Assembly: GCA_029820295.1 (NCBI GenBank)
Contig: JALGVA010000038.1
Coordinates: 1 to 37,095 of the forward strand
DNA length: 37,095 nucleotides
Source of the DNA: Candidatus Zipacnadia bacterium
GTDB lineage: Bacteria; Armatimonadota; Zipacnadia; Zipacnadales; UBA5352
Direction of reading: 5' to 3'
Position 1 is the first letter of the stretch. Every line of letters starts with the position of its first letter. Shown piece after piece: positions 1 to 37,095 of this stretch. The notes below the pieces were generated by a model. The model was not told where the DNA came from and did not search any database. It saw only the letters and a program-made list of their open reading frames with translations. The translations under genes and the position numbers were made by a program.

Positions 1-275
1 GAGATGACGTGGCAGCCGGCGTTGAGCGCCTGGATGGTGTGCTGCGCCTGCAGGCGCCCGTTGGTGGCCACGGCGATGGCGTCCGGCTCCATCGCCAGCA
101 GCTCCTCGAACTCCTCGACCATGGGCACGTCCGGTGCGAACTCCTGCGCCCGCTGGCGCAGGCGCTCGACGCGGTCCGCGCAGCCGATGACCTCGGCGTC
201 CTCGACGCGCGTGAAGTTGCCCAGATGCGACCGGCCACGCCCCAACCCCAGGATCCCGACACGAAGCTTCTTCAT
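1..275 (-). CDS. Gfo/Idh/MocA-family oxidoreductase, N-terminal part (cut by window edge)
   Basis: The first 91 residues are visible; the rest lies beyond the left edge. The protein begins MKKLRVGILGLGRGRSHL, a Rossmann nucleotide-binding beta-alpha-beta unit with a GxGxGxxH-like glycine loop. It continues through an acidic strand end (VIGCADR), a helix with an EEFEELL stretch and the DAIAVAT strand. This is the usual N-terminal NAD(P)-binding half of the Gfo/Idh/MocA family, which oxidises or epimerises sugars, inositols and related polyols in the cytoplasm. The start is supported by AAGAGGAG about seven bases upstream. It follows two ceramidase-family genes on the same strand after a 185-base gap. 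The substrate cannot be inferred from the visible part. Confidence 0.8.
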   Translation of the reverse strand, partial: MKKLRVGILGLGRGRSHLGNFTRVEDAEVIGCADRVERLRQRAQEFAPDVPMVEEFEELLAMEPDAIAVATNGRLQAQHTIQALNAGCHVI

Positions 276-460
276 CAGTGGCTCCTCTTGAGCGACGGGC
301 TACGAGCGACGAACTGCGAGCTTACGGTAACGGCAAACGGCTCGGCGGCGAGGCATCGCCACGGGACGGCAACGACGGACGGCAACGGTCAACGGCTGGG
401 CGATGCCGGAGCGCCGCCCTGACGACACGGTGGCCACCGCCGTATCCCCTTGCCCCGCCG
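276..460. repeat. Intergenic leader with 13-bp tandem repeat
   Basis: This is the gap between the second ceramidase-family gene and the oxidoreductase gene, both on the minus strand. It holds a 13-bp tandem repeat at 364-376 and 377-389 (GGACGGCAACGAC then GGACGGCAACGGT) inside a longer stretch of degenerate ACGGCAA units (about 325-400). A related GAGCTTACGG..AACGGC segment recurs at about 1857-1875, upstream of the neighbouring ceramidase-family gene. No open frame with coding character was seen. The role is unknown: it could be an untranslated leader or slippage-prone simple DNA. Confidence 0.5.
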
Positions 461-1828
461 TTACCGCCCCTCCCCCATCCGCGGCCGCTCCGCCTCCGTC
501 TCTCCCTCCCACACGCGCCACATCGCCACCTGCACCCAGTCGGTCATCTGCCGCCCGGCGTCGGCGATCAGCCGCCGCGACAGGATCGGCTTGGCCCCGT
601 AGCCCCCGCGCATCGCCTGGTCGGTGGTCGGGATGTAGCCCAGCGCGTCATTCGCCAGCTCGATGACGAAGGTCCACGGCGTCGGCGACCAGTGCTTGAT
701 CTCCATGCCCCACTTCGTGAATATCTCGCCGGGCAGGCCGACGAAGATCAGCTCGCCGAAGCGCATCACCTGCAGCGGCGCGTCCGCGATCTCGCCGTCC
801 CTGTCCCAACGCTCGATCGACGCGAGCGTGGCCTTCTCGAAGTACTCCAGGTCGTCGCCGCGAGCGCGCAGCGCCTCCATCTCGGCCATGATGTTCTCGT
901 CGCGCGTGTAGTACGGGATCTGCAGCTCCTCCAGCTCCGCCCCGCAGCCCCCGAAGCTCTCCATCGGCTCGGCCTTCTCGATGGCGTTGACCGCCAGCCC
1001 CGCGAACGCTCGCCCCATCTGCACGGCCTTCATCTCGCCCTCGGCGGGCTGGCGGGTCTCGTGCCACAGGCGGTGGTTGATGTCGCCGCAGCAGCCGTTG
1101 ATGAACACCGTGATCGCCTGCTCGCCGTAGACGCCCGCGATGGCCTCCTCCATGATCCCGGGCCAGTCGGCGGAGACGAAGTCGGCGGTGTCGCCGCCGA
1201 TCACGTCCACGTGCATCCCGTAGTTGACCAGCACCGCGCGCACCGTGCCGTCAGGCTCGCGGATGCCCACCGCCAGCAGCTCGGGATCGACCGGCCCCGC
1301 GTGACCGATCACGCCTGTGCTGGAGAATATCTCGTCCCCGTCGCGCGTGCGCCCGAGGCGGTTGCTGGCGAGGTAGCACTCCTCCTGGCGGCCAGGGAAG
1401 AGCAGCGCGTCGAACATATCAGCCGCGGCGGCCTGGGCGGTCTCGGCGAGCATCCCCGGCAGCGCCGCCAGCCACTGCTCGGCCGTCGGCCAGTCATAGT
1501 GGGAGCCGACTCCCGGGCCGGTGTGCGTGTGCGTGGCGCTGATGATGATGCACTCGGGCGCGATGCCGGTGCGTTCGGCGATCAGCGCGCGCGCCCGGTC
1601 CCCCCACTCGCGGGCGACGAAGATCAGGTCCACGGTCACGATGCACATGCGGCAGTCACCGTGCTCGAGCACCAGCGCGCGGCAGTGCAGATCGTCGCGC
1701 ACGCGCCTGCCGATGCGCTCGTGGTAGTAGCCCGCGAGGGGGATGTCGCCCTCCGGGGTGATCACGCGCTTCGCGACACCCGCGCGGATAGCGGGCAGAC
1801 CGTCAGTGTTGTAGGGTGATGCGGACAT
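461..1828 (-). CDS. Neutral/alkaline non-lysosomal ceramidase-family hydrolase (copy 1)
   Basis: A 455-residue protein with the N-terminal zinc-hydrolase fold of the neutral/alkaline ceramidase family. Visible marks are the early G-L-P-A-I-R-A-G strand, DDLH at 45-48, SATHTHTGPG at 97-106 (paired His residues expected to bind Zn2+), NYGMH at 202-206, SADWPG at 219-224 and NGCCGDINH at 244-252. It is much shorter than classical secreted ceramidases and lacks both the C-terminal domain and a signal peptide, so it is probably cytoplasmic. Many bacterial members have no proven ceramide substrate; amide hydrolysis of a lipid or amino sugar is an inference. The start has GGAGG upstream. A paralogue of nearly equal length lies immediately upstream in the same direction. 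Confidence 0.85.
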   Translation of the reverse strand: MSASPYNTDGLPAIRAGVAKRVITPEGDIPLAGYYHERIGRRVRDDLHCRALVLEHGDCRMCIVTVDLIFVAREWGDRARALIAERTGIAPECIIISATHTHTGPGVGSHYDWPTAEQWLAALPGMLAETAQAAAADMFDALLFPGRQEECYLASNRLGRTRDGDEIFSSTGVIGHAGPVDPELLAVGIREPDGTVRAVLVNYGMHVDVIGGDTADFVSADWPGIMEEAIAGVYGEQAITVFINGCCGDINHRLWHETRQPAEGEMKAVQMGRAFAGLAVNAIEKAEPMESFGGCGAELEELQIPYYTRDENIMAEMEALRARGDDLEYFEKATLASIERWDRDGEIADAPLQVMRFGELIFVGLPGEIFTKWGMEIKHWSPTPWTFVIELANDALGYIPTTDQAMRGGYGAKPILSRRLIADAGRQMTDWVQVAMWRVWEGETEAERPRMGEGR

Positions 1829-1896
1829 GGGATCAGCCTCCAGCTTCCAGCTACGAGCTTACGGCGAACGGCTTGGGGCGAACGACGTCAGCGCCC

Positions 1897-1940
1897 ATAC
1901 CGGCGAATGGTATCCTGCTGCTCGGCCTCGGGGAGCAGCA
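1897..1940. repeat. Two small inverted repeats between the ceramidase paralogues
   Basis: The 153-base gap between the two paralogues holds two stem-loops. One is ATACC/GGTAT at 1897-1913 with a 7-base loop. The other is TGCTGCTC/GAGCAGCA at 1916-1940 with perfect 8-bp arms and a 9-base loop. They lie downstream of copy 2 and upstream of copy 1. There is no T-tract, so intrinsic termination is doubtful; RNA stabilisation or a dispersed palindrome are alternatives. Confidence 0.5.
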
Positions 1941-1981
1941 CGAAGTGGGCGTCGAAGCCCGCGCCCTACAAACGGCACCGG

Positions 1982-3334
1982 CTACCTTCCTTCCCCCATC
2001 CGCGGGCGCTCGGCCTCGCGCCCGCCCTCCCACAGCTCCCACATCGCCACCTGCACCGCGTCGGTCATCTTGCGGCCCCCGTCGGCCTCGAGGCGCCGCG
2101 AGAGGATCGGCTTGGCCCCGTAAGCGCCGCGCAGGGCCTGGTCGCTGGTGGGAATGTAGCCGAACCAGTCGTTGGCCAGCTCCGCGACCATAGTCCACGT
2201 AGCCGGCGACCAGTGCTTGATCTCCAGCCCCCAGCCCACGAACACCTCGCTGGGGATGCCCACGATCAGCACCTCGCCCACCCGCAGCACCTGCACGGGA
2301 ACCTGCGCGATCTCCCCGTCCAGCGCCCACTCGTCGAACTGCTTCACAACATAGCGGTCTGCGTCACGCAGGTCGTCGCGGGCGCGCATCGCCTCGACCT
2401 CCGCGCGCATCTGCTCGTCGCGCGTGTAGTAGGCGATGGGCACGTGGCGGAAGAGTGCACCCACCTCGGCGCTCTCCAGCGGCTCGGCGGTCTCGGTGGC
2501 CTGGATCGCCAACCCGGCGATCGCATTGCCCATCTGCGTGGCCTTGCCGATGCCCTTGCCCACCCAGCGGCTTTCTCGCCAGTGCGCGTGGTTGATGTCG
2601 CCGCAGGTGCCGTTGAGGAACACGGTCACGCACTCCTCGCCGTAGAAGCGCGCGATCCCCGCCGCCAGCCGCCCCGGCCAGCCCGCCGAGATGCCGGTTC
2701 CGCCCACCGTGTCCGCGTGCATGGCGTAGTTGACCACCATCGCGCGCACCCGCCCGTCCAGATCCCGCACGCCCAGCGCCACCATCTGCGGGTCGATCGG
2801 CCCCGCCGGCCCGAGCGTGTCCTCCTTGCCGAAGACCTCGGAGCCGTCGCGCCTGCGCCCCAGGCGGTTGCTGCCGAGGGCGTCCTCGTAGCCGCAGCCG
2901 GGCATCAGCACCGCGTCGAACATGTCGGCCGCGGCCGCCTCCACGGCCTGGCAGATCATCTCGGGGACCCCGTCGAGCCACTCGTCATTGGTCGGGATCA
3001 GCCGCCCCTTGCGCATCTCCGGCCCGGTGTGCGTGTGCGTGGCGCAGATAAGTATGTTGCCGCCGGGGATGCCGGCGCGCTCCTCGATGAGCCGCCGCGC
3101 CGGGTCGGCGACGCTCGCGGGCATGCAGATGACATCGCACGAGACGATGGCGATGCGTTCGCCGCCGCTCTCGAAGATCAGCGCGTGCGCCCGCAGCGGA
3201 TCGATCACCTCATCGGAGACGCGGTCGCTGAAGTAGCCGGCCAGCGAGGTGCCGACCGGTGGCGTGATTTCGACCTGTGCGGCGCCTGCGCGGATGGCGG
3301 GCAGGCCCTCGGTGTTGAGCGGCGCGTCGGGCAT
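1982..3334 (-). CDS. Neutral/alkaline non-lysosomal ceramidase-family hydrolase (copy 2)
   Basis: A 450-residue paralogue of the downstream gene, alignable from the first residues (LNTEGLPAIRAG against YNTDGLPAIRAG) to the shared C-terminal RPRMGEGR. It has ATHTHTGP at 98-105, NYAMHAD near 202-208 and NGTCGDINHA at 241-250, so the presumed metal-binding and catalytic positions are kept. No signal peptide is visible. The chosen ATG has GGAGG upstream and matches the paralogue's N-terminus; an ATG 14 codons earlier adds residues with no counterpart. The two copies are separated by 153 bases, consistent with tandem duplication followed by divergence and probably one transcript. Actual ceramide cleavage is unproven. 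Confidence 0.85.
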   Translation of the reverse strand: MPDAPLNTEGLPAIRAGAAQVEITPPVGTSLAGYFSDRVSDEVIDPLRAHALIFESGGERIAIVSCDVICMPASVADPARRLIEERAGIPGGNILICATHTHTGPEMRKGRLIPTNDEWLDGVPEMICQAVEAAAADMFDAVLMPGCGYEDALGSNRLGRRRDGSEVFGKEDTLGPAGPIDPQMVALGVRDLDGRVRAMVVNYAMHADTVGGTGISAGWPGRLAAGIARFYGEECVTVFLNGTCGDINHAHWRESRWVGKGIGKATQMGNAIAGLAIQATETAEPLESAEVGALFRHVPIAYYTRDEQMRAEVEAMRARDDLRDADRYVVKQFDEWALDGEIAQVPVQVLRVGEVLIVGIPSEVFVGWGLEIKHWSPATWTMVAELANDWFGYIPTSDQALRGAYGAKPILSRRLEADGGRKMTDAVQVAMWELWEGGREAERPRMGEGR

Positions 3335-3585
3335 GGCACTTGCCTCCAACTGCGACTTGCTCAGAGCAGCGCCCACCCGATTCGGCGCGAACGGGTGAAT
3401 GCCCTCCTGCGGTGGTGATACCCGGCGGCGAGGGCGCCGCCGCTACGGGTGTCCCGATCAGCACAGGCTGAGGAGGCAGGTCCGCCCTCTTCGCCGGGCG
3501 AACTTGAGGGCGCCCCTGCTTGAGCCGCACTCACCCACTCGGGTGCGGGCTGCTCGCGCGTCAATGCGCATTTCAGGAGGACGAG
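3335..3585. repeat. Divergent intergenic region with GGCGGCG/CGCCGCC palindrome
   Basis: This 251-base gap separates the minus-strand ceramidase-family genes from the plus-strand secreted-protein pair, so it should hold two promoters. I could not pick convincing -35/-10 pairs. It contains a perfect inverted repeat, GGCGGCG at 3424-3430 and CGCCGCC at 3435-3441 around AGGG, followed by GCTACGGG. This is the same architecture as palindromes in several other gaps of this window. The right end carries AGGAGG (3575-3580), the ribosome binding site of the next gene. Confidence 0.5.
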
Positions 3586-4341
3586 ATGAGACTGACGATG
3601 CTGGGCCTCGCGACCGTGCTTGCGGCGGCGGCCTGCCTCGCGCAGGAGGCGCCGGAGCTGGTGTTGCGCAATCCGCACTACTTCGTGGTCGTGGGCGACG
3701 GGCAGGCCGCGCCGACGATCACCATGGAGTGTCGCAGCTTCTTCAGCCAGACCGCGGGCATGACCGTCCGGGTGACCGACCCCGCGGGCAAGGAGCGCCT
3801 GGCGACCACGGTACTCGTGGGCCAGAGCCTGACGCGGCAGATCCCTGGCGAACCCGCCGACCTCTACCTGGTCTCCGCTGAGATGGGCAGCAACGGCGTC
3901 ATCTTCGCCTGCGACCGGCCGTGGGCGGTCTACGCGGGCGGGCGCATCGGCGTAGGCTCCAACGGCGCGGTGCCCGAGATGTACCTCTACGTCCCCGAGC
4001 AGACCGCGCGTTTCACGCTGCGCGTGTCGGCGGTCTCGCCCAATGAGGGCGGGCGTGTCACGCTGCACTCTCCTGACGGCGCCGAGGCGCTGGTCATGGA
4101 TGGCGAGTTCGACACCGAGGAGGCCGAGGAGGTCGAGGTCCCGCCCGGGCTGCGCGGCCGCGCCTGGTCGCTCACCTGGGCTCAGCCGCAGACGGTCGCG
4201 GCGCATCTCGAGGACATCAACGTTTTCATCGATGGCGACCTGACCCCGCTGCTGTGGATCAACCGCGAGTGGGCCGAGCAGTTCGGCGAGACGCTGTGGC
4301 AGCGACACCAGGCCGCGCTGGCCGAGGAGGCGGCACAATGA
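3586..4341 (+). CDS. Small secreted beta-rich protein of unknown function
   Basis: A 251-residue protein with a clear Sec signal peptide (MRLTMLGLA..., cleavage likely after the LAQ around residue 20), so periplasmic or secreted. The mature part looks beta-rich, with alternating polar and hydrophobic strands (residues 25-190) and an acidic stretch EEAEEVEVPP near 170-180. I recognise no family. The ATG is preceded by AGGAGG six bases upstream; a longer reading from 3520 lacks a signal peptide and is less likely. Its stop overlaps the next gene's start as ATGA, so the two are probably translationally coupled. It may be a partner or accessory glycan-binding module of the hydrolase-like protein that follows. 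Confidence 0.75.
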   Translation: MRLTMLGLATVLAAAACLAQEAPELVLRNPHYFVVVGDGQAAPTITMECRSFFSQTAGMTVRVTDPAGKERLATTVLVGQSLTRQIPGEPADLYLVSAEMGSNGVIFACDRPWAVYAGGRIGVGSNGAVPEMYLYVPEQTARFTLRVSAVSPNEGGRVTLHSPDGAEALVMDGEFDTEEAEEVEVPPGLRGRAWSLTWAQPQTVAAHLEDINVFIDGDLTPLLWINREWAEQFGETLWQRHQAALAEEAAQ

Positions 4342-6380
4342 GATCGACACTCGCGTTCGCGGCAATCCTGACCTGCGCGGCGGCGTGGTCGGCGCCCGAG
4401 GTGCTGGTGCCCACGTGGGACTACATGCCCACGCAGGTCCCGTACACGCACATCCTGGACTACGGCTCCGACATCTTCAGCGACGACTACCTGGCCTCGC
4501 TCGAGGTGGGAGCGCCGCACCTGATCACCCACCACCAGCTTACCATCTCGCACCCCTACTTCGGGCCGATGTGCGACCTCGAGCGCATCCGGGCCGGCGA
4601 GCCCGAGATGTCCGCGGAGCAGGCCGTCGAGGCGTACCGCCAGCACCGCGCGCAGGTGGAGGACTACATCGAGCGTGCGCACGCGGCCGGCGTGCAGGTC
4701 GTGACCTCATACATCTGCCTGATGACCACCGGCGGCGAGCCCGACCGCCGGCTGGGCGTCTGGCGGTTCTGGGACAACTGGGACGCCTTCAGCGAGTTCC
4801 ACGTGCCACCGAAACCCGAGGACCCGATCACCTGGCAGCAGCGCAAGCCCGACGGCGCCGAGCATCATTTCTACACCAAGGAGCACCCGCCCTACGCGCC
4901 CATGTTCCGCTACTCGAACTGCGTCAACAACCCGAACTTCCGCGCGTACGTGCGGTGGATTGTCGAGGAGGCGGCGCGCGCCGGGCTCGACGGCGTGTTC
5001 GTGGACAACGGTGGCAGCCTGCGCTGCTATTGCGACCACTGCCGCGCTGGCTTCGACGCCTGGCTGCGCGAGCGCTACACGGCCGCGGAGATCGACGACC
5101 TCTTCGGCGGCGACACCGGCATGGCCGAGGACCTGTCCGCGGGCGACCTGCGCTGCGCCGAGACCCGGCTCTTCTGGCAGGAGAGCATCCACGATGAGCT
5201 GGCGCGCATCCGCGAGTGGGGCGCGGCGATCCACGGCAGCTTCTTCGTCTATCCTAACGGCCTGCACGGCCGCCCGCACTTCATGGCCACGCGTTTTCGC
5301 GACGCCGATCTGGGGATGGACGAGAACTCCTCGGGCGCCTTCGGCGGCAACCCCGGCGTGGCGCGCCGGCACGTGGTGGCGGGGCTGTACATGCAGCACG
5401 TGAACACCGACATGCTCACCTACCGCGCCGCCGTGGGCATCGGCGCGCGCTGCCGGGCCTCGAACATGGCCTACGCGGGCTACCCGAAGCGTGACGACCC
5501 GAATCTGGGGCCCAACGCGCACGTGGGCGTGCTGGCGCTGGCCGAGGCCGCCGGGCTGGGCGGCGGCGGCAGCGCGCTCATGTACCGTCCCGCCACACAC
5601 CCGTGGATGGCCAACGTACGGGCGATGATGAACGACTTCTTCGCGCGCAACGCCGACCTCTACGCGGGCCGCTACCCGTGGGGGCAGGTGGCGATCTTCG
5701 CGCCCGTGTGGCCCTCGTACTTCGGCGACAACGGCACCTGGGGCGCGGCCGGGCAGGCCCTGCTAGTGCTCTCCGGCGACGGCCTGCTGGTCGATCTACT
5801 CACCGAAAACACCTTCTCGCCCGAGGCGCTGGCACGCCACGCCATGGTCGTGGTCCCGAACGTGCGCATCATGTCCGACGCGCAGATGCAGGCCCTGATC
5901 GACTACGCCGACGAGGGCACGCTGGTGCTGGTCGGCGAGGACACGGCCACGCGCGACCGCTTCGGCCGCGAGCGCCCCGACGCGGCGCGGCAGGCGCTTC
6001 TCGACGCGGCGGACGCAGTGCTCGCCGGATCGCTGAGCGACCTGGCGGTCGAGATGCCGCCGCCGCTGCGCGCGGACGGTGTGGCGCCGCTGGTGCGCTT
6101 CGCGGCCTACGTGAATGACTGGAATGCGCCGACCGACCTGACGGTGCACTGCGTGAACTACGACGTGGACATCGGCACCGCGCACGATCGCGTCGGTGCG
6201 GTGGAGGACCTGCGGCTGACCATCCCGCTGCCGCCGGGCACCCGCGCGGCGGGCGCGACGCTGATTGCACCGGGCGCCGAGGACGTCGATCTACCGGTAA
6301 CCGGCGGCGAGGGCATCGCGGTCATCACGATCCCGCGGCTGGACGTGTACGCCTTCCTGCACATACCGCTCGAGCGGTAG
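4338..6380 (+). CDS. Secreted GHL6-like putative glycoside hydrolase
   Basis: A 680-residue secreted protein with signal peptide MRSTLAFAAI...SA. Residues about 35-330 look like a TIM barrel of the hypothetical glycosyl hydrolase 6 type. They include a WIVEEAARAGLDGVF helix-strand, then FVDN at 221-224 followed by a Cys cluster (C230, C232, C235) in the C-Y-C-x2-C arrangement typical of this group. Residues about 455-600 resemble the Rossmann-like trimerisation/amidotransferase-like domain that follows the barrel in beta-galactosidase relatives (IFAPVWPSYFG, then VVVPNVRIMSDAQ). The C-terminal 70 residues look like a beta-sandwich. The Asp of FVDN is the likely catalytic acid by family analogy. 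The gene overlaps its upstream partner by four bases. Substrate unknown. Confidence 0.7.
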   Translation: MRSTLAFAAILTCAAAWSAPEVLVPTWDYMPTQVPYTHILDYGSDIFSDDYLASLEVGAPHLITHHQLTISHPYFGPMCDLERIRAGEPEMSAEQAVEAYRQHRAQVEDYIERAHAAGVQVVTSYICLMTTGGEPDRRLGVWRFWDNWDAFSEFHVPPKPEDPITWQQRKPDGAEHHFYTKEHPPYAPMFRYSNCVNNPNFRAYVRWIVEEAARAGLDGVFVDNGGSLRCYCDHCRAGFDAWLRERYTAAEIDDLFGGDTGMAEDLSAGDLRCAETRLFWQESIHDELARIREWGAAIHGSFFVYPNGLHGRPHFMATRFRDADLGMDENSSGAFGGNPGVARRHVVAGLYMQHVNTDMLTYRAAVGIGARCRASNMAYAGYPKRDDPNLGPNAHVGVLALAEAAGLGGGGSALMYRPATHPWMANVRAMMNDFFARNADLYAGRYPWGQVAIFAPVWPSYFGDNGTWGAAGQALLVLSGDGLLVDLLTENTFSPEALARHAMVVVPNVRIMSDAQMQALIDYADEGTLVLVGEDTATRDRFGRERPDAARQALLDAADAVLAGSLSDLAVEMPPPLRADGVAPLVRFAAYVNDWNAPTDLTVHCVNYDVDIGTAHDRVGAVEDLRLTIPLPPGTRAAGATLIAPGAEDVDLPVTGGEGIAVITIPRLDVYAFLHIPLER

Positions 6381-6677
6381 CTGACAACTACCGGCTGCCG
6401 GCCGCCAGCTAATGCGACGGCTTTGCGCCGTCCGGCCGTCGCCGTTGTGCCCCCGGCGCCCTCGCCGGGGGGCGGCCCGGAGGCCCGCAGGCGTTGCCGT
6501 CAGGAGGGGCGGCGTACCCACGCCGCCCGGGCCGTTCCCGTCGCCGCCTGAGGCGCTCGGAAGGGCCGCAGGCTGGAAGCCTGCACCACGGAGGAGATCC
6601 GGGCGGCGAACGGCCGCAGGCGCAAAGACTGCGCCACGATCGAGACGCAAGACGGATTACGCGAATGAGGGATCGCC
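6381..6677. repeat. Intergenic cluster of six short palindromes
   Basis: This 297-base gap has no convincing gene but is packed with perfect inverted repeats: GACGGC/GCCGTC (6416-6432), CCCCGGCG/CGCCGGGG (6451-6470), GGCGGCGT/ACGCCGCC (6508-6527), GCAGGCT/AGCCTGC (6568-6584, followed by ACCACG) and GGCGCA/TGCGCC (6619-6635, followed by ACG). A weaker one is CCGGC/GCCGG near 6391-6402. Loops are 3-5 bases. Two units share the frame arm, short purine-rich loop, arm, then C-ACG. The pattern resembles the REP-like intergenic palindromes common in Planctomycetota and related genomes. No T-tracts are present. Confidence 0.7.
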
Positions 6678-7973
6678 ATGAAGCGCCTGATCGTCGTCGC
6701 ACTGCTGCTCGCCGTGCCCGCGACCCTCGCCCTGGCGCAAGACCGGGGCCCCAAGCCGTGGGAGCAGTGGCAGCCGCCCGCGGTCGAGATGCCCGACCCG
6801 AATGCCTTCGAGCTGTACGAGCTGGCCTTCGATCTCTATGATCTCATCGACGGCGCTCCCCCACCTGCCGCCCCACGGCCCGCCGAACCGCCCGTTGAGG
6901 CCGGGCCGCGACTTGACCCCGGCTTCGGCCGCCCGGACGAGTTGACCGCCGACGAACTGAGCGCCCTGTGCGGGCGGTATGAGCCGGTCTTCCGCCTGCT
7001 CGAGGAGGCCATCGCAGGGGAGGCGCAGTTCCCATCGTTCGAAGACCCCGCGCAGCAGATGCCCTACTTCGCGCACATCCGCCAGGGGGCACGCATGTTC
7101 GCGGCCCGCAGCCTGCTGCGCCGGGGCGAGGGGCGACCGCTTGAGGCCGCGCTCGACGCCATCGCGTGCATCCACCTTGGCGCCGACGCCGGCACCCAGG
7201 GAACGCTGATCGCCGGGCTGGTCGCGATCGCCTGCCAGGCCATCGGCCAGCGACAGCTCGAGGCGGCCATCCCGGAGCTTGAAGCGCCGGACGCGCTGGC
7301 GGCCACCAACGCCCTGCGCCGCGCGATGGCCGAGCGCACGAGCTTCGCCGACGCCCTGCGCGGCGAGGAGACCTTCGCACGCCTAGTGACCCAGCAGTAC
7401 CTGCCGATGTTCGAGGGCGTGGGCGAGGCCGCCGAGCAGCAGATCGCCCCGGAGCTTGCGGAGCAGATGCGGGCCATGGACCCGGACGCGACCTGGGAGG
7501 AGCTGGGCGCGTTCTACGGCGCGTGGATCGAGGAGGCCGGGAAGCCGTGGTACGCCCGCGCGGAGGTTGCGACGCCCGCGAACCCGCTGCTGGCGACGGT
7601 CGCGCCATCATTCGACCTCGGGGCCCTGAAGTTCGCGGTCAGCGACGCGCGGCTGAACGTGATGCTGGCGGCGCTGGCGGCGCAGGCCTGGCTGGGGGAG
7701 CACGAGAGCCTGCCGACGTCTCTCGATGCGCTGGTGCCGAACTACCTGCCGGAGGTCCCGCGTGATCCGTTCGTGGATGCGCCGCTGCGCTCGGAGTTCA
7801 GCGAGCCGGTCAGCCGCGCGCATCCCGCCGCCGACCGCGAGCCGCAGGGAGCGCGGGTGCTGATCATCTACTCCGTCGGCCCCGACGGCGACGATGACGG
7901 CGGCGCGGACATCGGCCGGGCAGTGGACGCCGACAGCGATGGCGACATCGCCTTCGTGCTGACGATGGAGTGA
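6678..7973 (+). CDS. Secreted protein with GspG-like C-terminal tail, function unknown
   Basis: A 431-residue protein with a Sec signal peptide (MKRLIVVALLLAVPATLALA, then QDRG). Residues 25-330 are mostly helical and Ala/Glu rich. The last 100 residues carry the string seen after many type II pseudopilin (GspG) domains: SLDALVPNYLPEVPRDPF, then YSVGPDGDDDGG, then an Asp-rich tail. It lacks the pseudopilin N-terminal methylation helix, so it is not itself a pilin. Such tails are frequent in secreted Planctomycetota-like proteins of unknown function; the Asp-rich part might bind calcium as in GspG. The ATG has GAGGGAT upstream. Any link to the secretin operon 1.6 kb downstream is only suggestive. 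Confidence 0.65.
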   Translation: MKRLIVVALLLAVPATLALAQDRGPKPWEQWQPPAVEMPDPNAFELYELAFDLYDLIDGAPPPAAPRPAEPPVEAGPRLDPGFGRPDELTADELSALCGRYEPVFRLLEEAIAGEAQFPSFEDPAQQMPYFAHIRQGARMFAARSLLRRGEGRPLEAALDAIACIHLGADAGTQGTLIAGLVAIACQAIGQRQLEAAIPELEAPDALAATNALRRAMAERTSFADALRGEETFARLVTQQYLPMFEGVGEAAEQQIAPELAEQMRAMDPDATWEELGAFYGAWIEEAGKPWYARAEVATPANPLLATVAPSFDLGALKFAVSDARLNVMLAALAAQAWLGEHESLPTSLDALVPNYLPEVPRDPFVDAPLRSEFSEPVSRAHPAADREPQGARVLIIYSVGPDGDDDGGADIGRAVDADSDGDIAFVLTME

Positions 7974-8201
7974 GGCGCGCCGATCCTCGCCGATGTCGTC
8001 TGTACGGCGCGGGCTTGTACCGCGCCGGCCGTGGCCCACGGCATTAGCCGACCGGAGTGTCGGCGGCACGGGACGACAATGGCACAGGCGGGCGCGGGGG
8101 CCCGCCGCCATAGAGCGGCCGCCGCGCAGGGACGGGCGCTCCCCGACGCGAACTCTCGAGGTGTCACGCATCGCAGCGAACTGCTCCCTGAGGTGATGGC
8201 C
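7974..8201. repeat. Intergenic region with two long-arm palindromes
   Basis: A gap of about 228 bases holding two strong inverted repeats. CGGCGCGG/CCGCGCCG (8005-8012 and 8020-8027) encloses GCTTGTA, and GGCGGGC/GCCCGCC (8087-8093 and 8100-8106) encloses GCGGGG. The first is preceded by TGTA, the mirror image of the C-ACG flank seen in other units, so it looks like the same element in reverse. The right end supplies GAGGTG (8190-8195), which decides the next start codon. Confidence 0.6.
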
Positions 8202-9560
8202 GTGAACGTGATCCTGATCGTCTCCGATACCTGCCGCCGCGACCGCATCGGCGCCTACGGCTGCGAGTGGATGAACACGCCCTCGCTGGACTACCTCGCG
8301 TCGAAGTCGTTCGTCTTCGAGCGCGCCTACTGCGCCTCGTTCCCGACCGTCCCCCACCGCGTGGACGTGCTGACCGGCCGCTTCGGCTTCCCGTTCTACG
8401 GCTGGCAGCCCGTGCCCGAGGGCATGTCGTCGCTGCCCGAACCGCTGGAGGCGCAGGGCCTCGCCACGCAGCTCATCTACGACACGCCCGGCATGTTCGG
8501 TTCGCAGTGCTACCAGGGATTCCGCGGCGTGAAGTACCAGGCGGGGCAGGCGGCGCGCTGCGAGGAGATGATCCGGCTGGTGCTGCCCGTCGAGCTGCCC
8601 TGCGACGCCGACCGCGTCCGCTCGCCCGAGGCGATGCTGGCGCGCATGCGCGACGCCACCTGGTGGCAGGACGAGAGCGACAGCTTCGTGGCGCGCACCT
8701 CGATGGCCGCCGCGCAGTGGTTGGAGGAGAACTGCGGCGCGCAGGACTTCCTGCTGTGGGTGGACACCTTCGACCCGCATGAGCCGTGGCTGTCCCCGCT
8801 GTGGTACGCGCGCATGTACTACCCCGACTACGTCGGCCAGGACTTCATCCAGGCGCCCTACGACTACCTCGACGACCGCTTCACCGAGGAGGAGGTGCGC
8901 TGGATGCACGCGCGCTACTGCGGCGAGCTGACCATGATGGACCGGTGGATCGGCGAGGTCATCGACCGCTTCTTCGACCTGGGCTTCGCTGAGGACACCG
9001 CGCTCATCTTCACCTCCGACCACGGCTTCTACCTCGGCGAGCACAATCGCGCGGGCAAGCACACCATCGTCCGCGAGCCGTGGCCGCTCTACGACGAGGT
9101 CGCGGCGGTGCCGCTGATGGTCTACGTGCCGGGGGTCGAGCCGGGGCGCTCCGACGCGCTGGTGCAGGCGCCGGACCTGCGCGCGACCATCATGGAGCTG
9201 ATGGGCGCGGAGGAGCCCGCGGACGTGCATGGGCGCTCGATCATGCCGGTGGTGCGCGGCGAGGCCGACGGCCACCGCGAGTTCGCGGTGTCGTCGGGCT
9301 ATCTCGATGAGACGCGCGACCCGCTGGTGACGCGCATCGCGGTGAACTCCGCGGACGGCTGGTCGCTGCACTTCCACCCGAGCTACGAACCCGAACTCTA
9401 CTACCTGCCCGAGGACCCGGGCCAGCTCAGCAACGTCATCGCGGACAACCGCGAGCAGGCCGCGCGCCTGCACGTCGGCTTCCTCGACTTCCTGCGCGAG
9501 GTCGAGGCGCCTGCGGTGACCATCGAGCGCCTCGGGAGCTTCGAGCGGCGCGCGGGCTAG
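8202..9560 (+). CDS. Sulfatase-fold (alkaline phosphatase superfamily) hydrolase with Thr nucleophile position
   Basis: A 452-residue cytoplasmic enzyme of the sulfatase fold. MNVILIVSDTCRRD gives the first metal Asp (D9), TFDPHEPW lies mid-protein, and SDHGFYLGEH gives the second metal site. In classical sulfatases the AYCxSPxCxPSR segment supplies the Cys turned into formylglycine. Here AYCASFPTVPHR aligns with no gap and places Thr49 where that Cys should be, followed by TVPHR and LTGR. A Thr nucleophile is the rule in phosphatases and phosphodiesterases of the superfamily, so phosphoester or phosphonate hydrolysis is as likely as sulfate ester hydrolysis. GTG at 8202 has GAGGTG six bases upstream; the ATG at 8196 abuts that motif and is less likely. 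The stop overlaps the convergent secretin gene's stop in one CTAG. Confidence 0.8.
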   Translation: MNVILIVSDTCRRDRIGAYGCEWMNTPSLDYLASKSFVFERAYCASFPTVPHRVDVLTGRFGFPFYGWQPVPEGMSSLPEPLEAQGLATQLIYDTPGMFGSQCYQGFRGVKYQAGQAARCEEMIRLVLPVELPCDADRVRSPEAMLARMRDATWWQDESDSFVARTSMAAAQWLEENCGAQDFLLWVDTFDPHEPWLSPLWYARMYYPDYVGQDFIQAPYDYLDDRFTEEEVRWMHARYCGELTMMDRWIGEVIDRFFDLGFAEDTALIFTSDHGFYLGEHNRAGKHTIVREPWPLYDEVAAVPLMVYVPGVEPGRSDALVQAPDLRATIMELMGAEEPADVHGRSIMPVVRGEADGHREFAVSSGYLDETRDPLVTRIAVNSADGWSLHFHPSYEPELYYLPEDPGQLSNVIADNREQAARLHVGFLDFLREVEAPAVTIERLGSFERRAG

Positions 9561-11296
9561 GGCTGCGCATCCTCTCCGGGCTCGACCGAGCGGTAGAACT
9601 GCGCGTCCGCCTCCTCCACCGCGGCGGCGGCTACGGCCGCTGCCGCCTCCGGGTCTATCACCCGCGGCGTGACGAAGAACACCAGCTCGGTGTCGGTGGA
9701 GCGCGTGCGCGAGCTGGTGAACAGCCCGCCGATGATCGGGATGTCGCTCAGAATCGGGATCCGCCGCTCGACCGTATCAGTCTGGCGCTGGGTCAACCCG
9801 CCGATGACGATGGTCTCGCCGTCGCGCGCGCGGATGTTGGCCTCGGCCCGGCGCGTGCTCAGGCGGGGGATGCCGGTCTCCGGGTTGATGTCCACGATGT
9901 TGCTGACTTCGCACTCGATGTAGCTGGTTATCTCACCGTTCCCGCCCGTCCAGGGCACGATGGTCAGCGAGACGCCCACGCGCACCGTCTCGATGCGCTC
10001 CTGCTCCCTGCCGGAGCGGAAGTAAGTCATGCGGATGAAGCGGTCGCGGCCGATGAAGATATTGGCGCGCTCACCGTTCATCGCCGCCATGCGCGGCTGA
10101 GCGTGAATGCGCGCCTGACCCGAGCTGAGCAGCGCGCGCACGCGCCCGGAGAGCGTCTCGGTCTCGACCACGCCGCCGGAGACCCCGTAACTCTCGCCCT
10201 CGGCGTAGCGCACATCGCCGCTGAGTGAGCTGCCGCTGGTCTGCCAGTCCTCGCCGTGGTACGCCCAGTCGAGGAAGCTCTCGGACGAGCCGTCGCGCGT
10301 GATCTCCACCGCGAGCACCTCGACCATGATCAGCGGCGGCGCGATGTCGATGGCGCGCAGGTCGCGCCCGATCTTCTCCAGCATCTGCGTGGGCGCGGTG
10401 ACCACGATGGAGTTCTGCTGCGGGTTACGCCGCAGATACTCGATCAGGAAGGGCGGCAGCAGGCTGGCGGCGTCATCCACCTGCAGGTAGGTCAGCGGAT
10501 AGGACTCGGTCGCGGAGCGCCCGTAGGTGGGCAGGTCGGTGGGAATACCCTCGCTCAGCATCTTCACGTCGCCGACGGTGGAGATGGCCAGGCCGTAGCC
10601 GCTGGCGATGCCCTGCAGCACCTGATCGGCGGTCAGGCCGGTCACGTTCATGCTGACCTCGCGCTTCACCCGGTCATCGACCGCGACGTTCACCCCCGCG
10701 GCGCGCGCGATCTCAGCCACCACGCGGTGCAGATCGGCCTTGAGCGCGCGCACGGTCAGCAGGCCGTCGGCGTACTCCACCTCGATCGTGCTTTCATCAT
10801 CGTCCTCGGCCGTGGTGGCCTCGCCCGGGGCGCCCGTGTCGCCGTTGCCTCGCCGGCGGGGCACGGTGCGCTCGGTGCGCACATTGATGACCAGCTTCCG
10901 CGGATCGCTCTGCTCGGGGATGCTGAACTCCGACGCGTCCACCAGCACGATGCGCATGTTCAGGCCGACGCCGTTGGGGGCGTCGGGCGGCGTGGTGAAG
11001 CTGATGTGGCTGATCGGGTGCGCGTTCTCGGGCCGGATCAGGTCATCGCTGAGCGCCGAGCGGGCGTTCTCGAGGTCGATCACGATCTCGGTGACCGCGC
11101 GCCAGTCGCCGGTGCGCACGCGGTACTGCAGCATGCCGTCGGCCTCGACGGTGATGCTGGCGCCGTTGCTCAGGCCGGCGGTCTTCACGCTGGTGATCGA
11201 GCAGTAGGCGTCCTGGGCCACCGCCGGAGCGATCGCGAGCAGGATAAGTGACGTCGCAGCGAAGATCACGGGCGCGGCGCGTTGATGCAGTGCCAT
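9557..11296 (-). CDS. Secretin-family outer-membrane protein (third gene of triple-secretin operon)
   Basis: A 579-residue protein with a signal peptide (cleavage near AVAQ). Residues about 28-140 form a beta domain beginning with a Cys (YCSITSVK) that is also present in the next gene upstream. An acidic linker follows, then an STN-type domain (about 165-235), a NolW-like repeat around YPLTYLQVDDAASLLP and a C-terminal secretin domain (about 370-540). The family signature is intact: IPILSDIPIIGGLF. Secretins form multimeric gated pores in the outer membrane for type II/III secretion, type IV pili or phage exit. No ATPase, pilin or inner-membrane platform gene is in the window. The start has GGAGG and overlaps the upstream gene's stop by one base (TGATG). 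The stop shares CTAG with the convergent sulfatase-fold gene. Confidence 0.85.
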   Translation of the reverse strand: MALHQRAAPVIFAATSLILLAIAPAVAQDAYCSITSVKTAGLSNGASITVEADGMLQYRVRTGDWRAVTEIVIDLENARSALSDDLIRPENAHPISHISFTTPPDAPNGVGLNMRIVLVDASEFSIPEQSDPRKLVINVRTERTVPRRRGNGDTGAPGEATTAEDDDESTIEVEYADGLLTVRALKADLHRVVAEIARAAGVNVAVDDRVKREVSMNVTGLTADQVLQGIASGYGLAISTVGDVKMLSEGIPTDLPTYGRSATESYPLTYLQVDDAASLLPPFLIEYLRRNPQQNSIVVTAPTQMLEKIGRDLRAIDIAPPLIMVEVLAVEITRDGSSESFLDWAYHGEDWQTSGSSLSGDVRYAEGESYGVSGGVVETETLSGRVRALLSSGQARIHAQPRMAAMNGERANIFIGRDRFIRMTYFRSGREQERIETVRVGVSLTIVPWTGGNGEITSYIECEVSNIVDINPETGIPRLSTRRAEANIRARDGETIVIGGLTQRQTDTVERRIPILSDIPIIGGLFTSSRTRSTDTELVFFVTPRVIDPEAAAAVAAAAVEEADAQFYRSVEPGEDAQP

Positions 11297-13014
11297 CAGC
11301 TCTGATCCTCCGAATCCGCCTCATGCGGGCGGGAACGTGCGTACTCCGCGGAGATAAGAAAGACGATCTCGGTCGCCTCCGCCTCGCGCTGTCGTGACTC
11401 GGTGATGTCGCGCAGCAGCCACGCGTCACGGAAGGGCTCCGGGCCGCTGCGCCGGTCATCCTCGCTGCCTCGCACCATCCCACCGCCCACCACCGCGGTG
11501 TCGCCGTCGGCCATGATGAGGGTCGTGCGTGCCTCACGTGTATCCACGAGCGGCGCGTCAGAGCCCACGCCCCGGAAGGTGCTCACCGACAGGCGCAGGC
11601 GCACCTCGATGGTGCCCGCCCCCATCGGCCGCGGGCGGATGTTCAGGTTCACACCGGCCTCGGCCGAGCGCAACTGCGCCTCTTCGCCCGACGAGAGGTA
11701 CACGTAGTACTGGCGCCGGCCCACGAACAGGTCGGCGCGCTGGCCGGGCCTGACCACCAGCGACGGGCGCGCGCGCAGGCGCAGGGCGCGTGAGGTGTCC
11801 AGCGCGCGGATGTTGGCCACCCACTCGTCGAAGGGCTCGTCGCCGTTCTCGATGCGGATGGTGCCCTCAGAGCCGTCGATCTCGACCCGTGTGTCATCGC
11901 CGCCCACCAGGCGCCACAGCCTGCGTGCGGTCTCCGCGTCACTGATCTCCACCACCGCAGTGCGCACGCGGATGAGCTGCGACGGCCGGTCCAGGTCCTC
12001 GATGTCCTCGCCGATGCGGTCGAGGAGCTGGCTGGGCCCGTAGGCGATGATGCTGTCCCCGCTCTCCGAGGCCTTGAGATAGCGCAGCAGGAAGTTGGGC
12101 AGCAGGTCGATGGCGTCACGGGCCTCGATGTAGCGCAGCGGGTAGATGCGCGTACCGCCGGCCGCGTAGGGCGCCAGGCTGGTGGGCAGACCGTCGCTGA
12201 CCAGCCACGCGCCGTCATCCTGCGAGACCGTCAGGCCGTAGCCCGCGGCCACCGAGGTCACGAAGCGCGCCAGCGGCACGGCCTCCATGTGCACCGTCGC
12301 CAGACGCTTGACGCGGTCATCGACGTACACGGTCGCCCCCGCGGCCGCCGCCACCTCCGCCGCCAGCTCCTCCAGCGGCACGTTGACGCAATCGACGGTC
12401 AGCAGCCCGTCCTCCACGCCGACCGACAGCTCGGGCGTCAGGCCCTGCTCGCGCCGCGGCCTGGCGGGCGCGCGCACCTCCTCGTGGCGGTCGCTCCACA
12501 CCAGGATCTGCAGCTCGCGCCCCGACTGTGACTTGCGCACGTCGAAGGCAATCGTGCCCCAGTCCACCCACCAGTCGAAGTCGTCCCAGTTATCCACCGC
12601 CAGCGCGTGCACGATGGCCGGCTCGTAGAGCACCAGGCGCACGTCCAGGCCCACGCCCTCGCGCGAATCCGGCGGCGTGGTCATCTGCAGATGGCTGACC
12701 GGGTAGGTGCCGATGTCGGCGAAGGTGCCCACCAGCGAGCGTGCGTTGGTGATCCGGATGGGAATCTCGCGCTTGCCTACGCGGTTCCAGTTGCCGTCCA
12801 GGTCCTGCTCCACGAACTCCCCAATGGCCACCTCGACGTGCAGCAGACCGTCGGCCTTGAGCGTGATCTCGACCGCGTTGCTGAGCTGCTTGACCGTGAT
12901 GTCGGTGATGTTGCAGGCCACACGCGTCTGCGCCGGCGCCGGGCGTGCGACCACCAGCGCGGCCAGCACGGCGACCGCGAGGCCGGCGGCACAACGCCGG
13001 ACGCGACTACTCAT
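11296..13014 (-). CDS. Degenerate secretin-family protein (middle gene of the operon)
   Basis: A 572-residue protein with a signal peptide ending near RPAPAQ. It copies the layout of its downstream neighbour: an N-terminal Cys-starting domain (ACNITDITVK, about 32-150), an STN-like domain (DDRVKR, about 195-270), a NolW-like segment (YPLRYIEARDAIDLLP) and a C-terminal secretin-like barrel region (about 390-540). The secretin signature is lost: where the others have P-I-L-S-D-I-P-x-I-G-x-L-F, this has PEPFRDAWLLRDI, and the preceding GG is followed by GMVRGSEDD. It may be a non-pore subunit or scaffold, or a decaying paralogue; the intact frame and coupling argue against decay. The ATG at 13014 has GGAGG, overlaps the upstream gene by 8 bases and is preferred to one 17 codons earlier. 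Confidence 0.8.
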   Translation of the reverse strand: MSSRVRRCAAGLAVAVLAALVVARPAPAQTRVACNITDITVKQLSNAVEITLKADGLLHVEVAIGEFVEQDLDGNWNRVGKREIPIRITNARSLVGTFADIGTYPVSHLQMTTPPDSREGVGLDVRLVLYEPAIVHALAVDNWDDFDWWVDWGTIAFDVRKSQSGRELQILVWSDRHEEVRAPARPRREQGLTPELSVGVEDGLLTVDCVNVPLEELAAEVAAAAGATVYVDDRVKRLATVHMEAVPLARFVTSVAAGYGLTVSQDDGAWLVSDGLPTSLAPYAAGGTRIYPLRYIEARDAIDLLPNFLLRYLKASESGDSIIAYGPSQLLDRIGEDIEDLDRPSQLIRVRTAVVEISDAETARRLWRLVGGDDTRVEIDGSEGTIRIENGDEPFDEWVANIRALDTSRALRLRARPSLVVRPGQRADLFVGRRQYYVYLSSGEEAQLRSAEAGVNLNIRPRPMGAGTIEVRLRLSVSTFRGVGSDAPLVDTREARTTLIMADGDTAVVGGGMVRGSEDDRRSGPEPFRDAWLLRDITESRQREAEATEIVFLISAEYARSRPHEADSEDQS

Positions 13015-14383
13015 CGGCGGGTTCCTCCATGGGCGCGGGCACCTCGACCGGAAGGGCGTCCTCACCCGGGTCGGCCTCGCCCTCGGGCAGGAAGCGGCGC
13101 CGGATGGCCTCCTCCTCGTCGGGAGGCAGGTGCCCGGTCTGTGAGAGCAGCCGCGCGGTGACGAAGATGGCCAGATCCACGGTCGTGTTCTCGATGGAGT
13201 GCGAGGTGAAGAGCGGGCCGATGAGCGGGATGTCGGAGAGGATCGGGATGCGCGAGCGCACCTCGCGGCTCTCGTCCTGGCGCAGGCCGCCGATGATCAG
13301 CGTCTGGCCGTCGCGCACGCGCACCGTAGTCTGGGCCGAGCGCGTGGTCTTCTCGGGCAGGCCGGTGAGCTCCGACACCGCGCCCAGAGTCGAGATCTCC
13401 TCCTCGATGCGCAGGATGATCTCGCCGTTGCCGCCGGTAAGTGGGCGCATGTCGAGGCTTACGCCCGCGTCGATGGAGTTCTGCGTGCCCCGGCCCGGGA
13501 TCGACACGGGGATCTGCAGGTACTGCCGGGTGCCGATGAAGATCTCGGCGCTGGAGCCGCTGACGGTGGCGATGCGCGGGCAGGCGCGCACCCGCGCCTT
13601 GCGCGCATTCACCAGGGCGTCGATCCAGGCGTAGAAGTCGGTGGTCAGCCGGGCGATGGCGGTGAAGTTCAGGTCGCCGGTGAGCGAGTCCACCGCCAGC
13701 CCGAGCTTGTGGTTGGACCAGCCGATCTGCGTGGAGAAGGTGTCGGTGTCGATATCCGTGAACTCGACCACCAGCACGTCCAGCATGATCTGCGCCGGCG
13801 GCTGGTCGAACTGTTCGATGTCCTCCCGGAAGCGGCGCAGCACGGCGTCCGGCGCCGACAGCACCACCGCGTTCTGCGACGCGTTGGCCTTGACGTACTT
13901 GGTGAGGAAGGCGGGCATCAGCTCACGCGCCTGCCCGGCCGACACGTACTGCGTGGTGTAGCTGCCGATGCTGGAGAGCAGGTAAGAGGACGGCGAGTTG
14001 GGAATGCCCTCGGACAGGATGAAGATCTCATCCACCTCGGCGAAGGACAGCCCGTAGGTGTCCACTATGGTGGCGAGGATCTCACGCGGTTGCTTGTCCA
14101 CGAGGTTGAGCGTGACCTTGCGGTCCACCGTGTCATCGACGATGATGGCCAGGCCGGTCTCGCGCGCCAGCTCGCTCAGCAACTGGTGGGCGTCGGCGTT
14201 CACCGCGAACAGCGAGACGCCGCCCTCGCCCACGGTGATCGAGATCGACGAGGTGTCCGCCTCTTCCGCGGCGACGGCCGCGAGCGCGCACATCGCCGCC
14301 AGGCACAGCGCGATGGCGGCGCGCATCAGAAGGCGCCTTCCCGGGGGGATGCCCCCGGTGAGCGCCCGTGCAGGTGGGTTCAT
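13007..14383 (-). CDS. Secretin-family outer-membrane protein (first gene of triple-secretin operon)
   Basis: A 458-residue protein and the shortest of the three. It has a signal peptide, an STN-type domain (about 45-115, with DDTVDRKVTLNL), a NolW-like segment (TTQYVSAGQARELMPAFL) and a secretin domain (about 235-400) with the intact signature IPILSDIPLIGPLF. It lacks the extra Cys-starting N-terminal domain of the other two. All three share an LS/DEG-I/L-P motif after the STN domain, which suggests duplication within the locus. The start at 14383 has GGAG 11 bases upstream; an internal ATG at 14326 right before the hydrophobic helix (MRAAIALCL) is a reasonable alternative. The C-terminus is a Glu/Pro-rich tail. 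Divergent from the large secreted protein gene. Confidence 0.85.
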   Translation of the reverse strand: MNPPARALTGGIPPGRRLLMRAAIALCLAAMCALAAVAAEEADTSSISITVGEGGVSLFAVNADAHQLLSELARETGLAIIVDDTVDRKVTLNLVDKQPREILATIVDTYGLSFAEVDEIFILSEGIPNSPSSYLLSSIGSYTTQYVSAGQARELMPAFLTKYVKANASQNAVVLSAPDAVLRRFREDIEQFDQPPAQIMLDVLVVEFTDIDTDTFSTQIGWSNHKLGLAVDSLTGDLNFTAIARLTTDFYAWIDALVNARKARVRACPRIATVSGSSAEIFIGTRQYLQIPVSIPGRGTQNSIDAGVSLDMRPLTGGNGEIILRIEEEISTLGAVSELTGLPEKTTRSAQTTVRVRDGQTLIIGGLRQDESREVRSRIPILSDIPLIGPLFTSHSIENTTVDLAIFVTARLLSQTGHLPPDEEEAIRRRFLPEGEADPGEDALPVEVPAPMEEPADE

Positions 14384-14683
14384 CAGGTCTCAGCTCCGAA
14401 GTGACCGACGTGTCGATCGTGTCACGGCTTCACATGCTCTACGCGCCGTCCCGGACGCGCTGCGCCGGTCGCACACTACCATGCGCGCGGCCGACCCCGC
14501 CGCGCCGACTGCGTCGCATGGCGCGCAGCCGCCCTCGCGGGCGGGTCCCGCCGCGCAATGAGTACCGGACGGGTGGGAATTCCGCGCCGCCTCGCTCCCC
14601 TCCTTCTCCTCAACGAGGCAGGCGCAAGAAAAGTTGCAGACGAAACCGATTGCGTCACCACAACGTGCCCGGAGGCGATCCCG
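14384..14683. other. 300-base divergent intergenic region
   Basis: This gap lies between the outward-reading secretin operon and the large secreted-protein gene and must carry promoters for both. GTGAC/GTCAC half-sites flank 15 bases at 14401-14425, close to the secretin start, and could be an operator, but the symmetry is short. The only AT-leaning patch is 14625-14665 (AAGAAAAGTTGCAG...), where a promoter for the plus-strand gene is plausible; I found no good -10 at the right spacing. GGAGG at 14671-14675 is the downstream ribosome binding site. No gene seen. Confidence 0.4.
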
Positions 14684-17600
14684 ATGCGCACAATGATTTG
14701 GCTGATGACCATGCTGGTCATCCTGTCTGCGGCTCGCATGGCCGGGGCGGACGCGACGGCCATCAAGCGCGTCCTGAGCACGGAGGACGCACAGAGCGTG
14801 AACCTGCTGGGCAATCCGAGCCTCGAGCAGGTCGAGGACGGGATGGCGGTCGGCACCGGCGTCTGGGACGAGGGCTACGAGATCGACGACACCGTCGCCC
14901 GCACCGGTGAGCGCTCCGCCCGCATCAGCACGGACGACCCGGAACGGCAATTCGGCGTGTTGTTCTCCGTGGACCTGAACCAGACGCAGCCGACGCCGGT
15001 GGTGGTCAGCGCCTGGAGCCGCGCGCAGGACGTGAGCGGCACGCCCGCCGGCGGCTACTCGCTGTGGGTGGACATCGACTTCGTCGATGGCTCTCACCTG
15101 TGGGGGCAGAACGCGCCCTTCGCGTGCGGCAGCCACGATTGGCAGCAGCGTACCCTCCCCATCGTCCCCAGCAAGCCCATCCGCACCATCCTCATCTACG
15201 GGCTCTTCCGCGGCAAGACCGGCACGGTGTGGTTCGACGACTTCGTGCTGACTCAGGTCGAGCTGGCCGAGGGCGCGACCGTCTTCAACGGCGTTCCCGT
15301 GCTCGCCGAGCACCCGACAGTGGAGCCGACAGAGGCCATCACGCTCGCGACCGAGGATGGTCTGCAGTTGCGCATCGATGCCGCCACGGGCGTCGTCGTC
15401 GGCCCCGATGGCGCGGTCGGGGGCTTCTTCTGGCGCGATGTGCAGGCCGGCTCGGACTTCCGCCAGCCGCGCGCCGCCGTCGAGCGCGAGGGCGAAGACG
15501 TGCTGCTGCGTGCCCGCGACGACGAGCTGCAGCTTGAGCTTGAGGCGCGCCTGTCGCCGCGCGCGGAGCACATCGCGGTCAGCGGCCTGGTGCGCGACCT
15601 CACCGGCGAGGATCGCGCGGTCAGCGTCTATTTCGCCGCGCCCTGGAACGCCGTGGGCGGCACCTGGCACGACGATCAGCGCCTCACGCGCACCATCGCG
15701 CCTGGCATGACCTGCGAGAACGTGGCGCGCACCGGCGCGGGGCCGCGCGGCGTCTCATCGGCCTACCCGCTGGCGTGCGTCACCACCCAGGACGCCGGCC
15801 TGGGCATCGCCACCCCGATGGACCGGCCGCGCATCATTGACCTCGCCTACGACGCAGGCAGCCGCGAACTTTATGCGGCCGTGCACCTCGGGCTCTCGGC
15901 TCTCACCGAGCGCTTCCCCTCGCAGGCCGACTTCTCCCTGGCGCTCTACGCCGTGGACCCGCAGTGGGGCTTCCGCGACGCCCTGGCGCGCTACTGCGCG
16001 CTTTACCCGCAGTGCTTCACGAAGCGCAACCGCCGTGAGGGCATCTGGATGCCCTTCACCGACGTGAGCACCGTGCAGGGCTGGGAGGACTTCGGCTTCG
16101 CCTTCCACGAGGGCAACAACAACGTGGCCTTCGACGACCAGGCGGACATCGCCAGCTTCGTCTACTGCGAGCCCGTCAGCAACTGGATGCGCATGGCGCC
16201 CGAGGTGCCGCGCACGCGCGAGGCCGCCATGAGCATGCTGCTCGAGCAGGCGGCGCAGGGCAACCCGGACGCCCTCGCCACGGTCAGCTCGGCCGTGTAC
16301 AACGCGCAGGGCGAGGTGGTGGTTGACTGCATCGACGCCCCGTGGTGTGACGGCGCCATGTTCACCAACAACCCGTCGCCGAACCTGCTGAGCGACCACC
16401 CCGACGCGATCACGCAGGGCCGGATGGTGTCCGAGCGCGCCTGGCGCGCCTTCGAGCGTGCCGGTCGGCTCGGCAACTGGAACGGCTACGACCTCGGCTT
16501 TACCTTCGTGCCCGTTGCCGGACGCGAGAACTCGGGCGCGATCCGCTGCACCGCCGACGACCCCGGCCAGCGCCACGGCGCCGCGCAGACGGTGGTCATC
16601 AACCAGGAGCACGCGCGGAACCTGGTGATCAGTGGCTGGAGCCGCGCCGAGGGCGTGCAGGCGGGCGAGGACAGCGACTGGTGCCTCTACGTGGACATCA
16701 CCTACGACAATGGCGAGAACCTGTGGGGGCAGAAGGCCATCTTCGATCCGGGCATCGAGGGCTGGCAGCAGGCCGAGACGGTCATCGAAGTTACCCGGCC
16801 GGTCAGGAATGCAGCGGTCTACGCGCTGCTGCGCGGCGAGGTCACCGGCACCGTATACTTCGACGACCTCTTTCTGGGCGAGGAGGGCGGCGAGACGAAC
16901 CTGCTGCGCAACCCGAGCTTCGAGCCGGCAGAGCCGGGGGAGCTGGACGGCATCTACATCGATTCCTCCGAGATGGCCGCCACCGTCCCCAACTACCGCC
17001 GCGACCACTGGCGCTACAGCACGATTCCGCTGACCTTCACGCGCGACGGCAGCGTGTGCCAGCTCGAGATCTTCAACTCCGTCGAGTTCGCGCGTAGCCT
17101 CGCAGAGCCGCTGCACGACCGCGGCCTGCTCCTGTTCGCCAACAGCACGCCCGGCCGCTTCCCGTGGCTGGCGCCGTGGCTGGACATCATGGGCACGGAG
17201 ACCAACTGGGGGCCGGGCGGCCGCTACACGCCGAATTCGCCCGCAGTGATGAACTACCGGCGCGCGTTGTGCTACCAGCGCCCCTACCTGCTCCTGCTCA
17301 ACACCGTGTACGAGGATTTCCGCCCCGAATGGGTGGAGCTGTACTTCAAGCGCTCGGTAGCCTGGGGCATCTTCCCCAGCTTCTTCAGCCACAACGCCGC
17401 CGATGACCCCTACTGGCAGCGCCCGGCGCTCTACAACCGCGATCGCCCCCTCTTCCAGCGCTACATCCCCGTATGCGCCGCCCTGAGCCGTGCGGGCTGG
17501 GAGCCCCCCACATACGCGCAGAGCGACGATCCGGCGATCTACGTCGAGCGCTTCGGGGGGAGTCCGGCGGCCGGCGGCGAACTCTTCTTGACGATATTCA

Positions 17601-17788
17601 ACGACAGCCACGAGCAGCGCGCGGCGACGGTCACGGTCAACACGGCGGCGTTGGGGCTGGCGCAGGTCTCCGTCACCGAGGTGCTGCCGGAGGAGGGGGC
17701 GGCGGTGCCGACCGGACCGGACGGTTCATTCGAGGTGGTGCTGGCGCCCGAGGACCTGCTGGTCGTGCGCCTCACAGATGGGGCGTAG
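14684..17788 (+). CDS. Large secreted glycan-associated protein with duplicated binding-like domain
   Basis: A 1034-residue secreted protein (signal peptide MRTMIWLMTM...RMAGA). Two copies of a jelly-roll, carbohydrate-binding-like unit are visible. The first (about 60-200) and the second (about 605-745) share WSRA, LWGQ, a W-Q-Q step and a terminal V-W/Y-F-D-D motif. NLLGNPSLE (40-48) and NLLRNPSFE (about 739-747) mark the module edges. Between and after them are regions rich in aromatic residues, including WLPWLDI-like and TETNWGPGG segments near 820-850, that could form a TIM-barrel glycosidase, though no catalytic motif is certain. The last 90 residues look like a beta-sandwich (LFLTIFNDSHEQRAATV). 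GGAGG precedes the ATG by eight bases. Likely role: binding or cleaving an extracellular polysaccharide. Confidence 0.65.
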   Translation: MRTMIWLMTMLVILSAARMAGADATAIKRVLSTEDAQSVNLLGNPSLEQVEDGMAVGTGVWDEGYEIDDTVARTGERSARISTDDPERQFGVLFSVDLNQTQPTPVVVSAWSRAQDVSGTPAGGYSLWVDIDFVDGSHLWGQNAPFACGSHDWQQRTLPIVPSKPIRTILIYGLFRGKTGTVWFDDFVLTQVELAEGATVFNGVPVLAEHPTVEPTEAITLATEDGLQLRIDAATGVVVGPDGAVGGFFWRDVQAGSDFRQPRAAVEREGEDVLLRARDDELQLELEARLSPRAEHIAVSGLVRDLTGEDRAVSVYFAAPWNAVGGTWHDDQRLTRTIAPGMTCENVARTGAGPRGVSSAYPLACVTTQDAGLGIATPMDRPRIIDLAYDAGSRELYAAVHLGLSALTERFPSQADFSLALYAVDPQWGFRDALARYCALYPQCFTKRNRREGIWMPFTDVSTVQGWEDFGFAFHEGNNNVAFDDQADIASFVYCEPVSNWMRMAPEVPRTREAAMSMLLEQAAQGNPDALATVSSAVYNAQGEVVVDCIDAPWCDGAMFTNNPSPNLLSDHPDAITQGRMVSERAWRAFERAGRLGNWNGYDLGFTFVPVAGRENSGAIRCTADDPGQRHGAAQTVVINQEHARNLVISGWSRAEGVQAGEDSDWCLYVDITYDNGENLWGQKAIFDPGIEGWQQAETVIEVTRPVRNAAVYALLRGEVTGTVYFDDLFLGEEGGETNLLRNPSFEPAEPGELDGIYIDSSEMAATVPNYRRDHWRYSTIPLTFTRDGSVCQLEIFNSVEFARSLAEPLHDRGLLLFANSTPGRFPWLAPWLDIMGTETNWGPGGRYTPNSPAVMNYRRALCYQRPYLLLLNTVYEDFRPEWVELYFKRSVAWGIFPSFFSHNAADDPYWQRPALYNRDRPLFQRYIPVCAALSRAGWEPPTYAQSDDPAIYVERFGGSPAAGGELFLTIFNDSHEQRAATVTVNTAALGLAQVSVTEVLPEEGAAVPTGPDGSFEVVLAPEDLLVVRLTDGA

Positions 17789-17823
17789 CGCGGCACAGGA
17801 GGCGATTCCCGTCGACTAAGTGC

Positions 17824-17851
17824 TTGCATTTCACAGCTATTCTGGTGTAAA
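17824..17851 (+). promoter_or_regulatory. Putative sigma-70-like promoter of the GyrA-CTD-like gene
   Basis: An unusually AT-rich patch in a GC-rich window carries TTGCAT (17824-17829) and TGTAAA (17846-17851) with a 16-base spacer. The expected transcript start is about 17858, leaving a leader of roughly 40 bases that contains GGAGGT at 17885-17890, seven bases before the ATG. Both boxes match the consensus imperfectly, so the call rests on spacing and composition. Confidence 0.45.
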
Positions 17852-17897
17852 GTTGTGCATAGCAGAGCGCACTAAACGAGGCATGGAGGTAGATAGA

Positions 17898-18209
17898 ATG
17901 GCTGCCATGGCGTTGGTTATCACGGAGAACGGGTACGGGAAGCTGGTCTCACCGGACGAGTTCAGGGAGCAGAAGCGTGGCGGCGGCGGCGTCACCGGCT
18001 ACAAGGTGACCGAGGACAGCGGCCCGGTCGCGTGCGTGATTCGCGTGGAGACGGGCAAAATGCCGCGTGAGCGCGTGCTCATCTACACGGCCGCGGGGCG
18101 CGCGATCCTCACGCCGGTAGACGATATCTCCGAGCGCAGCCGCTCCGCCGGCGGCGTGAAGCTCATCGACCTGCAGGAGGGCGACAGGGTGGTCGGTGCG
18201 GCCTTCTAG
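17898..18209 (+). CDS. Stand-alone two-blade GyrA C-terminal-domain-like mini-protein
   Basis: A 103-residue cytoplasmic protein made only of two DNA gyrase A C-terminal beta-propeller repeats. Blade 1 (about 5-55) has LVITENGYGK and EFREQKRGGGGV. Blade 2 (about 58-103) has VLIYTAAGRAI, SRSAGGVKLIDL and GDRVVGAA. By memory these line up with the last two blades of GyrA (NGYGKR..., then GR-TQGV-LI). Residues 25-31 (QKRGGGG) resemble the GyrA box Q-R-R-G-G-K-G that drives DNA wrapping. No gyrase breakage-reunion domain or Tyr is present. The ATG has GGAGGT at ideal spacing and a promoter-like patch upstream, so it is a real short gene and not the end of a broken gyrA. Possible roles: small DNA-bending protein, gyrase modulator or nucleoid factor. 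A longer start at 17883 would spoil the ribosome binding site. Confidence 0.8.
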   Translation: MAAMALVITENGYGKLVSPDEFREQKRGGGGVTGYKVTEDSGPVACVIRVETGKMPRERVLIYTAAGRAILTPVDDISERSRSAGGVKLIDLQEGDRVVGAAF

Positions 18210-18455
18210 GCGCTCGACCCGATCGGGACTCAGGCCGGCGGCCCGACGCGGGCCGCCGGCCTCGCCATGTACGCCCGCGTATCGGCCTGTCGCGCACGCG
18301 GCTGTCATGTCGTGCGGACTCGAATGACCGGGCGGGCAGGGGCACACCGGAATGACGCCCTGGTGCCGCCCTCGCGCGGAGGGAAAGGCACCGGCCACGG
18401 GGAAGAGATGAAGGTCGCCGCAGACAGCAGCCTCGGCGTGGAAGGGGCACGGTCG

Positions 18456-19592
18456 ATGGCCTCCCGGACGAGCGACCTGACGTGCCCGGCGTGCGGAGAG
18501 CGCATCTACCCCAGCGATCAGAAGTGCCTGGCGTGCGGCGCGCGTCTTGATGAGGGCCGGCTGGTGGGCACCGAAGCGCCCGCGGACGACACGGCCGAGC
18601 ACGTCGTCCCGCCGGCGGCACGCACCGCATGGCCCGGCGGCACGGATGCTGCCGCGGGCCCATCGGTGGATGTCCCCTACGCCACCGACGCCGCCCCCTG
18701 GCGCCCCGAACAGGTGGCCGGGGGCGGCGGGCTGTTCGACTCAATCTCGCGCGGCTGGGTCTTCCTGCGCGAGTCGTTCGCCATGGCCTTCCGCGACAAG
18801 GACCTCTTCCTGCCCTCCCTGTTCTCGGTGCTGGCCAACCTGGTGCTGCTGGGCGGCCTGGGGCTGATCCTGTACCTGACCGGCAACCTTGAGGCGCTGT
18901 TCGCGGACGAGGGCGAGGGGCTCACCGTCACGGGCTGGGTGGTGCTGCTGGCCGCTACCCTCACGGGCTACCTCGTGACCTACTTCTTCACGGGCATGAC
19001 CGTGCACCTGGTGGACGTGCACCTGCGCGGCGAGGACGCGCAGCTCGGCAGCGCCTTCGCCGACAGCCTGCGCAACATCGGCGGCATCACCGCGCTCGCG
19101 GTGGTGAGCGTCGCGATGGCCCTGATCGCGGGCGCGATCCGCGGCAGGAGCCGGGGCGGCCTGCGCAGGATGGCCGCGGACACCGTCGAGCGTGCATGGC
19201 TGGCCGCGACCTACCTGATGCTGCCGGTGATGATCCTCGAAGACGCCCCCTTCATGCAGTCGGCCGACCGCGCCACGCGCCTGCATCGCCACAACCTGCT
19301 GCAGATCGTGATCGGCGAGCTGGGGTTGATGATCACCGCGCGCATCATCTCCGGCCTGACCGTGTTCGTCGCCATCGGCCTGGCGGTAGGCGCCTACTTC
19401 GGCGCGCCGGCGCTGCTGCCGGTGGCGATCGCCCTGGCCCTGCTGCTGTTCGTGCTGACCGCTGCGTTCATGGCATACGTGCGCACCGCGTTCTACACCT
19501 GCCTGTATCTGTGGGCGGTGGCGATGGAGACGGTCGGCGAGACCGCGCCGGCTCCCGCGCCGCTGCGCCCGGCGCTGCAGGCGGGCTGGTAG
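18456..19592 (+). CDS. Zinc-ribbon plus multi-pass membrane protein (DUF6159-like)
   Basis: A 378-residue inner-membrane protein. Residues 10-27 are a C-x2-C-x10-C-x2-C zinc ribbon (LTCPACGERIYP ... CLACG), expected in the cytoplasm. A Pro/Ala-rich linker follows (about 30-85), then an amphipathic segment FDSISRGWVFLRESF and about six hydrophobic helices from roughly 112 to 350. The ISRGW...FRDKDLFLPSL lead-in resembles the DUF6159 membrane family, whose function is unknown. The ATG at 18456 has GAAGGGG eight bases upstream and starts directly on the ribbon; ATG 18408 is possible. The FMN-reductase-like gene follows after 22 bases and probably shares the transcript. Confidence 0.7.
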   Translation: MASRTSDLTCPACGERIYPSDQKCLACGARLDEGRLVGTEAPADDTAEHVVPPAARTAWPGGTDAAAGPSVDVPYATDAAPWRPEQVAGGGGLFDSISRGWVFLRESFAMAFRDKDLFLPSLFSVLANLVLLGGLGLILYLTGNLEALFADEGEGLTVTGWVVLLAATLTGYLVTYFFTGMTVHLVDVHLRGEDAQLGSAFADSLRNIGGITALAVVSVAMALIAGAIRGRSRGGLRRMAADTVERAWLAATYLMLPVMILEDAPFMQSADRATRLHRHNLLQIVIGELGLMITARIISGLTVFVAIGLAVGAYFGAPALLPVAIALALLLFVLTAAFMAYVRTAFYTCLYLWAVAMETVGETAPAPAPLRPALQAGW

Positions 19593-19614
19593 GCCGCAGA
19601 GGAGAGTGACCGGG

Positions 19615-20166
19615 ATGAAGGTAGTTGCACTGCACGGCAGCCCGAACGTCGATGGCCTGACCGCGAGCCTGACCGAGGCGGTGCTGGCGGGTGCGTCCGA
19701 GGCCGGCGCCGCCACCAATATGATCCAGCTCACCGAGCGCGAGATCGCCCACTGCGGCCAGTGCGGCAACGGCTGGCACAAGTGCCGCGAGGAGGGCTGG
19801 TGCGTGATCGAGGACGATTTCGCACAGACGCGCAAGGCCGTGCTGAACGCCGACGCGTGGGTCCTGGTAACGCCGGTCTACTTCGGCGAATTCAGTGAGT
19901 GCGTGAAGGCCTTCACCGACCGCCTGCGCCGCTGCAACGTGGGCGCGAGGGGCGAGGGCCTCAACGGCAAGCCGGTGGTGGGCGTGGCGGCGGCCGGAGG
20001 CTCGGGGGGCGGCACGGCCACCTGCCTGCTGGCGATGGACCGGCTGTTCTCGCACATCGGCGCTGACGTCGCCGACCTGATCACGGTCACGCGGCGCAGC
20101 GCGGAGTACAAGCACGCGGCAGTGCGCGCCGCCGGTAAGGCAATGGTCGAAGCCATGAAGGCGTAG
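19615..20166 (+). CDS. Flavodoxin-fold NAD(P)H-dependent reductase (WrbA / iron-sulfur flavoprotein-like)
   Basis: A 183-residue cytoplasmic flavoprotein. MKVVALHGSPN...LTASL is the beta-strand and phosphate-binding loop for FMN, and VLVTPVYFGEFSECVKAFTDR is the classic second FMN loop of the NADPH-dependent FMN reductase family. Between them is a Cys group (C47, C50, C57, C63; CGQCGNGWHKC, then WC) like that of multimeric flavodoxins and iron-sulfur flavoproteins; the spacing differs slightly from the C-x2-C-x2-C type, so a bound cluster is uncertain. It probably transfers electrons from NAD(P)H to a quinone or small acceptor. GAGGAG lies about nine bases before the ATG; GTG at 19606 is the alternative. 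Only 23 bases separate it from the next gene. Confidence 0.8.
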   Translation: MKVVALHGSPNVDGLTASLTEAVLAGASEAGAATNMIQLTEREIAHCGQCGNGWHKCREEGWCVIEDDFAQTRKAVLNADAWVLVTPVYFGEFSECVKAFTDRLRRCNVGARGEGLNGKPVVGVAAAGGSGGGTATCLLAMDRLFSHIGADVADLITVTRRSAEYKHAAVRAAGKAMVEAMKA

Positions 20167-20189
20167 GGGCGGTCCGGGAGGCGCGCTCG

Positions 20190-22484
20190 ATGACCGACCG
20201 ATGGCTGCGTTCGGGCGCTGCGCTGATCGCGACGCTTGCGGCTGTATGCACCGCCGGCGCGGAGAACCTGGCGCTCGGGCGGCCGTACACGCTGGTGCCG
20301 GCGCCGAATTATCAGCTCTGCACCGACGCGGGCGACCTGACCCAGCTCACCGACGGCGCCTTCGTGGGCCTCGGACAGCTCTGGATCGATCCGGGCTGCG
20401 TGGGCTGGAAGCTGTCCGTCGATGGCGAGGCCGACGTGGTCATCGACCTGGGCGCGGCGCAGGCCATCGACGCGGTCCGGGTGCGCTCCGCGGCCGGCCC
20501 CAACGCCGACGTCTACCTGCCCTCAGCCGCGTTCGCGGTCAGCGACGATGGGCGGCGCTTCCACCTGGTGGCGCGCGTTGAGACCATCGATGACCCGCAG
20601 CTCTCCCGCCGTTGGGTGGAGGCTACCGACCTGCGCACCCGCGGGCGCTACGTCCTGGTGCGGCTGCGCGCCAACGGCGTGTTCGTCTTCACCGACGAAG
20701 TGGAGGTGCTCTCCGGCGAGCACGACCCGGCGACGGTGACGCTGCCCGAGCAGACCATCGAGCCGCTGGTGCCCGAGATCACGCGCACGCCCCTGCAGAC
20801 GCGGCTGCTGCGCGACCTGGAGGGCCTGCGAGCGGCGCTGCAGCGCATCAGCGATCCGGCGGACCTTGCCACGCGCATCGATGCGGCGCAGGCGATCGTC
20901 GGGGCCCTCGAGGAGACGACCGGCGAGGCGGCGTCGAGCGCGGAGGCGGCGGTCGCGGCGATCCATGCTGACGTCCTCCAGGCCCTGCGCGGCGAACGGC
21001 AGATAGTGGCGTGGGTCGTCGATCCGTATGCGCCCGCATCGCCGCGCGACCTGCCCCCTGATCAGCCCGAGGACGCCGTGCGCGTCACGGTGGCGCAGAA
21101 CGCGCACGCCTCAGCGGCCGCCACCATCGCCAATCTGACCGACCAGCCGATGGAGGTCCCGGTCGCGCTGGAGGGCCTCGATGGGCTGGCGCGCCTGCGC
21201 GAGGCCCGCTTCATCGCCACCCGCCAGGGCAATCTGCTGGCCGATGCCCTGCCGCTGCTGGACGATGGCGCGATCACGCTGCCGCCCCGCGAGGCGCGCC
21301 AGGTGTGGCTCGACATCGCCTCCGGCGAGGCACCGGCTGGTGAGCACTCCGGGGCGCTCACGATCGGCGACGCGCACATCCCGGTCGCAGTCACGGTGGC
21401 GCCCGTACGCCTCCCTGACGACCTCCCCTACTCCAGCTATTCATGGCAGTATCTCGACACCTGGCCCGCGCTGAAAGGCATCGAGGATGCGGCCATTGCC
21501 GACCTGCGCGCGCATTACACCAACGTGAACATCCTCACCAGCAACTCCGTGCCGTGGCCGACCGAGGTGGACGAGCAGGGCAACATGACCGCGCCGCTCG
21601 ACTTCGAGTTCCACGACCGCATGGTCGAGCTGGGCGCACCGATCAGCGACCACGGCATCGCGTTCTTCGCCGGCCTCTCACACAGCCGCCGCGGCTTTGA
21701 CCGGTTCGAGCGCTTCAGCGAGCCATGGCGGCGGCTCTTCGCGCAGTGGCTGACCGCCTGGGTGGCGCACCTGCAGGAGATCGGTGTGGGCTACGACCGC
21801 TTCATCTTCTACCCGCTGGACGAGACCATCGACGAGGTCTACGTGCAGATCGCGACCCTCACCCGCGAGGTCGATCCCCGGGTGCGGCTCTTCGCAGACC
21901 CGCTGGCTCGGGACTCCGACGAGCGCCTGCGCGCGGTCCTCGATCTGGTCGACATCTGGTGCCCGAACCTGCCGGCCTACGAGCGTCGGCCGTGGCAGCT
22001 TGAGATGATGCGCGACACCGGCGCGACCGTCTGGTCCTACACCGTCGGCCGGCGCGAATCCGACCCCTACGCCCACTACCGCCTGCACCACTGGCGCGCG
22101 TGGCGCGATGGGGCCGAGGGCGCGGGCTTCTGGGCCTACGCGCAGGGCGGCACCTGGCAGGACGATGACCTGTGGGACGACTTCAGCGTCCCGAACTCCG
22201 ACTACGCGGTCATCTACACGCTCACCGGCGCGCCGGAGGACGTGAGCCGCGCCGAGGCGATCATCCCCGGCAAGCGCTGGGAGGCATGGCGTGAGGGCAT
22301 CGAGGAGTGGATCTACCTGTCCATGCTCGAGCAGGCCAGCGCGGATCGCGATGACGCAGAGAACCAGCGCGCGTGGCTTGCGGCCACCGTCGCCGAGGTG
22401 CTGGGCGAGCCCGCCGACACATCGCGCGCGGCGCACGCCCGGGCGGAGATGCTGGCGCGGCTCGCGGCGGGGCGGGCCCCCTGA
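20190..22484 (+). CDS. Secreted GH123/DUF4091-like glycoside hydrolase with discoidin-like domain
   Basis: A 764-residue secreted enzyme with signal peptide MTDRWLRSGAALIATLAAVC... Residues about 25-175 form an F5/8 type C (discoidin-like) domain (ENLALGRPYT, VVIDLGAAQAIDAVRV). A helical linker spans about 195-275, an Ig-like domain about 290-395, and the catalytic barrel about 405-700, matching the DUF4091/GH123 layout (WQYLDTWPALKG; YPLDETID with D544-E545; FWAYAQGGTWQDDD). In GH123 an adjacent Asp-Glu pair supports substrate-assisted hydrolysis of N-acetyl-galactosamine units; the D-E here is the natural candidate. GGGAGG lies eight bases before the ATG. The gene ends in a convergent gap with a strong hairpin. 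Confidence 0.75.
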   Translation: MTDRWLRSGAALIATLAAVCTAGAENLALGRPYTLVPAPNYQLCTDAGDLTQLTDGAFVGLGQLWIDPGCVGWKLSVDGEADVVIDLGAAQAIDAVRVRSAAGPNADVYLPSAAFAVSDDGRRFHLVARVETIDDPQLSRRWVEATDLRTRGRYVLVRLRANGVFVFTDEVEVLSGEHDPATVTLPEQTIEPLVPEITRTPLQTRLLRDLEGLRAALQRISDPADLATRIDAAQAIVGALEETTGEAASSAEAAVAAIHADVLQALRGERQIVAWVVDPYAPASPRDLPPDQPEDAVRVTVAQNAHASAAATIANLTDQPMEVPVALEGLDGLARLREARFIATRQGNLLADALPLLDDGAITLPPREARQVWLDIASGEAPAGEHSGALTIGDAHIPVAVTVAPVRLPDDLPYSSYSWQYLDTWPALKGIEDAAIADLRAHYTNVNILTSNSVPWPTEVDEQGNMTAPLDFEFHDRMVELGAPISDHGIAFFAGLSHSRRGFDRFERFSEPWRRLFAQWLTAWVAHLQEIGVGYDRFIFYPLDETIDEVYVQIATLTREVDPRVRLFADPLARDSDERLRAVLDLVDIWCPNLPAYERRPWQLEMMRDTGATVWSYTVGRRESDPYAHYRLHHWRAWRDGAEGAGFWAYAQGGTWQDDDLWDDFSVPNSDYAVIYTLTGAPEDVSRAEAIIPGKRWEAWREGIEEWIYLSMLEQASADRDDAENQRAWLAATVAEVLGEPADTSRAAHARAEMLARLAAGRAP

Positions 22485-22662
22485 CATCTGCGCTCGGTCC
22501 AGGCACCCGTCAGGCGTGATGCAGCGCCCGCGGGCGCACGTAGTGCGCTGCGCCGCAGGCGCGCCCCGGCGCCACGGTTTCGCGCAAGCCGTCGTGCGCG
22601 AAGACGTGATCGCTTCACCGTGACGCACCCGCGCGCAGGTTGAAGTTCCTTGCGGAGGGGGA

Positions 22663-22713
22663 GACCGCTAAGCGGTCGGGGGAGGGGCTTTCTCCCAAGA
22701 GAGCCCCTCCCCC
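22663..22713. terminator. Strong hairpin pair between convergent genes (putative bidirectional terminator)
   Basis: The 261-base convergent gap holds a palindrome, GACCGCT/AGCGGTC (22663-22677). It runs directly into a long stem-loop: GGGGGAGGGGCT (22678-22689) pairs with AGCCCCTCCCCC (22702-22713), and the stem continues inward by four more pairs (one G-T) to a CCCA tetraloop. The stem is about 16 bp. No run of T follows on either strand, so it departs from a canonical intrinsic terminator; it may instead block antisense transcription or protect 3' ends. Position between two inward-reading genes supports the role. Confidence 0.5.
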
Positions 22714-22745
22714 ACACGCCATCATGCTGTTACGCCGTCCCGCCG

Positions 22746-24152
22746 CTACTCCGCGGCGGTCAGACGGCCATCTGCGAAGCGCAGGATGCGATCGGCCGGC
22801 GGCGGCTCGCCGGGCGGGATGGTGACGATGTCCAGCTTGCGTCCGTAGAGCATCCAGGTCATCGCGGGGAGGTCGTCGATGTGTGAGGGGACGCCCGTGA
22901 CGGCGATGCGCTCATCGGGGCGGGCGGTGGGCAGCACCTGCGGGAGCTGGCGGGCGATCGCGCGTCGGATGACGCTGTCGCGCAGGCGGCTGCGGGTGAA
23001 GACCGCCAGCGGGCCCAGGTTTGCCGCGAGCGTGAGGGCCGCAAGTGCCACGATGAGTTCGCGCCGGCGGCGCCAGCGCCGCAGTGCGGCGGCGATGGCG
23101 CAGCCGAAGAGCATCGCCACGCCGACCGAGGGCAGGTAGAGGTAGCGCGGCGCGCGCGCGAACTCGTAGACGAACAGGCTGGTGGGCAGGAAGCCGAGGA
23201 ACATCCACGCGACCGCGAAGCGCGCTGCCGCGGTGCCGCGCACCAGCAGGTACACGAGCCCCAGCGCGACCAGCCCGATCCCCACGCGTGACGCCAGCAC
23301 GGCCAGCCCGATTGCATCCTGCGGCAGCGCGCCTGCGAGCAGCGCCCGATAGTTGCCGAAGCCCAGATCGGGCGCGATCATCTGCGGCACGCAGGCGGCC
23401 AGGTTTGCGATGACGTGCGGGCCAGGCCGGTAGATGCGCTCCCCTGCCGGCACGACCTCGCTCGCCACGCCGACCGTCAGCCGCAGCGCGACGTACAACG
23501 CGAGCGCCACTCCGAGGCCCACGATGGCCCGGCGAGGACGACCACGATCGCGCTCGAGCGGCAGCAGCACCTCCGCCGCGCCGATCAGCGCGTACACCGC
23601 CAGGCCGCTCTCCTTGAACATCGGCGCCAGCGCGGCGAGGACGATCGCCGCCGCGAGCCGGCGCCCGTCGGCCCGGCGCCGGCCAGCGATCCAGCAGCCT
23701 ACCGCCAGCACCGTCGCGAGGGTCGCCGGAACGTGCAGGCCGCCCGCGATCCAGCCGATGGCCTCATGGTGCACCCAGTGCAGCGCGAAGAACGCGCCCG
23801 CCCAGCCCGCCGCGCCGCGCGAGCCGGTCACAAGCAGGCACAGCCAGGCGACCGCGACCGCGATGCCCGCGTGCATGGTGGTGAAGGCGATGCGCCAGGC
23901 GAGAGGATCGTGGTCGCCGATAAGGCCGATGGCGCGGTAGAGGACATTGTACGCGGGCGTGAAGCCGCCGTGCCCGTACCACAGCGGCCGCTCGCCCGCC
24001 CGCCACTCGTCGGTGATGGCCTGCCACCCGAAGTCATCGTGGCGCCAGTAGGCGCCGAGCATGGGCGCGAAGGCACCCCACGCGAGCACGAACACCAGCC
24101 CGGCGGTGGCGAGGCCGAGGCGGGGGTCCGGGGTCCGGGCGTCGCTGCCCAT
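22746..24152 (-). CDS. GT-C-like multi-pass membrane protein
   Basis: A 468-residue inner-membrane protein with around ten hydrophobic helices. After the first helix (about 14-33) the periplasmic loop holds W-R-H-D-D-F (36-41). Acidic pairs at this place are the mark of GT-C glycosyltransferases and related dolichyl/undecaprenyl-phosphate-sugar users. A second loop has the A-P-R-Y-L-Y-L-P-S segment seen in TMTC-like and bacterial GT-C proteins. The C-terminal 80 residues are soluble (PSHIDDLPAMTWMLYG). It may move a sugar or mannose-like unit at the outer face of the membrane; the substrate is unknown. It starts 14 bases after the stop of the heparinase-like gene, with no strong ribosome binding site, so it likely depends on that gene for translation. 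Confidence 0.7.
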   Translation of the reverse strand: MGSDARTPDPRLGLATAGLVFVLAWGAFAPMLGAYWRHDDFGWQAITDEWRAGERPLWYGHGGFTPAYNVLYRAIGLIGDHDPLAWRIAFTTMHAGIAVAVAWLCLLVTGSRGAAGWAGAFFALHWVHHEAIGWIAGGLHVPATLATVLAVGCWIAGRRRADGRRLAAAIVLAALAPMFKESGLAVYALIGAAEVLLPLERDRGRPRRAIVGLGVALALYVALRLTVGVASEVVPAGERIYRPGPHVIANLAACVPQMIAPDLGFGNYRALLAGALPQDAIGLAVLASRVGIGLVALGLVYLLVRGTAAARFAVAWMFLGFLPTSLFVYEFARAPRYLYLPSVGVAMLFGCAIAAALRRWRRRRELIVALAALTLAANLGPLAVFTRSRLRDSVIRRAIARQLPQVLPTARPDERIAVTGVPSHIDDLPAMTWMLYGRKLDIVTIPPGEPPPADRILRFADGRLTAAE

Positions 24153-24166
24153 GGCGCCCGCGCGGG

Positions 24167-27121
24167 CTACTGCGCCCCGAGCGTCTCCCCTCCCACGCTG
24201 AGCGTCGTGCCATCGGCGACCAGCCAGGCGACCGGCCCGTCACCCTCAAGGATCACCAGCGCGCCCGCGCCCTCAAGCGTGATCTCCCCCAACTCCGCGT
24301 CGCCGTGCGCGCTCAGCAGGGCGATCCGCCGGTCGCCCACGGTCGCCTCGACGCCGCACGCCTCCGCGATGGGTAGCTCTTCCCCGCCGCGGGAGCCGGT
24401 CAGCAGGGCCGCGGTCGGCGCATCGCCGGCCCAGGAGAGCACGGTCCCCCACGCGACCTGCGTCCCGTCGGCGCGCGCCACCACGAACGGATCGCGCGCG
24501 GTGGGCGGATTGCTCCGGCCGACCCCGGTCAGCAGCTCCACCGGCGCGCTCGCGGCCTGCGCGGCGCGCACGGTCATGGCGTCATCGATCGCCCAGCTCG
24601 CCTGCCAGCCATCCACGCTGCCGGCGGTGCGCACCTGCTCGGCCCACTGCCACGGGCCCTCGCCGGGCGGCTGCGCGGGCTCGGTGAGGGCCAGCGGCAT
24701 GGCGAACTCCCCGCGGCTGTGGTACGCCCAGTCATACTGATGGGCCTCGTCAGACAGCGCCAGCGTGATGTCCAGCAGCATGTCCGGCAGCAGCGCCATC
24801 ACGCGGCGCAGCACCACGCCCGCGTAGGCGCCGTCGGTCTCCGCCGCCGCCATCGCCATGTCGCGCCCGAAGGCCGAGAACAGCAGCGTGCCCTCGGTGG
24901 CCGCCTGGCTGACGCCATCGACGGTGACCGTGTTGTGCGAGAGCGTCTGCTTGTACCAGCCCCCGTGCGCCGGGTTGCCGTAGGCGATCGAGCCCGGGTC
25001 GGTCGCCACCAGCCGGCCCAGCGCGTACATCTCGAAACCCAGCTTGTCCGGATGGCCGTGGCCGCCGCCGTGCGGCCCGTAGTCGAGCGCCACGTAGTTG
25101 GCCGGGACGCCGGCGACCACGTTCGTCGGCTGCCCCTCGCCGTCGGTCCGCAGCACCGCCACGCCCGCGGCCGGGAAGATGGCCGACGCCAGCTCGGAGC
25201 CCGCCGGCGCGATCTCCTCAGCGCCGAACAGCAGCGCCTCCATCGACTGTCGATTGCCGCGCCCGGCCACCAGCGCCAGCTCCGGACGCGGCCGGTGCGC
25301 GTAGCCGTTCTCGTAGACGGTGGCGCGCCCCAGCGCGCTGGTCCTGCCCGAATCGTTGAAGGCCGGCAGCGCGCCCGTCGGCCCCATCATCTGCACCGGC
25401 GCGAGGAACATGCTCAGATAGCGCTCGGTGTACAGGTCGATCCCGACATGCTCGGCCGCCACCGCCAGCGGCTCCAGCGCGCTCATCGTGTAGTAGTGGT
25501 AGCCCCACGCGCCCTCGTACCACTGGCCGTCATCGTTCACACCATGCGCAATCTGATTGCGGAAGCCGAACTGGCCGTTGATCGCCTGCGCCGCCAGCTC
25601 CTCCACCCCCAGCGTGATCCCCACCAGCCCGAAGGACGAGTTCTCCCAGCACGGGATGTTGTGGATGCTGCGCGCATGGGGGCGGATGATCTCCGCGGCG
25701 GGCAGCAGAAGCTGCTCGGCGATGGTCTGCCGATCGGCATCGGAGAGCGCGTCATGGATGCAGTCGAAGCCCTGCACCACCGGGATCAGCCACACCGCCT
25801 CTGACAGCGGCTGCGCGGCCACGTGCATCGCCCCCGAGCCCTCCTCACCGCGGATGTTGTGCAGCGGATAGTTCAGGTACACGTCCGCGTAGGCCAGCAG
25901 GATTTCGCGCGCCTTATCGGCGTAGGCGGCCTCGCCGGTCAGCGCATAGGCCAGCCCCAGATCGCGGATCGCCCGCGCCCACGCCGAGTGCTGGCTCATG
26001 ATGGGCACGTCATCGTAGGGCCAGCCGGTGTAGGTCGCGCCGCAGGACGGGCACTCGTGCTCGGTCGGGGAGACCGTGCGCAGACGCGAACCACACTTCT
26101 CACAGGTGTACCAGTGATACCACTGGCCGCCGCGGTCGGGCAGTACGACTTCGCGCGCCAGCGCCGCATCGGCCGCCGACTTGATCCGCTCCCACGCCGC
26201 AGCGGCCCACTCGTGCCGTTCGATGCGCTCCAGGATGCGCGGGATGTCGGCCTTCGCCACCAGCAGGCACGGGTGCTCCACTTCGCCCAACGGGATCGAC
26301 ATGGTCGGCTCCACCTCCGCGCGGTCGTCGTCATCGGTTACCGCCGCCACCCCGGCACGCCACAGCGACAGCGGCTCGCCGTCCGCCGGGATCGCCAGGG
26401 TCACGGTCGCGCTGCCCTCCGCCCCACCGGCGACCTCCACGGGCTCGGGCAGAGCCACGCGCGCGCCGTCGGTGACCTCCGCGGTCTCGAACGAGACGGT
26501 CAGGTCCTCATCGCCCCGGTTGCTCAGCGCGATCCTGAAGGAGCGGGTCAGTTCGTCGCCGACGCGGGTGGTCTCACCCGCGGGCTCGACGGACGCGTGC
26601 AGCACATCGCGCTCGACGCGCACGTCGTCGATCAGGAACACCGGCGCGTCGCCGCGTACACCCGACGCGCGAAAGATCAGCGTCTGCGCGCTCTCGTTGG
26701 GCGTGTCGCCCCAGCGCCACATGGGCGGGTGCAGGGCGATGTCCGCCTCGGCCCACTCACCCGGCACGACCTCATCGCGGGGGAGCCGGTAGGTGGCCTG
26801 CAGGCCGTCGGCGAGCGGGTGGTCGATGATCTTGACGCCCCACCAGTCCACGCGCTCGGCCTCGATGCGGTAGCGGAAGACCAGCCGATCCCACTCCGTC
26901 ATCTCGATGCCGCGCCCGCGGTACTCGAAGTTCAGGAAGAACGGCTCGGCCATCTGCGGCTCCCAGCGCAGCACGTGGTTGCCGTCGATCTCAACCACGC
27001 TCGCGCCCGGCAGCGCAGGCACGTCGCCCTCGAAGTCCTCAAGCACCTGCGCCACCGGCGCGGCCCACGCCCCTGCTGCCGACAACACGATCGCGGCGGC
27101 AGTCATCAGCCATCGAGTCAT
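24167..27121 (-). CDS. Secreted alginate lyase/heparinase II/III-family polysaccharide lyase
   Basis: A 984-residue secreted enzyme (signal peptide to A-W-A-A-P). Residues 25-175 form a carbohydrate-binding-like jelly roll (LEDFEGD...FLIDDVRVERD), followed by an Ig-like region (about 180-285). An alpha/alpha toroid lyase domain (about 290-620) has HNIPCWENSSFG and NGQFGFRNQ. A C-terminal beta-sheet heparinase II/III domain follows, with GPHGGGHGHPDKLGF and LSHNTVTVDG carrying the His residues expected near the metal or active site. A zinc ribbon (CEKCG ... CPSCG, about 336-362) is inserted near the toroid start. Beta-elimination of uronic-acid-containing glycans is the expected reaction; the substrate is unknown. 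The ATG has GGAGGT. The GT-C-like gene follows after 14 bases. A second, smaller homologue lies at 34560. Confidence 0.8.
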   Translation of the reverse strand: MTRWLMTAAAIVLSAAGAWAAPVAQVLEDFEGDVPALPGASVVEIDGNHVLRWEPQMAEPFFLNFEYRGRGIEMTEWDRLVFRYRIEAERVDWWGVKIIDHPLADGLQATYRLPRDEVVPGEWAEADIALHPPMWRWGDTPNESAQTLIFRASGVRGDAPVFLIDDVRVERDVLHASVEPAGETTRVGDELTRSFRIALSNRGDEDLTVSFETAEVTDGARVALPEPVEVAGGAEGSATVTLAIPADGEPLSLWRAGVAAVTDDDDRAEVEPTMSIPLGEVEHPCLLVAKADIPRILERIERHEWAAAAWERIKSAADAALAREVVLPDRGGQWYHWYTCEKCGSRLRTVSPTEHECPSCGATYTGWPYDDVPIMSQHSAWARAIRDLGLAYALTGEAAYADKAREILLAYADVYLNYPLHNIRGEEGSGAMHVAAQPLSEAVWLIPVVQGFDCIHDALSDADRQTIAEQLLLPAAEIIRPHARSIHNIPCWENSSFGLVGITLGVEELAAQAINGQFGFRNQIAHGVNDDGQWYEGAWGYHYYTMSALEPLAVAAEHVGIDLYTERYLSMFLAPVQMMGPTGALPAFNDSGRTSALGRATVYENGYAHRPRPELALVAGRGNRQSMEALLFGAEEIAPAGSELASAIFPAAGVAVLRTDGEGQPTNVVAGVPANYVALDYGPHGGGHGHPDKLGFEMYALGRLVATDPGSIAYGNPAHGGWYKQTLSHNTVTVDGVSQAATEGTLLFSAFGRDMAMAAAETDGAYAGVVLRRVMALLPDMLLDITLALSDEAHQYDWAYHSRGEFAMPLALTEPAQPPGEGPWQWAEQVRTAGSVDGWQASWAIDDAMTVRAAQAASAPVELLTGVGRSNPPTARDPFVVARADGTQVAWGTVLSWAGDAPTAALLTGSRGGEELPIAEACGVEATVGDRRIALLSAHGDAELGEITLEGAGALVILEGDGPVAWLVADGTTLSVGGETLGAQ

Positions 27122-27352
27122 GCGGGACCTCCGTGCGAACCGTTTCAGCGCTGATGCGTCATTCCCGCGCGCCAGTCAAGTCTCCTGCCTCCTGCGACGG
27201 AGCGGCCGCCGGCACGCCCCGCGAACCCAAGGCGTTGATCGCGACGTGAGCGTTCACCGTGCAAGGTCGAGGACGGGGAGGTGCCGCGCATCTTCGCTCG
27301 GAAACGCCCCGCCGACGCGCCGATGCCCGAGACGCCGAAGGAGCCTGCGCCC
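27122..27352. other. Divergent gap between heparinase-like and sulfatase genes
   Basis: A 231-base gap between outward-reading genes, so at least one promoter is expected. I saw no convincing -35/-10 pair, palindrome or gene. GGAGGT (27118 side, minus strand) and AAGGAG (27338-27343, plus strand) are the two ribosome binding sites at its edges. Confidence 0.35.
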
Positions 27353-28975
27353 ATGGCCCGTGACGATGCCCCCAACATCATCCTGCTCTACCCCGACCAG
27401 ATGCGCTGGGACGCCATGCGCTGCGCCGGTAACTCCGTCATCCGCACGCCGAACCTCGACCGCCTCGCCGCCGAGGGCGTGATGTTCTCGCACTGCATCT
27501 CGACCACGCCGGTGTGCGTGGCCGCGCGCTACTCGCTGCTCACCGGCCGGCGCGTCGGCGAGACCGGCCGCTTTGCGAACAACGACGTGGACCCCGAACC
27601 CCTGCTCGACACCATCCCGGCCCTGCTGGGGCACGCCGGCTATCACTGCTGCTCGCAGGGGAAGATGCACTTCCTGCCCAAGCGTCGCCACTACGGCTTC
27701 CACCACCGGGAGCAGATGTGCGAGATTCCTATCTGGCCACAGGATGACGATTACCTCATGTGGCTGCGCGAGCAGGGCTACGGGCACAAGCGCGAAATCC
27801 ACGGCGTCCGCAACCTGCTCTACTCCCAGCCGCAGACCTCACCGCTGCCCCAGGAGGTGCACGGGACGTGGTGGCTTGGCGACCGCATGGAGGCCTTCCT
27901 GCGCGCGAATGCGGGCCGGCGCTTCTTCCTGTGGGCGGGCTTCATCGGCCCACATCCGCCCTACAACGTCCCCGCGCCCTGGGAGTCGATGTACGCCAAC
28001 GACGAGGTCCCCGACCCGATCGACGTGGATCGGCCCGAGGACACGCTCCCCCTCATGATGCGCATGCTCCGCCACTACTCGGACTACGACAACGCGACTC
28101 CCGAGCGCCTGCGCCGCGTGGTGGCGCTCTACTACGCAGCGGTCAGCCTCATCGACCACCAGGTCGGGCGGGTGCTCGACACACTTGACGAGCTGGGCAT
28201 CGCCGACAACACGCTGCTGGTCTTCACCGGCGATCACGGCGAGATGCTCGGCGATCACCTGACCTGCCAGAAGATGAACCCGTACGACGGCTGCAGCCGC
28301 GTGCCGTTGCTGATGCGCTGGCCGGGCCACGTGCCCGCAGGCGAGGTCTGCGACCACCTGGTGGGCTGCACCGACCTGCTGCCCACCTTCATGGACGCGG
28401 CAGGCTACGACCACCCGATGCTCGGGGAGCTGGAGGGCAGGAGCCTGCTGGAGGCCGATGGCGCGGGCCATGCCTCGCCGCGCAGCGAGTTCGTCACCGA
28501 CTACGGCCAGGGCGCGGGGCGCTGGCTGTCGCTGCGCGATCACTCGGTCAAATACTCGGTGTACTGCGACAACGGCTGGGAGGAGTTGTACGACCTCGAC
28601 GCCGACCCGAACGAGGAGCACAACCTGCTGCTGGAGGGCGCCGCCGGGGCGCGCGCGACCGCCGATGCCATGCGCGCGCGGCTGGTCGAGTGGGAGCGCG
28701 AGAACGGCCTGCCCGAAGGCTCGCTGGAGAATGACGACTTCCGCAACTACGGCGTGCAGGAGCCCGCGCGCCGGCGCAACAACCAGTTCCCCGCGTGGGT
28801 CAACCACATCCCCGACGACTGGAAGCGCCGGCTCGAGCCGCCCGGGCGGGGTATCGAGGAGGCGCTGGCGCGCGAGGACACCTTCGACATCACCGAGCTT
28901 GACCTCGAGTTCTTCCGCGACTGCGGCGGCTCATTCGAGGGAAGCCGCTGGGAGGGGCTGCTGGAGAGTCTGTAG
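27353..28975 (+). CDS. Type I sulfatase, cytoplasmic or unsignalled
   Basis: A 540-residue sulfatase. The first metal Asp is in NIILLYPDQMR (D15). The formylglycine motif is C55-V-A-A-R59 followed by SLLTGRR, a CxAxR variant of the usual CxPSR. KMHFLPKRRHYG lies in the region where sulfatases bind the sulfate, and FTGDHGEMLGDH gives the second metal pair. The chosen ATG has AAGGAG nine bases upstream and starts just before the first strand, with no signal peptide. Longer starts (27281, 27323) add Pro/Arg-rich residues without a ribosome binding site. It would need a formylglycine-generating enzyme, not seen here. Probable role: removing sulfate esters from glycan fragments after import. Confidence 0.85.
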   Translation: MARDDAPNIILLYPDQMRWDAMRCAGNSVIRTPNLDRLAAEGVMFSHCISTTPVCVAARYSLLTGRRVGETGRFANNDVDPEPLLDTIPALLGHAGYHCCSQGKMHFLPKRRHYGFHHREQMCEIPIWPQDDDYLMWLREQGYGHKREIHGVRNLLYSQPQTSPLPQEVHGTWWLGDRMEAFLRANAGRRFFLWAGFIGPHPPYNVPAPWESMYANDEVPDPIDVDRPEDTLPLMMRMLRHYSDYDNATPERLRRVVALYYAAVSLIDHQVGRVLDTLDELGIADNTLLVFTGDHGEMLGDHLTCQKMNPYDGCSRVPLLMRWPGHVPAGEVCDHLVGCTDLLPTFMDAAGYDHPMLGELEGRSLLEADGAGHASPRSEFVTDYGQGAGRWLSLRDHSVKYSVYCDNGWEELYDLDADPNEEHNLLLEGAAGARATADAMRARLVEWERENGLPEGSLENDDFRNYGVQEPARRRNNQFPAWVNHIPDDWKRRLEPPGRGIEEALAREDTFDITELDLEFFRDCGGSFEGSRWEGLLESL

Positions 28976-29021
28976 GGATCAGGGGGAGGCGACGCGCGTG
29001 GCGCGAGTGCCCGGCCGGGGG

Positions 29022-29428
29022 TCACTCGCGCCAGTTCTCGAGCGCGCCCCCCAGGTGCTCGAAATGTGCGAGGTTGTCGGTCACCAGCAGAGCGTCGCGA
29101 TTCGATGCGAACGCGGCGATGAGCGTGTCGGCATCGGCGCACGGCCTGCCCGCCGAGCGGCTGTCCGACCACATCTGGGCTGCTCGCTCCCAATCGGCCC
29201 GCGCAGATCATCCCAGACCAGGTCTCGTACCAGGTCTCGGTACTGCTGCTGCCTTGTGGGCGCCGGCCGATGAAAGAAGCCCCTGATAACCTCGAAGTGC
29301 ACTGCAGGGCAGAGGTAGACCTGGGCGTCGGCAATAACCATCTCGTGGGCGAGACGCCTGAGAACGCGTGGTTCTCGGCGCACAAGCGCCGAGATGATAC
29401 ACGTGTCCAGCACCATGCCGCTGGCCAC
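29022..29428 (-). pseudogene. PIN-domain (VapC-like) toxin interrupted by a single frameshift
   Basis: Two halves of one PIN ribonuclease lie in different frames. The N-terminal frame, from GTG at 29428, reads MVLDTCIISALV ... VHFEVIRG (catalytic D8 and E46 from the GTG start) and runs to VWDDL. The C-terminal frame reads DWERAAQMW ... CADADTLIAAFA ... LLVTDN and stops at TGA 29024-29022, giving the remaining acidic residues. The break must lie between 29196 and 29207, in a G/C-only run; one inserted base there, or a -1 slip, rebuilds a normal PIN protein of about 135 residues. As written, the ribosome would continue out of frame to 29081 and lose half of the active site. GTG overlaps the upstream gene's stop (TAGTG). 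Could be true inactivation or an assembly error. Confidence 0.75.
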
Positions 29429-29640
29429 TACGATTCGCCTCTGCCCAGGTTCAGCCGGTGCGAGCGCACGAACACCTCGAACTCATCCCACCAGGCATCG
29501 TCCTCGTCCGGCCCTCGTCGAAGCTGCTCCTCGATCCACTCGAGCAGCCTGCGGTTCTTGGGCGATAGCTTCCGACCATCCAAGGCGGTCTTGTCCGTCC
29601 TGGCATCAGCCACCTGGCCCACGCTCCCTTCGCCCACCAT
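29428..29640 (-). CDS. Small antitoxin-like protein upstream of the PIN gene
   Basis: An acidic protein of up to 70 residues (KLSPKNRRLLEWIEEQL, then DEDDAWWDEFE and a basic SHRLNLGRGES tail). It is not similar to any antitoxin I can name, but the position is typical: its stop TAG overlaps the GTG of the PIN toxin as TAGTG. The first ATG (29640) overlaps a perfect -10 box on the same strand, so transcripts should start near 29632, after this ATG. A GTG at 29613 with GGGAG about ten bases upstream would give a 61-residue product and may be the true start. Eleven bases follow the sulfatase stop. Function as antitoxin is inferred from position alone. Confidence 0.6.
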   Translation of the reverse strand: MVGEGSVGQVADARTDKTALDGRKLSPKNRRLLEWIEEQLRRGPDEDDAWWDEFEVFVRSHRLNLGRGES

Positions 29641-29668
29641 TATACCCGCCCTCAGGCCGGATGCTCAA
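29639..29668 (-). promoter_or_regulatory. Sigma-70-like promoter of the toxin-antitoxin-like pair
   Basis: On the minus strand, TTGAGC (29668-29663) and a perfect TATAAT (29644-29639) are spaced by 18 bases. The -35 lies inside the end of the upstream sulfatase gene and the -10 overlaps the first ATG of the small gene. This gives the pair its own promoter independent of the sulfatase and argues for a downstream translation start. Confidence 0.55.
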
Positions 29669-31133
29669 GCTCGTTGTCGGGGTCGTGTACGCCCATCTGC
29701 GTCTGGTAACGCACGATGCCGCGCTCGTCCACGTCATAGCCGAAGCGGTCGATGTACACCTCTTTGGGCGCGAACTCGTCGTCCAGCTCCTCCAGCCACC
29801 CACGCAGCTCCGCAGCCAGCTCCTCCTGCATGTCCGCGGCCCCCGGCTCGCCCACCAGGTTCTTCGTCTGCCACGGGTCCCGCTCATTGTCATAGAGCAG
29901 CCAGGGCCCGCCGCGCGTCTCGACGTAGGTGTGTGTTCTGGTGCGCACGCCCCGCCACTCCTTGCCCTTGTGCTTGTCGCCGGGGAAGGGACAGGGGTTG
30001 CCGATGAACGCCGAGGTCGGCTCGCTGCCGCCCGTCCCCGCCGCGGCGCCGGACAGGTCATACCCCTGGACGGTACCCGGCGTGTCCACGCCCATGAGCG
30101 ACAGCAGCGTGGGCATCACGTCCGGAGCGTTCAGCAGCGTATCCCGGCGCGCGCCGGCGGGCAGGTGGCCCGGCCACTGCATCACCCAGGGCACCATGAT
30201 CGACTCGTCCCAGGGCTTCTGCTTACGCTCGTAGCCGTGCGCGCCCAGCATGTCGCCGTGATCGGAGGTGAAGACCACGATGGTATCCTCGGCGATGCCC
30301 TCCTCCTCGAGCGCGTCGAGCATCCGCCCCAGGCAGCGGTCCAGCGCGGTGATGTGGCACCAGTAGCCCGCGATGTCTTCGCGGAAGCTCTCGTCGGTGT
30401 GCGGTGGCAGCCGCACGTCCTCAGGCTGGTAGATCTTGTACTCGTCAGGGAGCTGCCAGTAGGGGTTGTGCGGCGGCCCCCAGGAGACGAACAGGCAGAA
30501 GGGGTCCGCGGCGTGCTCGCGGATGTAGTCCACCGCCAGCCCGGTGTGGTGGTCTGCGCTGTAGCCCTCGATCATTATCGGCTCGGGCGTGTCCGTGTAG
30601 TAGAACGAGTTCATGTAGGCGTGCGTGCACTCTGCGACCGCCCAGTAATCGAAGCCCTGGCGGCGCTCCCCCGGCGGGGTGAAGCCGCCGCGGTAGGCGC
30701 CGTCGAGGTGCCACTTGCCGATGTAGCCCGTGTGGTAGCCCTCATCGGCCAGCACCTCGGCGATGGTCAGCTCCTCGACCGGCAGGCGCACGTCGTTCAT
30801 CACCGTGCGGCAGCTCAGCGGGTAACGCCCGGTCAGCAGCGAGGCGCGGTAGGGCGTACACACCGGGCAGGTCGAGACCGCATTCTCGAAGACCACGCCC
30901 GCCTGCGCCATGCGGTCCATGTTGGGTGTGCGCACCTGCTCGTTGCCCATGAAGCCGCACTCCTGCGCGCGCATCTGGTCGGCGAACACGAACAGCAGGT
31001 TGGGGCGGCGATCGGAGCGTACAGGCTCCGGCGCCTCCACGCCCTGTGGATCGCAGTGGCTCAGCAAGGCGGCACCTCCGGTTGCGGTGGCGAGCAGGCC
31101 CAGGGCCTCCCGCCGCGTAAGACGTCGTGGCAT
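29652..31133 (-). CDS. Tat-exported type I sulfatase
   Basis: A 493-residue sulfatase with an N-terminal twin-arginine signal (LTRREALGLL, followed by an Ala/Gly-rich hydrophobic stretch), so it is folded in the cytoplasm and exported. The mature enzyme has the first metal Asp in LLFVFADQM, the formylglycine motif C92-T-P-Y-R96 followed by ASLLTGRYP, YIGKWHLDG (substrate Lys and His) and FTSDHGDMLGAHG. Cofactor-containing sulfatases commonly use Tat export. L-L-S-H-C at 23-27 is a poor lipobox. The start at 31133 has CGGAG eight bases upstream; longer readings upstream lack a ribosome binding site. Expected function: removal of sulfate from extracellular glycans. Divergent from the 4Fe-4S protein pair. 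Confidence 0.85.
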   Translation of the reverse strand: MPRRLTRREALGLLATATGGAALLSHCDPQGVEAPEPVRSDRRPNLLFVFADQMRAQECGFMGNEQVRTPNMDRMAQAGVVFENAVSTCPVCTPYRASLLTGRYPLSCRTVMNDVRLPVEELTIAEVLADEGYHTGYIGKWHLDGAYRGGFTPPGERRQGFDYWAVAECTHAYMNSFYYTDTPEPIMIEGYSADHHTGLAVDYIREHAADPFCLFVSWGPPHNPYWQLPDEYKIYQPEDVRLPPHTDESFREDIAGYWCHITALDRCLGRMLDALEEEGIAEDTIVVFTSDHGDMLGAHGYERKQKPWDESIMVPWVMQWPGHLPAGARRDTLLNAPDVMPTLLSLMGVDTPGTVQGYDLSGAAAGTGGSEPTSAFIGNPCPFPGDKHKGKEWRGVRTRTHTYVETRGGPWLLYDNERDPWQTKNLVGEPGAADMQEELAAELRGWLEELDDEFAPKEVYIDRFGYDVDERGIVRYQTQMGVHDPDNELEHPA

Positions 31134-31325
31134 CGCGTGCTCCGACCAATGCAGTCGGTGCGTCTCCGGCGGCGGGGAGCTTCGACGCTGCGAGCGGTTC
31201 TCCTTCGAGAGCAGCGCGCCGCGCACCTCGAGCGGACGCGCGACGCGTGGGGCGAGAAGGTTCGGAGCCGCGCTCCGGTGAATCTGCGCGCGCATTCCAG
31301 CCTTCACCTATCGAGGGGACTACCC

Positions 31326-32264
31326 ATGCCCGACCTGACCGACCAGATGAAGCGGTTCGCGCGCGAGCACGGCGCGGATCTCGTCGGCGTCGCGCCCGCG
31401 CAGCGCTTCGCCGATGTCCCACCCGAGCGCAGCCCGCTGTCGATCTTCCCGGAGATGACCGCCGCCGTGGTCATCGGCCGACGCATCACCCGCGGCACGC
31501 TGCGCGGCCTCGAGGAGGGCACCAACCTCGGCCTCTACGAGCAGTTCGGCTACTCGTGGCTGGACATGCAGTTCGTGGCCATGACCACCTTCGAGGTCAC
31601 CCAGTGGCTGGAGGACCGGGGCTGGGAGGCGGTGCCGCTCTTCGGTTTCCCGCCCGAGGCGTACCCGCAGGGCATCGCGGTGCGTGAGGGCGCACCCGCG
31701 CCCAACGTCTACCCCGACTTCGATCACGCCGCGGTCGCCGCCGGCCTCGCCGAGCTGAGCTACGTGCGCCTCGCGCTCACGCCGCAGTTCGGCCATCGCC
31801 AGCGCTTTCAGCTCATCCTCACCGATGCGCCCCTCGAGGGCGACCCGATGCTCGACGCCGGGCTGTGCGGGATGTGCCTGGCCTGCGTCGAGATATGCCC
31901 GCTGGGGGCGATCAGCGCAGACCACGACAGCACGGTCGCCATCGCCGGACGCGAGTTCACCGTAGCGGAGATCGACTTCGGCAAGTGCCGGCGCTGCCAG
32001 AACGGCGCGCGCCCGAACCGCTACCACCCCTCCGGCGCGCCCGACCGTCGGGGCGCCATCTGCATGCGCACCTGCATGCAGATGCTCGAGGACAACGGGA
32101 AGCTGGAGACGCAGTTCGCACATCGCTTCCGGGTGCGCGAGCCCTGGGCGCGCGACGCACTGGGCGAGCCCACGCAGGTCAAGACGCCCATCGGCCCGTC
32201 GCAGGGCACCGGCTGCGCCGACCCCGAGGGCTTCCGCAAGGTCGACGAGGAGGCGCGCCCGTGA
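31326..32264 (+). CDS. 4Fe-4S protein, epoxyqueuosine-reductase/reductive-dehalogenase-like (copy 1)
   Basis: A 312-residue cytoplasmic protein. The N-terminal half (about 1-170) resembles the nitroreductase-like fold that precedes ferredoxin domains in QueG and reductive dehalogenases (GADLVGVAPAQRF; VVIGRRITRGTL; FGHRQRFQLILTD). Two cluster sites follow: C181-x2-C-x2-C-x3-C191-P (first [4Fe-4S]) and C221-x2-C224 with C246 and C250 for the second. No corrinoid-binding motif was recognised. It could pass electrons to an unknown substrate or to its partner. CGAGGGGA precedes the ATG by eight bases. The stop overlaps the next start as TGATG, so the two paralogues are translated together and may form a heterodimer. 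Confidence 0.75.
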   Translation: MPDLTDQMKRFAREHGADLVGVAPAQRFADVPPERSPLSIFPEMTAAVVIGRRITRGTLRGLEEGTNLGLYEQFGYSWLDMQFVAMTTFEVTQWLEDRGWEAVPLFGFPPEAYPQGIAVREGAPAPNVYPDFDHAAVAAGLAELSYVRLALTPQFGHRQRFQLILTDAPLEGDPMLDAGLCGMCLACVEICPLGAISADHDSTVAIAGREFTVAEIDFGKCRRCQNGARPNRYHPSGAPDRRGAICMRTCMQMLEDNGKLETQFAHRFRVREPWARDALGEPTQVKTPIGPSQGTGCADPEGFRKVDEEARP

Positions 32265-33301
32265 TGCTCACCGCAGCCGCAGTCAAGCAGTACGCGAAGG
32301 CCGCGGGCGCGGACCTGTGCGGGATCGCCAACATCGAGCGTTTCGAGGGCGCGCCCGCGCAGATGGACCCGCGCTTCATCTTCCCGGAGGCACGCTCGGC
32401 GATCATCATCGGCCGGCGCATCCCCCGCGGCGTCTACCGCGGCATCGAGGAGGGCACGCACTGGAGCAACTACACCTTCTACGGCTACAACCGCCTGAAC
32501 TCGCTATTCATGCCCAAAGCCCAGTACGAGACCGCCTGCTTCGTTGAAGATCACGGCTTCGAGGCCGTCCCGGTCTATCCGGGCGTCTCCGAGGTGCAGC
32601 CGCACAGCCCGCCGGTGCGCGCGGGCCAGCCCGGCCCGGACGTCTACCCGCAGATGCGCATCGCCGCCATGGCCGCCGGGCTGGGCGAGATCGGCTGGTC
32701 CAAGGTCTTCCTGAGCCGCGAGTTCGGCCCGCGCCAGCGCCTGTGCATGATCCTGACCGACGCCGAGCTGGAGCCCGACCCGCTGGTCGAGCCCAACTCG
32801 ATCTGCAACCTGTGCATGGCGTGCGTGGACGAGTGCCCGGGGCACTGTATCCCGCACATCCGCGAGGGCAAGGTGGTGGAGATCCAGATCGAGGGCGTGA
32901 CCTACCGCTGGGCCGACGTGCACATGGGCCGCTGCACGCTCACCCACCACGGCCTGAACAAGGAGGCATCGCCCTTCCTCGCGAAGGACTGCCCGGGCCT
33001 GCGCATGGACGTGAGCGAGCAGGAGTGCTCTGAGGAGGAGGCCTACAAGCTCACACACTCGGTGGGGCGCGCGGACTGGCGCAGGACGCCCGAGTTCCCG
33101 ACCGGCCATGTCATCGACTACGCATGGACCATGCTGCACGGCGTGGGCTACTATGCGGTGTGCGGCGCGCGCGGCTGCATCCGCGCGTGCATGATGAGCA
33201 ACGGACCGGCGGGCGAGCCGGACCGGCGCTTCCACAACGAGTTCCGCAAGCGGCCGATGTGGACGCTCTCACCCGAGGGCGTGCCGGGCGTGGAGGAGTA
33301 A
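32264..33301 (+). CDS. 4Fe-4S protein, epoxyqueuosine-reductase/reductive-dehalogenase-like (copy 2)
   Basis: A 345-residue paralogue of the preceding gene (GADLCGIANIERF; IIIGRRIPRG; FGPRQRLCMILTD). The first cluster site is conserved at the same numbers (C181, C184, C187, C191). The second is altered: C224 matches the partner's C221, but the next Cys of the pair is missing. An insertion of about 75 residues separates it from C300, C305 and C309 (CGARGCIRAC). The second cluster, if bound, therefore uses ligands distant in sequence. The ATG overlaps the partner's TGA (TGATG); GTG at 32261 is equally placed for the GAGGAGG upstream. The pair looks like an obligate two-subunit redox protein, but its substrate is not evident. 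Confidence 0.75.
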   Translation: MLTAAAVKQYAKAAGADLCGIANIERFEGAPAQMDPRFIFPEARSAIIIGRRIPRGVYRGIEEGTHWSNYTFYGYNRLNSLFMPKAQYETACFVEDHGFEAVPVYPGVSEVQPHSPPVRAGQPGPDVYPQMRIAAMAAGLGEIGWSKVFLSREFGPRQRLCMILTDAELEPDPLVEPNSICNLCMACVDECPGHCIPHIREGKVVEIQIEGVTYRWADVHMGRCTLTHHGLNKEASPFLAKDCPGLRMDVSEQECSEEEAYKLTHSVGRADWRRTPEFPTGHVIDYAWTMLHGVGYYAVCGARGCIRACMMSNGPAGEPDRRFHNEFRKRPMWTLSPEGVPGVEE

Positions 33302-33531
33302 CGGCGAACGGTGACGGCGCCTGCCCACCCCGTAGGTCGGCTATCATTGCCCGAGGCCGTCGGCCGCGCGAGTCCGAGTCGGGCTGCAAGCCCGACCTAT
33401 GCGAAGACGGGGTAACCTCCGTGTCACGGAGGGCGAATCTGGTTCAACCGCAATCACCACGCAGTCCGTGGTCCGCACATCACGCAGGCCGCCGGGCGGC
33501 CTGACACCTCACGAAGGGATGGTGGGAGACG
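33302..33531. repeat. Intergenic gap with three perfect palindromes
   Basis: A 230-base gap with no gene. It holds TCGGGCT/AGCCCGA (33379-33395, loop GCA, followed by CCTATG), CCTCCGTG/CACGGAGG (33416-33432, one-base centre) and AGGCCGCC/GGCGGCCT (33486-33502, one-base centre). The first belongs to the arm-loop-arm type with a C-TA-G flank also seen at 3424 and 6568. The other two are tighter, operator-like palindromes. The GTAGGTCGG at 33331 may be the outer flank of a longer, partly decayed unit. Confidence 0.6.
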
Positions 33532-34464
33532 ATGGCGGCTGGAGTGCGACGCTGGAGCGTGATCCTGCTGGTCGGCGCCATGGGCTGCGCGGCATGGGCC
33601 GGGAACCTGTCGGTGCAGGTCGAGAACGCTGGTGCGCCGGTTGACGGCGCGATCGTGAATGTCGAGCCGGGCGGGCCGAGCGGCACCACGAACCCCGCGG
33701 GCAAGTGGCACGAGAACGGCATCGCCGCGGGCGATTACGTGGTGACCGCGTGGAAGACCATCGCCGGCACACTCAGGGGGGCTGCGGCGAACGTCTCGAT
33801 CCCCGCGGCGGGCAACGTGGACGTCTCGCTCTCGCTGGTCGACGCGGCCTGGACCTACAACCTGTTCCCCTTCGCGGTCGGCAACGCGTGGCAGTACGAC
33901 TACCGCCATAGCGGGGCTGACGGCCGCTGGACCTGCACCTGGCGCGAGCACGTGGACCGCGCGACGACCGTGGATGGTGAGCCCGCCGTGGTGCTGGCGG
34001 CCTCCAAGGACATGGTGCCGGAGTGGGAAGAGATCCGGGCATCGACCCGCCAGGGATTCGTGCTGTTCACCCAGCAACATGGCGCGGACACCATCAAGTT
34101 CGACCCGCCTATGCGGCTGGGCGCGCTGCTGCCCATGGACTACGAGTGGGTGGCCACCACGACGATGCATCACAGCGATGGCTCGCCTGACGAGCCCGGG
34201 CTGCTGCGCTGCAGGCTCGTGGGCTTCGAGCACATCACGGTGCCGGCCGGAGCCTTTGACACCGCCAGGCTCGAGGTCGTCATGACCATGGGCGGCGAGA
34301 CCAACGAGCTGACCATCTGGGCGGCGCACAACGTGGGCATCGTGCGCCAGATCGAGAGGAACACCGAGCGCAAGAACCTGAAGCTGCTCGAGGAGTATAC
34401 CATCAGGGGACTGCCGCTGCGGCCCAACGGGCCCATCATCCGCCCGGTGCTGCCCAGGCCGTAG
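33532..34464 (+). CDS. Secreted protein with Ig-like regulatory domain, function unknown
   Basis: A 310-residue secreted protein. The signal peptide is VRRWSVILLVGAMGCAAWA, with likely cleavage after AWA; the Cys sits in a poor lipobox, so lipidation is unlikely. Residues about 25-100 look like a carboxypeptidase-regulatory or CnaB-like beta domain (LSVQVENAGAPVDGAIVNV ... NPAGKWHENGIAAGDYVV). The rest (about 110-290) is beta-rich, with FAVGNAWQYDY and ITVPAGAFDTARLEV, phrases found in DUF3108/TapB-like periplasmic proteins. No enzyme motif. GGGAG lies just before the ATG. It precedes the second heparinase by 95 bases, and a role in glycan handling at the cell surface is only inferred from this. 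Confidence 0.65.
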   Translation: MAAGVRRWSVILLVGAMGCAAWAGNLSVQVENAGAPVDGAIVNVEPGGPSGTTNPAGKWHENGIAAGDYVVTAWKTIAGTLRGAAANVSIPAAGNVDVSLSLVDAAWTYNLFPFAVGNAWQYDYRHSGADGRWTCTWREHVDRATTVDGEPAVVLAASKDMVPEWEEIRASTRQGFVLFTQQHGADTIKFDPPMRLGALLPMDYEWVATTTMHHSDGSPDEPGLLRCRLVGFEHITVPAGAFDTARLEVVMTMGGETNELTIWAAHNVGIVRQIERNTERKNLKLLEEYTIRGLPLRPNGPIIRPVLPRP

Positions 34465-34559
34465 CGCCGACGTCCTCCGGGCACCCGCACTTCCTGCCGG
34501 CTTCGGCCCGGTGGGAAGCGCTCCTGCGCGAATACCACTCGCCGAGCAGGTGATCAGTC
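34465..34559. other. Leader of the second heparinase gene
   Basis: A 95-base gap with an imperfect stem (CTTCC...CCGG pairing with CCGG...GGAAG, about 34490-34518) and a GAATACCACTCGCC segment (34530-34543). That segment matches, at 12 of 14 bases, the complement of 1902-1915 in the ceramidase gap. AGGTGAT (34549-34555) is the likely ribosome binding site. No gene seen. Confidence 0.35.
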
Positions 34560-36770
34560 ATGAGCAGACGCATCGCCCTCATCCTGGCGCTGCTCGCGCC
34601 GCCCATCGCGGCCGCGGCGGAGGTGGAGCATCCCGTGTACGCCGGCGACTTCGCGTTCACCCAGGACCGCCTGCAGAGTGTGATCGACTCCTCGGCGCCG
34701 ATCATGGCCATGTCTGAGGATGAGGTGCGCGCGCTCATCACCGAGAAGGCCGGCTTCAACGAGATCCAGTGCCCGAACTGCGAGTCCGGCAGGCAGGGCG
34801 ATCAGCTCGTCTGGAGCCCCGATCACCCGAACCAGGTCACCTGCCGCTACTGCGGGCACGTCTACCCCAGCGAGCAGTACCCCATGGACCACGTCTACGA
34901 GCACGTGGCGCCCACCGGCGAAACGCAGCAGTATCCCTACTACGAGGGCCCCGACGGCTTCCAGCACTTCTTCCAGGCCAAGATCGACTACCACGCGCGC
35001 TACTGGGCGGCATCGATGGCCTTCAACTGCGCCCGCGCCTGGTACTGGGGCGGCGGCGACGACTACGCCCGCCGCGCGGTGCTGATCCTGCACCGCATGG
35101 CCGAGGTCTACCCGCACCTGCCCATCCACGGCCTCAGCGACTACAGCTTCCGCCGACCCGTGTTCTACGACAACGACCCGCCGCACCCGTATCTCTCGCA
35201 GAAGCTGGGCTCCACCTGGTTCTACAACGAGATCAGCCACGCGCTCGTGATGGCCTATGACCTCACATACAACGCGCCCGCCTGGGACGAACTGTCCGAA
35301 CGAATCGGCGAGGACGCCCGTGCGGTGGTCGAGCGCGACCTGATCCGCGCCATGGCCGACTTCTCCCTGCAGCAGGATCGGCGCTGGTTGACCAACATGA
35401 CGCCCTCGTGGTGCCGCGGGCTGATTACCGTCGGCCGCGTGACCGGCGAGCCCGAGTACGTGCACCTCGCGGCGGGCATGCTGCGCGACCTGCTGCGCCA
35501 GGACTTCATGGCCGACGGCATGTGGAGGGAAGGCTCTGTCTCCTACCACCGCCAGACCGCCGGCGGGCTGCGCAACGCGTGGAACGCCGCGGTCGGCTAC
35601 TCCGACCCGCCCGGCTACACCTTCGAGGAGACCGGCGAGCGCTTCGACGACCTGGACCCGTTCACCACCGAGAGCTTCCTGCAGAAGTGCCTGACCGCGC
35701 ACGAGGCGCTGGCCTACCCCGACGGGAGCTTCTGCTGCGTGCACGACACGTGGCACAGCCACCGGACGGAGCCCACGGAGACCGAGAGCTGCGAAATGCT
35801 GTGGGCAATGGGGCACGCGATCCTGGGCTCCGGCACCGGAGACGCGCGGGCGCAGGCGCAACTGCACTTCTCCGGCTCGCATGGTCATGCGCATTGCGAC
35901 CCGCTGAACCTGACCTACTGGGCGCTCGGGCGGGAGCTGGTCTCGGACCTGGGCTACACGCACACCATCTACCGCCGCTACGCGACCTCCTCGGCCGCGC
36001 ACAACCTGGTGATCGTGGACGAGCGCGACGTCTCGACCGGCGGCGGCGGGCTCCCCTGGACCGGTGAGATGCGCGTGTGGGAGCCGGGCGGCGCGCTCGC
36101 GCAGGCGGTCTCCGTCAACCAGCCGGGCATGGCTCCGGGAACGACGCGCTACCAGCGCACGGTGGCGCTCGTCTCGCGACCGGACGCGCCCGCCTACGTC
36201 GTCGACCTGTTCGACGTCGAGGGCGGCGCGCAGCACGACTGGCTGCTGCGCGGCAGCGCCGACTTCGATCAGACCGCCACCTCGCCGCTGCGGATGGCGA
36301 TGCTGGACCACTCGCTGCTCGGACCCGATCGCGAGATGGTGCCCTATATCAACGAGGGCGGCGGCTCGACCGTCCCGGTGGGCGCGGAGAACGCCAACGT
36401 GAAGCCCGAGGAGGGCCAGGCGACCCAGTACAACGTCTACGGGCTGCTGCGCGACCTGCGCCACGTGGCGACCGACGGGGACTTCACCGCGACCTTCGCC
36501 TTCGAGGATGACGGCCCGCCGCTGACGGTCACGGTGCTGGGCGCGCCGGGCAGCGAGTACTTCCTCGGGACCGGCCCGGCGACCAACCGTGCGGACGAGG
36601 ACTCGTCGAAGCTCGAGGACTATCGCCAGCCGGTGATCGTCGCGCGCCGCAGCGGCGAGGCGCCGCTGACCAGCCGCTTTGCCAGCGTGCTGTGGCCGGG
36701 CGAGGAGGACGCGCCGCAGGTGTCAGGTGCGCCACGGCGACTTCCGCGACCTGATCATCGCGCCGGTTGA
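34560..36770 (+). CDS. Secreted heparinase II/III-family lyase, main part (frameshifted near its end)
   Basis: As written this encodes 736 residues. A signal peptide (MSRRIALILALLAPPIAAAA) is followed by a zinc ribbon (C71, C74, C95, C98: CPNCESG ... CRYCGHVYP). An alpha/alpha toroid lyase domain (about 105-400) has ARAWYWGG, TWFYNEISHAL and WRLLTNMTPSWC-like helices. The beta-sheet heparinase domain has GSHGHAHCDPLNL (near 439-451) and SSAAHNLVIVDERDV, holding the catalytic-region His residues. After GEEDAPQV (36719) the frame turns to an out-of-family tail SGAPRRLPRPDHRAG and stops. The natural continuation is in another frame, starting at 36727. Expected activity is beta-elimination of uronic glycans; only the C-terminal beta domain is affected, so some function may remain. 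Confidence 0.8.
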   Translation: MSRRIALILALLAPPIAAAAEVEHPVYAGDFAFTQDRLQSVIDSSAPIMAMSEDEVRALITEKAGFNEIQCPNCESGRQGDQLVWSPDHPNQVTCRYCGHVYPSEQYPMDHVYEHVAPTGETQQYPYYEGPDGFQHFFQAKIDYHARYWAASMAFNCARAWYWGGGDDYARRAVLILHRMAEVYPHLPIHGLSDYSFRRPVFYDNDPPHPYLSQKLGSTWFYNEISHALVMAYDLTYNAPAWDELSERIGEDARAVVERDLIRAMADFSLQQDRRWLTNMTPSWCRGLITVGRVTGEPEYVHLAAGMLRDLLRQDFMADGMWREGSVSYHRQTAGGLRNAWNAAVGYSDPPGYTFEETGERFDDLDPFTTESFLQKCLTAHEALAYPDGSFCCVHDTWHSHRTEPTETESCEMLWAMGHAILGSGTGDARAQAQLHFSGSHGHAHCDPLNLTYWALGRELVSDLGYTHTIYRRYATSSAAHNLVIVDERDVSTGGGGLPWTGEMRVWEPGGALAQAVSVNQPGMAPGTTRYQRTVALVSRPDAPAYVVDLFDVEGGAQHDWLLRGSADFDQTATSPLRMAMLDHSLLGPDREMVPYINEGGGSTVPVGAENANVKPEEGQATQYNVYGLLRDLRHVATDGDFTATFAFEDDGPPLTVTVLGAPGSEYFLGTGPATNRADEDSSKLEDYRQPVIVARRSGEAPLTSRFASVLWPGEEDAPQVSGAPRRLPRPDHRAG

Positions 36771-37095
36771 GGCGCCGGCGGCACCGATCGAGATCGCGGA
36801 GGCGGAGATCACCACCGACGCGCCGCTGACGGTCATCCGCATGCGCGGCGATGAGCCGATCGCGGCGCAGGCGACCGGCGGCACGCTCGTGCGCATCGGC
36901 CAGCGCGAGATCGCCCTGCAGCCCGAGGTGACCGCGACCGTCACCGCGTGCACCGGCGGGTACGAGGGCGGCTCCCCGGAGCTGACCATCGAGGGTGACC
37001 TGCCCGCCGATCTGCCCATCGCCGGCCGGCCCGTGCTGGTCGAGCACGCCGACGGGCGCTTCTCACTGCTGGAGGCCCAACGGCTCGAGGTGCGC
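36727..37095 (+). pseudogene. Displaced C-terminal part of the heparinase II/III gene (runs off window)
   Basis: From VRHGDFRDLI at 36727 the protein resumes in a frame shifted by one base and stays open for 123 codons to the window edge, with coding-like beta-strand sequence (ITTDAPLTVIRM, GTLVRIGQREIAL, PVLVEHADGRFSLL). The shift is explained by an apparent 7-base duplication: CAGGTG at 36717-36722 and again at 36724-36729, separated by T. Removing one 7-base unit restores APQ-VRHGDF without a break. It could be natural mutation by slippage or an assembly error. No separate start codon or ribosome binding site is visible, so this is not an independent gene. Confidence 0.7.

Follow-up and report, generated by a model that had tools for sequence, protein, structure and literature searches.

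The two-blade gene and its signals

The window, that is, the whole stretch of DNA that was analyzed (37,095 nucleotides), corresponds to contig C14 in a metagenome-assembled draft genome (5.6 Mb) of the Zipacnadia type within the Armatimonadota; the class Zipacnadia was named previously (PMC10290634). The following features were located in and around a short gene for a protein related to the GyrA C-terminal domain (CTD), here called the mini-gene and mini-protein:

17824-17829, + strand: predicted -35 element TTGCAT; TTGC(A/G)T aligned in 9/9 members of family f1
17848-17853, + strand: predicted -10 element TAAAGT, 18 bases past the -35 element; TA(A/G/C)AGT in 9/9 members of family f1, spacing 17 to 18
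17885-17890, + strand: Shine-Dalgarno sequence GGAGGT, seven bases ahead of the ATG, read from the sequence
17898-18209, + strand: two-blade GyrA-CTD mini-protein gene; ATG at 17898, stop TAG at 18207-18209, 103 aa
17910-18053 (approximate residue limits), + strand: mini-protein blade 1, equivalent to GyrA blade 5; R27 is GyrA R766, in the beta2-beta3 loop
18072-18206 (approximate residue limits), + strand: mini-protein blade 2, equivalent to GyrA blade 6; R82 is GyrA R817
18232-18262, + strand: GC-rich hairpin just 3' of the gene, terminator-like, -34.0 kcal/mol, without a T-run in the window

The frame, from ATG to TAG, has the coordinates and product given by the first-pass annotation, and its description as two GyrA blades and nothing else agrees with the Pfam search, in which two PF03989 matches make up the entire 103-aa product (E 2e-23) without a further domain. 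The whole protein scored 82 bits against a PF03989 cut-off of 27, and each blade exceeded the cut-off when the host's own genome was searched. The similarity is to the very end of GyrA, covering positions 703 to 795 of the 798-position NCBIfam model PRK05560 and residues 745 to 835 of E. coli GyrA (PDB matches). The mini-protein is not a member of the GyrA families TIGR01063 and NF004043, scoring 64 to 66 bits, over the last two blades only, versus cut-offs of 877 to 902. The PF00521 breakage-rejoining core of the host genome lies not in the mini-protein but on contig C130, with a separate and complete gyrA (827 aa, six blades, intact box QRRGGRG). A GyrA-type CTD is a six-blade pinwheel with a QRRGGKG-like box in blade 1; the mini-protein has two blades, and its best GyrA match was always blades 5-6, not the GyrA-box blade. 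The motif QKRGGGG does occur at residues 25 to 31, but its earlier reading as GyrA-box-like needs correcting: the proper box belongs to GyrA blade 1, and QKRGGGG is a degenerate blade-5 version.

The predicted promoter, TTGCAT-N18-TAAAGT, is very probably real, since both elements and their spacing recur in 9/9 aligned family f1 members while the neighboring bases diverge. The evidence for it is this alignment across relatives because scores of single sequences were not above shuffled controls: for most sequences they were no better than shuffled, and the match in the window was at chance level (22% of shuffles equaled its score). Of the promoter originally proposed, the -35 element TTGCAT was retained, while the -10 element TGTAAA after N16 had been misplaced. 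Convincing sigma-70-like promoters also precede the mini-gene in three other genomes (G022, G013, and G018). The GGAGGT, already noted as well spaced, has counterparts in GGAG-type sites ahead of nearly all orthologues with upstream sequence available; stable GC hairpins lie 3' of nearly all orthologues, and several of these have T-runs.

Within a family, the neighbors of the mini-gene are shared (downstream of the copy in the window, they encode a DUF6159 protein and an FMN reductase), but comparison of gene neighborhoods found no neighbor kept between families and thus no operon partner. The mini-gene is most likely a one-gene transcription unit. This is in line with its earlier description as a solo gene with its own promoter, given the -35 and -10 elements conserved in 9/9 family f1 members and a frame that in 30 class genomes does not form the tail of gyrA. 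Long antisense open reading frames, common to the neighborhoods, were rejected as genes, being GC-rich shadows of coding frames. Elsewhere in the window, three successive secretin-domain genes (PF00263) of differing lengths lie in one row (9557-14383, - strand), an unusual tandem. Two large proteins (1076 and 764 aa), neither of which has a Pfam match at E 1e-4, are encoded at 14558-17788 and 20190-22484 (+ strand), in the same stretch as sulfatases.

Distribution, origin, and selection

Orthologues were recovered as a single copy from 30 of the 46 class genomes, a count that takes in some genes cut by a contig end. Where complete, the free protein has 100 to 104 aa, and its termini are conserved across orthologues. 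The mini-gene is absent from whole lineages (families f2, f9, and f10 and genus g13) and is therefore dispensable. Pairwise dN/dS values of 0.03 to 0.22 nevertheless indicate protein-level (purifying) selection.

By maximum likelihood, the mini-proteins group in a single clade (support 99/98) distinct from GyrA blades 5-6; the inner branching of this clade largely tracks species families. One old origin from GyrA blades 5-6, followed in Zipacnadia by mainly vertical descent with losses, is well supported. A single A-type copy was found outside the class (G066:C25:13283-13585); it groups with G041, comes from a draft with 7% contamination, and could reflect either mis-binning of the contig or a transfer.

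A two-blade piece of this kind is what one would expect to remain of a truncated gyrA 3' end. However, the probability that the locus is a broken gyrA end, a pseudogene, or an assembly artifact is close to nil, as it is contradicted by the intact gyrA elsewhere in the genome and by 30 separate assemblies in a single clade with dN/dS far below 1 and a conserved promoter and start. The first-pass annotation had held that close homologues always ending a gyrA frame would speak against a solo protein; instead, the gene is free in 30 class genomes.

An A-type pattern scan covered 84,980 species genomes. Among the best 80 matches listed, those above 46% identity were only from Armatimonadota, followed by alphaproteobacterial and other matches at 36 to 44% identity that were GyrA-like in look. 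A mobile or phage origin was considered and rejected, as tblastn against phages and plasmids gave only matches below 60% identity. Among the matches listed, plasmid matches with a named product were gyrA, save one 524-aa CTD-containing protein of Halorhabdus, and most phage records were unannotated; the mini-gene was not found in the viral contigs searched. Paper searches found no description of solo two-blade GyrA-type proteins. The mini-proteins make up a genuine and conserved family that apparently has not been described before. In it, GyrA pinwheel blades have left the topoisomerase to become a stable two-blade gene under selection, about 300 bp long and smaller than any free GyrA domain that we found described.

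Predicted fold and DNA-contact residues

Structure prediction of the monomer, a check proposed in the first-pass annotation, gave two pinwheel blades at high confidence (pLDDT 93.6, pTM 0.84) when AlphaFold was run with an alignment of 33 sequences, superseding a poor single-sequence model (pLDDT 57). Since 17 of the 33 aligned homologues resemble GyrA segments, the model may lean toward the GyrA fold. It superposes on residues 740 to 838 (blades 5-6) of S. Typhi GyrA with a Z score of 15.3 and 1.5 Å over 99 residues, and all 15 PDB chains matched by Foldseek at E <0.001 are GyrA or topoisomerase IV CTDs. The mini-protein is like blades 5-6 of the GyrA CTD (PF03989; PDB 5ztj, 1zi0, 3l6v, and 1suu) in sequence, predicted fold (1.3 to 1.7 Å), and DNA-contact arginines; unlike GyrA, it has no topoisomerase core, blades 1-4, true GyrA box, or acidic tail. 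In pinwheels, two of each repeat's four strands belong to the next blade (PMC3797127). The third strand of both repeats was scarcely assigned as a strand in the monomer model, which would fit missing partners, without proving them.

In the alignment to 5ztj (numbered with an offset of 528 that we set), S. Typhi R766 and R817 align to R27 and R82 of the mini-protein. Alanine mutants of R766 and R817 bind DNA more weakly, with KD values of 221 and 204 nM versus 122 nM, although the strongest DNA-holding Salmonella arginines, R667 and R716, are in blades 3-4 and not 5-6 (PMC7210945). Position 27 is arginine in 27/28 family members, R82 and K15 are each present in 28/28, and position 88 is lysine or arginine in 28/28. 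R80, an extra residue specific to this family that lies in the second blade's DNA-facing loop (the loop of R82), is present in 27/28. As judged from alignment and model, the two-blade fragment is shown to keep GyrA's one DNA-bending arginine per blade. The net charge of the mini-protein is about 0, but the GyrA CTD of the host likewise carries only +1. The "conserved basic rim" that had been anticipated is found in K15, R27, R80, R82, and K88 only, not in the charge of the protein overall.

The near-neutral charge would suit a fold kept for some other use, such as protein-protein docking, with no DNA role, as would the "GYGKR" motif, in which K15 is kept and the arginine at residue 16 is replaced by V, L, or I. 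We consider this quite unlikely, given that K15, R27, R82, and K88 are invariant or almost so and that the extra R80 is placed in a DNA-facing loop.

Proposed ring assembly, possible function, and other solo groups

The best explanation as a whole, to which we assign a probability of about one-half, is that the mini-protein is a small DNA-wrapping protein, probably self-associating and most simply a C3 trimer, with a minor role in the nucleoid or in buffering local supercoils. That the gene arose from GyrA blades 5-6 and was then inherited vertically as a one-gene unit is well supported. Its product would most likely be a small wrapping protein that binds DNA with no strict preference for sequence, the DNA bending along the blade rim. 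Because pinwheel blades swap hairpins and a chain of only two has an unpaired edge at either end, the chains probably associate head to tail. The simplest outcome would be a C3 trimer in which the six-blade ring is restored, with DNA bent round its rim. The angle between GyrA blades 5 and 6 is 60.6° (PMC7210945); at this step per blade, each chain would span ~120°, and three of them would complete a ring of six blades. By analogy, the geometry allows a C3 homotrimer like that of the Ralstonia solanacearum lectin RSL, in which a two-repeat chain forms six blades (PMC11883740). Pizza2, a designed two-repeat chain, likewise forms a six-blade ring as a homotrimer (PMC7337062). RSL and Pizza2 are true beta-propellers and not hairpin-swapped pinwheels, are sugar-binding or artificial, and serve as an analogy for assembly only. 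The first-pass annotation's argument that a closed propeller requires self-association is reasonable, but self-association into a closed ring is not the only option, as the chains might also form open polymers, dock onto gyrase, or persist as stable open monomers.

A DNA-wrapping trimer might act alongside gyrase and HU, as proposed for Gac of Borrelia burgdorferi, which wraps DNA and for which a nucleoid-protein role has been suggested (PMC10127594). Replacement of HU was rejected as a role, with HU present in nearly all carriers and noncarriers alike. Gac and the mini-protein are alike in having free GyrA-type pinwheel blades, no topoisomerase core, and their own promoter and Shine-Dalgarno sequence. 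Gac is, however, an entire C-terminal DNA-binding domain of about 35 kDa, expressed from an internal promoter within the gyrA frame, whereas the mini-protein has two blades and is fixed as its own family in a separate gene, on a different contig from the full gyrA on C130. Free GyrA pinwheel blades are thus already known; what is new here is two blades rather than six, in their own gene. If the DNA-wrapping trimer is true, it would add a nucleoid protein of a new kind and show from nature how a repeat ring can be built as an oligomer.

The mini-protein might instead modulate gyrase, its blades competing with or docking onto the GyrA CTD (e.g., extending or capping the spiral) and tuning supercoiling versus decatenation with no wrapping on its own. 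Its nearest relatives are the last two GyrA blades, whose DNA path it would share. In the class genomes, moreover, only one type IIA A-subunit, GyrA, seems to be present, with no ParC-like second copy (two apparent double A-subunits have the look of a single gene with a split frame), which leaves both tasks to gyrase. Yet the mini-gene is not beside gyrA, and relatives with the same single gyrase do without it. Identity between G000 and G019 is 48% for the mini-protein versus 73% for GyrA blades 5-6, and a tight partner need not diverge faster. Modulation of gyrase is therefore possible but doubtful; if true, it would provide a built-in regulator where gyrase seems to be the sole type IIA topoisomerase.

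The first-pass annotation had suggested looking for further free two-blade proteins and for their position relative to gyrA. Besides the family in 30/46 class genomes, where the gene is not beside gyrA, two more groups were encountered in other Armatimonadota. The second group has 97 aa (MDVVIVTANGMVKRTS...) and occurs in seven genomes of family f38; the third, of about 98 to 106 aa, comes from five genomes divided between families f19 and f32. Their loci are as follows:

Second group, L206-L212: G247:C1:1466439, G248:C23:67340, G249:C67:7363, G250:C265:6806, G251:C229:12, G252:C151:4275, G253:C361:710
Third group, L213-L217: G118:C11:47149, G119:C99:5112, G120:C155:3994, G117:C7:29891, G054:C33:16640

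A common origin of the three groups is possible (support 72/64). Solo two-blade proteins are a recurrent form within Armatimonadota. We tentatively suggest that free two-blade pinwheels self-assemble by intersubunit hairpin exchange into a DNA-wrapping six-blade ring, a minimal nucleoid protein derived from the gyrase tail, in up to three solo groups of this phylum.

Borrelia Gac, a free GyrA CTD, represses ospC (PMC10127594), and one solo two-blade group, the third, shares an apparent operon with two response regulators. Both observations would suit a Gac-like local transcription regulator preferring certain operators, which we regard as unlikely for the mini-protein, as no target site is known and its genomic neighbors vary between families. 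The apparent operon of the third group was seen at the two loci examined (G119 and G120), where the order is a dihydrolipoamide-dehydrogenase-like gene, two single-domain response regulators, the two-blade gene, and a dihydrodipicolinate-reductase-like gene. In the f38 group, the palindrome AGAACGTTCT or a close variant lies ~60 to 80 bases upstream at the four loci whose upstream sequence was read and is perhaps a candidate operator.
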